Below, one piece after another: positions 1 through 64,000 of a stretch of DNA of 64,000 nucleotides (position 1 is the stretch's first letter; every line of letters begins with the position of its first letter). A program made the position numbers and the translations under genes. The stretch is taken from assembly GCA_018712545.1 (NCBI GenBank), contig DVGV01000061.1:1-64000 (forward strand), in the 5' to 3' direction. Source of the DNA: Candidatus Coprenecus merdigallinarum. Lineage in GTDB: Bacteria > Bacteroidota > Bacteroidia > Bacteroidales > UBA932. Below the pieces are notes generated by a model. That model did not search any database. It was given only the letters and a program-made list of their open reading frames with translations, and had not been told where the DNA came from.

Positions 1-72
1 AAATATATGGGCGTTTTTTTAAACCACCAAATTTTTCTGCAAATTTTTAAAAAAATTTTCAATCTTTGCGTC

Positions 73-654
73 ATGTATTGGAAACTGTTCGTCATATTTG
101 CCAAGATCGGAGCCTTCACCATAGGAGGTGGAGTAGCTATGATTCCTTTGATAGAGAGGGAGATAGTCCACAAAAACAAGTGGATAGCCCCTGAGGATTT
201 CCTGGACATCATCTCCATTGCCCAGTCCGCCCCCGGACTAATAGCCGTAAACGTGTCGATTTTCGTAGGACACCGGCTCGCCGGAATAAAAGGAAGCATC
301 GTCGCCACCCTCGGCAGCGTGATGCCTCCCTTTATAATAATACTGCTGGTCGCCGCCGTCTTCACCACTTTCCAGAGCGATCCCACCGTCCAGGCCGTCT
401 TCAAGGGCATCCGCCCGGCCGTGGTCGCCCTGATTGCCGCCCCGGTCTTCCGCATGGCCGTCCAGAACCGGCTCAACTGGATTACCGGCGGCATCGCAGT
501 GGCGACTACGGTACTCATCGCATTCCTGAGGATCTCCCCCATCTGGATTATTATCACCGCCATCACCGGAGGCCTCATCCTGGCCTACAGCCGGCAGGAC
601 AGAAACGGAAAAATCAACAGTAGGAACAACTATAAAGAGGAGACAGAGCAATGA
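73..654 (+). CDS. Chromate transporter family protein, first half-size subunit
   Basis: IGAFTIGGGVAMIPLIE...SAPGLIAVN motif of the CHR family. Start at MYWKLF (73) preferred over the ORF start at 7. Followed by a second half-size paralog. Confidence 0.85.
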   Translation: MYWKLFVIFAKIGAFTIGGGVAMIPLIEREIVHKNKWIAPEDFLDIISIAQSAPGLIAVNVSIFVGHRLAGIKGSIVATLGSVMPPFIIILLVAAVFTTFQSDPTVQAVFKGIRPAVVALIAAPVFRMAVQNRLNWITGGIAVATTVLIAFLRISPIWIIITAITGGLILAYSRQDRNGKINSRNNYKEETEQ

Positions 655-1205
655 TATTTCTAGAGCTGTTCATCACTTTCTTCATTATAGGTGCGTTCAC
701 CTTCGGCGGAGGCTACGCCATGCTCTCCCTGATTCAGAATCAGGTGGTGACGGTCCACCAGTGGCTCACACCCGAAGAGTTCACTGACATTGTGGCCATC
801 TCCCAGATGTCCCCCGGCCCGATAGGCATCAACAGCGCCACCTACATCGGCTACTCTGTGCCTCACGCCATGGGCTTCAGCCCCGCCGTCAGCGTCCTGG
901 GCTCGATCACGGCCACTTTCGCAGTGGTCCTCCCCTCCTACCTGCTGGTGCTGTGGATCTGCATCCTCTTCGAGAAATTCAGGAGCAACCGATACCTCGC
1001 CTCCGTTCTGAAAGTCATGCGGCCGGTGACCATAGGTATGATCGCCGCAGCCGCCATTGTCCTGATAACCCCATACAACTTCATCGACTGGTGGAGCTGG
1101 GCTCTCTTCACCGGAGCCTTCGCCGCTCTCTTTTTCTTCAGGGCCAACCCGATATGGGTGATTATTGCCGCCGGAGGGGCGGGATACCTCATCTACGGAC
1201 TATAA
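651..1205 (+). CDS. Chromate transporter family protein, second half-size subunit
   Basis: IGAFTFGGGYAMLSLIQ...SQMSPGPIGIN motif. Overlaps the upstream half by 4 nt. Confidence 0.85.
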   Translation: MIFLELFITFFIIGAFTFGGGYAMLSLIQNQVVTVHQWLTPEEFTDIVAISQMSPGPIGINSATYIGYSVPHAMGFSPAVSVLGSITATFAVVLPSYLLVLWICILFEKFRSNRYLASVLKVMRPVTIGMIAAAAIVLITPYNFIDWWSWALFTGAFAALFFFRANPIWVIIAAGGAGYLIYGL

Positions 1206-1244
1206 AACACCGGAGTAATTGTAGGACTTCTCGAATATTGTCTG

Positions 1245-1252
1245 TAACTTTG
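1245..1252 (+). promoter_or_regulatory. Candidate Bacteroidetes -7 element (TAACTTTG) upstream of GH53
   Basis: Matches TAnnTTTG, with a TTG at 1219-1221 as a possible upstream element. Confidence 0.45.
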
Positions 1253-1290
1253 AATGATTTTTCCATTCATAAAGCACAGACACTGATACC

Positions 1291-2409
1291 ATGAGGAAGA
1301 TTCTAATCCTGACATCCCTGGCGGCCGCCCTCATACTCGCCGCATCCTGCAACAGAAACAACGGAAACGAAAACTCCGGCCAGGAGCCGTCCGTACCAGA
1401 CACTCCGGTTCCGGCCGCCTTCGCCAAAGGAGCCGACATCAGCTGGGCCACCGAAATGGCCGCCGACGGCATCAAGTTCCGGAACGCTGCCGGAGAGGAA
1501 CGCGAGTGCACCGCGCTGATGAAGGAACTGGGCTTCGATGCCGTACGTTACCGCGTCTGGGTCAACCCTCCCGAAGGCTGGTGCTCCGGGGAGGATGTGG
1601 TGGCCAAGGCCAAGGTGGCGGAAAGCCTGGGCATGAGAATCATGATAGACTTCCACTACAGTGACTGGTGGGCAGACCCGTCCAGGCAGGATATTCCGGA
1701 AGCCTGGACAGACTACAGTTTCGAGAGCCTCTGCAGGGCAATTCAGGAGCACACCCGCGGGGTACTCACAGCCCTCAGGGACGAAGGCATCACACCCGAA
1801 TGGGTCCAGGTGGGCAACGAGACCTCCGACGGCATGCTCTGGGACACCGGCAAGGCCAGCGTCAGCATGTCGAACTATGCCGTAATGACCGCAGCCGGAT
1901 ACAATGCTGTCAAAGAGATATTCCCCGAAGCCAAGGTCATCGTCCATCTTGATCACGGTGACCGCCCGGGTCTGTATGAATGGATATTCGACGGACTTAA
2001 AGCCAACGGAGGCAAATGGGATATAATCGGCATGTCCCTCTATCCCGAGTACTACGCCCACGAGACCGAGGACGAATACAAGGAAGGAGAATACACGGGC
2101 GTCACCAACGCTACCCTCAGCAACGCACTTGCCCTCTATCAGAAGTACGGCACACCCGTGATGATCTGCGAGGCCGGCATGACCTGGAACAAGGAGGATG
2201 AGTGCCTGGCCTTCCTGACCGACCTGCTGTCCAGGGCCAGGACTCTCGGAGACGGAGAGGCCTGCGCCGGCGTCTTCTATTGGGAGCCGCAGTGCAACCC
2301 GGCCTGGACCTCGGACATCTACAAGGAACTCGGCTGGAGCTCCTACGACAAGGGGGCCTTCGACGGGAATTTTCAGCCCACCAGGGCCCTCGACGCATTC
2401 AAGGACTGA
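1291..2409 (+). CDS. GH53 arabinogalactan endo-beta-1,4-galactanase, lipoprotein
   Basis: KGADISWATEMAADGIKFRN, VRYRVWVNP, MIDFHYSDWWADP and QVGNETSDGMLW are typical of GH53. Lipobox-like LILAASC near the N terminus. Confidence 0.88.
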   Translation: MRKILILTSLAAALILAASCNRNNGNENSGQEPSVPDTPVPAAFAKGADISWATEMAADGIKFRNAAGEERECTALMKELGFDAVRYRVWVNPPEGWCSGEDVVAKAKVAESLGMRIMIDFHYSDWWADPSRQDIPEAWTDYSFESLCRAIQEHTRGVLTALRDEGITPEWVQVGNETSDGMLWDTGKASVSMSNYAVMTAAGYNAVKEIFPEAKVIVHLDHGDRPGLYEWIFDGLKANGGKWDIIGMSLYPEYYAHETEDEYKEGEYTGVTNATLSNALALYQKYGTPVMICEAGMTWNKEDECLAFLTDLLSRARTLGDGEACAGVFYWEPQCNPAWTSDIYKELGWSSYDKGAFDGNFQPTRALDAFKD

Positions 2410-2433
2410 CTCATCTGACAATATCACAGGACA

Positions 2434-4962
2434 ATGGACAACAGACGCACTCTCACAGTAATCCTGCAGGTGGTCGCAGTTACGGCCCTCCTGATTATCG
2501 CATTCCTCCTTTTCTACAACAGGCGTCCCGCGCCCAAGGATCCACGTCAGGTCAGGGAAGCCAGAAACACCGTACTGCTGGACAAGGGCTGGCAGTTCCA
2601 CAAGGGCGACTCCTCCGAAGTATGGGAGGATGTCACCATTCCCCACGACTGGGCCATCTACGGTCCTTTCAGCAGGGACAATGACCTGCAGACGGTCGCA
2701 GTAGTACAGAACGGCGAGGAGACCGCCACGGTCAAGACCGGACGCACGGGTGGCCTGCCCTACGTCGGAGTCGGCTGGTACAGAAGGACTCTGGACGTCA
2801 CTCCGGGCATGAAGGCGACCCTGCTTTTCGACGGAGCCATGAGCGAGGCCAGGGTCTATGTCAACGGCGAGGAGGTAATATTCTGGCCCTACGGCTACAA
2901 CTCCTTCCACTGCGACATCACCCCCTTCCTGACCGCTGACGGCAAGAATAACGAGATCCGCGTCCGCCTCGAGAACCGTCCCCAGTCCTCGCGCTGGTAT
3001 CCCGGAGCGGGACTCTACCGCAATGTATGGCTGATAGAGACCGAAAAGGTCCATATCCCCGTATGGGGCACCTACATAACATCAGAGCTGGATCCGTCCC
3101 TGCTCGAGGCCTCCGTCAACATCCGCACCGAGATAGAGGGCATCACCACAGAGCAGACAGTAGCCCTGATTACTGACATCCGTGACGCCAACGGGCAGGT
3201 AGTCACATCCATCGAGAGCCTAACCGGAGCGGAGCAGGCCGCGGAGGAGGGAGGTATTGCGGTCCTCAATCAGAAAGTCACCGTAGAGCAGCCCCGTCTC
3301 TGGTTCCCCGAGACGCCCGAGCTGTACACAGCCTGCTCCAGGGTATACATTCAGGACAAAAACGGAGAACGGACTCTTTCAGACACCTACACCACCACCT
3401 TCGGCATCCGCAGCATAGAGGTGCGCCCCGAGACCGGATTCTATCTCAACGGAGTGAACCGCAAGTTCCGGGGAGTGTGCCTGCACCATGACCTGGGTCC
3501 CCTGGGCGCCGCCGTCAACACCTCGGCCCTGCGCCACCAGCTGACCATGCTCAAGGACATGGGCTGCGATGCCATCCGCACCACCCACAATATGCCCGCG
3601 CCCGAGCTTATCCAGCTCTGCGACGAGATGGGCTTCATGGTGATGATCGAGAACTTCGATGAATGGGACGTGGCCAAGTGCCTCAACGGCTACCACCGCT
3701 ACTTCGACGAGTGGGCCGAGCGCGACATGGTCAATATGCTCCGCCACTACCGCAACAACCCCTCCGTCGTGATGTGGAGCATTGGCAACGAGGTGCCCAC
3801 CCAGTGGACCCCCGGCGGCTATGAGGTGGCCACATTCCTGCAGGACATCTGCCACCGCGAGGACCCCACCCGCCCCGTCACCTGCGGCATGGACCAGATA
3901 GACGCGATACTGCACAACGGGTTCGGAGCCGTGCTGGACGTACCCGGATTCAACTACCGCGCCCACCGCTACCTGGAGGGCTATGAGACCCTGCCCCAGA
4001 AAGTGCTCCTGGGCAGCGAGACCTCCTCGACCGTCAGCTCCAGGGGCGTGTACAAGTTCCCCGTGGAGAAGAAGTACGACGCCCTCTACGACGACCACCA
4101 GAGCTCATCCTACGACCTGGAGTACTGCTCCTGGTCCAACGTCCCCGACGATGACCTCGCCCTGGCCGAGGACTACCCCTGGACCATGGGACAGTTCGTC
4201 TGGACCGGCTTCGACTACCTCGGCGAGCCCTCGCCCTACGACACCGACGCCTGGCCCAACCACAGCTCGATGTTCGGCATCATAGACCTGGCCTCCATCC
4301 CCAAGGACCGCTACTGGCTCTACCGCAGCGTCTGGAACCGGGACAGTCCCACCATCCACATCCTGCCGCACTGGAACTGGGAGGGCCGCGAGGGAGAGGT
4401 CACCCCGGTATTTGTCTACACATCCTACCCCAGGGCCGAACTCTTCCTCAACGGCCGGAGCCTGGGCATCCGGGAAAAATGCGACAGCACCCTCCAGCAC
4501 CGCTTCCGTCTGATGTGGAATGATGTCCGCTATGAACCGGGAGAGCTCACCGTAGTGGCCTATGACTCCGAGGGCAATAAGGCAATGCAGAAGAGCGTCC
4601 GCACCGCATCTGAGCCCTGGGCAATCGAACTGATTCCGGCAAGGGAGAGCATCACCGCCGACGGCAAGGACCTGCTCTACGTCACCGTCCGCATAGTGGA
4701 CCGGGACGGCAATCTCTGCCCGCTCGACTCGCGCAAGGTGCGTTTCGAAGTCTCCGGCGCCGGTGAGTTCAGGGCCGTGGCCAACGGCGACCCTACCTGC
4801 CTGGAGCTCTTCCACGAACCCGGGATGAGCGCCTTCGGCGGCATGCTCACGGTCATCATACAGAGCAAGGAGAAGGCCGGACACATCACTCTTAAGGCTT
4901 CCGCCGACGGCCTCCGCGACGGAGTCCTGAAGACCAGATCCGTAAAAAACGACAATAATTAA
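2434..4962 (+). CDS. GH2 family beta-galactosidase-like enzyme with N-terminal membrane anchor
   Basis: GH2 motifs: GWQFHKGD, PHDWAIYGPFS, RGVCLHHDLGPLGAA, WSIGNEVP, LLGSETSSTVSSRG. Hydrophobic N-terminal segment without a lipobox. Confidence 0.88.
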   Translation: MDNRRTLTVILQVVAVTALLIIAFLLFYNRRPAPKDPRQVREARNTVLLDKGWQFHKGDSSEVWEDVTIPHDWAIYGPFSRDNDLQTVAVVQNGEETATVKTGRTGGLPYVGVGWYRRTLDVTPGMKATLLFDGAMSEARVYVNGEEVIFWPYGYNSFHCDITPFLTADGKNNEIRVRLENRPQSSRWYPGAGLYRNVWLIETEKVHIPVWGTYITSELDPSLLEASVNIRTEIEGITTEQTVALITDIRDANGQVVTSIESLTGAEQAAEEGGIAVLNQKVTVEQPRLWFPETPELYTACSRVYIQDKNGERTLSDTYTTTFGIRSIEVRPETGFYLNGVNRKFRGVCLHHDLGPLGAAVNTSALRHQLTMLKDMGCDAIRTTHNMPAPELIQLCDEMGFMVMIENFDEWDVAKCLNGYHRYFDEWAERDMVNMLRHYRNNPSVVMWSIGNEVPTQWTPGGYEVATFLQDICHREDPTRPVTCGMDQIDAILHNGFGAVLDVPGFNYRAHRYLEGYETLPQKVLLGSETSSTVSSRGVYKFPVEKKYDALYDDHQSSSYDLEYCSWSNVPDDDLALAEDYPWTMGQFVWTGFDYLGEPSPYDTDAWPNHSSMFGIIDLASIPKDRYWLYRSVWNRDSPTIHILPHWNWEGREGEVTPVFVYTSYPRAELFLNGRSLGIREKCDSTLQHRFRLMWNDVRYEPGELTVVAYDSEGNKAMQKSVRTASEPWAIELIPARESITADGKDLLYVTVRIVDRDGNLCPLDSRKVRFEVSGAGEFRAVANGDPTCLELFHEPGMSAFGGMLTVIIQSKEKAGHITLKASADGLRDGVLKTRSVKNDNN

Positions 4963-4977
4963 AATACACACCGACGT

Positions 4978-6129
4978 ATGAAAGAAAAAATTCACTCACA
5001 GTTCGAAAAGCATTTCGGCGGCAACGGCACATTCTACGCCTCCGCCGGCAGAATCAACCTTATCGGCGAGCACACCGACTACAACGGCGGCTTCGTATTC
5101 CCCGGAGCCATCGACAAGGGCATGATGGCGGAAATCCGCCTCAACGGCACGGACAAGGTCCGGGTCTACTCGGTAGACCTGGAAGACTACGCCGAGTTCG
5201 GCTTCGCCGAAGCCGATGCCCCCTCTGCATCATGGGCCCGGTATGTGTTCGGCGTATGCAGGGAAATCATCAAGAGATGCGGAGATGTACTCAAAGGCTT
5301 TGACGCCGCTTTTGCAGGCGACGTACCCATCGGAGCCGGCATGTCCTCCTCCGCCGCCCTCGAAAGCACATTTGCCTATGCCCTGAACGACATGCTGGGT
5401 CTCGGCATCGACAAGTTCGAGCTGGCCCGCATCGGCCAGAGCACCGAGCACAACTACTGCGGGGTCAACTGCGGCATCATGGACCAGTTCGCCTCCATCT
5501 TCGGCAAGGCCGGCAGCCTGATGCGCCTGGACTGCCGCTCGATGGAGCACAGGTACTATCCGTTCCATCCCAAGGGCTACCGCCTCGTTCTGCTCGACTC
5601 AGTGGTCAAGCACGAGCTGGCCTCCTCGGCCTACAACAAGCGCCGCGCCTCCTGCGAGCATGTAGTGGCCGCCCTCAAGGCCGCAGGGCATCCAGAGGTG
5701 GAGTTCCTCCGCGACGTGGACATGCAGATGCTCTCCGAAGTAAAGGGCAAGGTATCCGATGAGGACTACATGAGGGCCGAATACGTAATCGAGGAGATTC
5801 AGAGAGTGCTCGATGTCTGCGACGCCCTCGAGCGCGATGACTACGAGACCGTGGGACAGAAGATGTACGAGACACATCACGGCATGAGCAAGCTCTATGA
5901 AGTGAGCTGCGAGGAGCTGGATTTCCTCAACGACATAGCCCGCGAATGCGGCGTGACCGGCTCCAGGGTCATGGGCGGCGGCTTCGGCGGCTGCACCATC
6001 AACTTAGTCAAGGATGAGCTCTACGATGCCTTCATCGCACGTGCGAAGAAAGAGTATGCGGCTAAGTTCGGACACGAGCCCAAGATATATCCGGTGGTAA
6101 TCAGTGACGGAGCGCGTAAACTTGAATAA
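4978..6129 (+). CDS. galK: Galactokinase
   Basis: GRINLIGEHTDYNGGFVFP, GAGMSSSAALE and MGGGFGGCTINLV (GHMP kinase, GalK type). Confidence 0.95.
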   Translation: MKEKIHSQFEKHFGGNGTFYASAGRINLIGEHTDYNGGFVFPGAIDKGMMAEIRLNGTDKVRVYSVDLEDYAEFGFAEADAPSASWARYVFGVCREIIKRCGDVLKGFDAAFAGDVPIGAGMSSSAALESTFAYALNDMLGLGIDKFELARIGQSTEHNYCGVNCGIMDQFASIFGKAGSLMRLDCRSMEHRYYPFHPKGYRLVLLDSVVKHELASSAYNKRRASCEHVVAALKAAGHPEVEFLRDVDMQMLSEVKGKVSDEDYMRAEYVIEEIQRVLDVCDALERDDYETVGQKMYETHHGMSKLYEVSCEELDFLNDIARECGVTGSRVMGGGFGGCTINLVKDELYDAFIARAKKEYAAKFGHEPKIYPVVISDGARKLE

Positions 6130-6148
6130 CAGCCATAATATCTGAATC

Positions 6149-7138
6149 ATGATACATCTGACCAACAAGAGCGGCGCATCGGTAATGCTGACCGAAAGAG
6201 GCGCCGGCATAGTTTCGATAGTAGTTCCCGACCGCAACGGCGTGATGGGAGACGTGGTACTGGGATACCGTGACGAGGAAAGCTACCTCGCCGACGGTCC
6301 ATGCGCCGGCAAGATACCCGGCCGATTCGCCAACCGCATAGACGGGGGCTGCTTCACCCTCGACGGCAAGGAATATCAGCTCGTAAAGAACAACCCCGGC
6401 TACCAGCTTCACGGCGGACCCGACGGATTCTCCAACCGGCTGTGGAAAGCATCCCGGATATCGGACACCGAGGTCATCCTAACCCTCGACAGTCCCGACG
6501 GCGACCAGGGCTATCCCGGAAACATGCACGTGGAGGCCACCTACACCTGGAGCGACGACAACTCCCTGACCCTCTCCATCAAGGCTACCACCGACGCTCC
6601 CACCATCATCAATCTGACCAACCACACCTACTGGAACCTCGACGGCGAGGACAGCGGATCTATCCTGGACCACGTGCTGAAACTCAACGCTTCCCGCTGG
6701 CTGGCCACCTCCGAGGCCCTCATCCCCACCGGTGAGCTCTCCCCCGTGGAGGGCACCCCGATGGACTTCCGCACCGCAAAGCCCATCGGCCGCGACATCA
6801 AGGCTGACTTCCCGGCCCTGAAATACGGAAAAGGCTATGACAACTGCTGGGTACTCGACGGTGCCCCGGGGCTGAAACTGGCCGCAGAGCTCAGTTCCGC
6901 AGTCTCCGGCCGCCGCCTCGAGATCTGGACCGACCAGCCGGCAGCCCAGGTCTACACCGGCAACTGGCTCGACGGCTCTCCCCTGAGCAAGTCCGGCCGC
7001 CCCTACCGCGACTACGACGGCGTGGCGATAGAGTGCCAGGGATTCCCCGACGCACCCCATCATCCGGACTTCCCGTCCTGCGTCCTCCGGCCAGGCGAGA
7101 CATATTCCCGGACGATAATCTTCAAGCTGAATGCATAA
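6149..7138 (+). CDS. galM: Aldose 1-epimerase
   Basis: NRIDGGCFTLDGKEYQLVKNN, NLTNHTYWNLDG and AIECQGFPDAPHHPDFPS. Adjacent to galK. Confidence 0.92.
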   Translation: MIHLTNKSGASVMLTERGAGIVSIVVPDRNGVMGDVVLGYRDEESYLADGPCAGKIPGRFANRIDGGCFTLDGKEYQLVKNNPGYQLHGGPDGFSNRLWKASRISDTEVILTLDSPDGDQGYPGNMHVEATYTWSDDNSLTLSIKATTDAPTIINLTNHTYWNLDGEDSGSILDHVLKLNASRWLATSEALIPTGELSPVEGTPMDFRTAKPIGRDIKADFPALKYGKGYDNCWVLDGAPGLKLAAELSSAVSGRRLEIWTDQPAAQVYTGNWLDGSPLSKSGRPYRDYDGVAIECQGFPDAPHHPDFPSCVLRPGETYSRTIIFKLNA

Positions 7139-7144
7139 AAATAA

Positions 7145-7174
7145 TAAAGGCTGCCGGGAACCGACAGCCTTTAT
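7145..7174 (+). terminator. Rho-independent terminator downstream of galM
   Basis: aaaggctgccgg-gaa-ccgacagccttt hairpin. Confidence 0.75.
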
Positions 7175-7380
7175 TACTTAACCTAATACTTAACCTATGA
7201 AAAAACTATCCGACTTATTCTATTACAAACCCCGTGCCAAAAAATCAGGGCCTCCTTGAAATATCGTGACAATCAGATGACAATGTTATTTCAAAAGTCT
7301 TAGGCGGCTTCCCGCTACAGTTTCTGCAGGAACTCAGCCTCCGCCGCGGGGAAATATACTGTATTTTTTACAGAAAAGAT

Positions 7381-7388
7381 TAATTTTG
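7381..7388 (+). promoter_or_regulatory. Candidate -7 element (TAATTTTG) for uxuB/uxuA
   Basis: Matches TAnnTTTG, 17 nt upstream of the uxuB ATG. Confidence 0.45.
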
Positions 7389-7405
7389 AGTTTTATTTCA
7401 GAGCA

Positions 7406-8218
7406 ATGAGAAATTTATTTGACATATCAGGCAAAACCGCAGTAATCACAGGCGGAAGCGGCGTCCTTGGAAACGCCATGACGAGATATCTGGCGGCACA
7501 GGGTGTCAGGACCGCAGTCCTGGCCCGCAATGAGACTAAAGGGAATGCCCTCGTTTCGGAAATCCGGGCTGAGGGAGGCGAGGCAATGTTCCTCAGGACA
7601 GATGTAACCGACAGGGAGATACTGGAACGTAACTGCCGGGACATTCTCAGCGCCTATGGAAAGATAGATATGCTGATAAACTGCGCCGGAGGCAATATGC
7701 CGGGAGCCACCGTTCCACCTGAGAAAACCATTTTCGACCTGAACATAGAGGACTTCAGGGAAGTCGTAGACCTCAACCTGTTCGGAACCGTCATCCCGAC
7801 TCTGGTATTCGCCGGGGCTATGCGGAACAGCGGAGGCGGCCCCATTGTCAACATGTCCTCAGAATCAGCCCTCCGCCCGCTTACCAGGGTCGCCGGATAC
7901 GGCGCGGCAAAGGCCGCGGTCACAAATTTCACGCGCTACCTTGCCTCGGAGCTCGCCCTGAAATTCGGGGACTGCTTCAGGGTCAATGCCATGGCTCCTG
8001 GATTTTTCCTGACCGAGCAGAACCGTACCCTGATGACCAACCCGGACGGAAGCCGCTCGGCAAGGGCTGAGAGCATCCTGGCCCACACTCCTTTCGGACG
8101 GTTCGGCGAACCGGAGGAACTTCTGGGCACCCTGCACTATCTGGTGAGCGATGCCTCCCGCTTCGTTACCGGCACAGTCATAGTCGTCGACGGAGGATTC
8201 GACGCATTTTCCATATAA
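7406..8218 (+). CDS. uxuB: SDR family oxidoreductase, probable D-mannonate oxidoreductase (fructuronate reductase)
   Basis: SDR fold (TGGSGVLGNAM, NCAGGN, YGAAKAA, TGTVIVVDGGFDAFSI). Directly upstream of uxuA. Confidence 0.8.
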   Translation: MRNLFDISGKTAVITGGSGVLGNAMTRYLAAQGVRTAVLARNETKGNALVSEIRAEGGEAMFLRTDVTDREILERNCRDILSAYGKIDMLINCAGGNMPGATVPPEKTIFDLNIEDFREVVDLNLFGTVIPTLVFAGAMRNSGGGPIVNMSSESALRPLTRVAGYGAAKAAVTNFTRYLASELALKFGDCFRVNAMAPGFFLTEQNRTLMTNPDGSRSARAESILAHTPFGRFGEPEELLGTLHYLVSDASRFVTGTVIVVDGGFDAFSI

Positions 8219-8245
8219 ACAGATTCCAGACAAACATTATATTCT

Positions 8246-9421
8246 ATGTATTTAGGCGAACAGACATGGAGATGGTACGGTCCGGATGACCCTGTATCCC
8301 TCCAGGACATACGTCAGGCCGGGGCCACCGGAATAGTCACTGCCCTGCATCACATTCCCAACGGAGAAGTATGGACAGTAGAGGAAATTGAGAAGAGGAA
8401 GAGAATAATAGAGGAAGCCGGACTGAAATGGTCGGTAGTGGAGAGCGTCCCGGTCCACGAGCACATCAAGACCCGTGAAGGCAGCTTCCGGGAATACACC
8501 GAAAACTACAAGGAAAGCCTTGTCAACCTCTCCCGCTGCGGTATCCGCACGGTTACATACAATTTCATGCCGGTTCTGGACTGGACCAGGACAGACCTCG
8601 ACTACACCATGCCGGACGGCTCCAAGGCCCTCCGTTTCGAACGGGCCGCCCTCGCAGCCTTCGACCTGTACCTGCTTCGGCGTCCGGGAGCTGAAGCCGA
8701 CTACTCCGACAGCGAGAAGGAGATTGCCCGCAAACGCCTGGCCGGAATGACGGACGAGGACAGGCAGACCCTGGTACGCAACATCCTGGCCGGTCTGCCA
8801 GGCGCCGAGGAGAGCTTCACCCTCGAGGAGTTCCAGAGCCAGCTGGACCGTTACCGCAACATCGATGCGGCACGGCTGAGGCACAACCTGACAGAATTCC
8901 TAAAAGACATCACACCCACTGCGGAACGCTGCGGTGTCCGGCTGGCCATACACGCCGACGACCCGCCCTTCCCCATACTTGGACTGCCCAGGATTCTCAG
9001 CACCGAGGCCGACTTCCGGGCCCTGACCGAAGCCGTTCCCAGCCCGGCCAACGGTCTGTGCCTCTGCACCGGTTCATTCGGAGTCCGTGGCGACAATGAC
9101 CTGGCCGGAATGATGACCAGGCTCGGAGACAGAGTCTACTTCGCACATTTCAGGTCCACCAGGCGGGACGGACAGGGAAACTTTTACGAGGCGAACCACC
9201 TGGAAGGAGACGTGGATATGTACAGAGTGATGCGCTCATTCCTTGAGGTAATGGAGCGGCGGCACGAGTCCATCCCCTACCGTCCGGACCACGGCCACCG
9301 GATGCTGGACGACCTCAGGAAAAAGACCAACCCCGGATATTCTGCCATCGGCAGGCTCAGGGGACTGGCGGAACTCAGGGGCCTCGAACTGGGCATAGCA
9401 CGCTCCCGCTGCAGGGAGTAA
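8246..9421 (+). CDS. uxuA: Mannonate dehydratase
   Basis: [63 protein letters not shown]. Confidence 0.93.
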
Positions 9422-9465
9422 TTCAAAATATACGCGAAAGTTCATACTGCTTTTCGGGAAATGTT

Positions 9466-9473
9466 TAACTTTG
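9466..9473 (+). promoter_or_regulatory. Candidate -7 element (TAACTTTG) for the Stealth gene
   Basis: Matches TAnnTTTG about 41 nt upstream of the ATG at 9515. Confidence 0.45.
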
Positions 9474-9514
9474 TCAGCTGAAAAACAGATTTTACCACAT
9501 ATTTTTCAACAGGT

Positions 9515-10507
9515 ATGGATATCGATTTTGTAATCACATGGGTGGATATGGACGACCCCAAGTGGCGGGAGGATTTCGCAAAGTACTCATCAAGAGGGGA
9601 CACCGTTAAAAACAGTGTGTCCGATGCCCGTTTCCGTGATTACGGTTTCCTGAGATACTGGTTCCGAGGAGTAGAGAAATTCGCTCCGTGGGTCCGCAAA
9701 GTTCATTTCGTAACCTGCGGTCAGAAACCCGAGTGGCTCAACACTGACAATCCCAGACTCTCTCTGGTGAACCACAAGGACTATATTCCCGATCAGTTCC
9801 TGCCCACATTCAATTCGGTGGTCATAGAATACTACATGCATAGGATTCCCGGCCTCGCAGAGCACTTCGTATATTTTAATGATGACTTTTTCATCATCAA
9901 CAACATCGGTCCCGGACGGTTTTTCAAAAACGGCCTGCCGTGCGACATCGCCGCCTTTCTATACAACCCCTCCTGGTCACAGTGGTACAGGACCCTGAGC
10001 AACAACATTGAGATTATCAACCGTCATTTTGACAAGAAGGAAGTGTTTGCAAGGGACCATGACAAATGGTTCGCGCCCTCCTATGGTTCCAAAGCCCGGT
10101 GGAACTATCTGCTGAAACCATACGGAAAGTTCATCACGCTGAGGACTCCTCACAACGCCCAGCCATATCTTAAAAGCACTTTCTACGAGGTATGGTCCGC
10201 CGCAGGCAAAGAACTTACAGAAGCGTCCGCCAACAGGTTCAGGACCTCCAGCGACTACACCCCCGAGCTGTTCCGCACTTGGCAGATCTGCCGGGGAAAT
10301 TTCGAGCCCTACAACACCTACCGCGACACCAGAATGTTTCCCCTGCTGATCCGTTCCGGCCAGGCTGTCAAGGCAATTTACAACCAGGCATACTCACTGG
10401 TCTGCCTCAATGACAACATCCACATCCGCAACTATGCCATGGTAATGGAAAATATCAGGAATGCCTTCAGCCATATACTGCCGGAAAAATCCAGTTTCGA
10501 GCTCTAG
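9515..10507 (+). CDS. Stealth-family sugar-phosphate transferase (capsule/exopolysaccharide phosphotransferase type)
   Basis: MDIDFVITWVDMDDPKW (CR1-like), RFRDYGFLRYWFRGVEKFAPWVRKVHFVTCGQKPEWLN and EHFVYFNDDFFI (CR2-like). Confidence 0.88.
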   Translation: MDIDFVITWVDMDDPKWREDFAKYSSRGDTVKNSVSDARFRDYGFLRYWFRGVEKFAPWVRKVHFVTCGQKPEWLNTDNPRLSLVNHKDYIPDQFLPTFNSVVIEYYMHRIPGLAEHFVYFNDDFFIINNIGPGRFFKNGLPCDIAAFLYNPSWSQWYRTLSNNIEIINRHFDKKEVFARDHDKWFAPSYGSKARWNYLLKPYGKFITLRTPHNAQPYLKSTFYEVWSAAGKELTEASANRFRTSSDYTPELFRTWQICRGNFEPYNTYRDTRMFPLLIRSGQAVKAIYNQAYSLVCLNDNIHIRNYAMVMENIRNAFSHILPEKSSFEL

Positions 10508-11457
10508 CACGGAGTGTTCCCCGGCTGTTTCTCAAAACGGGACTTGTCCGGGAAACGCCCGGCAAGAAATTCTGTAACCCTCTTTCTGTCGCTGTCCGCC
10601 GCATACTCCGAGTCATTCATGCAGAAGAACAAAGGATCATATCTCCTGAGCTTGGCATAATGGCTTTTCTTCTGTATATGGAATCTGAACGATGTTCTCT
10701 GCGTCACATACTGCAGATGCCCGCGTTTTTCCGCCAGAGGCGTGTAGGAATATATCACCCGCTGAATGTCATTGTCCCTACGTATATGATTGGTCAGGAC
10801 TTCCGATATCTCCTGTCCGAAGACTTCTCCGGTGTGCCGGCAGCTGCTCTTGAGATAGGCGTCTATGTTATGATGCGGCTTTCCGCTGTAATAGACGCCG
10901 TATTTCTTCTCCACCAGTTCCGCTGAATTCCGCAGGGTCCGGATATAATACTTGTACGGCACTCCCAGGACATTCTTTCTGAAAGTCAGGTACCAGTCCC
11001 GGAGACGGGTACGAATCAAGCGGACTATAGGCAGACCGTCCGGAGCAAAAAACATCTCCGGTGTCACAGGTTTATTGATGAAAGTGTCGTCATTGGCATA
11101 GAGGAAGTGCTCCGAAAGTTCCGGAATCTTATAGAGAAAATGCTCTATAAGCGATGAGTTGAAACACGGCTGGCTGATTTCAGGCAAAATATCCCTATGG
11201 CGGACCATCACTATCCTCGGATTGGAGGTATCCAGCCAGTCAGGTGTCTGGTCATCGGTGACTATGAAAATTCTGCGTATCCAGGGCGCGTACTTTTCCA
11301 CTGCGCGAAGATTGTATCTGAGTTCTCCGTTGTCCGAATAACGTCCCTTGCAGTTGGCCTCTGTATTGTCCAGTTTCTGTCCGGTGAAAGCACTGCGTCG
11401 AGTCTGCCATTCGGGGTCGCTTCCGTCCACCCACAGATAAACCAAATCGATATCCAT
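10504..11457 (-). CDS. Stealth-family sugar-phosphate transferase, second paralog
   Basis: MDIDLVYLWVDGSDPEW, RYSDNGELRYNLRAVEKYAPWIRRIFIVTDDQTPDWLD and EHFLYANDDTFI. Confidence 0.88.
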   Translation of the reverse strand: MDIDLVYLWVDGSDPEWQTRRSAFTGQKLDNTEANCKGRYSDNGELRYNLRAVEKYAPWIRRIFIVTDDQTPDWLDTSNPRIVMVRHRDILPEISQPCFNSSLIEHFLYKIPELSEHFLYANDDTFINKPVTPEMFFAPDGLPIVRLIRTRLRDWYLTFRKNVLGVPYKYYIRTLRNSAELVEKKYGVYYSGKPHHNIDAYLKSSCRHTGEVFGQEISEVLTNHIRRDNDIQRVIYSYTPLAEKRGHLQYVTQRTSFRFHIQKKSHYAKLRRYDPLFFCMNDSEYAADSDRKRVTEFLAGRFPDKSRFEKQPGNTPC

Positions 11458-11468
11458 ATTTTATAGCT

Positions 11469-13682
11469 TTAATTCAATTTCTTACCTCTCAGCCGCAGAC
11501 TGTTGGTGACCACGCTCACGCTGCTCAGGGCCATGGCGGCTCCGCCTATCATGGGATTGAGGAGGAAGCCGTTAACAAGGTAAAGCACTCCTGCTGCCAC
11601 CGGTACTGCTATGATGTTGTAGATAAATGCCCAGAAAAGGTTCTCACGGATGGTGCGGATGGTCTGCTGAGAAAGACGGATAGCCTCGGGGATGCGGAGC
11701 AGGTCGGAGGAGAGGATGGTCACCATTGCAGTATCCATCGCGATGTCGCTGCCGCGGCCCATCGCTATGCTCAGGTCAGCCTGAGCGAGGGCAGCGCTGT
11801 CGTTGATGCCGTCCCCTGTCATTGCTACCTTGTGCCCTTCTGCCTGCAGCTGCCTGATGTAACCGGCCTTGTCCTGAGGCAGGAGCCCGGCTCGGAAGTC
11901 GTCGATGCCGGCCTCCCGGGCCAGAGCCGCCGCCGACGCCTCATTGTCCCCGGTCAGCATGACGGTACGGATGCCCATCCGGTGCAGACGGGCCACGGCC
12001 TCTGCGGAGGTGGGCTTGATACGGTCGGCGAGGGCCAGTACCGCCAGCACTCCGTCCGGCCCCGCGAACCAGATCACCGTGCGGGCCTCCCGGAGCCAGT
12101 CCCCGGAGAGGGAAAGCATCTGCCCAGAGGGTGCTATACCATTGTTCTTAAGCAATTCCAGATTGCCGGCCATATAGACCGAGCCATTGTATTCTCCGCG
12201 GACTCCGCTGCCGGGGATATTCTCGAAGGAGGATATCTCCGGCGGGGCGGTATTGTCCCCTGATTTCAATGCATTGACCACAGCCTCGGCCAGAGGATGC
12301 TCCGAGAGGGACTCAAGGGCGGAAAGTACCGGACGCATGGCTTCGGCCCCCGGAGCCCAGTACTGGTCCACCACCTCCGGACGGCCCTCCGTAAGAGTGC
12401 CGGTCTTGTCCATCACCACTGTATCCACCCTGCGGGCCACCTCGAGGCTGGCGGCGTCCTTGATCAGGATGCCGTTCCTGGCTCCCTTGCCTATACCCAC
12501 GATGATGGCTGTAGGCGTTGCCAGGCCGAGGGCGCAGGGACAGGCGATGATCAGCACGGTCACCATGCACAGTAGACCGTGGATGAAGCCGTCCTGAGGC
12601 GCGAATATCCACCAGGCGGCGAAGACGAGTACGGCGATGCTTATTATAATAGGTACGAAGACTGCTGCCACCCGGTCCACGAGATTCTGTACCGGGGCCT
12701 TGCTGCCCTGGGCGTCCTGCACCATGCGGATAATCTGCGAGAGCATGGTATCGCTGCCGGTCTTGTCAGCCCTGAAGCGGAAGGAGCCTTTCTGGTTGAT
12801 GGTGCCGGCGTAGACCTTGGACTCCGGCTGCTTCAGCACCGGCACCGGCTCACCGCTGAGCATGCTCTCGTCCACGTAGGACTCGCCGCTGAGCACCGTT
12901 CCATCCACCGCCACCCGTTCGCCGGGCCTGACTATGATGGTGTCGCCGGGGCGGGCCCACTGTATGGGCACCTCCTTCCCGCTGCCATCCTCCGCGAGCA
13001 CTGTCACCGTCTTGGGCTGAAGTCCCATGAGGCCGCGAATGGCTCCGGTAGTCTTCTGCTTGGCGCGGGCCTCCAGCAGGCGCCCGATGAGTATGAAGGC
13101 GATGATGACACTGGCCGCCTCGAAGTACAGATGCGGCTCGATGCCGCGGGAGAGCCAGAACTCGGGGAAAAGCAGATTGAACGTACTGAACAGCCACGCC
13201 ACTCCGGTACTGCTGGCCACGAGGGTATCCATGTTGACGGCCCCGTGCCGCAGCTGCCTGACCGTGTTGACGAAGAAGCGGCGGCCGAAGACGAATACCA
13301 CCACCGTGGCCAGTACGAAAGTCACCCACTGTCCCCAGCGCAGGTCCATGAAGAACATACTGAGGACAAAGACGGGCAGGGCTCCTATGACCGCGCCTGC
13401 GGTCTGACGCCTGAGAGCGCGGTACTGCCTGAGACGCTCCGCCTCCGCTGCCTCCTCCTCATTCTCCACGTCCGTTATCAGACCGTAACCGGCCTCCTCG
13501 ACGGCCTTTCTCAGAGCTTCGGGAGAGCACTTGCTGTCATCGTAGCTCACCAGGGCTGTGGCCGAGGCATAGTTCACATTGGCCTCCTCCACCCCCTCGC
13601 ATGAGTTGAGCACCTTGTTTACCCTGGCCGCGCATGCCGCACAGCCCAGGCCCGTAACCGGAAATATCTCTTTTTTCTGCAT
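11469..13682 (-). CDS. copA: Heavy-metal (copper) translocating P-type ATPase
   Basis: N-terminal HMA GLGCAACAARV, CPCALGLATPTA, DKTGTLTEG, MTGDGINDSAALAQADLSIAMG. Confidence 0.92.
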   Translation of the reverse strand: MQKKEIFPVTGLGCAACAARVNKVLNSCEGVEEANVNYASATALVSYDDSKCSPEALRKAVEEAGYGLITDVENEEEAAEAERLRQYRALRRQTAGAVIGALPVFVLSMFFMDLRWGQWVTFVLATVVVFVFGRRFFVNTVRQLRHGAVNMDTLVASSTGVAWLFSTFNLLFPEFWLSRGIEPHLYFEAASVIIAFILIGRLLEARAKQKTTGAIRGLMGLQPKTVTVLAEDGSGKEVPIQWARPGDTIIVRPGERVAVDGTVLSGESYVDESMLSGEPVPVLKQPESKVYAGTINQKGSFRFRADKTGSDTMLSQIIRMVQDAQGSKAPVQNLVDRVAAVFVPIIISIAVLVFAAWWIFAPQDGFIHGLLCMVTVLIIACPCALGLATPTAIIVGIGKGARNGILIKDAASLEVARRVDTVVMDKTGTLTEGRPEVVDQYWAPGAEAMRPVLSALESLSEHPLAEAVVNALKSGDNTAPPEISSFENIPGSGVRGEYNGSVYMAGNLELLKNNGIAPSGQMLSLSGDWLREARTVIWFAGPDGVLAVLALADRIKPTSAEAVARLHRMGIRTVMLTGDNEASAAALAREAGIDDFRAGLLPQDKAGYIRQLQAEGHKVAMTGDGINDSAALAQADLSIAMGRGSDIAMDTAMVTILSSDLLRIPEAIRLSQQTIRTIRENLFWAFIYNIIAVPVAAGVLYLVNGFLLNPMIGGAAMALSSVSVVTNSLRLRGKKLN

Positions 13683-13752
13683 ATACAGTATATTTTACAA
13701 TCACAGCTGCAAAATTATTCCCCGCATCCGGCAACCCGATTGCATTTGTCAT

Positions 13753-13781
13753 AAAAAAACCGTCCCAGAGACTGAGACGGC
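13753..13781 (-). terminator. Terminator downstream of tRNA-His
   Basis: ccgtcccagagactgagacgg hairpin followed (minus strand) by a T run (plus-strand aaaaaaa). Confidence 0.7.
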
Positions 13782-13788
13782 TGAACCG

Positions 13789-13863
13789 GGTGGAAGATGG
13801 GACTCGAACCCACGACCCTTGGTGCCACAAACCAATGCTCTAACCAACTGAGCTACATCCACC
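13789..13863 (-). tRNA. tRNA-His (GTG)
   Basis: Minus strand (G)GTGGATGTAGCTCAGTTGGTTAGAGCATTGGTTTGTGGCACCAAGGGTCGTGGGTTCGAGTCCCATCTTCCAC(C). Anticodon loop TTGTGGC. G-1:C73 pair encoded. No encoded CCA. Confidence 0.95.
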
Positions 13864-13929
13864 ATTTAATTTTATCCCCCGAAAGGGAGTGCAAATATAA
13901 GAATACTTTTCTTATTCACACAAATTTTC

Positions 13930-13937
13930 TATATTTG
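13930..13937 (+). promoter_or_regulatory. Candidate -7 element (TATATTTG) for the carboxyltransferase gene
   Basis: Matches TAnnTTTG, 32 nt upstream of the ATG at 13970. Confidence 0.45.
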
Positions 13938-13969
13938 AAGACAAATTTTTAACAAAACACTATTACCGT

Positions 13970-15751
13970 ATGGCACGTGAAATCAAATTCTCCCTTGTTT
14001 ACAGGGATATGTGGCAGTCTTCGGGCAAATACGTCCCGAGGGTTGACCAGCTTGTTCAGATCGCTCCCGTCATCATCGACATGGGCTGCTTCGACAGGGT
14101 CGAGACCAACGGAGGAGCGTTCGAGCAGGTGAACCTTCTCTTCGGAGAGAACCCCAACAAGGCCGTAAGAGCCTGGACCGCACCCTTCAACAAAGTCGGC
14201 ATACAGACACACATGCTCGAAAGAGGTCTCAACGCCCTCCGTATGAATCCCGTTCCGAGGGATGTCAGGGGCCTCATGTATAAGGTAAAGGCAAAGCAGG
14301 GCACCAATATCTCCCGCTCGTTCTGCGGCCTCAACGACCACCGCAACCTCAAGGACTCCGTCATCCTCGCCAAGGAGGGCGGCATGATCTCCCAGGTGGC
14401 CCTCAGCATCACCTACTCCCCCATCCACACCGTAGAGTACTACATGGACATCGTGGACAAGGTGGTGGAATACGGCTGCGACGAGATCTGTCTCAAGGAC
14501 ATGGCCGGCATCGGACGTCCCGCCTTCCTGGGCCGTCTGACCAAGAGTATCAAGGACAAATATCCCCACATCATCGTGCAGTATCACGGCCACTCGGGCC
14601 CCGGCTTCTCGACTGCCTCCATGCTGGAAGTGGCCCGTGCCGGCGCCGACTATCTGGACGTGGCCATGGAGCCCCTGTCCTGGGGTAAGATCCATCCCGA
14701 CGTAATCACCATCCAGGCCATGCTCAAGGACGCGGGTTTCCTGGTAAAGGACATCAACATGGACGCCTACATGGAGGCCCGCCGTCTGACCCAGACCTTC
14801 ATCGACGACTTCCTGGGCATGTTCATCGAGCCGAACAACTACATCAGTTCCTCCCTCCTGGTAGGCTGCGGTCTGCCCGGCGGCATGATGGGTTCCATGA
14901 TGGCCGACCTCAAGGGCTTCCAGAGCGCGATCAACATGTCCCTGCGCAACCAGGGCAAGAAGGAAGTTTCCCTCAACGAACTGATGGTGATGCTCTTCCA
15001 GGAGGTAGAGTACGTATGGCCCAAGCTCGGCTATCCCCCTCTCGTAACTCCATTCAGCCAGTACGTGAAGAACACCGCCCTGATGAACCTCATGCACACC
15101 CTCAAGGGCGAGCCCAGATGGAAGACCATCGACAAGGACACCATGAACATGATCCTCGGCAAGACCGGAACCCTGCCCGGCCCTCTGGCTCCAGAGATTC
15201 TCGACATCGTCAAGGAGAAAGGCCTGGAGTTCTACACCGGCAATCCTCAGGACGCCTTCCCCGACGAGCTGCCTCACTTCATCGAGGAGATGAAGAAGGA
15301 AGGCTGGGACCGCGGTCAGGACGACGAGGAGCTCTTCGAGTTCGCAATGCACGAGCGCCAGTACCGGGACTACAAGAGCGGAGTGGCCAAGGACCGATTC
15401 AACAAGGAGCTGGAGGCTGCCCGCGAGAAGGCCGGAGCCCCGAAGATAGTCACCCGCAAGGTGGTCGAGGTACCCGCATTCGACGTGGAGAAGGTCATGG
15501 CGGAGCATCCCAAGGCCATGCCCGTTCAGGCCGTTGCCAAGGGCAAGCTCATCTGGAGGTACAATGTCTCCGATGACAGCACTGCCCCCGCCATCGGCAC
15601 CAAGTTCCAGGAGCTCACCCCGATCTGCTACATCCAGACCTACTACGGAGTGGAGCCTGTCTATGCTCCCATTACCGGCAAACTCATCCAGGTGGAGGTT
15701 AGGCACAACGAGAACGTGGAGATCAACCAGGTACTCTGCTTCATCGAGTAA
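13970..15751 (+). CDS. PycB/OadA-like carboxyltransferase with a degenerate C-terminal biotinyl-like domain
   Basis: RDMWQSSGKYVPRVDQL, ETNGGAFEQVNLLFGENP, EICLKDMAGIGRPAFLGRL and VQYHGHSGPGF typical of carboxyltransferase TIM barrels. C terminus reads IGTKFQELTPICYIQTYYGVEPVYAPITGKLIQVEVRHNENVEINQVLCFIE. Confidence 0.85.
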   Translation: MAREIKFSLVYRDMWQSSGKYVPRVDQLVQIAPVIIDMGCFDRVETNGGAFEQVNLLFGENPNKAVRAWTAPFNKVGIQTHMLERGLNALRMNPVPRDVRGLMYKVKAKQGTNISRSFCGLNDHRNLKDSVILAKEGGMISQVALSITYSPIHTVEYYMDIVDKVVEYGCDEICLKDMAGIGRPAFLGRLTKSIKDKYPHIIVQYHGHSGPGFSTASMLEVARAGADYLDVAMEPLSWGKIHPDVITIQAMLKDAGFLVKDINMDAYMEARRLTQTFIDDFLGMFIEPNNYISSSLLVGCGLPGGMMGSMMADLKGFQSAINMSLRNQGKKEVSLNELMVMLFQEVEYVWPKLGYPPLVTPFSQYVKNTALMNLMHTLKGEPRWKTIDKDTMNMILGKTGTLPGPLAPEILDIVKEKGLEFYTGNPQDAFPDELPHFIEEMKKEGWDRGQDDEELFEFAMHERQYRDYKSGVAKDRFNKELEAAREKAGAPKIVTRKVVEVPAFDVEKVMAEHPKAMPVQAVAKGKLIWRYNVSDDSTAPAIGTKFQELTPICYIQTYYGVEPVYAPITGKLIQVEVRHNENVEINQVLCFIE

Positions 15752-15772
15752 ACTGCCTGGCCACTGAAACAG

Positions 15773-15808
15773 AAGAGGCCGTGTCCAGTCGGGCACGGCC
15801 TCTTTTTG
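15773..15808. terminator. Bidirectional terminator between the carboxyltransferase gene and nifJ
   Basis: aagaggccgtg-tccagtcggg-cacggcctctt stem followed by a T run. Confidence 0.8.
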
Positions 15809-15823
15809 CATCAGGCACTCAGC

Positions 15824-18800
15824 TTATTCCTTGCCTGCGAGACGCTTGTAGGACTCGTAGCGGATCTGTGCGAAGTGCTGGGTCTTGTCGAAGAGTTCCT
15901 GGGCGATGTCGGGGAAGCTCTTCATCAGCGAGCTGTAGCGCACCTCACCCTTGATGAACTCCTGGAACTTGCTCCAGTCGGGCTCCTTGCTGTCGAGGCT
16001 GAAAGGATTCTTGCCTTCTTCGGCCAGCGCGGGATTGAAGTGATACAGATGCCAGTAACCGCACTCGACGGCGAGTTTCTCTTCGTGCTGGCTCCTGCCC
16101 ATGCCGTTGCGCAGACCGTGGTTGATGCAGGGAGCATAGGCGATGATCAGGGAAGGTCCGTTGTAGGCCTCTGCCTCCTTCAAGACGTTGAAGTACTGAG
16201 CGGGGCTGGCGCCCATAGCCACCTGTGCCACGTATACGTAACCGTAGCTCATGGCCATCATGCCGAGGTCTTTCTTGCGTACCCTCTTGCCGGAGGTCGC
16301 GAACTTGGCCACGGCACCTGCGGGGGTGGACTTGGACGACTGTCCGCCGGTATTGGAGTACACCTCGGTGTCGAGGACGAGGACATTGACATTCTCGCCG
16401 GAAGCCAGGACATGGTCCAGTCCGCCGTATCCGATATCGTATGCCCAGCCGTCACCGCCGAAGATCCACTGGCTGCGTGCAGGGATATAGTCCTTGTACC
16501 CGAGAAGCTCGCGGCATGCCTCGCAGTCGCTTTCCTCGAGCATCGGCACGAGCTTGTCGCAGATCTCGCGGGTTGCGGTGGCGTTGCCTCTCTCAGAGAG
16601 CCACTGTTCGAAGAGAGCCTTGATCTCTGAAGAACACTTGGGGCACTCCAGACCTTTCTTCATCAGTTCTGCCACAGTATTGCGCAGACGCTCTGTTCCG
16701 AGTCTCATACCGAGACCGAACTCGGCGTTGTCCTCGAACAGGGAGTTGTCCCATGCGGGTCCGCGTCCATTGTGGTCTGTGCAGTAAGGAGACGAAGGGA
16801 ACGAGCCGCTGTAGATAGAAGAGCAGCCGGTAGCGTTGGCCACCATCATATGGTCGCCGAAGAGCTGAGTGATGGTCTTGATATAAGGAGTCTCACCGCA
16901 GCCGGCGCAGGCACCGGAGAACTCAAACAGAGGCTGTGAGAACTGGGAATTCTTGAGGTTCTGAGTCTTGGGAGCGACAGTATCCTTATAGCCCACGTTG
17001 GCATGCATGTAGTCAAATACAGGCTGCTGGTCCATCTGCGTAGCAAGGTGCTTCATCTCGAGAGCCTTCTCCTTGGCAGGACATACGTCCACGCAGTTGC
17101 CGCAGCCGGTGCAGTCCATAGGAGACACCTGCATGGTGAAGCGGTAAGCCTTGAAAGCGGCGATACCCTGGGTGCTCTTGGCAGCCTTGGGAGCCTTGGC
17201 CAGTTCCTCCTCAGTGGTAAGGAAAGGACGGATAGCGGCGTGAGGGCAGACGTACGCGCACTGGTTGCACTGGATACATTTCTCAGGATTCCACTCGGGA
17301 ACGCTCACAGCTATACCGCGTTTCTCGTAAGCGGCTGTGCCGGCAGGAATGGTACCGTCGGCATACTCGCCGGTAAATGCGCTCACAGGCACATCATAAC
17401 CGTTCTGAGCGTTGACCACATCGGCCACATTGCGCACCCACTCAGGGGCCAGACGGTCGAAATTGGCGGGACGGAAACGGGAAACCACGTTCTTCCAGTC
17501 AGCAGGAACGACAAGCTCCTCGTACTCGGCGCCGCGGTCTACTGCAGCATAGTTCATGCTGACCACCTTTTCGCCCTTCTTGCCATAACTCTTGTCGATG
17601 GCTTTCTTCATAAAGGCCACTGCCTGGTCATAGGGGATGATGCCGGTGATCTTGAAGAACGCCGACTGGAGAATGGTATTGGTGCGATTGCCCAGACCGA
17701 TCTCCTCTGCAATCTTAGTTGCATTGATTACGAACACCTTGAGGTTCTTCTCCGCGATGACCTGCTTTACATGATCAGGTATCCTCTTGATGGTCTCTTC
17801 CATCGACCAGAGGCTATTGAGCAGGAAGGTGCCGTTCTGCTTGATGCCTTTGAGCACATCATACTTGTAGAGATATGAAGGCACGTGACAGGCCACGAAA
17901 TCGGGAGTCGACACGAGGTAGGGAGAAGTAATCGGGCTGTCACCGAAACGCAGGTGCGAGCAGGTGTAACCGCCTGACTTCTTGGAATCGTAGTCAAAAT
18001 ATCCCTGGCAGTATTTGGGGGTGTGGTCGCCTATAATCTTGATTGTATTCTTGTTCGCACCCACTGTACCGTCTGAGCCAAGACCGTAGAACTTGCACTC
18101 GTAGGTACCTTTCCGGGCAAGGGAAATCTCCTCGCCCACGGGAAGGGACTTGTAAGTCACATCGTCGGTGATACCGATAGTGAAGTCGGTCTTGGGCTCC
18201 TTCTGCTTGAGATTCTTGAACACCGCGAAAATCTGAGCGGGGCTGGTATCCTTGGAGGAGAGTCCGTAGCGTCCTCCGATGACGTAGGGAGCGTCTCCGC
18301 CCAACTCGGCAAGCGTGGACTTGATGTCCAGATACAGAGGCTCGCCCACGCTTCCGGGCTCCTTGCAGCGGTCGAGGACGGCAATCCTCTTCACGCTCTT
18401 GGGCAGCACCCTGAAGAAGTACTTGGAGGAGAAAGGCCTGTAGAGACGGACGGTTATCACACCGACCTTCTCGCCTTTGGCCATAAGGGCATCCACCACC
18501 TCGCGTATAGTCTCGCAGACGGAGCCCATGGCTATGATTATATCCCTGGCTTCGGGATCACCGTAATAGTCGAAAGGCAGGTAATGGCGTCCTGTCAGCT
18601 CACCGATCTCGCCCATATAGCGGGCAACGATATCGGGCACGGCGTTGTAGTAGGTATTGCAGGCTTCACGGGCCTGGAAATATACATCGGGATTCTGCGC
18701 GGTACCACGGGTCACAGGCTTGTTGGGGTTAAGAGCCTTCTTGCGGAAAGCGGCGAGAGCCTTCTCGCTGATCATGCCCTTGAGGGCATCAGAGTCGAGA

Positions 18801-19360
18801 ACCTCAATCTTCTGAATCTCGTGGGAAGTACGGAATCCGTCGAAGAAGTGGATAAAGGGGACGCTGGACTTGATTGTCGAAAGATGCGCCACAGCGCCGA
18901 GATCCATGGCTTCCTGCACGCTTGAAGAGGCCAACATGGCGAAACCGGTCTGACGGCAGGCCATCACGTCCTGATGGTCTCCGAAAATCGAGAGAGCCTG
19001 GGTGGCAAGAGCGCGGGCCGATACATGGAACACCGTGGGCAACAGCTCGCCGGCAATCTTGTACATGTTGGGGATCATCAGCAACAGGCCCTGTGATGCA
19101 GTGAATGTGGTGGTCAGGGCACCGGCCTGAAGCGAGCCGTGAACGGCTCCGGCAGCACCGCCCTCACTCTGCATCTCGGTGACCTTCACGGTCTCACCGA
19201 AAAGGTTCTTCTTTCCGAAAGCAGCCCACTCGTCCACGTACTCGGCCATGGTCGAGGAAGGAGTGATGGGATAGATGGCGGCATGCTCGCTGAACATATA
19301 CGCCACGTGCGCAGCGGCGTAGTTACCGTCACAGGTAATGAATGTTTTTTCTTTTGCCAT
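15824..19360 (-). CDS. nifJ: Pyruvate:ferredoxin (flavodoxin) oxidoreductase
   Basis: YPITPSSTMAEYVDEWAA, two 4Fe-4S motifs (CIQCNQCAYVCPHAAI, CTGCGNCVDVCPA), GDGWAYDIGYGGLDHVLASG, LDTEVYSNTGGQSSKSTP. Confidence 0.95.
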   Translation of the reverse strand: MAKEKTFITCDGNYAAAHVAYMFSEHAAIYPITPSSTMAEYVDEWAAFGKKNLFGETVKVTEMQSEGGAAGAVHGSLQAGALTTTFTASQGLLLMIPNMYKIAGELLPTVFHVSARALATQALSIFGDHQDVMACRQTGFAMLASSSVQEAMDLGAVAHLSTIKSSVPFIHFFDGFRTSHEIQKIEVLDSDALKGMISEKALAAFRKKALNPNKPVTRGTAQNPDVYFQAREACNTYYNAVPDIVARYMGEIGELTGRHYLPFDYYGDPEARDIIIAMGSVCETIREVVDALMAKGEKVGVITVRLYRPFSSKYFFRVLPKSVKRIAVLDRCKEPGSVGEPLYLDIKSTLAELGGDAPYVIGGRYGLSSKDTSPAQIFAVFKNLKQKEPKTDFTIGITDDVTYKSLPVGEEISLARKGTYECKFYGLGSDGTVGANKNTIKIIGDHTPKYCQGYFDYDSKKSGGYTCSHLRFGDSPITSPYLVSTPDFVACHVPSYLYKYDVLKGIKQNGTFLLNSLWSMEETIKRIPDHVKQVIAEKNLKVFVINATKIAEEIGLGNRTNTILQSAFFKITGIIPYDQAVAFMKKAIDKSYGKKGEKVVSMNYAAVDRGAEYEELVVPADWKNVVSRFRPANFDRLAPEWVRNVADVVNAQNGYDVPVSAFTGEYADGTIPAGTAAYEKRGIAVSVPEWNPEKCIQCNQCAYVCPHAAIRPFLTTEEELAKAPKAAKSTQGIAAFKAYRFTMQVSPMDCTGCGNCVDVCPAKEKALEMKHLATQMDQQPVFDYMHANVGYKDTVAPKTQNLKNSQFSQPLFEFSGACAGCGETPYIKTITQLFGDHMMVANATGCSSIYSGSFPSSPYCTDHNGRGPAWDNSLFEDNAEFGLGMRLGTERLRNTVAELMKKGLECPKCSSEIKALFEQWLSERGNATATREICDKLVPMLEESDCEACRELLGYKDYIPARSQWIFGGDGWAYDIGYGGLDHVLASGENVNVLVLDTEVYSNTGGQSSKSTPAGAVAKFATSGKRVRKKDLGMMAMSYGYVYVAQVAMGASPAQYFNVLKEAEAYNGPSLIIAYAPCINHGLRNGMGRSQHEEKLAVECGYWHLYHFNPALAEEGKNPFSLDSKEPDWSKFQEFIKGEVRYSSLMKSFPDIAQELFDKTQHFAQIRYESYKRLAGKE

Positions 19361-19398
19361 TACTAAGACAATTTAGTAGTTATTGTTATATGGTTGAA

Positions 19399-20265
19399 TT
19401 ACTTTTCCGCAGGAAGGCATTTCCTGATAAGTCCCTGCAGGACGGCTCCGGGGCCGAGCTCTACGAACTCGTCAGCTCCGTCACGATGCATGTTAAGAAC
19501 AGTCTGGGTCCATCTTACCGGAGATGTGAGCTGCTTGAGAAGCTTCTCCTTGATGACTGCAGGATCGGTCGACGGCAGAGCGTCTACATTCTGATACACC
19601 GGGCACACAGGAGTCCTGATATCGGTCCGGCTTATGGCCTCTGCAAGCTCCACGCGGGCGGGCTCCATCAGAGGGGAATGAAAAGCGCCGCCTACGGCAA
19701 GGCGGAGTGCTCTTTTTGCACCGGCGTCCTTAAGCACGGCACAAGCCTTGTCCACTGCCTCGATCTCACCGGAGATGACCAGCTGTCCCGGGCAGTTGTA
19801 GTTTGCGGGAACGACCACACCGTCAATATCGGCACAGGCCTTCTCGACCACCCCGTCTGGCAGTCCGATGATGGCTGCCATCGTAGACGGATGCGCCTCG
19901 CAGGCCTTCTGCATGGCCATAGCCCTGGCATACACCAGCCGCAGACCGTCCTCGAACGACATGGCGCCGGCTGCCACCAGCGCAGAGAACTCTCCCAGGG
20001 AGTGACCGGCGGTCATTCCCGGACGGAAGTCCTCGATTGTTGCGGCGGCTGCCACGGAATGAATAAAAACAGCCGGCTGAGTAACCTTTGTCTGCTTCAG
20101 GTCATCGGCCGAACCGTTGAACATTATATTGCGAATATCGAATCCGAGAATGTCGCAAGCGCTGTCTATAAGTGCTTTAGCTTTAGGGCTGACATCGTAC
20201 AGGTCCTTGCCCATCCCTGTAAACTGTGCTCCCTGTCCGGGAAAAACATAAGCTGTCATATTCAA
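19399..20265 (-). CDS. fabD: ACP S-malonyltransferase
   Basis: FPGQGAQFTGMGKDLYD, AGHSLGEFSALVAAGA, GGAFHSPLM. Confidence 0.92.
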   Translation of the reverse strand: MNMTAYVFPGQGAQFTGMGKDLYDVSPKAKALIDSACDILGFDIRNIMFNGSADDLKQTKVTQPAVFIHSVAAAATIEDFRPGMTAGHSLGEFSALVAAGAMSFEDGLRLVYARAMAMQKACEAHPSTMAAIIGLPDGVVEKACADIDGVVVPANYNCPGQLVISGEIEAVDKACAVLKDAGAKRALRLAVGGAFHSPLMEPARVELAEAISRTDIRTPVCPVYQNVDALPSTDPAVIKEKLLKQLTSPVRWTQTVLNMHRDGADEFVELGPGAVLQGLIRKCLPAEK

Positions 20266-20300
20266 AATTCAGTTTTTATTTATACATTTGCAGTCCGTAC

Positions 20301-20372
20301 GCCTCCGTAGTTTAATGGATAGAATGAGAGATTCCGGTTCTCTTGGTTGGGGTTCGATTCCCCACGGAGGTA
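20301..20372 (+). tRNA. tRNA-Arg (CCG)
   Basis: GCCTCCGTAGTTTAATGGATAGAATGAGAGATTCCGGTTCTCTTGGTTGGGGTTCGATTCCCCACGGAGGTA. Stem AGAGA/TCTCT with loop TTCCGGT gives anticodon CCG. TGGATAGA D-loop is typical of Arg tRNAs. No encoded CCA. Confidence 0.85.
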
Positions 20373-20978
20373 CTATTCTTCAATCTGCCTCACACTCCCA
20401 TCAGTTTCCGTATCCACTACTATATTTTTCATTTCCCTCCGGATGGTGTATGTCGATGCGAACTCCGACACTGAGTAAAGCAGCAGAGTGGCTCCGAATA
20501 CCACGAACACCGCATTGCTGCTCCTGTCCGGAAAGAAAAACATTACTATACCGAGGATAAGGGTTATCGCAGGGCCGATGTACAGAGGCCACGGCACGCG
20601 CACGGTCTTGGCCGAGCGGAAGAGATTGATGATCTCACCCAGTCCGAAAACCAGAAGGACAAGACCGAAGACGAACATTATCAGCTCCGCGAAGAATTTG
20701 GGGAAAATAATGAGGACCAGTCCGAAGGCAATATCAACAATCGAGTTGAGCAGCAGCAGAGGGACCTTCTCCTTCTTCCACTTGCCGGTATACGAAAGAA
20801 TCAGGCTCACCAGACCTACGGCAAGAATCAGCGCTCCGAGGATTATCATGATGGAGTTCTTGACGGCCTCCGGCCAGACAACCAGGACAAGACCGCCTAT
20901 CAGGGCTATTATCGCCCTGGAATAACCGTAGGATCTATCAAAAAAGACATTGGCTGTTTTCATACTGCAAAGATACAA
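20373..20978 (-). CDS. DUF308 (HdeD-like) multi-pass membrane protein
   Basis: Repeated hydrophobic helices with GGLVLVVWPEAVKNSIMIILGALILAVGLVSLI and FGLVLLVFGLGEIINLF. The ATG of MKTANVF (20963) is an alternative start. Confidence 0.75.
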   Translation of the reverse strand: MYLCSMKTANVFFDRSYGYSRAIIALIGGLVLVVWPEAVKNSIMIILGALILAVGLVSLILSYTGKWKKEKVPLLLLNSIVDIAFGLVLIIFPKFFAELIMFVFGLVLLVFGLGEIINLFRSAKTVRVPWPLYIGPAITLILGIVMFFFPDRSSNAVFVVFGATLLLYSVSEFASTYTIRREMKNIVVDTETDGSVRQIEE

Positions 20979-21007
20979 AACGATTTTGAAAACACATCAA
21001 AACAAAT

Positions 21008-21015
21008 TATATTTG
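21008..21015 (+). promoter_or_regulatory. Candidate -7 element (TATATTTG) for the patatin gene
   Basis: Matches TAnnTTTG 18 nt upstream of the ATG at 21034. Supports that start over 20950. Confidence 0.45.
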
Positions 21016-21033
21016 TCTATCAATAACCCCTAT

Positions 21034-21948
21034 ATGAATGAGATAACAAAAAATGCAGCACTGGTTCTCGCCAGCGGCGGTTCCAGAGGGCTTGCGCACA
21101 TCGGCGCAATAGAAGTGCTGGAAGAGCACGGGTTCAGGGTAACATCCATCGCCGGTGCGTCGATGGGCGCTCTCGTCGGCGGAATCTACGCGGCGGGAGG
21201 TCTGGACGCATTCAAGGAATGGATGAGGACAGTCGACAGGATGAAGGTATTCAACCTGATGGACTTCACAATAGGGAACGGCGGCTTCGTCAAGGGCGAA
21301 AAGGTCATCGATGAACTCAAGAGCATCATCCCGGACAAACTTATTGAAGACCTTCCCGTCCCTTTCACCGCTGTCGCCACCGATATCCGTCACCGCAGGG
21401 AAGTGCTGTTCAACAGCGGCAGCCTGTATGACGCCATACGGTCCTCCATATCCATGCCCTCCATCTTCACGCCCAACCGCATCGGCGACATGCTGCTGAT
21501 AGACGGAGGCGTAGTCAATCCTGTACCGGTCAACCGGGTGCTGCGGACTCCTGGCGACATCCTCGTGGCTGTAGACCTCAACGGCCCGTACATCGAGAAA
21601 CAGGAAGAAGAGCCGGAGGATAAGAAAAGCCGCCTCCGCGGCAGACTGGAGAGAATCGTGGACTCCATCTCCGACAAAGTCCTGAAAGACAAGGTAGAAG
21701 CCAGCTTACCCCAGATAAAGGACAAAGAAAAAGAGGATGACGACGACATGGGTATCGTCTCCATCCTCAATCAGTCTTCGAGCATGATGATTCAGACCAA
21801 CGCGGACCTGACCCTCAAGCTCTACCCTCCGGATATCCTCGTGCGCATCGCCAAGAACGCCTACTCCACCATGGAGTTCTACAAGTATGACGAGATCGTC
21901 GCCCTCGGCCGCACAAAGATGGAGGAGGCCCTGCGGAATTTCCGCTAA
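21034..21948 (+). CDS. Patatin-like phospholipase family protein
   Basis: LVLASGGSRGLAHIGAIEVLEEHGF, AGASMGALVGGIYAAG (GxSxG) and DGGVVNPVPV. Confidence 0.9.
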   Translation: MNEITKNAALVLASGGSRGLAHIGAIEVLEEHGFRVTSIAGASMGALVGGIYAAGGLDAFKEWMRTVDRMKVFNLMDFTIGNGGFVKGEKVIDELKSIIPDKLIEDLPVPFTAVATDIRHRREVLFNSGSLYDAIRSSISMPSIFTPNRIGDMLLIDGGVVNPVPVNRVLRTPGDILVAVDLNGPYIEKQEEEPEDKKSRLRGRLERIVDSISDKVLKDKVEASLPQIKDKEKEDDDDMGIVSILNQSSSMMIQTNADLTLKLYPPDILVRIAKNAYSTMEFYKYDEIVALGRTKMEEALRNFR

Positions 21949-22694
21949 AGCATGCCGCCGTCGCAGACAATCACCTGACCCGTCACATACGAGGAGAGGT
22001 CGGAAGCGAGGAACAGAGCCACGTTGGCTATATCCTCGGGAGTACCGCCGCGACGGAGGGGTATCTTCTTGTTCCACTCGTCACGTACTTCCTGAGGCAG
22101 GGCATTGGTCATGTCGGTGATGATGAATCCGGGAGCTATGGCATTGGCGCGGATGCCGCGGGAACCCATCTCCTTGGCAATGGACTTGGCCAGACCGATC
22201 AGACCGGCTTTGGACGCTGAGTAATTGCACTGTCCGGCATTGCCGTTAACACCCACCACCGAAGAGATGTTGATGATGCTGCCTCCTCTCTGACGGGCCA
22301 TGATAGGGGTCAGGGCATGAGTAAAGTTGAACGCACTCTTGAGGTTGACTGTAATGACGCTGTCCCACTGCTGCTCGGACATCCTCATCATCAGGCCGTC
22401 GCGTGTAATACCTGCATTGTTTACCAGGATGTCGATATGACCGAAATCCTCATTGATCTGACTGACCGTAGCATGGGCCTCGGCGAAATCAGCCGCGTTG
22501 GAGGCATAGCCCCGGCACTGTACTCCGAGAGCCGATATCTCTGCAACAGTGTTTTTGAAATTGTCGTCCTCCTTGAGGTCCGTGAAAGCGATGTCGGCTC
22601 CTGCAGAAGCCAGTTTCATGGCTATAGCCTTGCCGATACCGCGGGCGGCTCCTGTTATCAGGGCCACTTTCCCTTTTAATAATCCTTCTAACAT
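21945..22694 (-). CDS. fabG: 3-oxoacyl-ACP reductase
   Basis: ALITGAARGIGKAIA, NNAGITRDGLMMRM, NISSVVGVNGNAGQCNYSASKAGLIG, SSYVTGQVIVCDGGML. Confidence 0.9.
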   Translation of the reverse strand: MLEGLLKGKVALITGAARGIGKAIAMKLASAGADIAFTDLKEDDNFKNTVAEISALGVQCRGYASNAADFAEAHATVSQINEDFGHIDILVNNAGITRDGLMMRMSEQQWDSVITVNLKSAFNFTHALTPIMARQRGGSIINISSVVGVNGNAGQCNYSASKAGLIGLAKSIAKEMGSRGIRANAIAPGFIITDMTNALPQEVRDEWNKKIPLRRGGTPEDIANVALFLASDLSSYVTGQVIVCDGGML

Positions 22695-22699
22695 AGCGT

Positions 22700-23137
22700 T
22701 TATTTTACTTTATCGTTAGGAATGACTGCGAATGACAGATTGGCCTCAACAGCAAGTTCGCCCTCTACGAAGGCTTTTGCCTCGATATAGAAGAGCATGG
22801 CCCTGTGATTGGTGATGTGGGCATGTACCTCAACGGTGTCACCGGGACGGACCTGACGTTTGAAACGGGTTTTGTCGATACCGGTGAAGAGGGTGGTGTG
22901 ACCCACCAGGTAGTCCTTGATCAGCAGAGAACTGCACTGTCCCATAATCTCACAGAGGATAACTCCGGGCACTACCGGATAGCCGGGGAAATGGCCCTGA
23001 AGAAAGAACTCATCCCCCTTTACATGATACTTGCCGATGCATTCCGAACCGTCGTTCTGAAGCTCCATCTCGTCCACCAGGAGCATGGGCTCGCGGTGAC
23101 GAAGGAATTTCTTAATTTCTTCTCTATCCATAATCAT
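22700..23137 (-). CDS. fabZ: 3-hydroxyacyl-ACP dehydratase, FabZ type
   Basis: HREPMLLVDEM, GHFPGYPVVPGVILCEIMGQ hot-dog fold motifs. Confidence 0.85.
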   Translation of the reverse strand: MIMDREEIKKFLRHREPMLLVDEMELQNDGSECIGKYHVKGDEFFLQGHFPGYPVVPGVILCEIMGQCSSLLIKDYLVGHTTLFTGIDKTRFKRQVRPGDTVEVHAHITNHRAMLFYIEAKAFVEGELAVEANLSFAVIPNDKVK

Positions 23138-23160
23138 TTAGTTTAGTCAGTACTTTCTTG

Positions 23161-24426
23161 TCAGATACGTCTGAATGCGAGAACAGCGTTGTGACCTCCG
23201 AAACCGAGGGACGAGGACAGGGCAATGGTCAGCCTGGCCTCGCGGGCGCTGTTGGGGTTGACATCCAGATCGCACTCCGGATCGGGGACCTCGTAATGAA
23301 TCGTAGGAGGTACTATTCCGTCATGGAGAGCCATTACTGCCGCTACCGCCTCGATACCGCCGGCAGCTCCGAGAGCATGTCCGGTCATGGATTTGGTGGA
23401 GCAGAGGATAGCGCGGCGGGCTTCCGAGTCTCCGAGAGCGAGCTTGATGGCCGCTGTCTCGGACTTATCGTTCAGAGGAGTACCGGTACCGTGAGTGTTG
23501 ATGTGCAGCAGGTCGGAAGTGGAGTAATGGGCCTCCGTCAGGGCCTGCCTGAAAGCCTTGGCGGGCGTAGAACCGTCAGGGCATGGAGCGGTGTAGTGAT
23601 ATGCATCGCAGGTGTTGCCGTAACCGCATATCTCGGCGTAAATCTTGGCTCCGCGGGCGACAGCGTGCTCATACTCCTCGAGGACCACAACTCCGGCACC
23701 CTCTGCGATGACGAAACCCTGACGGCGGGCATCGAACGGCAGTGAGGCTGCCATGGGATCCTCTGCAGGAGAGAGGGCCTTGCTGTTGGAGAAACCTCCG
23801 ATGGCCAGAGGTGTCACTGCGGCCTCCGTACCGCCGGCAATGATAGCATCGGCGTAGCCGAATTTAATAGCCCTGTAAGCCTCGCCGATGGAGTGGGTGC
23901 CGGTGGCACAGGCGGTCACGATAGGCAGACACACGCCCTTGGCATGATGTGCGATGGCGACATTGCCGGCAGCGATATTGGCTATCATCGTAGGGATGAA
24001 CAGGGGAGATATCCACTGAGGTCCGTCCTTGATCAGCTTGGCTGTCTCGTTGACAAAGGAGTGCATGCCTCCGATACCGGAACCGATATAGACTCCGAAG
24101 CGGTCCGCCACTACTGTTCCGGGAGTATCATCCTCCTCGTCATCGGTGGACTTCAGTCCGCTCATGGCCACAGCCTGATTGGCTGCAGCAAGCGCGAAAA
24201 GGCTGAAACGGTCGAACTTCCTGGCCGCCTTGGGCTCGATGCCATAGTCGGCCGGTCTGAAGTCCTTGACCTCTCCTGCTATTTTCACTGAAAGTCCGTC
24301 CGTAGGGAACTGCGTGATATAGTCTATACCGCAGACTCCGTTAACGATGTTCTTCCAGAAAGTCTCTACATTATTTCCGACGGGCGAGACCACACCCATT
24401 CCTGTCACTACTACTCTTTTTTCCAT
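23161..24426 (-). CDS. fabF: Beta-ketoacyl-ACP synthase II
   Basis: VVVTGMGVVSPVGNN, TACATGTHSIGEAYRAI, NTHGTGTPLNDKSE, STKSMTGHALGAAGG. Confidence 0.92.
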   Translation of the reverse strand: MEKRVVVTGMGVVSPVGNNVETFWKNIVNGVCGIDYITQFPTDGLSVKIAGEVKDFRPADYGIEPKAARKFDRFSLFALAAANQAVAMSGLKSTDDEEDDTPGTVVADRFGVYIGSGIGGMHSFVNETAKLIKDGPQWISPLFIPTMIANIAAGNVAIAHHAKGVCLPIVTACATGTHSIGEAYRAIKFGYADAIIAGGTEAAVTPLAIGGFSNSKALSPAEDPMAASLPFDARRQGFVIAEGAGVVVLEEYEHAVARGAKIYAEICGYGNTCDAYHYTAPCPDGSTPAKAFRQALTEAHYSTSDLLHINTHGTGTPLNDKSETAAIKLALGDSEARRAILCSTKSMTGHALGAAGGIEAVAAVMALHDGIVPPTIHYEVPDPECDLDVNPNSAREARLTIALSSSLGFGGHNAVLAFRRI

Positions 24427-24437
24427 ATCGTTTTATT

Positions 24438-25397
24438 TTACATTGACCAGCGGAGAATACATGCCCCGGTAGTGAATCCGGCTCCGAACGCACTGAGCAG
24501 CAACATTTCTCCATTTTTTAACTTATTGCCCCTGCTGAGATCGTCCAGCAGGGCGGGAATCGACGCGGAAGAGGTGTTTCCGTACTTGTCGAGGTTGAAG
24601 GGAAACTTGCTCTTGTCCTGATTGACAAAATGCCTGATGGACTCGATGATGCGGACGTTGGCCTGATGCAGCACATACAGGTCTATCTCGTCGGCAGTCA
24701 TGCCGGCCATGGTCAGCACTTTCTCTATATCCTTGATAGAGGAGGATACTGCGAGTTTGAATACGTCCTGACCGTTCATCACCACACCTTCCGTATCGAC
24801 CTCTTCCTTGGTTATGAAGGGAGTCGGCTGAAGCTTGCGCTTCTGGTAGAGAGCCTCCACCTTGCAGTGGGTCGATACACGGATGGCCTTCAGGCCATCT
24901 CCCTTGGTTACTACGACAGCACCGGCGGCATCTCCGAAAAGGATACAGGAGGAGCGGTCATGCCAGTTCATCATGCGGGCAGGCTCCTCTGCGCAGACTA
25001 TGAGGATGTTCCTCATGTCCTTCTTGGTCGCCAGATACGCCTCGGCAACATCCAGGGCGTAAATAAATCCGGTGCAGGCGCAGTTGATGTCCATCGTCGG
25101 ACAGGTGGCGCCGATCATGCCCTGTATCACGCAGCCCAGTCCGGGGGTGACATACTCGTTCACCACATTGGAGCAGATGATGAAATCAACGTCATCTGAT
25201 GTTATCCCGGCGTTCTCCATAGCGTTACGGGCGGCCGTCGCGGCCAGATCCTCCAGATTCTCGGAGGAGATGACACGCCTCTCGTGGATACCTGTACGGG
25301 TCACGATCCACTCATCGCTGGTATCCAGGAAGTTCTCCAGCATCGAATTGGTCACGACCTTGGAGGGACGTGCACTGCCAGTTCCTATAATTCTCAT
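24438..25397 (-). CDS. fabH: Beta-ketoacyl-ACP synthase III
   Basis: IIGTGSARPSKVVTN, DINCACTGFIYALDVAEAYL, HQANVRIIESI, YGNTSSASIPALLDD. Confidence 0.92.
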   Translation of the reverse strand: MRIIGTGSARPSKVVTNSMLENFLDTSDEWIVTRTGIHERRVISSENLEDLAATAARNAMENAGITSDDVDFIICSNVVNEYVTPGLGCVIQGMIGATCPTMDINCACTGFIYALDVAEAYLATKKDMRNILIVCAEEPARMMNWHDRSSCILFGDAAGAVVVTKGDGLKAIRVSTHCKVEALYQKRKLQPTPFITKEEVDTEGVVMNGQDVFKLAVSSSIKDIEKVLTMAGMTADEIDLYVLHQANVRIIESIRHFVNQDKSKFPFNLDKYGNTSSASIPALLDDLSRGNKLKNGEMLLLSAFGAGFTTGACILRWSM

Positions 25398-25451
25398 ACT
25401 TCTAACTTTCTTTTAAAACCGCGCAAAAATATACATTTTGCTGTAAAATTC

Positions 25452-25489
25452 AAAAGTCCCCGCAGCGACACTCCGCCGCAGGGACTTCA
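25452..25489 (-). terminator. Terminator downstream of ftcD
   Basis: aagtccc-(cgcagcgacactccgccgca)-gggactt hairpin with flanking A/T between ftcD and fabH. Confidence 0.6.
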
Positions 25490-25497
25490 AAGACTTG

Positions 25498-27195
25498 TCA
25501 GCCTATCTTAGCATTGACTATATCTATGATTCTGGCCTCCTGCATAATAGCCTCCTTGCCAATAGCAACTGCCTCGGCCACAAGCGTATCGGCCTTTTCG
25601 CGGTCCTTAAGGCCTGCGGCATTGATCTTGACGTTGAGGAGAGCTCCGAGGACTGCAGAACGGGCTGCGAGAGCACCTACACCTGCATCGGATACGGAAT
25701 TGGGATTACCCTCCGAGGCCATTGCCTCCACCAGCTCGAACACCTTGAAGGAAGCCTTCATGGTCCTGAGAGGCACCTCGGTGGCATAGAGTGTGGCCTC
25801 CTGCATGGCGGCAGCGCGTGCGGCCTTCTCCTCATCGGTCTTCTTGGGCAGGGACATGGCATCCATGATACGGTTGAATGCCGCCGTGTCCTCATCCACA
25901 AGGTGCAGAAGCTCATACATCAGCTCCTGACCCTTCTCAGCCCACTCGGAGAACTTGGGGCACTGATCGTCCCAGCCTCTCTTGTGTGAGGACAGGTTGG
26001 CCACCATGGCACCGAGAGCGGCACCGAGAGAGCCCATGTATGCGGATATCGATCCGCCTCCGGGAGCCGGAGACTCGCGGGAGGTCTCCTCCGCAAAGCC
26101 GCGGACGGTCAGGTCCACCAGCTTAGGAGCCTTATCACTGTCCTCGAGGATGTACTCGATGACCTTCTCGCGGGGGTTGAAAGGCTTGAGATCGTCCAGT
26201 CCCATGGACTTCACGGCGATCTTTATGATGTCCTCCTCGGGGATACCGCAGGAGCGGTTCTGCTTGGCCAGATAGTGCTTGCCGGCATCGATGAGCACCT
26301 TCTTGGGGATAAGGCCGACAATCTCCGAGCCGGTCACCCTCAGGCCGCGGGCGTGAGCCTTCTCACACACCTCGTCGAAGGCCACATGGACGGGAGTGAC
26401 GTTGATGTTGGTCACATTCATGGACACCTGGGCGATACCGTACTCCTCGATGAACCAGCCGATAGCCTTGCAGCCCTTCAGTGTTCCGGGAATCCATACC
26501 ACATTGCCGTTCTCATCTTTCACCACCTTTCCGGTGATAGGGTCGCCCTCTCTCTTCTTGCGGCCCTTCTCGCGCACGTCGAAAGCCACGGAGTTGGCAC
26601 GGCGGGTGGAGGTGGTGTTGAGGTTATAGTTGATGGCCACGAGGAAATCCCTGGCGCCCACTGCTGTAGCACCTGTTCGTGCGGTAAAGTCGTCGATAAC
26701 GGCCGGGCCGAAATCGGGCTTCTCTCCGTCGGCGAATCTCTTGGCCAGGCCCTCGTACTCGCCTGCACGACATACGGCCAGATTCCTGCGTGCCTCGGTA
26801 TAGGCAGCGCTCTCATAGCAGAATACCGGGATTCCCAGCTCCTCGCCTATCCTCCTGGCCAGGGTGCGGGCATACTCCGCGCACTCCTCCATAGTCACGC
26901 CTGCAATGGGCACGAGAGGGCACACGTCAGTGGCGCCCATACGGGGATGCTCGCCGTGATGATGCCTCATGTCGATAATCTCGGAAGCCTTCCTGACTGC
27001 TCGGAAAGCAGCCTCCATGACCTTCTCGGGCTCTCCTACGAATGTCACCACCGTACGGTTGGTGGCCGCACCGGGATCCACATCGAGGAGCTTTACACCC
27101 TCGACACTCTCGGCGGCGTCGGTAATCTGTTTGATAATCTGCATATCGCGTCCCTCGCTGAAGTTGGGAACGCACTCGATAAGTTTACGTGTCAT
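25498..27195 (-). CDS. ftcD: Bifunctional glutamate formimidoyltransferase / formimidoyltetrahydrofolate cyclodeaminase
   Basis: ECVPNFSEGRDMQIIKQI, HHGEHPRMGATDVCPLVPI, plus C-terminal SPAPGGGSISAYMGSLGAALGAMVANL. Confidence 0.92.
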   Translation of the reverse strand: MTRKLIECVPNFSEGRDMQIIKQITDAAESVEGVKLLDVDPGAATNRTVVTFVGEPEKVMEAAFRAVRKASEIIDMRHHHGEHPRMGATDVCPLVPIAGVTMEECAEYARTLARRIGEELGIPVFCYESAAYTEARRNLAVCRAGEYEGLAKRFADGEKPDFGPAVIDDFTARTGATAVGARDFLVAINYNLNTTSTRRANSVAFDVREKGRKKREGDPITGKVVKDENGNVVWIPGTLKGCKAIGWFIEEYGIAQVSMNVTNINVTPVHVAFDEVCEKAHARGLRVTGSEIVGLIPKKVLIDAGKHYLAKQNRSCGIPEEDIIKIAVKSMGLDDLKPFNPREKVIEYILEDSDKAPKLVDLTVRGFAEETSRESPAPGGGSISAYMGSLGAALGAMVANLSSHKRGWDDQCPKFSEWAEKGQELMYELLHLVDEDTAAFNRIMDAMSLPKKTDEEKAARAAAMQEATLYATEVPLRTMKASFKVFELVEAMASEGNPNSVSDAGVGALAARSAVLGALLNVKINAAGLKDREKADTLVAEAVAIGKEAIMQEARIIDIVNAKIG

Positions 27196-27218
27196 GTCGG
27201 TTTATAATTTTTCTGTTT

Positions 27219-28478
27219 TTAATATTTCTTTCCGTTCAGTATTATTGTCTCTATAAACTGTGATGTAAAGCTGTAAGGAACAAATTCGTATGAGGGTATC
27301 TTCTTAGTAATGAAGAGGGAGGCCTTCTTGCCTGGAGTAATGCTCCCGTATTCGGAGGCTACACTCATGGCAAAGGCGCCGTTGACGGTAGCGGCATTGA
27401 GCACCGTTTCCGGAGTAAGCCGCATCTTAATCATGGCCAGGGCCATCATGAACTTCATGTCACCGGAGGGGCAGGATCCGGGGTTGTAGTTGGAGGCAAT
27501 GGCCAGCGGCAGGTCGTACTCCAGCATCTCCTTCGCCTTAGGATAATCCATATCCAGGAAAAATGTAGCACCGGGCAGGAGTGTCGCGATAGTCCCGCTG
27601 CCCTGCAGGGCCTTGAACTCCTCAGGGCCGGTGAACTCGAGATGGTCCACCGATGCGGCGCCATACCGCACGCCCACCTGCACTCCGCCGGAAAAACTCA
27701 TCTGGTTGGCATGCACCTTCGGAACCATGCCGTACCTGGCGGCAGCCTCGAAGATACGGGAGGCATCCTCCACAGTGAAGAATCCCTCCTCTACGAAAAT
27801 ATCCACGTAGTCCGCCAGTCCCTCGGCGGCGACGGCCGGCATGATCTCACGGACTATCTCATCCACATATCCCTCCCGGTTGCCTTTATAGCGGGCCGGC
27901 ACGGCGTGGGCTCCGAGGAAGGTGGTGCGGACCCGGAGCGGCGTCTCCTCCTCCACCCTGCGGGCGACCCGGAGCATCTTGACCTCATCCTCGACGGTGA
28001 GGCCGTAGCCGCTCTTGATTTCCACCGCACCGGTGCCTAAGGAGATTATCTCCCATGCACGTACCAAGGTCTGCTGCAGAAGGTCATCCTCCGGGGTATT
28101 GTGCAGCAGCTCCACCGAATTGAGGATACCGCCGCCCCGGCGGGCAATCTCCTGATAGGAGAGGCCGCGCAGCTTGTCCATGAACTCCATCTCGCGGCTG
28201 CCGGCATAGACCAGATGGGTGTGGGAGTCGCAGTAGGAAGGAAACACCATCCTCCCCTCAGCGTCAATCACCTCATCTGAAGAGCGCTCCATCGCCTCCA
28301 GTTCCTCCGGCCGTAGGTCCTGCATCCTGCCGAGGCGGGAGATACGGTCTCCCTCCGTCAGCAGCCAGGCGCCGTCAAGACAGGGCTGCGACAGCATCTC
28401 CTCTCCCCGCAACGGGGCAGAAGGAGCCGCCTCCCGCACATTGACAAGCTTTTTTATATTTTTTATAAAAATTGACAT
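27219..28478 (-). CDS. hutI: Imidazolonepropionase
   Basis: VFPSYCDSHTHLVYAGSRE, IKSGYGLTVEDEVKMLRV, TTFLGAHAVPARYKGNR, ASNYNPGSCPSGDMKFMMALA. Confidence 0.93.
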   Translation of the reverse strand: MSIFIKNIKKLVNVREAAPSAPLRGEEMLSQPCLDGAWLLTEGDRISRLGRMQDLRPEELEAMERSSDEVIDAEGRMVFPSYCDSHTHLVYAGSREMEFMDKLRGLSYQEIARRGGGILNSVELLHNTPEDDLLQQTLVRAWEIISLGTGAVEIKSGYGLTVEDEVKMLRVARRVEEETPLRVRTTFLGAHAVPARYKGNREGYVDEIVREIMPAVAAEGLADYVDIFVEEGFFTVEDASRIFEAAARYGMVPKVHANQMSFSGGVQVGVRYGAASVDHLEFTGPEEFKALQGSGTIATLLPGATFFLDMDYPKAKEMLEYDLPLAIASNYNPGSCPSGDMKFMMALAMIKMRLTPETVLNAATVNGAFAMSVASEYGSITPGKKASLFITKKIPSYEFVPYSFTSQFIETIILNGKKY

Positions 28479-28480
28479 TT

Positions 28481-29977
28481 TTAAATTTCTGCGTTCTTAA
28501 TAAAATCGATGGAATCCTTGATGCGGGTGTACATCACCGTATCTTCCTCCACGAAAGGCACAGTCCTTCGGTAGTCCTCGAAGAATTTCTCGATTACGGG
28601 AGAGGACTTGCCGGCACCGGCGCGATGACGGAACTCGAGGGCCTGGGCGGCGTTCAGCATCTCGATTCCGAGAATCTTCTCGACATTCCCGATTACTCTG
28701 ACGCACTTGGTGGCAGCATTCGCCCCCATGCTGACATGGTCCTCCTGCCCCTGGGACGAATCGATGGTGTCGACCACGCAGGGCGTGCACAGCTGCTTGT
28801 TCTGGCTGACTATGGATGCCGCAGCGTACTGCGGAATCATGAAGCCGGAGTTCAGTCCGGACTTGGCCACCAGGAAGGAGGGAAGTCCCCTCTTGCCGGA
28901 AATCAGCTGGTAGGTACGGCGCTCGGATATGGAGCCAAGCTCCGCCATGGCGATGGCCAGGAAATCCAGGGTGATGGAAAGAGGCTGTCCGTGGAAGTTG
29001 CCGGCGGAGATGACCTGGTCCTCGTCAGGAAGGACGGTAGGGTTGTCGGTAGCGCTGTTGACCTCGGTCATGAATACACTCTCCACATACCCGAGCGCGT
29101 CCTTGGACGCCCCGTGCACCTGAGGCACACAGCGGAAGGAGTAGGGATCCTGCACTTCCTTGCCGGGTCCGTCGATGAGCTGGCTGCCCTGGAGATAACC
29201 GAGGATGACGCGGGCCGTCTCCATCTGTCCCTTATGAGGACGGACGGCATGCACACCGGGTGTGAAGGGCTCCTTGCGGCCGTTGAAGGCCTCGAGGGAG
29301 ACGGTGGCTATCTTGTCGGCAATGGCCGAGATATGCCTGGCATGACACAGGCACCATACAGCGTGGGCCAGCATGAACTGGGTGCCGTTGAGAAGGGCCA
29401 GGCCCTCCTTCGACGCCAGTGTCAGAGGCTTCCAACCGAAGAGTTTCTCCAGTTCGCTTCCGGGAAATCTCCTGCCCTTGTAGTCAAACTCGCCGAGCCC
29501 CAGCAGAGGCAGGCACATATTGGCCAGAGGGGCCAGGTCGCCGGACGCGCCGAGAGAACCCTGCTGATATACCACCGGAATCACTCCTTCATTGAAGAAG
29601 TCCACCAGCCTCTCCACGGTCTCCACCCTAACGCCTGAATATCCGTAAGAAAGAGACTTGACTTTCAAGGCGAGCATCAGCCGGACAATCTCGGGACGCA
29701 CCTCGTCCCCCACCCCGCAGGCGTGGGACATCACCAGGTTTTTCTGCAGCTGTGATAGCTGGTCACGGTCCACCGAGACATTGCACAGAGAGCCGAAACC
29801 GGTAGTCACCCCATAAATGGGAGCTTTCTGGTTTTTCATGCGTCCGTCGAGATAATTTCGGCATTTTTCAATCCTGCCGCGGGCGGCATCACCAAGATGC
29901 AGACGGCATCCGGGATCAAGCAGCACCGCGATATCCTCAAATGAATGCTTGAGGGGGTCTATATCAAACTGTATCAT
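28481..29977 (-). CDS. hutH: Histidine ammonia-lyase
   Basis: YGVTTGFGSLCNV, GSLGASGDLAPLANM (MIO-forming ASG), QDPYSFRCVPQVHG. Confidence 0.94.
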   Translation of the reverse strand: MIQFDIDPLKHSFEDIAVLLDPGCRLHLGDAARGRIEKCRNYLDGRMKNQKAPIYGVTTGFGSLCNVSVDRDQLSQLQKNLVMSHACGVGDEVRPEIVRLMLALKVKSLSYGYSGVRVETVERLVDFFNEGVIPVVYQQGSLGASGDLAPLANMCLPLLGLGEFDYKGRRFPGSELEKLFGWKPLTLASKEGLALLNGTQFMLAHAVWCLCHARHISAIADKIATVSLEAFNGRKEPFTPGVHAVRPHKGQMETARVILGYLQGSQLIDGPGKEVQDPYSFRCVPQVHGASKDALGYVESVFMTEVNSATDNPTVLPDEDQVISAGNFHGQPLSITLDFLAIAMAELGSISERRTYQLISGKRGLPSFLVAKSGLNSGFMIPQYAAASIVSQNKQLCTPCVVDTIDSSQGQEDHVSMGANAATKCVRVIGNVEKILGIEMLNAAQALEFRHRAGAGKSSPVIEKFFEDYRRTVPFVEEDTVMYTRIKDSIDFIKNAEI

Positions 29978-30008
29978 ACATTTGTAGTTTATATTTCCTT
30001 TTAACCTA

Positions 30009-30016
30009 CAAATTTA
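30009..30016 (-). promoter_or_regulatory. Candidate -7 element (TAAATTTG on minus strand) for the hut genes
   Basis: Plus-strand caaattta, about 31 nt upstream of the hutH start. Confidence 0.4.
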
Positions 30017-30025
30017 CAAAAAATA

Positions 30026-32125
30026 TCACCTTTCAATCCAAATCAACGGCTTTCTGCTGTCAATTTCCTCTATTATCTTTCCCATATACCCGTCGAAATA
30101 TCTGTCGGCATACTTGAACTGAGGGAAATCGGGCGAGGGCACGGAGTCCGCCCTTCTGGAAGGACGCACTCCTTTGGACGTCACGCCATAACGGTCGGCG
30201 GGACGTTTTTCAGGCATCCAGTTGAAATCTCTCAAACGGCTTCCTTCGAAAGTCAGTTCGTATACAGGATAGGCGTCGCTCTTGACATTATCCATGTACA
30301 GTATCCTCTCGACCTGACCGTCCTTCAGACGTCCGGTCATAATTCTGCACTCCTTCTGGTTCATGGTCGTAATCACAGAATCCTCCGCGATATAGAACAT
30401 GGCGGTCACACCGCCCAGGGCGTCGAAGCGGGAGACCTGATTGTCCTTGAAGTAACCTATCATCTCGGGAGACTTGATCTGGTGATAGAACCGGCCCGGC
30501 TCCTCCTCCGAGACCACAAACGCGTTGGAGTACAGGAATCCCTTGTCCAGCTTCTCGTTACGCATCAGGAACTGCATGCTGTCCGCAGTAATCTGCGTTG
30601 TCGTCTCATACCATAGGACAGGCTCTGTGAACAGCCTTGCAATGGAGTCTATCGAGCAGAACAGCAGCGAATCGCACAATACCTGAAGATCGCTCCGGTA
30701 TATCCTGACATGATGATATGCCTCCACAAAGCTGACCTCCGTCGTATCAGGAGGAGGCGGGACGGCAAGGGAATCGGAAACCGACAATGAGTCCGGGACG
30801 GACAATGAGTCGGTGACCGGCAACGGGCCTGCGACGGACAACGAGTCCTGCGGCACAGGCGGGACGCCGGCCTGCGAGAGCGAATCAGACTGCCCGGGGG
30901 CACCGGCCTGCACAGCACATGTCGTATCATCCGGCCACCATGGACTAGGCAGAGTTCCGACAGACCGCCCCGCCCCCTGCACTGGGCCCGCGGCAGTCCC
31001 GGCTCCGGCTGCCGCCCCCTGCGGTGCCGGGGAAGACGCCCCCTGCCCGGAAGATCCTTCCTGATTCCTGGCCAGGGGATCGACCAGTGCGTCAGTGTAA
31101 CGGGCCTTCGCAGCAGCGGCCAGGACACTGTCCACCTCGAACATACGCATGGTATAATATATCAGCGTATCCGAAGCCATAAACAGAGAGTCGAGGGTGC
31201 CGTCCTCAGCCTTTTCAATCATTACCAGAGCGGGATCACGGTATAGCTCCGCCCTCCTGGGATTATTCCAGAAACGCAGCTCACCCGCAAGGACCAGAGC
31301 ATTGTCCACGGTGTCCAGCAGCTGCACATTGCCGAGAAGATGGGAATACTCCGTGTTCCTGTTATAGAAGAGCGAATCGCTCCACATCTCGTATTCCTCC
31401 GTCAGGATATGGACATCCTTATGAAAATAGAACTTTTCTTCGGGACGAATATACCGCCCGTCGCCGGAGGATATGCAATTCAGGTCATACCATCCCCTGG
31501 TATTCCCGAAAAATTCCGCCACGTCCGCCCTAGAATCATAAATTAGGGTATCACAGGCGAAGAACATGGAATCGGAGAACATCTCGACCGAACCGATAAA
31601 GTCAAAGCGCTCCTCCCTGGACTGATAGCGGCCGGTAAGGCTCTCTATAAGATTACCGTCCCTGTCCCTCATGGCTGCGCCTCTGTAAAAAAGCGCGATG
31701 CTGTCCTTGGTATTGTAATCCAGATAATTTGTTCTCAACAGGTTGCTGTCGCGGTCCAACAGTTCCACCAGATGTCCGCGGAAGCGGGCCGTGTTCTCGG
31801 GAATGACGTATCTGATACTGTCTCCTGTCAGCACAGTGTTTTCCTGCACGATCCTGATATGCCCGACAGCGTCAATATACTCATCCTCCACATTCCAGTA
31901 CGCGGTGTCGCAATACAGATAGGTGTCGTTGTGCAGAAAGACGGCGTCCCCCTCCACCTTGCGGAAATTCCTGCCGTTCATCTCGACAAGCCTTGCCCTG
32001 TCCGCCGTTACCAGACGGACAATGGAGTCCCGGTCTCCGTCCGTGCCGCCGGCACTCCTGGCGCAGAGCGGCAGCGCAGCAGTAATCAGCAGAAGAGCTG
32101 CAGCTATGCGTAAGATATGTCTCAT
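30026..32125 (-). CDS. OstA/LptA-like outer-membrane biogenesis protein with internal low-complexity linker
   Basis: Repeated OstA-like strands (DAVFLHNDTYLYCDTAYWN, HIRIVQENTVLTGDSIRYVIPEN, DVHILTEEYEMWSDSLFYNR) and a signal peptide. Start at MRHILRIAAALLL preferred. Confidence 0.8.
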   Translation of the reverse strand: MRHILRIAAALLLITAALPLCARSAGGTDGDRDSIVRLVTADRARLVEMNGRNFRKVEGDAVFLHNDTYLYCDTAYWNVEDEYIDAVGHIRIVQENTVLTGDSIRYVIPENTARFRGHLVELLDRDSNLLRTNYLDYNTKDSIALFYRGAAMRDRDGNLIESLTGRYQSREERFDFIGSVEMFSDSMFFACDTLIYDSRADVAEFFGNTRGWYDLNCISSGDGRYIRPEEKFYFHKDVHILTEEYEMWSDSLFYNRNTEYSHLLGNVQLLDTVDNALVLAGELRFWNNPRRAELYRDPALVMIEKAEDGTLDSLFMASDTLIYYTMRMFEVDSVLAAAAKARYTDALVDPLARNQEGSSGQGASSPAPQGAAAGAGTAAGPVQGAGRSVGTLPSPWWPDDTTCAVQAGAPGQSDSLSQAGVPPVPQDSLSVAGPLPVTDSLSVPDSLSVSDSLAVPPPPDTTEVSFVEAYHHVRIYRSDLQVLCDSLLFCSIDSIARLFTEPVLWYETTTQITADSMQFLMRNEKLDKGFLYSNAFVVSEEEPGRFYHQIKSPEMIGYFKDNQVSRFDALGGVTAMFYIAEDSVITTMNQKECRIMTGRLKDGQVERILYMDNVKSDAYPVYELTFEGSRLRDFNWMPEKRPADRYGVTSKGVRPSRRADSVPSPDFPQFKYADRYFDGYMGKIIEEIDSRKPLIWIER

Positions 32126-33483
32126 TTCACCCAACCGTCACGTAAGAAGACACATTTCTGAAACATCGGGTCTATCACGATGTAAGTAGTCTGCTGTTTC
32201 TCCTTGATAAATTTCTCTATTGCCTCCATAGCCTTGTTGGACGTGGTTATATCCAGCAGGACATTGAAATCCTCTTCCACCGTAGCCGTATGCGAGGGAC
32301 GGATTTTCTCCAGACGGACTATCTTGTAGACCGTATTGCCGCTGCGGCCCTCGTCGTCCACAGACTCGAAGGGAGCGGAGATCTCACCTTCCTTCATATT
32401 CTGCAGGACCTTGAAATCGGCAGGCTTCAGATTGTCCACATCGAAGAACGGGGCACCGGTGTTGGGATTGGCCACCAGGCCTCCGTTTGTACGGCTCTTG
32501 GTATCCTCGGAGAACTTCCATGCACCTTGCTGGAACGTAATGCTGTCAGCAAGGATGACGTTGCGGATGGAGTCAAGGCGGATAAACGCCGAATCCCGGT
32601 CCTCGGCCGTATATCGCGGCTTGAGAAGTATGTGACGGGCATTGAACATATCCCCGTCCTTCCTGATCATCTGTATGAGATGGAATCCGTCAGGAGTTTC
32701 TACAATGGGCGATACCTGCCCCTCCTTAAGTGCCATCGCCGCATCGCTGAAAGCAGGCCAGAATATGGTTCTCGAAGCCATACCCAGCTCTCCTCCTTTC
32801 ATCGCGCTCCCTGGATCCTCCGAATAGAGGGTAGCCAGAAGGGAGAATTTCTCTCCGTCCAGAATCCTCTGACGGAACTCCAGAAGACGCTCCCGCACCG
32901 CCATCGCGGCTCTCTCTACATTGGGATAAAGAACTATCTGGCTGTACTGATACTGAGTCGGAATCACCGGAAGACTGTCTTTCGACGTACGGCGGTAATA
33001 CTGCTGTACTTCCTTTGGGGTCACCTCTGAGACCTTACCGGCCACCTCGCGCTGCATCTCCTGAGCCAGATTCTGTTCCACGAACACATCCCTCCATTCC
33101 TCGCGCAGCATATGCAGCGGTTTGCCGAAATATTTCTCGACCTCCGCCTCACCTCCATGCTCAGAGAGGATGTTGTCGACCCTCTCGTTCAGGGATGCCT
33201 CCACCATGTCGGGGTTGACAGCAAGACTGTCCAGCTGCGCCTGTGTGTAGAAAAGCTTGGACACCATCATATTCTCGAGGACCTCGCACCGCAGGTCACG
33301 GTCTGAGACATAGCCCTGGAACTGCATCATCCGCACCTCAGACTCAATCTGGGAAAGGAGAATCATACTGTTGCCCACCAATGCGACCGTCTTATCTATG
33401 ACGCCGTCATATTTCTGGGCAAAAGTACCTGTAAACGGCAGCACCGCCATGACGGAAGCCGCCAGCATAGCTTTAATCTTCAT
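32122..33483 (-). CDS. SurA-like peptidylprolyl isomerase
   Basis: Signal peptide, SurA-N-like region, parvulin motifs (YSQIVLYPNV, GSAMKGGELGMASRTIFWPAFSDAAMALKEGQVSPIVETPDGFHLIQMI, ARHILLKP). Confidence 0.88.
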   Translation of the reverse strand: MKIKAMLAASVMAVLPFTGTFAQKYDGVIDKTVALVGNSMILLSQIESEVRMMQFQGYVSDRDLRCEVLENMMVSKLFYTQAQLDSLAVNPDMVEASLNERVDNILSEHGGEAEVEKYFGKPLHMLREEWRDVFVEQNLAQEMQREVAGKVSEVTPKEVQQYYRRTSKDSLPVIPTQYQYSQIVLYPNVERAAMAVRERLLEFRQRILDGEKFSLLATLYSEDPGSAMKGGELGMASRTIFWPAFSDAAMALKEGQVSPIVETPDGFHLIQMIRKDGDMFNARHILLKPRYTAEDRDSAFIRLDSIRNVILADSITFQQGAWKFSEDTKSRTNGGLVANPNTGAPFFDVDNLKPADFKVLQNMKEGEISAPFESVDDEGRSGNTVYKIVRLEKIRPSHTATVEEDFNVLLDITTSNKAMEAIEKFIKEKQQTTYIVIDPMFQKCVFLRDGWVK

Positions 33484-33486
33484 CTG

Positions 33487-34335
33487 TTACTTTTTATAAA
33501 TTTTCAACTTTTCGGAACCTATCGCATCATTAAGCAGATTCCGTTCCAAACTTATCAGCAGTTCCTGTTTTCTTCTGCTCAGGATTGCATCCCTTATCCT
33601 GGCGCGGCTGTACCCGTAGGGTGCCGCACTTCCGGCAGGAACATATTCATCCACTGATATGAGATAGGCATATCCTCCATTGCTCATCTCAAGGTAGCGC
33701 GTTTCCTCCAGAATCCCGGCCATCTCCGCCATATCCATGCCCGTGCCCCCGCTGACAGCATCCAGCGGAATCCAGTCACCCGGCAGTCTGTACTCTTCCG
33801 CCGATATATAGCACAACTGCTCCAGACGGCTCAAATCCTCAGTTCCGCGGGAACGGTAGATGGAGCGGACAGGATTGAGATTGGGAGAGGTCTCGCTTAT
33901 CTTGACATACACTCCCTGAATCAGAGGAACATGTGTCGTAAATCCCGCAGGATTGGCATCATAGAACTCCCGGTACTCCCGCTCCGAGACAGCTGTATCC
34001 ACACGCTGCTCCACATACTGCCGCTCGTACCTGTAGACCAGAAGCTGACGGCGGTATTCCTCCAGCTGGGCTCCGACATCCTTGTCCGCCTTGGACAGGC
34101 GGCTCTCGGCCAGATCCAGCATAAGACGGTCCTTTGCCCAGGAATAGATATAACGCTCTACTATCCGGGCGCTGTCCTCCGGAGAGAAACCCTTGATGTC
34201 AAGATTCTCCACCTCGCTCTCATACAGAACATCCTTGCCGACTCTGGCAACCGCGTCCCCCTTGAAGAGGTGGTCGTAGAACCGGCAGGATGATACGGAC
34301 AGACAAAGTAGAAGTATGCCGAAAGCCCTCCTCAT
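33487..34335 (-). CDS. SurA-N-like lipoprotein without an obvious parvulin domain
   Basis: Lipobox-like LSVSSC, VARVGKDVLYESEVENL typical of SurA-type N domains. Adjacent to the SurA-like gene. Confidence 0.65.
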   Translation of the reverse strand: MRRAFGILLLCLSVSSCRFYDHLFKGDAVARVGKDVLYESEVENLDIKGFSPEDSARIVERYIYSWAKDRLMLDLAESRLSKADKDVGAQLEEYRRQLLVYRYERQYVEQRVDTAVSEREYREFYDANPAGFTTHVPLIQGVYVKISETSPNLNPVRSIYRSRGTEDLSRLEQLCYISAEEYRLPGDWIPLDAVSGGTGMDMAEMAGILEETRYLEMSNGGYAYLISVDEYVPAGSAAPYGYSRARIRDAILSRRKQELLISLERNLLNDAIGSEKLKIYKK

Positions 34336-34360
34336 TCCACTCCAGGATGTGCGGGGCCTG

Positions 34361-35830
34361 TCAGCGGCTATAGTTAGGAGCCTCGCGGGTGATGGTCACA
34401 TCGTGAGGATGGCTCTCGGCCATACCGGCGGCGGTAATACGCACGAAACGGGCCTGCTTGAGCTCCGCGAGATTGTGCGCGCCGCAATATCCCATGCCGG
34501 AACGCAGACCGCCTACGAGCTGGTAGACCACCTCGGAGAGCGTGCCCTTGTAGGGAACCTGAGCCACGATACCCTCGGGTACGAGCTTCTTGATATCCTC
34601 TTCCATATCCTGGAAGTAGCGGTCCTTGGATCCCAACTGCATGGCCTCGAGGGAGCCCATACCGCGGTATGACTTGAATTTACGGCCGTTGAGAATTATT
34701 GTCTCTCCAGGAGACTCCTCGACACCCGCGAAGAGCGAGCCGGCCATGATGGTATCGGCGCCGGCAGCGAGAGCCTTGACGATATCGCCTGAATAACGGA
34801 TACCGCCGTCAGCGATAATCGGGATACCTGAGCCCTTGAGCGCCTCGGCCACCATCATGACGGCTGAAAGCTGCGGAACGCCTACTCCTGCAATGATGCG
34901 GGTCGTGCAGATCGAGCCGGGGCCTATGCCGACCTTGACTGCATCCACGCCGCACTCCTTGAGTGCCAGCGCCGCCTCACCCGTTGCGATGTTGCCGGCG
35001 ATGATCTGCAGGTCGGGAAATTTCTGACGGACTGTTTTCAGGACCCTCAGCACTCCCTCCGAATGGCCATGCGCCGTATCGAATACCAGGGCATCGGGTT
35101 CCACGCTCATCAGCATCTCGACTTTCTGCACGCTCTCGGAGTTGATACCGACAGCGGCAGCGACAAGGAGACGGCCTTTGGAGTCCTTGCTGGCAGTGGG
35201 ATTGTCCTTGATTTTCATGATGTCCTTGTAGGTAATCAGACCGGCCAGATGTCCGTCCTTATCCACTACCAGGAGTTTCTCTATCTTGTATCTGCGGAGA
35301 AGTTCCGTCGCCTCCTTGAGATTAGTACCGTCAGTGGTAGTAATCAGATTATCCTTGGTCATCACTTCAGTGACGGGTGTTTTCGGATTGTCCTGGAAAC
35401 GGAGATCCCTGTTGGTCACGATGCCGCAGAGCATGCCGCGGGCATCGACGACAGGGATACCGCCGATATGATTCTCATGCATGATGCTCTGGGCGTCACC
35501 GACAGTAGCGTTCTCACGGATGGTCACCGGGTCGTAGATCATTCCGTTCTCAGCCCTTTTGACCTTACGCACCTGCTCCATCTGGACTTCGATGGGCATA
35601 TTCTTGTGTATCACACCTATACCGCCTTCGCGGGCAATGGCGATAGCCAGGTCCGCCTCGGTCACGGTGTCCATAGCAGCTGATACAATCGGCGTGTGGA
35701 GGGAGATCTCCCTGGTGAGTCTGGTGCTCACGACCACTTCCCTGGGCAGCACGTCAGAGTGAGCGGGAATAAGGAGAACATCGTCAAACGTAAGACCCTC
35801 CATTATCTGGGAATTTGCGTATATCTGCAT
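34361..35830 (-). CDS. guaB: IMP dehydrogenase
   Basis: [20 protein letters not shown] region, [30 protein letters not shown]. Confidence 0.95.
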
Positions 35831-35848
35831 AGCGGCCGTACTGGTATT

Positions 35849-36130
35849 TTATTCGGCTTTCTTGGCCACTATTGCACTGAGTCTGTCATACTTTACATCG
35901 AGAGCACTGAGAAGCTCATCGGTGAGATTACGGTAATAAGCCCTCTTGTCTCCTTCGGGATGGCTTACTTTGGAGAGAGTCTCGTCCCTGAGGTCGAGGA
36001 CCTCATTGATGAGGGCTACGATCTGCTCGGCCTTCTCATTGTCGTCATGGAAACTCATGCTGATGACAGCATCAGATACAAACTCATCAGCCAGATAGTT
36101 GATGTCCTTCTTGATAACTCTTAAATTCAT
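35849..36130 (-). CDS. Small conserved hypothetical protein (93 aa)
   Basis: Intact short ORF in the intergenic space with coding-like composition. No motif recognised. Confidence 0.6.
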   Translation of the reverse strand: MNLRVIKKDINYLADEFVSDAVISMSFHDDNEKAEQIVALINEVLDLRDETLSKVSHPEGDKRAYYRNLTDELLSALDVKYDRLSAIVAKKAE

Positions 36131-36168
36131 AATAATCGCGATTTATAAAATTAATACTACTCTATTCT

Positions 36169-37128
36169 TTAAAAATACCATGGATGCCGGAGCACGGTCA
36201 CTATGTCGGGATCCGTGTCCTGACAGCCCAGGATACGGACAGCTCCCACTATTTTCTTGCTTACATATGAGTCGGTACGGCCCGGAAGCAGGGAGTTGAC
36301 ACGGACTCTCAGCGAGGAATGTATCATCATCCCGTCTCCAATGTATATTCCCACATGACTGACGCTGCGCGCCCTGGTATCTGTGGCGGAGCGGCCGAAA
36401 AAGACCAGGTCTCCAGCCTGCAGGTTGGCCAGGATATCACTGCAGTCCAATGGAATGCCGGTATTAATCTGCTGTCCGGCATCCCTGAGGAGGATGATGC
36501 CGTTAAGGAAATAGCTCAGCTTGACAAGACCGCTGCAGTCCATGCCCTTTGGCGAAAGTCCGCCCCAAAGGTAAGGAAAACCTTGAAACTGCATGGCAGT
36601 AGAGACTATGTCACTTCCTGTAGGGCCGGAGGCATCCTCCATCCATTCCCGCAGGGAAGTTACAGCCTCCGAGGGGACATATCCCTTGCGGCCGTCCGGG
36701 AGAACAACGGCGGCGAATCCGTCCGCGACATGTCCTGTGCCTACCAGAATATTACCCATAACGCAGTCGGAGAGAACCTCTGCACCTGCTTCTGGCGCAG
36801 CTGTCACTAACGCAAAATAATCGGAGACCAGCAGACGGTCCGCACGTTTCCAAGCATTCATCTCCTCCTTGGAGACAAGGACGATATTCTGTTCCGTCGT
36901 CCAGCCTATGTAGCCCTCCGGGGTCGTCACTGCATACCAGTAGCTCTCGTGACCGGTGACCTCGACGGGAGTGCCCATGGTCGCCTGAGAAACGGTCTCC
37001 GACTGATAATCAGGAGCCTTCTTGAGATCAGTGACAGACACCGAGACCAGAGCCATGCTCTTCTGAGCCTCCGCCTGGAAAGCGGGAATCAGAGCAAGGA
37101 GCAGAATTATGAACAAAACTTTCTTCAT
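36169..37128 (-). CDS. SH3-domain and NlpC/P60 (C40) cell-wall hydrolase
   Basis: Signal peptide MKKVLFIILLLALIPAFQAEAQ, FPYLWGGLSPKGMDCSGLVKLSYFLNGIILLRDAGQQ, SHVGIYIGDGMMIHSS. Start at 37128 preferred. Confidence 0.9.
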   Translation of the reverse strand: MKKVLFIILLLALIPAFQAEAQKSMALVSVSVTDLKKAPDYQSETVSQATMGTPVEVTGHESYWYAVTTPEGYIGWTTEQNIVLVSKEEMNAWKRADRLLVSDYFALVTAAPEAGAEVLSDCVMGNILVGTGHVADGFAAVVLPDGRKGYVPSEAVTSLREWMEDASGPTGSDIVSTAMQFQGFPYLWGGLSPKGMDCSGLVKLSYFLNGIILLRDAGQQINTGIPLDCSDILANLQAGDLVFFGRSATDTRARSVSHVGIYIGDGMMIHSSLRVRVNSLLPGRTDSYVSKKIVGAVRILGCQDTDPDIVTVLRHPWYF

Positions 37129-37133
37129 TCCTG

Positions 37134-37141
37134 CAAATATA
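37134..37141 (-). promoter_or_regulatory. Candidate -7 element (TATATTTG on minus strand) for the NlpC/P60 gene
   Basis: Plus-strand caaatata only 5 nt upstream of the ATG at 37128. Confidence 0.4.
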
Positions 37142-37154
37142 GGCGAGTTTTTCT

Positions 37155-37162
37155 TATTTTTG
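37155..37162 (+). promoter_or_regulatory. Candidate -7 element (TATTTTTG) for the DUF4105 gene
   Basis: Matches TAnnTTTG 12 nt upstream of the ATG at 37175. Confidence 0.4.
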
Positions 37163-37174
37163 AAATTAATTATT

Positions 37175-38314
37175 ATGAAACGGATTATACTCATCTTTCT
37201 GATGGCCGTCCTGGCCCTGGGTGCAAAGGCTCAGGACTCTTTGTACATCTCCCTGCTGACATGTACTCCCGGCAAGGACGCCGCCTCCGCCTTCGGGCAT
37301 TCGGCTCTCAGGGTCAAAAACTCCGCAAACGGCACCGACAACGTATACAATTACGGAACCTATGACTTCCAGGAGCCGAACTTCCTGTTCAAGTTTCTCC
37401 ACGGAGACCTCAACTACTACATGTCCGTCTACCCCTACGGAATATTCGTACAGTCCTACAAGAAAGAAGGACGCGGCATCACGGAGCAGCCGCTCAGCCT
37501 GACTCCGCAGCAGACGGCCGACATATATGCTTTCCTGAAAAGAAACAGAGAACGCCCCTACTATCTTTACGATTTCCTGCAGGACAACTGCGCCACACGC
37601 ATCCGGGACATCTTCAACCGAGGCGGGTACAGTGTCGACGACTCTCTTACCGGACTGAGCTACAGGGACGAACTGACCAGGATGGCTGGTGAGCGCCGAT
37701 GGATGATGTTCGGAATCGACCTTATATTGGGAGCTGGAATTGACCGGGAGATCACAGTGAACGAGTCAGCCTTCCTTCCCGACCGCCTTGCGGAAGTCCT
37801 GTCGGCATACTCCAACGACAGCCTCGGCGGCACCCCTCTCGCGCCCGTCTCCAAGGAGATCTCCGCTCCTGGGCAGGGCCCCGGGCGATGGGCCAGCACA
37901 CTTTCCAAAGCAACCGGTCCCTTCACTGTATTCACCCTGCTCTTCGTGCTGTACCTGGTATTCTACCTCCGCAGCAGAAACAAATGGAAATTCATGAGCA
38001 TATGCTCGACCATACTGTATGTCATCCTCGGCCTCGGCGGGATCATCATATGTCTTCTGTGGTTTGCCACCAACCATGTATGGACTGCGGCAAACTGGAA
38101 CCTGCTGTGGATGAACCCCCTGTTTCTCATTCCGGTCCTAATGCCCGACAGTTGGGCAAAAAACCTGATTATTGACCTGCTCGCAGCGGTGGCAGGCATC
38201 GGGCTGATCTGTTCGTGGCTGCTGCCCCAGACACTTCACCCGGCATCCGCCGTCATCATCCTCCTCACTGTACTCATGGCCCTGAGCAGAAGAGCCATTT
38301 ACCGCAAATACTGA
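37175..38314 (+). CDS. DUF4105 (Lnb N-terminal periplasmic) domain membrane protein
   Basis: LLTCTPGKDAASAFGHSALRVKN...YNYGTYDFQEPNFLFKFLHGDLNYYMS, DFLQDNCATRIRDIF. C-terminal TM helices. Start at MKRIILIF preferred. Confidence 0.85.
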   Translation: MKRIILIFLMAVLALGAKAQDSLYISLLTCTPGKDAASAFGHSALRVKNSANGTDNVYNYGTYDFQEPNFLFKFLHGDLNYYMSVYPYGIFVQSYKKEGRGITEQPLSLTPQQTADIYAFLKRNRERPYYLYDFLQDNCATRIRDIFNRGGYSVDDSLTGLSYRDELTRMAGERRWMMFGIDLILGAGIDREITVNESAFLPDRLAEVLSAYSNDSLGGTPLAPVSKEISAPGQGPGRWASTLSKATGPFTVFTLLFVLYLVFYLRSRNKWKFMSICSTILYVILGLGGIIICLLWFATNHVWTAANWNLLWMNPLFLIPVLMPDSWAKNLIIDLLAAVAGIGLICSWLLPQTLHPASAVIILLTVLMALSRRAIYRKY

Positions 38315-38333
38315 CACTTAACACCCAACGTTT

Positions 38334-38780
38334 ATGATACTCGACTCAATCAAAAGCTTTGAGAAATACGTCAACCTGCACGCATCTTTCGGCAAAATAC
38401 TGGAATTCATACGCAAAAACGACCTCCACACCCTCCCCGAAGGCAAGCACGTCATCGAGGAGGACAACATCTGGTGCACCATATCCACCGCCCGGTGCAA
38501 GGATGAGAGCGAGTCCCCTCTTGAGGTGCACGACTCATTCATCGACATCCACGTAGTGCTGGAAGGCACGGAGATTATAGGCTTCCGCGACAGGGCCAAA
38601 TGCCTGGGCGTAAACGTAGAGTACAATGCTGAGAAAGACGTGGCCTTCCTCAAGGAAGAGCCCGAGGCCTACATCAGCTACGGGGACGACAACATGGTAA
38701 TCTGCTTCCCGCAGGACTGTCACGCACCCCTTATCGGAGACGGAGAAGTACGCAAGGCAGTATTCAAGATCCGGTTCTAG
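38334..38780 (+). CDS. YhcH/YjgK/YiaL family protein (DUF386)
   Basis: LEVHDSFIDIHVVLEGTEIIGF and FLKEEPEAYISYGDDNMVICFPQDCHAPLI are typical of the family. Confidence 0.85.
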   Translation: MILDSIKSFEKYVNLHASFGKILEFIRKNDLHTLPEGKHVIEEDNIWCTISTARCKDESESPLEVHDSFIDIHVVLEGTEIIGFRDRAKCLGVNVEYNAEKDVAFLKEEPEAYISYGDDNMVICFPQDCHAPLIGDGEVRKAVFKIRF

Positions 38781-38792
38781 ACGGTCCGGGCA

Positions 38793-39737
38793 GTGTACCG
38801 ACAAGACTCCCGTACTGTGGGCCGATACAACTCGTACATAGGTTATTTCAAAAAAACATACGGCGAGCGTCTGCAGAAAGTAGTTGTAGACGCCGGCTTT
38901 ACCTGTCCCAACCGGGACGGGCTGGTCGGGACAGGCGGCTGCACGTACTGCGACAACGCCGCCTTTCACCCGGGCTACAGTACGGCCGGTATCCCCATTC
39001 ACGAACAGATCGACGAGGGCATCAAGTTTCACCGGGTCCGTTACCGCAAGGCGGAGAAATTCCTGGCCTACTTCCAGCCCTACTCCAACACATACGCCCC
39101 TCTCGAAAGGCTGCGTGCCGTCTACGAAGAAGCCCTTTCCCACCCTCTCGTGGCCGGTATCGTCATCGGTACCCGGCCCGACTGCGTGGACGAAGCCAGA
39201 CTGGACTACCTGGCATCGCTGGCCCGGGACCACGTGGTGGTCATCGAATACGGCATAGAGTCCGTCTATGACCGGACCCTGAAGCGCATAAACCGGGGAC
39301 ATTCCTTCGAGGATGCTGTACGCGCCGTGGAGATGACGGCCGCCCGGGGACTTACTCAGGGCGCACACTTCATCTTCGGGCTGCCGGGCGAATCAGTCGA
39401 AGAAATGCTGGCCTACGCACCTATTATAAATAAAATGCCGCTGCACTCGGTCAAGTTCCATCAGCTGCAGATCGTCCGCGGCACCGCCATGGAGCGGGAG
39501 TTCGCCTCGCATCCCTCCGACTTCGTGACATTCTCCCTGGATGAGTACTTAGATTTCATTGCAGACCTACTGGAGCGCCTCCGCCCGGACCTGTACATCG
39601 AGCGTTTCGCCGGAGAAGTCCCGCCCCGTTTCGTCAACTCCACTCCCTGGGGACTTCTCCGCAACACAGAGCTCATCCGCCTCCTCGAGCAGCGCCTGGA
39701 ACAGCGCAATACCTTTCAAGGACGGCTTTACAAATAA
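38793..39737 (+). CDS. TIGR01212-type radical SAM protein (YhcC-like), GTG start
   Basis: GFTCPNRDGLVGTGGCTYCDNAAFHPGY (CxxxxxxxxxCxxC-type cluster), QGAHFIFGLPGESVEEML, LHSVKFHQLQIVRGT. Confidence 0.88.
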   Translation: MYRQDSRTVGRYNSYIGYFKKTYGERLQKVVVDAGFTCPNRDGLVGTGGCTYCDNAAFHPGYSTAGIPIHEQIDEGIKFHRVRYRKAEKFLAYFQPYSNTYAPLERLRAVYEEALSHPLVAGIVIGTRPDCVDEARLDYLASLARDHVVVIEYGIESVYDRTLKRINRGHSFEDAVRAVEMTAARGLTQGAHFIFGLPGESVEEMLAYAPIINKMPLHSVKFHQLQIVRGTAMEREFASHPSDFVTFSLDEYLDFIADLLERLRPDLYIERFAGEVPPRFVNSTPWGLLRNTELIRLLEQRLEQRNTFQGRLYK

Positions 39738-39771
39738 AAAACTGACCCACAGAACTGCGAGTCAGTTTTTT
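39736..39771. terminator. Bidirectional terminator between the radical SAM gene and pnp
   Basis: aaaaactgac...gtcagttttt perfect inverted repeat. Confidence 0.8.
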
Positions 39772-39795
39772 CTATTATGAGAGGCCGGAATGCAC

Positions 39796-42042
39796 TTATT
39801 TGCGACCGCCTCTGTCGCCGTCGCGACGGGGACCTCTGCCGCGGTCGCCTCCACGGTCACGGCCGCCGCGGCCACCGCCGTTGGAGCCTCCGTTGAGACG
39901 GGGCTTGCGCTCATGCTCCACCCATCCTTCGGGAGCGGGCAGCAGAGCCCTGCGGGAAAGCCTCATCTTGCCGGTCTTCTGGTCGATTTCGAGGAGCTTG
40001 ACATCCACCTCGTCACCTACCTGGAGTACATCCTCCACCTTGTCGACCTTCTTGTAGTCGAGCTCGGAGATATGCAGCAGGCCCTCCTTACCGGGCAGAA
40101 TCTCCACGAAAGCACCGAACTCGAGGATTGACACTACTTTGCCGTGGTATGTCTCACCGACCTCAGGCACAGTGGTGATGGCCTTGATGCGGGCCAGAGC
40201 GGCGTCCATGGACTCCTTGTTCTCTCCAAAGATATCGATGATGCCCTTGTCACCCTCCTCTGTGATGGTGATGGTGGTACCGGTAGTCTTCTGTATCTCC
40301 TGGATAACCTTGCCGCCGGTGCCGATAACGGCTCCGATGAACTCGGAAGGTATGGTGATCTGCACGATACGGGGAACGTTGGGACGATAGTCGGCACGGG
40401 GCTCGGAGATGGTCTTGAGCATCTCGCCCATGATGTGGGCACGGCCTTCCTTGGCCTGAGCCAGAGCCTGCTCGAGAACCTCGTAGGGCAGTCCGTCCAC
40501 CTTGATGTCCATCTGCGTGGCGGTGATGCCGTCCTTGGTTCCGGTCACCTTGAAGTCCATGTCTCCGAGGTGGTCCTCATCGCCGAGGATATCGGAGAGC
40601 ACCACGAACTTGCCTGTCTTCTCATCGGAGATCAGACCCATGGCGATACCGGCTACGGGCTTCTTGATCTTCACGCCGCAGTCCATCAGGGCTAAGGTAC
40701 CGGCGCAGACTGTAGCCATGGAAGAAGAGCCGTTGGACTCGAGGATATCGGACACCACGCGGACAGCGTAGGGGTTCTCCTCTCCCACGGGCACTACGGG
40801 CTTGAGGGCCCTCCATGCCAGGTTGCCGTGACCGATCTCCCTGCGGCCCACACCTCTCTGGGGTTTGGCCTCACCGGTGGCGAAGGGAGGGAAGTTGTAG
40901 TGCAGCACGAACTGCTGGGTATCCTGAACCAGCACCTCGTCCAGTTCCTTCATGTCCATCTTGGTACCGAGGGTCACAGTCGACAGGGACTGAGTCTCAC
41001 CGCGGGTGAAGATGGCCGAGCCGTGCGCTCCGGGCAGATAACCAACCTCGCACCAGATCGGACGGATCTGAGTAGTGCTGCGTCCGTCAAGACGCACACC
41101 CTCGTCTATGATCATGCGGCGCATGGCCTCTTTCTCCACAGCACCGTAATATCTGCTTACCATCATGGCCTTCTCCTCTCTCTCCTCTTCGGGGATGGTC
41201 TCCATGAATTCTTCCTTGAGAGCGTCGAATGCGTCCTCGCGCTCATGCTTGGCCAGACCGCTCTTGGCGATGGCGTAGCACTTGTCATAGCAGTAGTCGT
41301 GAACTGCCTTGCGAAGATCCTCGTCATTGACCTCGTGGCAGTAGGCCTTCTTCTCCACCTTGCCTACCTCCTCCATCAGTTCCTTCTGTGCACGGCACTG
41401 GCCCTTGATGGCCTCGTGGGCACACTTGATGGCCTCAAGCATCTCAGCCTCGCTCACCTCGTTCATCTCGCCCTCCACCATCATGATGTTCTCCTCAGTG
41501 GCGGCTACTATCAGGTCAATATCCGCATCCTTTACTATGTCGAATGTAGGATTGATCACAAATTCACCGCCGATACGGGCAACTCTCACCTCCGAGATGG
41601 GACCGTGCCAGGGGATATCGCTCACTGCCAGGGCTGCGGATGCTGCCAGACCCGCGTATGAATCAGGCATGTTCTGCTTGTCAGCGGAGATCAGAAGTAC
41701 GTTTACAAAGACTTCTGCGTGGAAATCATCGGGGAAGAGGGGACGCAGAGCCCTGTCAACGAGCCTGGCCACCAGAATCTCGGAATCCGAGGCGCGGCCC
41801 TCCCTCTTGAGGAATCCTCCGGGATAACGGCCTGCAGCGGCATATTTCTCCTTATACTCCACCGACAGAGGCATGAAATCCACATCCTCCTTGGCGTCCT
41901 TTGCACATGTGACAGTCGCCAGTAACATGGTACCGCCGACCTTTACGACTACCGAACCGGCCGCCTGCTTGGCGAGTTTGCCGGTCTCGATCTCAACGAT
42001 CGTTCCATCACCCATTGTGATGGTCTTCTTAACAATATTCAT
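39796..42042 (-). CDS. pnp: Polyribonucleotide nucleotidyltransferase
   Basis: [42 protein letters not shown]-terminal KH and S1 regions, Gly/Arg-rich tail. Confidence 0.95.
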
Positions 42043-42095
42043 ATTATCCTTCTAATTGTGTCTGCCTTTATGCGAGAGTGCCGCGGCCATCTAAG

Positions 42096-42129
42096 AAAAA
42101 GGGGCTGCCCAGTCTGTCTTGACAACCCC
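42096..42129 (-). terminator. Hairpin/terminator downstream of rpsO
   Basis: Minus strand GGGGTTGTC...GGCAGCCCC followed by TTTTT. Confidence 0.65.
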
Positions 42130-42153
42130 GTTTCTCTTACGAAGCCAAAGCGC

Positions 42154-42429
42154 TTACTTACGTAAACCGAGCGCTTTGACAATCTCCCTGTATCTCTCAA
42201 TATCCTTGGCCTTCAGGTAGTCGAGGAGGCGGCGCCTCTTACCTACAAGACGGAGCAGGGCACGCTGGGTGCCGAAGTCCTTCTTGTTGTTGCGAAGGTG
42301 TTCTGTCAGATGAGCGATACGGTAGGAAAATAGAGCAATCTGACTCTCTGCCGAGCCGGTGTCCGTATTAGACTTCCCGTATTTAGCGAAAATCTCCTGC
42401 TTCTTGTCTGCTGCAAGATACTCTGCCAT
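42154..42429 (-). CDS. rpsO: 30S ribosomal protein S15
   Basis: TGSAESQIALFSYRIAHLTEHLRNNKKDFGTQRALLRLVGKRRRLLDYLKAKD. Confidence 0.95.
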   Translation of the reverse strand: MAEYLAADKKQEIFAKYGKSNTDTGSAESQIALFSYRIAHLTEHLRNNKKDFGTQRALLRLVGKRRRLLDYLKAKDIERYREIVKALGLRK

Positions 42430-42516
42430 AAACCTTTAAATTAATAAATCAGTTAAACTTATAATTCTTCCCCAAAATCGGGGTTGCAAAGATATGTAAT
42501 TAAAATCAAATTATAC

Positions 42517-42524
42517 TACTTTTG
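42517..42524 (+). promoter_or_regulatory. Candidate -7 element (TACTTTTG) for the YgjP-like gene
   Basis: Matches TAnnTTTG 29 nt upstream of the ATG at 42554. Confidence 0.4.
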
Positions 42525-42553
42525 CATACAAATTTTTCCTCAACGACAAAACT

Positions 42554-43156
42554 ATGTTCCGGACAAATTCCCAGAAAGTCATCACAGTTCCCGGAATCGG
42601 AGAAGTCCTCATGCTCAGAAAAGCCGGAGCACGAAGACTGCGTATCAGCGTATCGCCCAGACGTGGAGTGACAGTGACCGTACCATGGCCGGTACCCTAT
42701 GCCGCAGCAGAAAGATTTCTCATGTCCAAAGTCCAATGGATAAGGAACGTCCTGCAAAAACAGGCACTCAGGCAGCAGCATGCGGAAGCAGAAGGCCGGA
42801 CGGCAGGTGTTCCGGACGACCCGGTCGCTCTCGAACGGATGCGGGAAGAGGCCCGCGCTGTACTGACGCCGAAATTGAGGGAAGCCGCAGCAAGATACGG
42901 ATTTCCCTTCAAGGGCCGCATGGCCGTCAAAAACAACGTCTCCAACTGGGGATCCTGCTCATCGAAGGGCAATATCAACCTCAACATGCGCCTGATTCTC
43001 CTCCCGGAGCACCTGCAGGACTACGTCATCCTGCACGAGCTATGCCACCTCCGTTACCCGGACCACGGCCCCGGATTCCACGCCCTGCTGGACTCCCTGC
43101 TCGGCGGTCGTGAAACAGCACTCAGCCGTGAACTTCACGACTGGCGCATAATATGA
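42554..43156 (+). CDS. YgjP-like (DUF45) metallopeptidase domain protein
   Basis: RRLRISVSPRRGVTVTVP, NWGSCSSKGNINLNMRLILLP, ILHELCHLRYPDHGPGFHALL (HExxH-like HELCH). Confidence 0.88.
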   Translation: MFRTNSQKVITVPGIGEVLMLRKAGARRLRISVSPRRGVTVTVPWPVPYAAAERFLMSKVQWIRNVLQKQALRQQHAEAEGRTAGVPDDPVALERMREEARAVLTPKLREAAARYGFPFKGRMAVKNNVSNWGSCSSKGNINLNMRLILLPEHLQDYVILHELCHLRYPDHGPGFHALLDSLLGGRETALSRELHDWRII

Positions 43157-43179
43157 TTTCCTGATACCGGCCTCCAGTG

Positions 43180-43869
43180 TCAGAAGCGGTAACCGATACC
43201 CGCGGTGAGTCCCCCGTAGAGGGTTCCCCACTCTATACGGCCGTAAAGATTCCGCCCCACGGTAAGTCCGACCAGACAGATATCCGGCGTAAAACGGGTA
43301 GTTGTCACATAGGTCTCTGAATCCGCCACATCCTGCGACAGAAGATTCGTCCTGCATACACCCACTCCGGCACCCACACTGGAGTACATCCGCACCCACT
43401 TGCGGTTCAGCCAATAAAACTTGACCTTGGCGGTCACTGTTGTCAGGTGAGTGTTCTCCGTCCACAGATACTGCCCGGAATCCATATCCTCCATGGGCCG
43501 CGAGCAGCCGGAATAATTGACTGCCACACCGACATTAAGCCAGCTGAGGACATTATACCCGTATTCAGCCCGGAGATTCGGGATGAATCTGTCCCCTCCC
43601 GCCGCATTGGCGTTCACCCGGTCGGCCGGCTCATTGCCATCAATGCGGTCAATTATATCACCTGCCCAATTATTTAACCACAATACCCCCCTGTTCATAT
43701 CCGCCATATAGGCCAGAGCATATGCTGTCGGGAATCCCACACTGACATCCACTTCATGTGTTCCGGTGTAATCCACCCACTTGGGATGTTTGCCCTTAGA
43801 CTGTCCGTACAGAGGCATGGAAGCGAGAACTGCTGCAATCACCAGTGCAAGTGTGTAAATCTTTCTCAT
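43180..43869 (-). CDS. Outer-membrane beta-barrel-like hypothetical protein
   Basis: Signal peptide, alternating beta-strand pattern, aromatic C terminus (GIGYRF). Confidence 0.65.
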   Translation of the reverse strand: MRKIYTLALVIAAVLASMPLYGQSKGKHPKWVDYTGTHEVDVSVGFPTAYALAYMADMNRGVLWLNNWAGDIIDRIDGNEPADRVNANAAGGDRFIPNLRAEYGYNVLSWLNVGVAVNYSGCSRPMEDMDSGQYLWTENTHLTTVTAKVKFYWLNRKWVRMYSSVGAGVGVCRTNLLSQDVADSETYVTTTRFTPDICLVGLTVGRNLYGRIEWGTLYGGLTAGIGYRF

Positions 43870-43938
43870 AACGTTAAAATTTTAGTCAATTAGCTATGGC
43901 AAAGCTAAAAAAAAAAATCAATAAGCCAAATTAAATCC

Positions 43939-43946
43939 TATATTTG
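43939..43946 (+). promoter_or_regulatory. Candidate -7 element (TATATTTG) for the thiamine operon
   Basis: Matches TAnnTTTG immediately upstream of the riboswitch. Confidence 0.5.
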
Positions 43947-43952
43947 CATACG

Positions 43953-44048
43953 GAAAAGAGGGGTGCCTCCCGTATGGCCGCACGGTCGCGGAGGCTGAGA
44001 TTACACCCGTCGAACCTGATACGGTCAGTACCGTCGTAGGGACTTTTC
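43953..44048 (+). ncRNA. TPP riboswitch (THI element)
   Basis: GGGGTGCC...GGCTGAGATTACACCCGTCGAACCTGATACGGTCAGTACCGTCGTAGGGA, closed by GAAAAG/CTTTTC P1. Upstream of thiE-thiC-thi4. Confidence 0.95.
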
Positions 44049-44110
44049 GAGTGCAAGGCTCTTCCGCCGCGCATCCGCGGCATCTCTCCGTTCCGGATAA
44101 TTTTTTAGAA

Positions 44111-44758
44111 ATGAGCTTTCAAGTACAATTCATCACCCACTTTACGGAGACCCTCTCCTACCTCGACTCCGTGCGCATCGCCCTCGAAGGCGGATGCCGC
44201 TGGATACAGCTGCGCATGAAGGATGCCCCGGAGGATGAGGTCCGTGCCGCTGCCGGAAAGGCCCTGCCCCTGTGCAGGCAGTACGGGGCCGTCCTGATTC
44301 TCGATGACCGCGTGGAACTGGTACGTGAGTGCGGAGCGGACGGCGTCCATCTGGGACTGACCGACATGCCGGTGGCTGAAGCCAGGAGGATCTTACACCG
44401 GGGACAATTCATCATCGGAGGCACCGCCAATACTCTGGAGGACATCCGTATGCACGCTGCTTCAGGAGCGGACTACATCGGCTGCGGCCCGTTCCGCTTC
44501 ACCACTACCAAGGACCCCGCCAGGCTGGCCCCGACCCTGGGACTCGAAGGCTACAGGAGCCTCATGGACGGAATGCGCCGCGAGGGCCTGGCCCTACCGG
44601 TCGTGGGCATCGGAGGCGTGACGGCGGAGGACATGCCGGCCCTGGCGGAGGCAGGACTCAGCGGCATTGCCCTGAGCGGCAGCATCCTGAGGGCGGAGGA
44701 CCCGGTGGCGGAGATGCGGAGGGTGATGGACATCGCCGCCTCCATTGCATCGGACTGA
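44111..44758 (+). CDS. thiE: Thiamine phosphate synthase
   Basis: CRWIQLRMKDA, LILDDRVELVRECGADGVHLGLTDM, IGGTANTLEDI, DYIGCGPFRFTTTKD, VGIGGV. Start at ATG 44111. Confidence 0.9.
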   Translation: MSFQVQFITHFTETLSYLDSVRIALEGGCRWIQLRMKDAPEDEVRAAAGKALPLCRQYGAVLILDDRVELVRECGADGVHLGLTDMPVAEARRILHRGQFIIGGTANTLEDIRMHAASGADYIGCGPFRFTTTKDPARLAPTLGLEGYRSLMDGMRREGLALPVVGIGGVTAEDMPALAEAGLSGIALSGSILRAEDPVAEMRRVMDIAASIASD

Positions 44759-44770
44759 AATATATTTTAG

Positions 44771-46510
<1,740 letters not shown>

Positions 46511-46522
46511 ATCCATAAAACA

Positions 46523-47296
46523 ATGATTGAGACAAAAGTATCCAGAGGTATCATCAGTACCTATTTCGACAAACTCCAGGACTGCCTCGAGCTGGACGCC
46601 GCCATCGTGGGCGGAGGTCCCTCGGGAATTGTAGCCGCATACTATATGGCCAAGGCCGGGCTCAAGGTAGCCCAGTTCGACCGCAAGCTGGCCCCCGGCG
46701 GAGGAATGTGGGGAGGAGCCATGATGTTCAACCAGATCGTAATCCAGGAAGAAGCCATGCACATCGTGCGCGACTTCGAGATCAACCACACTCCCTACGG
46801 AGACGGCCTCTACACCATGGACTCGGTCGAGAGCACCTCTTCACTGCTATATCACGCCGTACACGCCGGGGCCCGCATCTTCAACTGCTACTCAGTAGAG
46901 GACGTAATCTTCAAGGACGGCAAGGTCAGCGGAGTGGTGGTCAACTGGACTCCCGTACTCCGCGAGGGCCTGCACGTGGACCCGCTGAACATCCTGGCCA
47001 AGGTCGTAGTCGACGGTACCGGCCATGACAGTGAGATAGCCGCCACCATCGCCCGTAAGAACGGCATCCGACTGGCCACCGAGACCGGCGGAGTCATCGG
47101 AGAGCGCTCCCTCGACGTAACTTCCGGAGAACAGGAAGTCGTAAACGGCACCAAGGAGATCTACCCCGGCCTCTACGTCTGCGGCATGGCCGCCTCCGCC
47201 GTCTCCGGCACACCCCGCATGGGACCTATCTTCGGCGGTATGCTCCTCTCCGGCAAGAAAGCCGCCGATGAGATCATAGCCCGTCTTAAGAAGTAA
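46523..47296 (+). CDS. Thi4-type thiazole synthase (sulfide-dependent adenosine diphosphate thiazole synthase family)
   Basis: LDAAIVGGGPSGIVAAYYMAKAGLKVAQFDRKLAPGGGMWGGAMMFN, VDGTGHDSEIAATIARK, SGTPRMGPIFGGMLLSGKKAADEI. Confidence 0.92.
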   Translation: MIETKVSRGIISTYFDKLQDCLELDAAIVGGGPSGIVAAYYMAKAGLKVAQFDRKLAPGGGMWGGAMMFNQIVIQEEAMHIVRDFEINHTPYGDGLYTMDSVESTSSLLYHAVHAGARIFNCYSVEDVIFKDGKVSGVVVNWTPVLREGLHVDPLNILAKVVVDGTGHDSEIAATIARKNGIRLATETGGVIGERSLDVTSGEQEVVNGTKEIYPGLYVCGMAASAVSGTPRMGPIFGGMLLSGKKAADEIIARLKK

Positions 47297-47313
47297 CCTA
47301 GAGTTTTATACAG

Positions 47314-47353
47314 AAAAATCCCGGAACAGATTCAGTGTCTGCTCCGGGATTTA
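47314..47353. terminator. Bidirectional terminator between thi4 and the Rpn-type gene
   Basis: aaatcccggaacaga-ttcagtg-tctgctccgggattt hairpin. Confidence 0.8.
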
Positions 47354-47367
47354 TAGTTACATCCACA

Positions 47368-48297
47368 CTACTGGAGAGCAGCCATTTCCTCTGGAGTGAG
47401 GCCCGTGACTCTGGCGATTATCTCGTCGGCGATACCTTCTGCCTTCATACCCCGGGCATTCTTGATCCGCTCTTCATTCATGCCTTCTTTCCGGCCTTCT
47501 TTACGGCCTTCTTTACGGCCTTCTTTACGGCCTTCCTCCAGACCTTCTTTACGACCTTCTTTACGACCTCGTCTCAATCCTTCCTTTCTGGAACTGGATA
47601 TCTGCATCCTCGCCGTACTTACCATATCCCAGAAGCGGTCATAACCGAGAAGCTGGGCCTCTGAAAAAGCCGAAACCTCCAGCTGCACTACAGCCTTGTT
47701 GATTACGGGATTGTTCGTAAGCTCCTCCGGCACGGCCCGCGTATTCCCGTTGATCTCCGTCAGATAACGCAGCCACAGCACCTGCATCTTCTTGTCTCCA
47801 TAGTTCTTAGGCCTGAACTTCGGCAGCTCGATAAAGATAAAGCGGAGCCCCTCTATCACCTCGTTGGTCCCGGCTATCTCCACTATACGGTAATCATGAT
47901 AATAGTCCTCGCTGTCCGAGTAAACGTCGTTCACCATATTCAACGAATATACCGGATGCAGCAAATCATAGTCCTTCCCGCACTCCAGCTGGCTCACGTA
48001 TGCCTTTGAGGCATTGAACAGCACCCGCTGCTTGTACTCGGAAGTCCACATCATCTGCATCTCCACTATGAACTGGCGGCCCAGCGAGTCCCTGCACCGG
48101 ACATCGACGATACTGTCCTTCCTAAGAGGATTAAGCGGCACAAGCTCCGGATTAAGATACTCCACGCTCTTGATTTTCTCGTCCTCACTCTCAAACGGCA
48201 GCATGGAATTCAGAAAACTTATCACCAAATCCTCATGCTCTCCGAACACTTTCTTGAAAGTAAGATCAGCTTTCGGGTCTAAATACTTCGTATACAT
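47368..48297 (-). CDS. Rpn family recombination-promoting nuclease / PD-(D/E)XK nuclease family putative transposase
   Basis: DPKADLTFKKVFGEHEDLVISFLNSML, VDVRCRDSLGRQFIVEMQMMWTSEYKQRVLFNASKAYVSQLECG (VDV...VEMQ nuclease core), C-terminal EGRKEGRKEG repeats. Confidence 0.9.
   Translation of the reverse strand: MYTKYLDPKADLTFKKVFGEHEDLVISFLNSMLPFESEDEKIKSVEYLNPELVPLNPLRKDSIVDVRCRDSLGRQFIVEMQMMWTSEYKQRVLFNASKAYVSQLECGKDYDLLHPVYSLNMVNDVYSDSEDYYHDYRIVEIAGTNEVIEGLRFIFIELPKFRPKNYGDKKMQVLWLRYLTEINGNTRAVPEELTNNPVINKAVVQLEVSAFSEAQLLGYDRFWDMVSTARMQISSSRKEGLRRGRKEGRKEGLEEGRKEGRKEGRKEGRKEGMNEERIKNARGMKAEGIADEIIARVTGLTPEEMAALQ
47482..47570. repeat. Imperfect 12-nt tandem repeat (ttctttacggcc) inside the Rpn-type gene
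   Basis: Repeated ttctttacggcc / ttctttacgacc units encoding (G-R-K-E)n on the minus strand. Confidence 0.85.
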
Positions 48298-48318
48298 ATC
48301 TCTTTAAGTTTTCTGCCG

Positions 48319-48326
48319 CAAATATA
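48319..48326 (-). promoter_or_regulatory. Candidate -7 element (TATATTTG on minus strand) for the Rpn-type gene
   Basis: Plus-strand caaatata 21 nt upstream of the start at 48297. Confidence 0.4.
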
Positions 48327-48360
48327 GTAATTCCTGTATATTAAGGTGATAACGAAACGA

Positions 48361-49077
48361 TTATATTCGTTTAAAACCGTTTACGTCCGCCTGCTCAGCC
48401 GGCACGAGGCACCTGAGCCTGGAGACCAGAGCATCCAGGTCAGTATTGATACGATACTGTTCCCAGAGATATCCCAGCACAGCCGCGCCGCCGAAACCGG
48501 CATCCCGCACCAAAGGCACGTTATCCGGACAGACTCCCCCCAGAGCGAAGACCATCGTCCAGTCAACCTGTGTACAATCAGCTGCTCGTGGAATAACTCC
48601 ACCGGACAATTCTCTTCTGCACCGCAGCTCTTCCTCAGAGTCTGCTGCAACACTCTGCCCGGCACTCCGACGGCTGATTTCCTCCAGCGGGAACTGCGAG
48701 CGGTAGCCCTGCTTCGATATGCTGTCGAACACAGGACTTAAAAACATGTAGTCACACTGTCCAGCATATCTTCCCAGCTCCTCAAATGAATGACAGGAAC
48801 GGCTGACCTGTCCGGTGAATCCACGGGGAAACAGAGGATTACGACTGCTGAGATGCACCCCGCCTATACCGAGGTCCAGCGCCAGCTCATGATGGTCATG
48901 CAGGGAAATATACCGGTGATACCGCTCAGGGAAAGCCTCCAGCAGCCGCATCATACTCCGGACATCACTGCCGGGCTTGCGGACATGCACCCTCCACGCC
49001 CCGGCATCCAGCAGGGCGGCAAGCGCCTCCGCCTCACGGGGCAAAAATTCTGAATCGGTAATGACTACTATCCTCAT
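48361..49077 (-). CDS. Thiamine phosphate synthase/TenI-family paralog
   Basis: WRVHVRKPGSD, LHDHHELALDLGIGGVHLSSRNP, YMFLSPVFDSISKQGY, FALGGVCPDNV. ThiE/TenI barrel. Overlaps thiD by 4 nt. Confidence 0.82.
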   Translation of the reverse strand: MRIVVITDSEFLPREAEALAALLDAGAWRVHVRKPGSDVRSMMRLLEAFPERYHRYISLHDHHELALDLGIGGVHLSSRNPLFPRGFTGQVSRSCHSFEELGRYAGQCDYMFLSPVFDSISKQGYRSQFPLEEISRRSAGQSVAADSEEELRCRRELSGGVIPRAADCTQVDWTMVFALGGVCPDNVPLVRDAGFGGAAVLGYLWEQYRINTDLDALVSRLRCLVPAEQADVNGFKRI

Positions 49078-49898
49078 CTGTAGAAATGCCTTAAGGGCCC
49101 GTGTCCGTGGCCTATTCTAAGAGTGGAAGCTGCCGCTATGGCGTTATGGACATACGCAACTGCGGTATGGACTGCCTCACGGACAGGATGTCCGGCTCCT
49201 AGAAAAGTAGCTATCGCCGAGGAGAGAGTGCAGCCCGTACCGTGCAGATTGTTTGTCAGAATCCGCTCGGACGCGATATGAACCAATCCGTTGAGATCAC
49301 AGAGGACATCCGTGGACTCGGAGACAATACAAGGGGCATCCTCACCGGCGGCGGCGGGAAGATCTCCGCCTTTAATCAGAAAAGCACAGCCATAACGGTC
49401 CCTGAGCTGCACTGCGGCCCTGTCCATGTCCTCCACAGACCGTATCCGGAAGCCGGCCAGACGGGAGGCCTCGTCGATATTTGGAGTCACGATATATGAG
49501 CGGTGGAAAATCTTGGTACACAACGCATCCACCGCCTCCGGCATAGTCAGCGGGTCCTTACTGGTCGAGACCATGACCGGATCAGTCACCACATACAGCA
49601 CCGGATGGACGGCAAGCTGCCCGGCAATAGCCTCCACTATCGGCACCGTTCCCGTCATCCCGATCTTGACTGCATCCACAGCCAGGTCGGACATCACTGC
49701 ATCTATCTGCGCTGCGACAAGCTCCGGCTTCATATACTCCACTTCGGAAACGCCGACAGTATTCTGCACGGTAACAGCCGTTATAGCCGTAGCCGCATAA
49801 CCTCCGCAGGCCGATATTGCCTTGATATCGGCCTGAATACCGGCACCTCCCGACGGATCGGACCCGGCGATTGACAATACGATAGGATAATCTTTCAT
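49074..49898 (-). CDS. thiD: Bifunctional hydroxymethylpyrimidine kinase / phosphomethylpyrimidine kinase
   Basis: VLSIAGSDPSGGAGIQADIKAISACGGYAATAITAVTVQNT, NNLHGTGCTLSSAIATFL. Start at MKDYPIVL (49898) preferred. Confidence 0.93.
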   Translation of the reverse strand: MKDYPIVLSIAGSDPSGGAGIQADIKAISACGGYAATAITAVTVQNTVGVSEVEYMKPELVAAQIDAVMSDLAVDAVKIGMTGTVPIVEAIAGQLAVHPVLYVVTDPVMVSTSKDPLTMPEAVDALCTKIFHRSYIVTPNIDEASRLAGFRIRSVEDMDRAAVQLRDRYGCAFLIKGGDLPAAAGEDAPCIVSESTDVLCDLNGLVHIASERILTNNLHGTGCTLSSAIATFLGAGHPVREAVHTAVAYVHNAIAAASTLRIGHGHGPLRHFYR

Positions 49899-49923
49899 TC
49901 TAATGACAGAAATGTTCGGAATT

Positions 49924-49956
49924 AAAAATGGGGCGGACCGTCCAATCCACCCCATT
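49924..49956 (-). terminator. Terminator between glyA and thiD
   Basis: Minus strand AATGGGG...CCCCATTTTTAA hairpin plus T run. Confidence 0.7.
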
Positions 49957-50009
49957 AACTCTATTAAATATTATCTGTACGTACCTCAGACTGTTATGAC
50001 GCATATTCA

Positions 50010-51290
50010 CTACCAGACGTTGAGAGGACGACCTGCCACGAGTGCATGAGCCGCATTCTTAACCTTCTCTATAACAGCCTCATTCTCAACATCAGAAAGA
50101 ACCTCGTCTATAAGTTCTACGATGGCCTCCATGTCTTTTTCCACCAGACCTCTGGATGTGATGGCCGGTGTTCCTACGCGGATGCCTGAAGTAGTGAAGG
50201 GAGTACGGCTGTCGAACGGCACCATGTTCTTGTTGACGGTGATATCGGCACGTACGAGAGTCTTCTCTGCCACCTTTCCTGTCAGATCGGGGAACTTGGT
50301 GCGGAGGTCTATCAGCATCAGGTGGTTGTCAGTACCGCCGGACACAATCTTATAGCCTCTGTCGATAAATGCCTTGGCCATCGCTGCGGCATTCTTCTTG
50401 ACCTGGAGCTGATACTCCTTGAACTCGGGCTGCAGAGCCTCATAGAAAGCAACTGCCTTCGCACCGATGCAATGCTCGAGCGGACCTCCCTGGATACCGG
50501 GGAACACGGCCGAGTTAATCAGCTGGGACATCATCTTGATCTGACCTTTGGGAGTCTTGAGGCCCCAGGGATTCTCGAAGTCCTTACCGATGATGATGGC
50601 ACCGCCACGTGGACCACGGAGGGTCTTGTGGGTAGTGGTGGTAACGATGTGGGCATACTTTACAGGGTTGTCCAGCAGACCTGCTGCGATAAGACCGGCA
50701 GGATGGGCCATGTCGACCATAAAGATAGCACCTACTTCATCTGCAATCTCACGCATCCTCTTCCAGTCCCACTCTCTGGAGTAAGCTGATGCACCGCCGA
50801 CAATCAGTTTGGGCCTGTGCTCGAGGGCAGCCTTCTCCATCTGGTCATAATCCACGCGTCCTGTCTCCTCGTTGAGCTTGTATGCTACGGGATGATAGTT
50901 GATACCGGACATATTGACGGGCGAACCGTGAGTAAGGTGTCCGCCGTGAGCAAGGTCGAGCCCCATGAAAGTATCGCCGGGCTTGAGGCAGGCCATGAAT
51001 ACGGCCATGTTGGCCTGAGCTCCGGAATGAGGCTGCACATTGGCAAACTCAGCGCCGTAAAGCTCTTTGAGACGGTCTATAGCCAGCTGCTCCACCTGGT
51101 CCACCACCTCGCAGCCGCCGTAGTAGCGGGCTCCGGGATAGCCTTCAGCATACTTGTTGGTCAGGCAAGAGCCGAGAGCGGCCAGAACATTGTCACTGAC
51201 AAAGTTTTCAGAAGCGATGAGCTCGATGCCGTGAAGCTGTCGGTTCTCCTCCTTCTTGATAAGTTCGGAAATTTGAAGATCCTGTTTCAT
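50010..51290 (-). CDS. glyA: Serine hydroxymethyltransferase
   Basis: [60 protein letters not shown]. Start at MKQDLQIS preferred. Confidence 0.95.
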
Positions 51291-51329
51291 AATATGATAT
51301 TTGTAAATATTCTCCTCGCTATATACCCG

Positions 51330-51337
51330 CAAAAGTA
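51330..51337 (-). promoter_or_regulatory. Candidate -7 element (TACTTTTG on minus strand) for glyA
   Basis: Plus-strand caaaagta about 40 nt upstream of the glyA ATG at 51290. Confidence 0.4.
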
Positions 51338-51384
51338 TACAGAAAATTTTCCATTCGCAAAAATTTCTTATATAGAATTTTACC

Positions 51385-52962
51385 TTAGAGGGCGACTATC
51401 AGGGAAAGATTGACTCCAGTATATGCCGGTGTCATACGGCACACACCGCCAGAGCACAGATACCCCTCCTTGAAGCGCCCGAAGTTGATGGCAGCCCGCA
51501 CCTTTGAATAGGAATAGCTGACACTGCCGTTGATGTAATGAGTCCCGCTGTCTCCGTAATTCCACATATCCTGCACAGAAACGCTCCAACGGGGAGCGAA
51601 GCTGTACTCCAGGAGAGCAGCCGCCCAGTTCTTCTTGTCCTGCCTGGTCCAGAGATGCTGCAGCTCCAGCCGGAGAGAGTTCTTGCGGTCAAATTTGTAG
51701 GTCATGTCCGCCACGACCGTATGAGACTTCCAGATGGAAGAAGGATCATCCGATGCGGGAGCATGATTGTATGTCTGCCAGCTGTAGAAAAGAATCAGCT
51801 TGAAATCGCTGCCGAACCACCGCTCAGCATCCACTGTCAGATCCCTGAAAAGGAGCTTGCTGGACGAGCTGCCTGAAGCATAGTCGTAGACATCGCCATA
51901 ATACGTAGAGAAATTGGCGTGAATCTTCATTCCTTTCTTGCCGCCCACGGCAGTACCCCTTCGGAAATTATAGTACAGGTCAGCCTGACCTCCGATCTCG
52001 TCGGACTGGCTGGTATAGGGATTGAGCGTGGCGAGAGAGTAGGTATGCTGCTGGGTAAGGGCCGGGACATAGTTGATGTAGGTGCTCAGGTCATTGATGG
52101 TGCGGGACGCCTGGAGGAAGGGGTTGTGCAGTTTGCGGAATGAGAGCAGGGCCCCGAAACCGTAACCGGTATACCCCAGATCGACCTGAAACGCCTCGCT
52201 CCGGGTAGTGTCCATAGCGTTGTAATTGCCCGGGTCACTTTTACGGCTGACATATTCTCCGCCCAGATGAAAACCGGCATATCCCAGAGAAGTTCTGGCG
52301 GAATAACCGAAAGTATGCGGCGTAACTCCGGGAAGCTCAATCTCGACCGCCTCATATTTATCCAGGACACTGCCTTCCACCGCCCAGTCAAAATTGTTCC
52401 AGCCCGCAGCGCGGGAAATGGACAGGGACATATCGGCTCCGGCGACAAAAGCTCCGGTATATTCCTTTATTGCCCTTGTACGTCCGTATAGAGCCTTGAC
52501 TGTCAGGAAGTCTCCGAAAGTATAGCCGGCCTTCACACCCTGTACGGCATTGTTGATGCCCAGCGTCCGGTCCTCGTAGGTACGGAACAGCAGACCGCTG
52601 CCGAACTGTTCGTATAGACTGCCCAGGCGTACGTCCCAGCCGTCCGCGCTGTAGCCGGCATAGATGTCATAGCGGGTAAAAAGCTCTGCCTGCATGTCCG
52701 TAGCAGAAAAATAACCGAGAAGAGGCGGCAGATAGCCTTCAAGCTGCATACCGGCATAGAATCCTCTCCAGGCATAGTCCATCTTGAGATAGTTGTTGGA
52801 GCCTATTCTCCCTTCAGGAGCCATGGCCCCTGTTTTCTCATCATTGAAGTAGAATGTCGTATTGGTCTCCAGTCCTGCGGAGAAAGTGCCTCTGTCATTC
52901 TGGGCAAAGGCACCCGCCGTCAGGGCCAGAAGACCTACCGCGAGAGTAAATCTTCTAAGCAT
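51385..52962 (-). CDS. DUF6029-like predicted outer-membrane protein
   Basis: Signal peptide [65 protein letters not shown]. Beta-barrel-like pattern. Confidence 0.7.
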
Positions 52963-52968
52963 AGGTTT

Positions 52969-53466
52969 CTATTGAAGTTTTAAAATCTGTTCGAACAGCT
53001 CTTCCTCACTGCCGGGAGTATAACCGGTGTGGGTATACACTACATTGCCCTCCCTGTCCAGGACGAATACAGTCGGCTGCGTCTGCACGTTCATCGCCCG
53101 CTTGAGGTCACCGTTCTCATCCAGGAGGATGGTAAAATCCGTCCAGCCGCGGCCGTTGACCATAGGCTTCACCTTCGAACTGGAACGGGAATCATCAGTA
53201 GATACAGCCACGACCTTGAACTCCGCCTCCTCGATCCAGTCCACATAGGCGTCATTGATGGCACCGAGCTCCTGGAGGCAGGGCTTGCAGGTGGTGTACC
53301 AGAATGAGAGTATCACGGGGACACCGTCTTCCATAATGGACTGCACGTTGATATTGTCCCCGTCGATATTCTTGACCTCGATACCGGGAAGGACCTTCTG
53401 CCCCCACAGCATTACCGGCATGAGACAGGCTGCCGCAAATAGAACAAAACGTTTCATATTCATCAA
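52969..53466 (-). CDS. Secreted TlpA/thioredoxin-like protein (CKPC)
   Basis: Signal peptide, PVILSFWYTTCKPCLQELGAIND, QTQPTVFVLDREGNVVYTHTGY. Confidence 0.85.
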   Translation of the reverse strand: MMNMKRFVLFAAACLMPVMLWGQKVLPGIEVKNIDGDNINVQSIMEDGVPVILSFWYTTCKPCLQELGAINDAYVDWIEEAEFKVVAVSTDDSRSSSKVKPMVNGRGWTDFTILLDENGDLKRAMNVQTQPTVFVLDREGNVVYTHTGYTPGSEEELFEQILKLQ

Positions 53467-53485
53467 ATTATTTAAGAATCAGACA

Positions 53486-54946
53486 TCAGTTTTCGTACTC
53501 AAAGTCCACTTCGGAATTGACGGGGATGTCCACCACGTTGTCCACCACTTTGTCCAAACCGCTGCTGTAAATTACCGAGCTGGTGAATTCTCCGCTCCGG
53601 TACAGTACTGCCAGGACATGCAGGTTCCCCGCATCCTTCACGTAACTGGGAACAGGACATGAATAAGAGACACTTGTCACCTCATTCGCGGTCAAAGACA
53701 CAGGTTCCCCGCCGGCCTCCGTCAGCTCTTCCCTTATCACGTCGTTGTTGGGATAGGTGCTGCCTGCCGCGCATCCTGAGTACAGAAGGCCGTCCTCCAG
53801 CAGATATACGCGGATACTGTAGTCCGCCGTCTCGGTCGACGCTATGTCGAGAAACACATCCAGTATCCCGTCAGACTCAATCACCCTGCCGGCTATGCCT
53901 GTATGGGCAGGAAGGGAGGTCAAGGCCTCATCGTTAAGAGCCACATAGGTATCCGGGGGGTAAGCGCCCTCCAGGACACCATAATTGTTCCACAGGACGA
54001 AGGGTATTCCTCCGCCCGCAATCCCTGCATAATACAGCTCATTGTAAGCCTTATCTGCCCCGGACCACTCGGACAGGCCGCCACCGTTGGAAGACAGCAT
54101 GTACGCACCGATCTCCATCCTGTCGGGAACATTATTCATTGCCTCATGAATATATTCGTTGGCAATATAGCAGGGGCCGCACCATGTAGCCGAGAACTTG
54201 GCGATGAACGAGCGCCTGAAGAAAGAGCGGGAAAAATCAGCATCCCCCACCTTCAGCTGAGTTATGACAATCTCGGAATCCGTAACCCCTGGAGCATTTA
54301 CGACCACCCTTCCCTCACGCATTTCTCCATCATTGGAGGCCACATCCAGCAGCAGAGTGTATTCCTTGGTCCTGGAATATATTTTCTCTTCCTGGACAAT
54401 CAGGACGGAGTCTTCTTCCAGATCCACTATTGTTATCCAGTCGGCTTCAGACTTTATCTCGAAATCCACGTTGGACCAGAAAGAAACAGTCAGCTCTTCC
54501 CCTCCGCCGCCTACCGTCAGGTCCGTATCGGCTAAAGTCATGCTGGGATATACATCCTGTACTACACTGCATTTAACACTCACGCTGTCGGATGCGACGA
54601 TAAATGTACCGACCCGCTCCTTTGCATCATAATTGACCTCCATTGCCGTAACCGTCAGTTCTATGGTACCGGCCGCTCCGGAGGCAGGCGTCACGTCCAG
54701 CCAGGAACTGTTTGAGGATGCCGTCCAGTCCGAAGCCATCTCAAGCGTCACTGTGGCAGTTGCGTTTTCCTCATTGCTCAGAAATGTCACAGGCCCCGTC
54801 ACCTCCTCTATCGAGGGTTTCTGGTCATTGTCTCCCTCATTACCGTCTCCGCCGCCCTCCGGCCCGTTCTTTTCACAGGATGCGATTGCGGTCATCATAC
54901 CCGCCAGGCAGGTGAGACCGAAAATAAGTTTTCTAAAATCAGTCAT
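53486..54946 (-). CDS. Lipoprotein with BACON-like domains and an Omp28/thioredoxin-like domain (CGPC)
   Basis: Lipobox-like TAIASC. Two BACON-like repeats (VTLEMASDWTASSNSSWLDVTPASGAAGTIELTVTA; LTVSFWSNVDFEIKSEADWITI). FSATWCGPCYIANEYIHEAMNN. Confidence 0.78.
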   Translation of the reverse strand: MTDFRKLIFGLTCLAGMMTAIASCEKNGPEGGGDGNEGDNDQKPSIEEVTGPVTFLSNEENATATVTLEMASDWTASSNSSWLDVTPASGAAGTIELTVTAMEVNYDAKERVGTFIVASDSVSVKCSVVQDVYPSMTLADTDLTVGGGGEELTVSFWSNVDFEIKSEADWITIVDLEEDSVLIVQEEKIYSRTKEYTLLLDVASNDGEMREGRVVVNAPGVTDSEIVITQLKVGDADFSRSFFRRSFIAKFSATWCGPCYIANEYIHEAMNNVPDRMEIGAYMLSSNGGGLSEWSGADKAYNELYYAGIAGGGIPFVLWNNYGVLEGAYPPDTYVALNDEALTSLPAHTGIAGRVIESDGILDVFLDIASTETADYSIRVYLLEDGLLYSGCAAGSTYPNNDVIREELTEAGGEPVSLTANEVTSVSYSCPVPSYVKDAGNLHVLAVLYRSGEFTSSVIYSSGLDKVVDNVVDIPVNSEVDFEYEN

Positions 54947-54977
54947 GTGCATAAAAGTTTCTTGTTTTGAATTTGCA

Positions 54978-56957
54978 TTATAATTTTTTACTGTAATTTT
55001 CCAGACCTTCCTCGAGGAACCGTATGAAAGCATCGATGTCCAGATCATAGCTGCGGGGCTCGGCCAGCAGCTCCCCGTCACGTCCCTCCAGGACATAACA
55101 TGGCTGGGCGTTGACTCCGTAACGGGTATAGGCTATGTAAGAGTTGATCTTGCCTATGTGCTGCAGCGTCCTGTCACCGGCCGTAATCCAGTCGCTCTCA
55201 TCGGCCGGTTTCTTGTCATCGCAGTAGAGCGCGACTATGACATAGTCATTGCGGAGTATGTCCAGCACCCGGGGATCGGACCATACACGGTTCTCCATCT
55301 CGCGGCAGTTGACGCAGCCGTGTCCCGTAAAGTCGATGAACAGGGGCTTGTCCACGCTCTCGGCATATGCCCTGGCCTCCTCAAGCTCGAAGAAGCCCTG
55401 CAGGTTGTGCGGCAGATGCAGGAAATCACTGTATTTGGGAGTCCTGCCGCCCAGTGGATCCTGCACTGCAGCTGTCCCCGCCGTACCGCCTGTGACGATT
55501 ACAGGAGCCTCGTCTCCGAGGATGAAGTCCTGCGTCGTGAGCGGAGGCAGATACCCGGACAGTGCCTTTAGCGGAGCACCCCACATACCGGGAATCATGT
55601 ACACCACGAAGGAGAACACCGCTATCACCAGTGTCAGACGTCCCACCCCGATATGCTTGACCTCATCGTCGTGCGCGAAACGGATCTTGCCCAGCAGATA
55701 GAATCCCAGCAAAGTGAAGACTACAATCCATATGGCCAGATAGACCTCCCTGTCCAGAAGGCCCCAGTGATAGGTCTGGTCAGCCGTCGACAGAAACTTG
55801 AAACCGAGAGCTACCTCTATGAAGGCGATGACCACCTTCACGCTGTTGAGCCAGCCGCCGCTCCTGGGCAGTTTCCTGAGTATCGACGGAAAGAGGGCAA
55901 ATATGGTGAAAGGCAGTGCGAATGCCACCGAAAACGCCAGCATGGTGACAATGGGATCCCAGAACTCTCCCTGAGTGGACTTGATCAGCACTCCGCCCAC
56001 GATGGGTCCTGTACAGGAGAAGGATACCAGCACAAGGGTCAGGGCAAGGAAGAATATGCCGCCGACACCCTTGGTGTCGGCCTTGGAATCGGACTTATTG
56101 ACCAGCCTCGAAGGCATGGTAATCTCGAATGCTCCGAAAAACGAGGCTGCGAAAATCATGAAAACGACGAAGAATATGATATTTGGCAGCCAGTGCGTGG
56201 ACAGCCAGTTGAAGATGTCCGCCGTCACCGCATCACCTCCCACTATCCTTGTAAGCAGAATAATCACCGCAACAGGCAGGGTATAGAGGGCCACAATGAA
56301 AAAGCCGTACAGGGCTGCCCGCATCCGGCCTCGGGCAGGGCCGCCATCGCCCTTGAGAAAATATGACACGGTCATCGGAACCATGGGGAACACACAGGGC
56401 GTCAGCAGAGCTGCGAACCCCCAGGCAATGGCCTCAAGAATCAGCGCCCACAGGCTCTTGCCTCCGCCCTCACCTGCTCCGGGAAAGGCTGCCGCGGAAT
56501 CATCCGGGAGCCCGATCACGAACTCCCGGTCAGCCAGCGGCAGGCAGTTCGTATCATCGCATGCCATCCACTCCACATACACATTCAGGACTGCATCCTT
56601 TTTCTTCAGACGGATATCCTGAGAGAATGTCACGCTGTCCTCAAAATATCCGACATCCATCATATAGATATCATCGTAATACCGGAACGGCTCGGCGGAG
56701 ATGAGCATCTCCCCTTCTTTTACCGCCCTCTTAGGATCGGCGATATTGAACTGGACGATAGTGGCATTAGGCCCGAACTCTGTTCTGAGAGTATCGTATA
56801 TATGCCATGCGGAGTCTATGACGGCCGTCACGGATACACGGTACAATCTGTCTCCCAACTGCTTGACATCTGTCCTCCAATGCGCGTGCTGCTCCTGTGC
56901 TGAAACAACAGAGACCGACACCAGGACAGAAAGAAAAAACGACAATAACTTTCTCAT
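54978..56957 (-). CDS. DsbD-family protein-disulfide reductase
   Basis: nDsbD-like MACDDTNCLPL, TM Cys motifs LLTPCVFPMVPMTVSYF and VSFSCTGPIVGGVLI, C-terminal FTGHGCVNCREMENRVW. Confidence 0.92.
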   Translation of the reverse strand: MRKLLSFFLSVLVSVSVVSAQEQHAHWRTDVKQLGDRLYRVSVTAVIDSAWHIYDTLRTEFGPNATIVQFNIADPKRAVKEGEMLISAEPFRYYDDIYMMDVGYFEDSVTFSQDIRLKKKDAVLNVYVEWMACDDTNCLPLADREFVIGLPDDSAAAFPGAGEGGGKSLWALILEAIAWGFAALLTPCVFPMVPMTVSYFLKGDGGPARGRMRAALYGFFIVALYTLPVAVIILLTRIVGGDAVTADIFNWLSTHWLPNIIFFVVFMIFAASFFGAFEITMPSRLVNKSDSKADTKGVGGIFFLALTLVLVSFSCTGPIVGGVLIKSTQGEFWDPIVTMLAFSVAFALPFTIFALFPSILRKLPRSGGWLNSVKVVIAFIEVALGFKFLSTADQTYHWGLLDREVYLAIWIVVFTLLGFYLLGKIRFAHDDEVKHIGVGRLTLVIAVFSFVVYMIPGMWGAPLKALSGYLPPLTTQDFILGDEAPVIVTGGTAGTAAVQDPLGGRTPKYSDFLHLPHNLQGFFELEEARAYAESVDKPLFIDFTGHGCVNCREMENRVWSDPRVLDILRNDYVIVALYCDDKKPADESDWITAGDRTLQHIGKINSYIAYTRYGVNAQPCYVLEGRDGELLAEPRSYDLDIDAFIRFLEEGLENYSKKL

Positions 56958-57033
56958 AAGTCAATTCAAACCACAAAGGTAAATTTTGTTTTTCTATTTA
57001 ACAAAGCCTATCTGTCTGATGCATTAAATTTAA

Positions 57034-57041
57034 TACTTTTG
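57034..57041 (+). promoter_or_regulatory. Candidate -7 element (TACTTTTG) for the TrmH-family gene
   Basis: Matches TAnnTTTG 26 nt upstream of the ATG at 57068. Confidence 0.4.
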
Positions 57042-57067
57042 CACCTCATCTTTTTAAGACCGAAGAC

Positions 57068-57607
57068 ATGTTTAGGAAATTATTGAACAGCGAGCTCGGA
57101 CGTCCCGCCGTCGAGGAATACAAATCTCTCCCCAAAAGTCCTGTAACCGTGATTCTGGACAATGTAAGGAGCCGGCACAACATCGGCTCTGCCTTCCGCA
57201 CCTGCGATGCCTTCCGGGCCTCCGGCATTGTCCTCTGCGGCATCAGCTCCACACCCCCCTCCCCCGAGATACACAAATCAGCCCTTGGCGCAGAGTTCTC
57301 AGTAGACTGGTCATACCGCGAAAGCACGGTGGAAGCCGTACGGGAGCTCAAGGAACGGGGATACATCCTGATAGGTGTCGAGCAGACCGAGGATTCAGTC
57401 TCCACCGACAGTTTCCTCAACGGAACAAAAAAGCTGGATCCGGACAGAAAATATGCCGTAATCTTCGGAAACGAAGTTCACGGCATATCCCAGGAGGCTG
57501 TGGACCTGTGCGACTGGACTCTTGAAATCCCTCAGTGGGGCACCAAGCACTCCCTGAATGTCTCGGTTGCCATAGGAATAGTCCTGTACGTCCTTACTCC
57601 CCGCTAG
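57068..57607 (+). CDS. TrmH/SpoU family RNA methyltransferase
   Basis: VILDNVRSRHNIGSAFRTCDAF, AVIFGNEVHGISQEAVDLCDWTLEIPQWGTKHSLNVSVAIGIVLY. Confidence 0.92.
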   Translation: MFRKLLNSELGRPAVEEYKSLPKSPVTVILDNVRSRHNIGSAFRTCDAFRASGIVLCGISSTPPSPEIHKSALGAEFSVDWSYRESTVEAVRELKERGYILIGVEQTEDSVSTDSFLNGTKKLDPDRKYAVIFGNEVHGISQEAVDLCDWTLEIPQWGTKHSLNVSVAIGIVLYVLTPR

Positions 57608-57876
57608 GGGTTCATCAGATCGACATTCACAAAATGCAGGATGTCGTATATGGATTCGACAGCAGCTGCCGCCGGCCCTTCGGGATCTATCAGCTTAGCC
57701 CTGTTGTAGGCATTGATGGCATCACCCCACAGCTCGTGCCTGCGGTAGATGCCTCCCAGAAGAAACCATGCCTGCGAGTTGTCCGGCTCAGCGGCCAGCA
57801 GTGTCTCAAGCTGACTCAGCGCATCGTCAAGATGCCCTGCCGCTACCAGTTTTTCTATATCCGTTACTGTCACCAT
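57604..57876 (-). CDS. Small tetratricopeptide-repeat protein (90 aa)
   Basis: AGHLDDALSQLETLLAAEPDNSQAWFLLGGIYRRHELWGDAINAYNRAKLIDPEG TPR pattern. 2 nt after the rnfA stop. Confidence 0.75.
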   Translation of the reverse strand: MVTVTDIEKLVAAGHLDDALSQLETLLAAEPDNSQAWFLLGGIYRRHELWGDAINAYNRAKLIDPEGPAAAAVESIYDILHFVNVDLMNP

Positions 57877-57878
57877 CT

Positions 57879-58478
57879 CTATACCAGTCCACTGAATCCC
57901 ATAAAGGCCATTGCCAGAATACCTGCCGTAATCAGTGCGATAGGGGTCCCTTTGAAGGCATTGGGGACGCCTATCAGCTCCATCTGCTCACGGATACCTG
58001 CGAAGAGTACCATTGCCACACCGAAACCTAGGGCACTTGAGGCTGCATAGACCACGGTCTCGCCGAGATTGAGCAGATGGGCCTCGCCTCCGAAGGTAAA
58101 CTCCTTTGTCACCACGTTGATGGCCACGCCGAGTACGGTACAGTTGGTGGTAATCAAGGGCAGGAAGATACCCAGGGCCTGATAAAGCGAAGGCGATATC
58201 TTCTTGAGGATAATCTCGACCATCTGCACCAGGGCCGCTATGACCAGGATGAAGACTATGGTCATCATGAACTCTATTCCGAGAGGCACCAGCACATAGT
58301 AGTGCAGCAGGTAGGTCACCAGGGTCGAGAGTGTGATCACGAAGACCACGGCGGCCGACATTCCGGTGGCAGTGCTGACCTTGTTGGAGACACCGAGGAA
58401 AGGACAGATTCCGAGGAACTGCGACAGTACGATATTGTTGACGAATATCGCCGATATGATAATTATCAGATATTCCAT
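57879..58478 (-). CDS. rnfA: Rnf electron transport complex subunit A
   Basis: FVNNIVLSQFLGICPFLGVSNKVSTATGM, LPLITTNCTVLGVAI. Confidence 0.93.
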   Translation of the reverse strand: MEYLIIIISAIFVNNIVLSQFLGICPFLGVSNKVSTATGMSAAVVFVITLSTLVTYLLHYYVLVPLGIEFMMTIVFILVIAALVQMVEIILKKISPSLYQALGIFLPLITTNCTVLGVAINVVTKEFTFGGEAHLLNLGETVVYAASSALGFGVAMVLFAGIREQMELIGVPNAFKGTPIALITAGILAMAFMGFSGLV

Positions 58479-58483
58479 AACGA

Positions 58484-59080
58484 TTAAGCCTTTTTGTTAA
58501 TAAGTTTCCTGAAGATCACCATGAGATATCCCAGCACCAGGAATCCTCCGGGAGCCAGGACGAACGCCAGCATGCCGTCGCCCTCACCGAGTTTCATACC
58601 GAAGAGGGAGAGGCTGCCCAGCAGCTCGCGGACCAGTCCGATGAAGGTAAGGGCCAGGGTAAATCCGAGTCCGATACCGATACCGTCGAGAGCGGAATCT
58701 CCCGGAGTGTTCTTGTTGGCGAAGGCCTCGGCACGGCCGAGGATGATACAGTTCACCACGATAAGGGGGATGAACAGACCCAGAGCCGCATAGAGGTCGG
58801 GCACGTATGCCTGCATCAGCAGCTGGAGCACCGTTACGAAAGATGCTATGATCACGATATAGGCAGGTATCCTGACCTTATCGGGAATCATCTTGGCCAG
58901 CAGGGAGATGAATACATTGGAGAGAATCAGGACAAAAGTCGTGGCCAGTCCCATTCCCATACCGTTGATCGCGGAAGTGGTGGTGCCGATGGTGGGACAC
59001 ATACCGAGCACGAGGACGAAGGTGGGGTTGTCCTTTATGATGCCGTTGGTTATAATTCTCAGTTTACTCATATTCCGCAA
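58484..59080 (-). CDS. rnfE: Rnf electron transport complex subunit E
   Basis: NGIIKDNPTFVLVLGMCPTIGTTTSAINGMGMG, GLFIPLIVVNCIILGRAEAFA. Confidence 0.93.
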   Translation of the reverse strand: MRNMSKLRIITNGIIKDNPTFVLVLGMCPTIGTTTSAINGMGMGLATTFVLILSNVFISLLAKMIPDKVRIPAYIVIIASFVTVLQLLMQAYVPDLYAALGLFIPLIVVNCIILGRAEAFANKNTPGDSALDGIGIGLGFTLALTFIGLVRELLGSLSLFGMKLGEGDGMLAFVLAPGGFLVLGYLMVIFRKLINKKA

Positions 59081-59653
59081 CTATTTAGAGTTTACTACTT
59101 TCTGAAATGCCCTCCAGGCCCTGTCCACGGCATCGCAGTAGGCCCTGGAGGTGATGGTGGAGGCAGTGATGGCGTCCACCTCTCCTCCGTCCTTGGTCAC
59201 TGCCAGGCGGAAGGACGCGGGGTTCTTGCCCACGAACTGGGAATAGAAGGAGGGCTCGGTCATCTTGGCACCCAGACCGGGAGTCTCGGCGTGGGAAATG
59301 ACTGAGGTACCGGTGATGTTGCCGTCCATGTCGAATCCGACCATGATGTTGATCGTGCCGCTGAAGCCCTTCGATGTGAAGGACTCTATGGCGTATCCGA
59401 CAGTCTCTCCGCCTTTTTTGGCGGGATAAACGGTGATTGCGTCGCCGTCCAGCTCGATTGAGAGGCTTTCGGCAGAGGGTTCGTTGTCGAACTCGGGCGT
59501 TACTAAGGCTATGGCGTTGTTGGTCTTCTTGACCACCTCCTGGTTGATCTTGTCGAGGGTCAGCACATACACGCCTCCGAGGAGGGCCGAGCAGGCCAGA
59601 CACACCAGGAAGAGGCAAAGAGCCATGCTGCGGAGTGTGGATTCTTTAGGCAT
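59081..59653 (-). CDS. rnfG: Rnf electron transport complex subunit G
   Basis: FMN-binding domain, SHAETPGLGAKM, DAITASTITSRAYCDAV (covalent FMN Thr motif). Confidence 0.92.
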   Translation of the reverse strand: MPKESTLRSMALCLFLVCLACSALLGGVYVLTLDKINQEVVKKTNNAIALVTPEFDNEPSAESLSIELDGDAITVYPAKKGGETVGYAIESFTSKGFSGTINIMVGFDMDGNITGTSVISHAETPGLGAKMTEPSFYSQFVGKNPASFRLAVTKDGGEVDAITASTITSRAYCDAVDRAWRAFQKVVNSK

Positions 59654-60659
59654 GTTTTACCTCCTTCCCGAACCTTGCGGGCTTTATGTATTTGTTGAGC
59701 AGTGGAACTATCGAGTTCATGATCAGTATCGCGAAGGACACACCTTCGGGATAGGATCCGAAATAGCGGATGAGCACCGTGAGCACTCCGATACCGATAC
59801 CGTAGATGACCATACCCTTGGGCGCCATCGGAGAGGTCACATAGTCTGTGGCCATGAAGATGGAGCCGAGAAGGAGGCCACCGGTGAGGATGTTGAACAG
59901 AGGATCGGTGTACTGCTCAGGGTTGATGAGCCAGAAGATGCCGGACATCACGGCCACAGTCAGGATGATGGCGACGGGAATATGGGGACGGATGACCTTG
60001 CGTACCAGCAGGTAGATGAATCCCAGAATCAGAGCCAGGGCCGAGGCCTCACCGGCAGAGCCGCCTGCCCGGGCAAAGAGCATCTGACCGTACGAGAGGT
60101 CGGGATTGGCCGCCAGAATCTGGTCCACCGTCTGCCCCTGAGCCAGCCCTTCCTTGATCATGGCGAGGGGAGTCGCACCGGATACGGCATCCACTCCCGG
60201 ACGGAAGATCGACTCAGGCACCGTCCAGTCCGTCATGATTACGGGGAAGGAGACCAGAAGGAAGACACGGCCCACCAGGGCGGGGTTGAAGATGTTGTGT
60301 CCCAGGCCTCCGAATGTCATCTTGGTGATGCCTATGGCCACCACACCGCCTATCACGGCCACCCACCAGGGAGCCGAGGGAGGAAGGTTGAGCGCCAGAA
60401 GCACTCCGGTCACTACGGCAGACAGGTCACTGACCGTGGGCTGCCTGCGGAGCATGTATTTCTGAATCAGGTACTCCAGTCCCACGCAGACGAGCACTGA
60501 CACCAGCAGGAGCTGGACGGCGCTCAGGCCGAAGAAATATACGGCCACCAGCATCGAGGGAGCCAGGGCTATGATCACGTCCAGCATGATCTTCCTGGTG
60601 CTCTCGCTGCCGTGCACGTGGGGTGCGGGAGAGACTATCAGCTTTCTCATATATCTCAA
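59646..60659 (-). CDS. rnfD: Rnf electron transport complex subunit D
   Basis: SPAPHVHGSESTRKIMLDVIIALAPSMLVAVYFFG, FNPALVGRVFLL, DAVSGATPLAMIKEG. Confidence 0.94.
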   Translation of the reverse strand: MRYMRKLIVSPAPHVHGSESTRKIMLDVIIALAPSMLVAVYFFGLSAVQLLLVSVLVCVGLEYLIQKYMLRRQPTVSDLSAVVTGVLLALNLPPSAPWWVAVIGGVVAIGITKMTFGGLGHNIFNPALVGRVFLLVSFPVIMTDWTVPESIFRPGVDAVSGATPLAMIKEGLAQGQTVDQILAANPDLSYGQMLFARAGGSAGEASALALILGFIYLLVRKVIRPHIPVAIILTVAVMSGIFWLINPEQYTDPLFNILTGGLLLGSIFMATDYVTSPMAPKGMVIYGIGIGVLTVLIRYFGSYPEGVSFAILIMNSIVPLLNKYIKPARFGKEVKHA

Positions 60660-60671
60660 GTATTTAATCGG

Positions 60672-62009
60672 TTACTTTTTAGGACGGCTGCGCATGATAC
60701 GCATCACATCGGCCTTGCCGATACGGATGTAGTCGAGCAGCGGTATATATGCGGGACAGGTGAACACGCAGCATCCGCACTCGATGCAGTCGTACACCTT
60801 GTGCTCCTCCAGCTCCTCCATGCGGCCGGCACGGGAGAGCTTGTTGAGCAGATACGGCTCCAGCCCCATAGGACAGGCCTCAACACATTTGCCGCAGCGG
60901 ATGCACTCGCCCTCGGCACGGCGGCGGGTCTGTTCCTCGGTAAGCAGAAGCAGGGACGAGGAGCTCTTGACGGTGGCAGCGGACAGATTGGACACAGCCT
61001 TGCCCATCATGGGACCTCCGCTGATGATCTTGGCCGCAGTCTGCGGCACTCCGCCCACATGTTCCAGGATACGGTCGAATGTGGTACCGGTACGCACCAG
61101 GAAATTGTGCTGTCCTCCCAGGCACTGTCCGGTAATGGTCATCACTCCCTCGAAGAGAGGCTTGTTCTTCTGTACTGCCTCATACACGGCGTAGGAAGTA
61201 CCCACGTTCTGCACCACCACCCCGGTGTCGATGGGCAGGCCCATCGAGGGCACCTTACGGCCGGTGACAGCGTCGATAAGCTGCTTCTCACCGCCCTGAG
61301 GGTATTTCTTCTTCAGAGGAACCACCTCTATCTCCGTATAGGAGGAGGCTGTCAGCCTGCGCATGGCCTCGATGGCGGCGGGCTTATTGTCCTCTATGCC
61401 TATATAGCCTTTGGTCACGCCCAGGGCCCTCATCATGATACGGGCGCCCAGCAGGACCTCCTCGGGATGCTCGACCATCAGGCGGTAGTCGGAGGTCAGG
61501 TAAGGCTCGCACTCGGCTCCGTTGATAATCAGGAATTCGGCCTTCTTTCCCGGAGGGGGAGACAGCTTGACATGGGTCGGGAAGGAAGCACCGCCCATAC
61601 CCACTATGCCGCAGTCGGCTATCCTCTTTATAATCTCGGCAGGACCGAGGGTTATCTCACGCACGGTATCGGGTGTGCGGTCGATGCTCTCCTCCCACTC
61701 GTCTCCCTCCACGTCTATCACCACGTGCATCACGGGGTTGCCGGCCAGGTCGGCGTATGGCTCGACGGCGGCAACGGTACCGGATACGGAGCTGTGGATA
61801 TTGGCGGAGATGAAACCGGCGGAGGCTCCTATCATCTGTCCGACCTTGACCTTATCGCCTTTCTGGACAAGGGGCTTGGCCGGTGCTCCCAGATGCTGGG
61901 ACATGGAAATGTACATCCTCTGTGGCAGAGGGAATATCTCTATCGCTGAATCAGCGGATATCTTGCAGTCGCGCGGGTGGACACCACCCATTGAAAATGT
62001 ACGTCTCAT
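60672..62009 (-). CDS. rnfC: Rnf electron transport complex subunit C
   Basis: GGVHPRDCKISADSAIEIFPLPQRMYISMSQHLGAPAKPLVQKGD, GMGGASFPTHVKL, CIRCGKCVEACPMGLEPY, CIECGCCVFTCPAYIPL. Confidence 0.94.
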   Translation of the reverse strand: MRRTFSMGGVHPRDCKISADSAIEIFPLPQRMYISMSQHLGAPAKPLVQKGDKVKVGQMIGASAGFISANIHSSVSGTVAAVEPYADLAGNPVMHVVIDVEGDEWEESIDRTPDTVREITLGPAEIIKRIADCGIVGMGGASFPTHVKLSPPPGKKAEFLIINGAECEPYLTSDYRLMVEHPEEVLLGARIMMRALGVTKGYIGIEDNKPAAIEAMRRLTASSYTEIEVVPLKKKYPQGGEKQLIDAVTGRKVPSMGLPIDTGVVVQNVGTSYAVYEAVQKNKPLFEGVMTITGQCLGGQHNFLVRTGTTFDRILEHVGGVPQTAAKIISGGPMMGKAVSNLSAATVKSSSSLLLLTEEQTRRRAEGECIRCGKCVEACPMGLEPYLLNKLSRAGRMEELEEHKVYDCIECGCCVFTCPAYIPLLDYIRIGKADVMRIMRSRPKK

Positions 62010-62013
62010 GCGG

Positions 62014-62904
62014 TTATTCTTTAGGTGTTTCTGCTGCAGGGGCGGCCGCGGGGGCTGCTTCGGGTGTGGCGGGAGCGGCCGGCTTCGGAGGGAAGTTCAC
62101 GGCGTGAATGGCTCCCGTGGGGCACTCGGCCACGCACTTACGGCAGAGCTTGCATTTGTTGAAATCGATGTAGGCCAGATTGTTCTCGACGGTGATGGCG
62201 CCGAAGGGACAGGCCTTCTCACACTTGCGGCAGCCGATACATGCCGCCGAGCAGGCCCTGCGGGCCACGGCGCCCTTGTCCTGATTGATACAGGAGACAT
62301 AGACACGGCGGTTCTTAGGGCCCTTGTTGCGGAGCTCGATGACACCTTTGGGGCAGGCCTTGACACAGGCGCCGCAGGCGGTACATTTCTCCTCATCGAC
62401 CTCCGGGATTAAAGTTTCAGGATTGACCTTGATGGCTCCGAACTTACAGACTGCCTCACAGTCTCCGCATCCGAGACATCCGTAACGGCAGCCGGTGTCA
62501 CCGCTGTACAGCGAGCTCATGATACGGCAGGATACCGACCCCTGGTACTCTGTGACGCGCGGTCTGTTGGCACAGGTGCCGTTGCACCTCACCACAGCGA
62601 CCATGGGAGCCTTGTCCTCCACTGTCACACCTAGATGAGCGGCCACCTTCTGCATCACGGCATTGCCGCCTACAGGACAGAACTTGCCGTCCAGGGACCT
62701 GGTCCTGACACAGGCCTCAGCAAAGGCACGGCAGCCGGCAAAACCGCAGCCACCGCAGTTGGCGCCGGGCATCGTAGCTTCCACTATATCGATGAGCGGA
62801 TCCTCCTCAACCTTGAACTTCTTCGCGATGAAAAAAAGCACTACGGCGAGAAGCAATCCCAACACACTGAGAACGACTACAGTAAAAATAAATGTTGTAC
62901 CCAT
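62014..62904 (-). CDS. rnfB: Rnf electron transport complex subunit B
   Basis: ATMPGANCGGCGFAGCRAFAEACV and several CxxCxxCxxxC ferredoxin motifs. Ala/Pro-rich tail. Confidence 0.94.
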   Translation of the reverse strand: MGTTFIFTVVVLSVLGLLLAVVLFFIAKKFKVEEDPLIDIVEATMPGANCGGCGFAGCRAFAEACVRTRSLDGKFCPVGGNAVMQKVAAHLGVTVEDKAPMVAVVRCNGTCANRPRVTEYQGSVSCRIMSSLYSGDTGCRYGCLGCGDCEAVCKFGAIKVNPETLIPEVDEEKCTACGACVKACPKGVIELRNKGPKNRRVYVSCINQDKGAVARRACSAACIGCRKCEKACPFGAITVENNLAYIDFNKCKLCRKCVAECPTGAIHAVNFPPKPAAPATPEAAPAAAPAAETPKE

Positions 62905-62936
62905 CTGTTGTTAATCTGTTGTTAGGTTAATAGTAG

Positions 62937-63368
62937 TTATCTCTTCTCTATGGTAAAAACGAATCCACTGTTGAGCCTGTCCCTGAACTGAGCCAGCACC
63001 AGATAATACAGAGCCACGAATCCGAGAGCTCCCAGTCCCGTCACCAGCTCGTTTTCAAAAAACACGGGCAAAGTTAATAATAAAACCAATAGGATGAACA
63101 GAGGAATCAGATAAGCTATAAAAACCGCCTTGAACCCCTGGCCCTGGCGGATAATCACATTGACCTCATCGCCCGGACGTATAGAGCCGTCATCCGGACG
63201 GCGGACTGTGATGACGCGGGACTCGCCCGAAGACGCCCCGCACACCGCTCTGGCATGACAGGCCGCACAGGCTGTCTGTGCCTGTATCTCCACCTTGGTC
63301 TGGACTGAGGTTACTGACATCACAGTACCTGCATGTCTGATTACCGCATCCTGCTGCTGATGTTTCAT
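62937..63368 (-). CDS. rseC: SoxR-reducing system / RseC family protein
   Basis: ACAACHARAVCGASSGESRVITV (Cys-rich RseC motif) followed by two TM helices. Upstream of rnfB. Confidence 0.85.
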   Translation of the reverse strand: MKHQQQDAVIRHAGTVMSVTSVQTKVEIQAQTACAACHARAVCGASSGESRVITVRRPDDGSIRPGDEVNVIIRQGQGFKAVFIAYLIPLFILLVLLLTLPVFFENELVTGLGALGFVALYYLVLAQFRDRLNSGFVFTIEKR

Positions 63369-64000
63369 TTCTTCTTATTTTTAACGACTTTACATTCCTC
63401 CAAAGGATATCTGAGCCCGTCCCAGCCGGACAGGCGGCCGAAGACAGACCCGACTATGACGGGCGACTCAAAGAGCAGCGGCACCCGGTTCATGTCGTCG
63501 GAGACCCAGATAAGCATCTCCTGTTCGCCCGTAAATACTTCCCCGGCAACTACTTTGGCTGCAAACTTCAGGGTACGGTATACACCAAGCCCCGGAATAC
63601 GCTTCTCCTCCCTGCCGATATACCGGAAATATATATCGAATATCTCCTCGTCGATGGCGAAGGATACCGGATTGTTGACTCCGGCCTCAAGGGCCTCCAG
63701 ATCCATATTGCGGGCATTGTAGAACAGAGTCAGGATATCGAAGGTACACTCATGCCCGGGCAGAAGCGTGTCTATCACCCCCTTGGACTTGACCACCTCG
63801 GCCTCTATGGCATGGGTACTGTCATTCCAGTTATAGAAGTTCTGAATCGTGTACTTGCCCTCATGTATGTCGCGGTGGAAGTAGACCGGCCGGACGCTGT
63901 CCTCGTAGAACTTCGACTCATACCTGTCGCGGACCTTGAAAAAGACATCCCAGAACTTGTAGGTCGACCCCACGGCTACCGGATGCAGCAGCCGGCGGCC
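63365..64000 (-). CDS. DUF3108-like protein, 5' end beyond the window
   Basis: RYESKFYEDSVRPVYFHRDIHEGKYTI, LLPGHECTFDILTLFYNARNMDLEAL, GEVFTGEQEMLIWVSDDMNRVPLLFESPVIVGSVFGRL. Frame remains open to the window edge. Confidence 0.75.
   Translation of the reverse strand, partial: GRRLLHPVAVGSTYKFWDVFFKVRDRYESKFYEDSVRPVYFHRDIHEGKYTIQNFYNWNDSTHAIEAEVVKSKGVIDTLLPGHECTFDILTLFYNARNMDLEALEAGVNNPVSFAIDEEIFDIYFRYIGREEKRIPGLGVYRTLKFAAKVVAGEVFTGEQEMLIWVSDDMNRVPLLFESPVIVGSVFGRLSGWDGLRYPLEECKVVKNKKK

Follow-up and report, generated by a model that had tools for sequence, protein, structure and literature searches.

A lysine-less carboxyltransferase of the OadA/PycB/5S type in Bacteroidales without biotin carboxylase: a possible subunit of a transcarboxylase

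What can a carboxyltransferase do if it carries a biotinyl domain of its own and that domain has lost the lysine to which biotin is attached? The question is raised by an open reading frame (P0001) of 593 amino acids in the window, that is, the whole stretch of 64,000 nucleotides from Candidatus Coprenecus merdigallinarum that was analysed. The features of the gene and its immediate surroundings are as follows.

13788-13862, minus strand: tRNA-His, on the other flank of the lysine-less gene
13970-15751, plus strand: lysine-less carboxyltransferase of the OadA/PycB/5S type (NCBIfam matches and AlphaFold2 model)
15512-15748, plus strand: degenerate biotinyl domain, residues 515-593 (AlphaFold2 model of the isolated domain, Foldseek match to 1bdo, Pfam matches of relatives)
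15635-15649, plus strand: QTYYG hairpin replacing EAMKM, residues 556-560, with Tyr559 (15644-15646) at the position of the biotinyl lysine
15775-15807, no strand assigned: hairpin with T5, probable terminator between the convergent genes (read by eye)
15824-19360, minus strand: pyruvate:ferredoxin oxidoreductase (PFOR), the convergent neighbour (open reading frame and sequence)

An earlier note, made from the sequence of the window alone, had described the gene as a single cistron that converges on PFOR across a shared terminator. The gene is indeed solitary between tRNA-His and PFOR and has no PycA neighbour, and the convergence with PFOR stands; the hairpin of 12 pairs followed by T5 was found by eye but was absent from the output of the terminator scan, and the shared terminator is supported only to that extent. 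PFOR is retained near the gene in 11 of the 72 loci of relatives that have enough flank. No relative of the protein was found among viral contigs.

Similarity to PycB, OadA and 5S covers the length of the protein, and both NCBIfam scores are well under the curated cut-offs: the best match, PRK09282 (PycB), has an E-value of 5.5e-68 and 229.9 bits against a cut-off of 402, and oadA has 1.9e-66 and 224.8 bits against 756.5. The AlphaFold2 model matches 5S (1rqh) and OadA (2nx9) with TM-scores by target of 0.84 and 0.86, respectively, at an identity of about 24-26% in the structural alignment, while the best structural match by E-value is the two-subunit pyruvate carboxylase 5ks8. A member of this family should have the metal ligands, the carbamylated lysine and the threonine of the carboxyltransferase site, and the alignment to 5S and OadA places all of them.

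14006-14008, plus strand: Asp13, metal ligand of the carboxyltransferase site (aligns with RD of 5S and OadA)
14495-14497, plus strand: Lys176 in LKDMAG, the lysine expected to be carbamylated (aligns with LKDMA of 5S)
14585-14593, plus strand: His206-Gly-His208, metal ligands (aligns with HCH of 5S)
15047-15049, plus strand: Thr360 in VTPxSQ, equivalent of the proton-shuttle threonine of pyruvate carboxylase

R12, D13, Q16, R85, K176, H206, H208, T360 and Q364 were each found invariant in 135 of 135 homologues. On these alignments and models the window protein is a divergent member of the OadA/PycB/5S family. In pyruvate carboxylase the threonine shuttles protons with biotin, and we take Thr360 to be the counterpart of T908 of the Staphylococcus aureus enzyme.

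The earlier note had claimed that the C-terminal domain keeps the biotinyl fold, that tyrosine in QTYYG stands where EAMKM has its lysine, and that the protein is probably not self-biotinylated. The alignment confirmed the tyrosine, since VQTYYGLEE of the window protein lies opposite VEAMKMMNQ of E. coli BCCP, and a profile search with the domain retrieved E. coli BCCP, the glycine cleavage H protein and 1.3S. With the Pfam Biotin_lipoyl model the window protein itself scores 14.2 bits, which is under the cut-off of 22.1, but lysine-less relatives score above it (35.3 bits in G004, 33.6 in G005, 31.4 in G367 and 26.7 in G016) and the domains of 53 of 57 relatives match this family. AlphaFold2 predicted for the domain alone a confident barrel-sandwich with a core pLDDT of about 95 and with QTYYG in the hairpin joining two strands, and the best PDB match by Foldseek was the E. 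coli biotinyl domain 1bdo (TM-score 0.84 by target, rmsd 2.0). Thus, of the two marks of a biotinyl domain, the barrel-sandwich fold is present and the lysine in an (A/S)MK(M/L) hairpin is not. Alignment, model and conservation across the family therefore support both a retained fold and a chain that does not biotinylate itself, the latter without any measurement of biotin. The different-cofactor role that had also been suggested found no support and is not excluded; the domain may serve in docking, set the geometry of an oligomer or block the active site of its own chain.

Had the lysine been lost recently in one genome, the claim would have fallen. This was checked by a survey of homologues, in which 119 of the 135 aligned sequences have no lysine at the biotinyl position (Tyr 109, Trp 6, Leu 2, Phe 1 and a gap 1, with Lys in 16), so that possibility was excluded. 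Lysine-less forms occur in the GTDB family of the window (Ca. Coprenecus and Cryptobacteroides are among its named members), in Dysgonomonas and in a Paludibacter MAG, and also in a second family of the order (f2, motif PWG) and a third group (f66, motif SDLNY). In the tree, 33 lysine-less sequences fall in one clade (support 100/99), which includes three lysine-bearing long forms of f66, and the remaining 13 lysine-bearing sequences form a separate clade. The lysine-bearing forms are paralogues, in some cases in the same genomes as lysine-less ones; G128 and G432 have both, together with a biotin carboxylase. The ratio dN/dS was 0.01-0.26 for the biotinyl domain and 0.005-0.037 for the core, and mean identity to the window protein was 42% and 81%, respectively. 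By these dN/dS values the biotinyl domain is under constraint, though looser than that on the core. The loss of the lysine is old and selected; conservation and dN/dS rule out a pseudogene or decay as well. The lysine-less protein has no match in ten of 60 genomes of the family, among them every one of the three genomes sampled from genus g18. The long forms of f66 (L066, L067, L087) have 717-720 amino acids, with an extra domain ahead of an intact DAMKM carrier, and accompany a lysine-less copy in G190 and G216.

If the protein does not carry biotin, a partner should. The earlier note had proposed a separate carrier protein and a search for a PycA/AccC partner, and the search for the latter gave the main result of this work, one that could not be seen from the window: the biotin carboxylase C-domain (PF02785) was found in none of the 60 family genomes, 41 of which are of high quality. 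The same search detects it in 13 of the 14 genomes used as controls and in 380 of the 396 class genomes, so the absence is a trait of the lineage and not an assembly gap. In the window's genome (G000) a second ATP-grasp model, PF02786, found only CarB-like and Ddl-like proteins and no biotin carboxylase. These counts contradict the idea of a PycA partner. The protein could otherwise be read as the B subunit of a pyruvate carboxylase of the two-subunit kind, with PycA and a carrier as separate partners, as its best structural match, 5ks8, and its top NCBIfam match, PRK09282, would suggest, but such an enzyme needs a PycA, which is neither a neighbour of the gene nor encoded in any of the 60 family genomes surveyed, and we regard this explanation as very improbable. 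In the survey of the class, 12 sampled genomes of the order Bacteroidales, the window's own included, have no biotin carboxylase C-domain. Four such genomes (G259, G300, G316, G401) have no lysine-less protein either, hence other routes to malonyl-CoA must exist; possible examples in genomes without the protein are formation by MmdA from methylmalonyl-CoA or import of fatty acids.

The stand-alone carrier was found. The genome G000 (2.2 Mb at 87% completeness) encodes a single strong biotin carrier, of 146 amino acids and of the MmdC type with EAMKM, and one CoA carboxyltransferase, MmdA, which matches the 12S structure 1on3 at 1.9e-178. Together with the absence of biotin carboxylase from the family this carrier supports the separate-carrier claim. 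Both genes lie at C57 in a cluster epimerase - mmdA - OadG-like - mmdC - mmdB that adjoins a V-type ATPase operon; MmdA and MmdC, the likely partners, come in G000 from a Na+-translocating methylmalonyl-CoA decarboxylase (MmdA-E), with MmdB and an OadG-like subunit. G047, of the same genus and 99% complete, likewise has exactly one strong carrier and one CoA carboxyltransferase, and biotin protein ligase was present in 10 of 10 genomes tested. The lysine-less gene is unlinked to mmdA and mmdC in most genomes; in Dysgonomonas (L129), mcee-mmdA-carrier lies 5 kb downstream of it on the same strand.

Since G000 encodes the pump subunits, the protein, with its OadA-type sequence and fold, could be the alpha subunit of an oxaloacetate decarboxylase that pumps Na+ through the same MmdB, MmdC and OadG as MmdA, converting oxaloacetate to pyruvate and CO2 with export of Na+. 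In such an enzyme the alpha subunit is biotinylated and always accompanied by beta. The first does not hold here, there being no biotinyl lysine, and the second fails outside G000, which has OAD_beta: three relatives, G023 (100% complete), G447 (99%, 2 contigs) and G367 (99%), have the lysine-less protein and neither OAD_beta nor biotin carboxylase. In addition, the gene was not linked to mmdB in any of the loci seen, and the f2 genomes have a separate lysine-bearing OadA-like paralogue. A role in a pump is therefore unlikely, though it keeps some weight.

The three genomes without a pump have kept the cluster mmdA - short peptide - carrier, with one carrier in each, besides the lysine-less gene, and G023 has lost the epimerase gene next to mmdA along with the pump. 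Without biotin carboxylase, carboxybiotin can be obtained only from another carboxyl donor, and without OAD_beta the only biotin chemistry that remains in these genomes is transfer between two carboxyltransferases. This gene set is, as a genomic inference, the strongest argument for a system like 12S/5S/1.3S. We consider it probable, in the absence of biochemical evidence, that the lysine-less protein is the 5S-like keto-acid subunit of a three-part biotin-dependent transcarboxylase that uses a borrowed carrier. It would catalyse the oxaloacetate/pyruvate half of the reaction; its fused biotinyl domain, fold kept and lysine lost, would no longer carry biotin, and carboxybiotin would be carried by the separate MmdC-type protein, common to it and to MmdA as the 12S-like CoA-ester carboxyltransferase. 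The carboxyl group would then pass from oxaloacetate to MmdC-biotin and on to an acyl-CoA, or in reverse, with neither ATP nor biotin carboxylase. The docking of MmdC, the direction of transfer, the acyl-CoA substrate and a structural or docking role of the dead domain are all inferred, and so are the formation of a complex and the exchange of carboxyl groups between a keto acid and an acyl-CoA, which define transcarboxylases and for which the evidence is genomic and not biochemical.

The Propionibacterium transcarboxylase (methylmalonyl-CoA carboxytransferase, EC 2.1.3.1) is the known system to compare. Like it, the set described here has a 5S-type subunit that is not itself biotinylated (judged from sequence only), and the same genome also encodes a CoA carboxyltransferase and a small carrier that is a protein of its own; biotin carboxylase is not needed. 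Unlike it, the keto-acid subunit retains a full biotinyl domain, the genes are mostly unlinked, and in one relative the set lies in a fatty-acid operon and not in propionate metabolism; identity to 5S is low, as given above. The 5S subunit of P. freudenreichii is not known to have any biotinyl domain, so the two arrangements are not identical. With OadA and PycB the protein shares the order of carboxyltransferase barrel, PYC_OADA domain and C-terminal biotinyl domain, and it differs from them in the missing lysine, in scores far under their curated cut-offs, in a family without biotin carboxylase and in the absence of the pump beta subunit from several genomes that have the gene. The lysine-less domain can be seen as an intermediate stage: in OadA and PycB the carrier is fused, in transcarboxylase it is a protein of its own. 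Against a transcarboxylase it counts that the gene is mostly unlinked to its proposed partners and without a match in the ten family genomes mentioned, and that G000 itself has MmdB and OadG beside MmdA and MmdC, where a pump role is possible.

Where biotin carboxylase is absent and only one CoA carboxyltransferase is present, it must be asked how malonyl-CoA is obtained. The window has genes of fatty-acid synthesis, all on the minus strand, with fabH, fabF and the fabZ-like and fabG-like genes consecutive and fabD closer to the lysine-less gene.

19399-20265, minus strand: FabD, malonyl-CoA:ACP transacylase (Pfam Acyl_transf_1, 9.7e-44)
20301-20373: tRNA-Arg
21951-22670, minus strand: FabG-like reductase
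22715-23131, minus strand: FabZ-like dehydratase
23161-24426, minus strand: FabF (TIGR03150, above cut-off)
24438-25397, minus strand: FabH (TIGR00747, above cut-off)

A link of the protein to such genes was beyond the view of the earlier note, which was right in substance. The FabH C-domain was found in 7 of 10 genomes, and fab genes are kept without biotin carboxylase. In locus L149, from Bacteroidales RGIG5433, the lysine-less protein is 71% identical to that of the window and its gene ends a run on one strand of fabK, fabF, fabZ, an mmdA-like gene, a 35-residue peptide, the carrier, fabD, fabG and the lysine-less gene, neighbouring genes being separated by a few to about 40 bases. In this fab operon mmdA, the carrier and the lysine-less gene take the place that one would expect acc genes to hold. 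The L149 FabD is 65% identical to that of the window, and its MmdA is the sister of the G023 MmdA in the tree (100/99). MmdA has Ile at the position which in Streptomyces AccB is known to admit acetyl-CoA. It is quite possible, though short of probable, that oxaloacetate and acetyl-CoA are converted to pyruvate and malonyl-CoA by the lysine-less protein, MmdC-biotin and MmdA in place of an ATP-dependent acetyl-CoA carboxylase, feeding FabD; the activity has not been shown. The evidence from L149 comes from a single MAG contig that opens with a fragment of fabH, and the FabG of L149 is matched by the flexirubin model FlxB as well, so that the run could belong to a secondary pathway. No other, independent fab operon containing the MmdA, carrier and lysine-less genes turned up in the 80 named loci.

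The same operon bears on whether biotin is involved at all. An enzyme that works without biotin, such as an aldolase or an oxaloacetate decarboxylase, with the dead domain left over as a structural remnant, would suit the DRE-TIM type of metal site in the TIM barrel, a chain without biotin and a domain that evolves much faster than the core. It would leave unexplained the invariance of Thr360, the co-occurrence with MmdA and one carrier in genomes that offer these two no other obvious use, and the operon that both share with the gene in L149, and we think it quite unlikely.

Acetyl-CoA carboxylase is, to our knowledge, regarded as near-universal in bacteria and is an antibacterial target, yet widespread Bacteroidales of gut and rumen appear to lack biotin carboxylase while carrying fatty-acid synthesis genes. 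If malonyl-CoA is made from oxaloacetate, central carbon flux and lipid synthesis would be coupled without ATP. Neither a malonyl-CoA route free of biotin carboxylase nor a lysine-less PycB was found in the literature searched, outside which most subscription papers lie. Papers on the propionate pathway of Prevotella and Xylanibacter assign MmdA and MmdC only to the decarboxylase (PMC11575231, PMC10542786), and the carboxyl route could therefore be re-tested directly in these organisms.

Some minor observations concern the neighbourhoods. In the window and in relatives L090-L104, tRNA-His, the lysine-less gene, tRNA-Arg, fabD and PFOR form a conserved neighbourhood, with the fabD-PFOR block of the window inverted relative to L090 and L094. 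An operon of the lysine-less gene with fabD was rejected for most relatives because the tRNA-Arg on the opposite strand intervenes; only the neighbourhood is conserved. The short open reading frame (35-72 amino acids) that separates mmdA from the carrier gene is similar to the C-terminal tail of the G000 OadG-like subunit (YAAIA.AL...VHD.ES..LTI); it occurs in L220 (about 7737-7886), L221 (7416-7634), L222 (2400-2650), L226 (7760-8060) and L149 (about 5797-5905), has been retained in loci that have lost the membrane anchor and MmdB, and recalls the epsilon subunit of the Veillonella methylmalonyl-CoA decarboxylase. In L223 (6659-8606, G011) and L225 (6607-8804, G004) a second and divergent pair of mmdA and carrier genes adjoins a large open reading frame resembling glycine decarboxylase, and neither pump genes nor a biotin carboxylase accompany it. 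Finally, the OadG-like subunit of the window's genome (L170, 7455-8384) has an N-terminal Lamin Tail Domain (PF00932) besides OAD_gamma.
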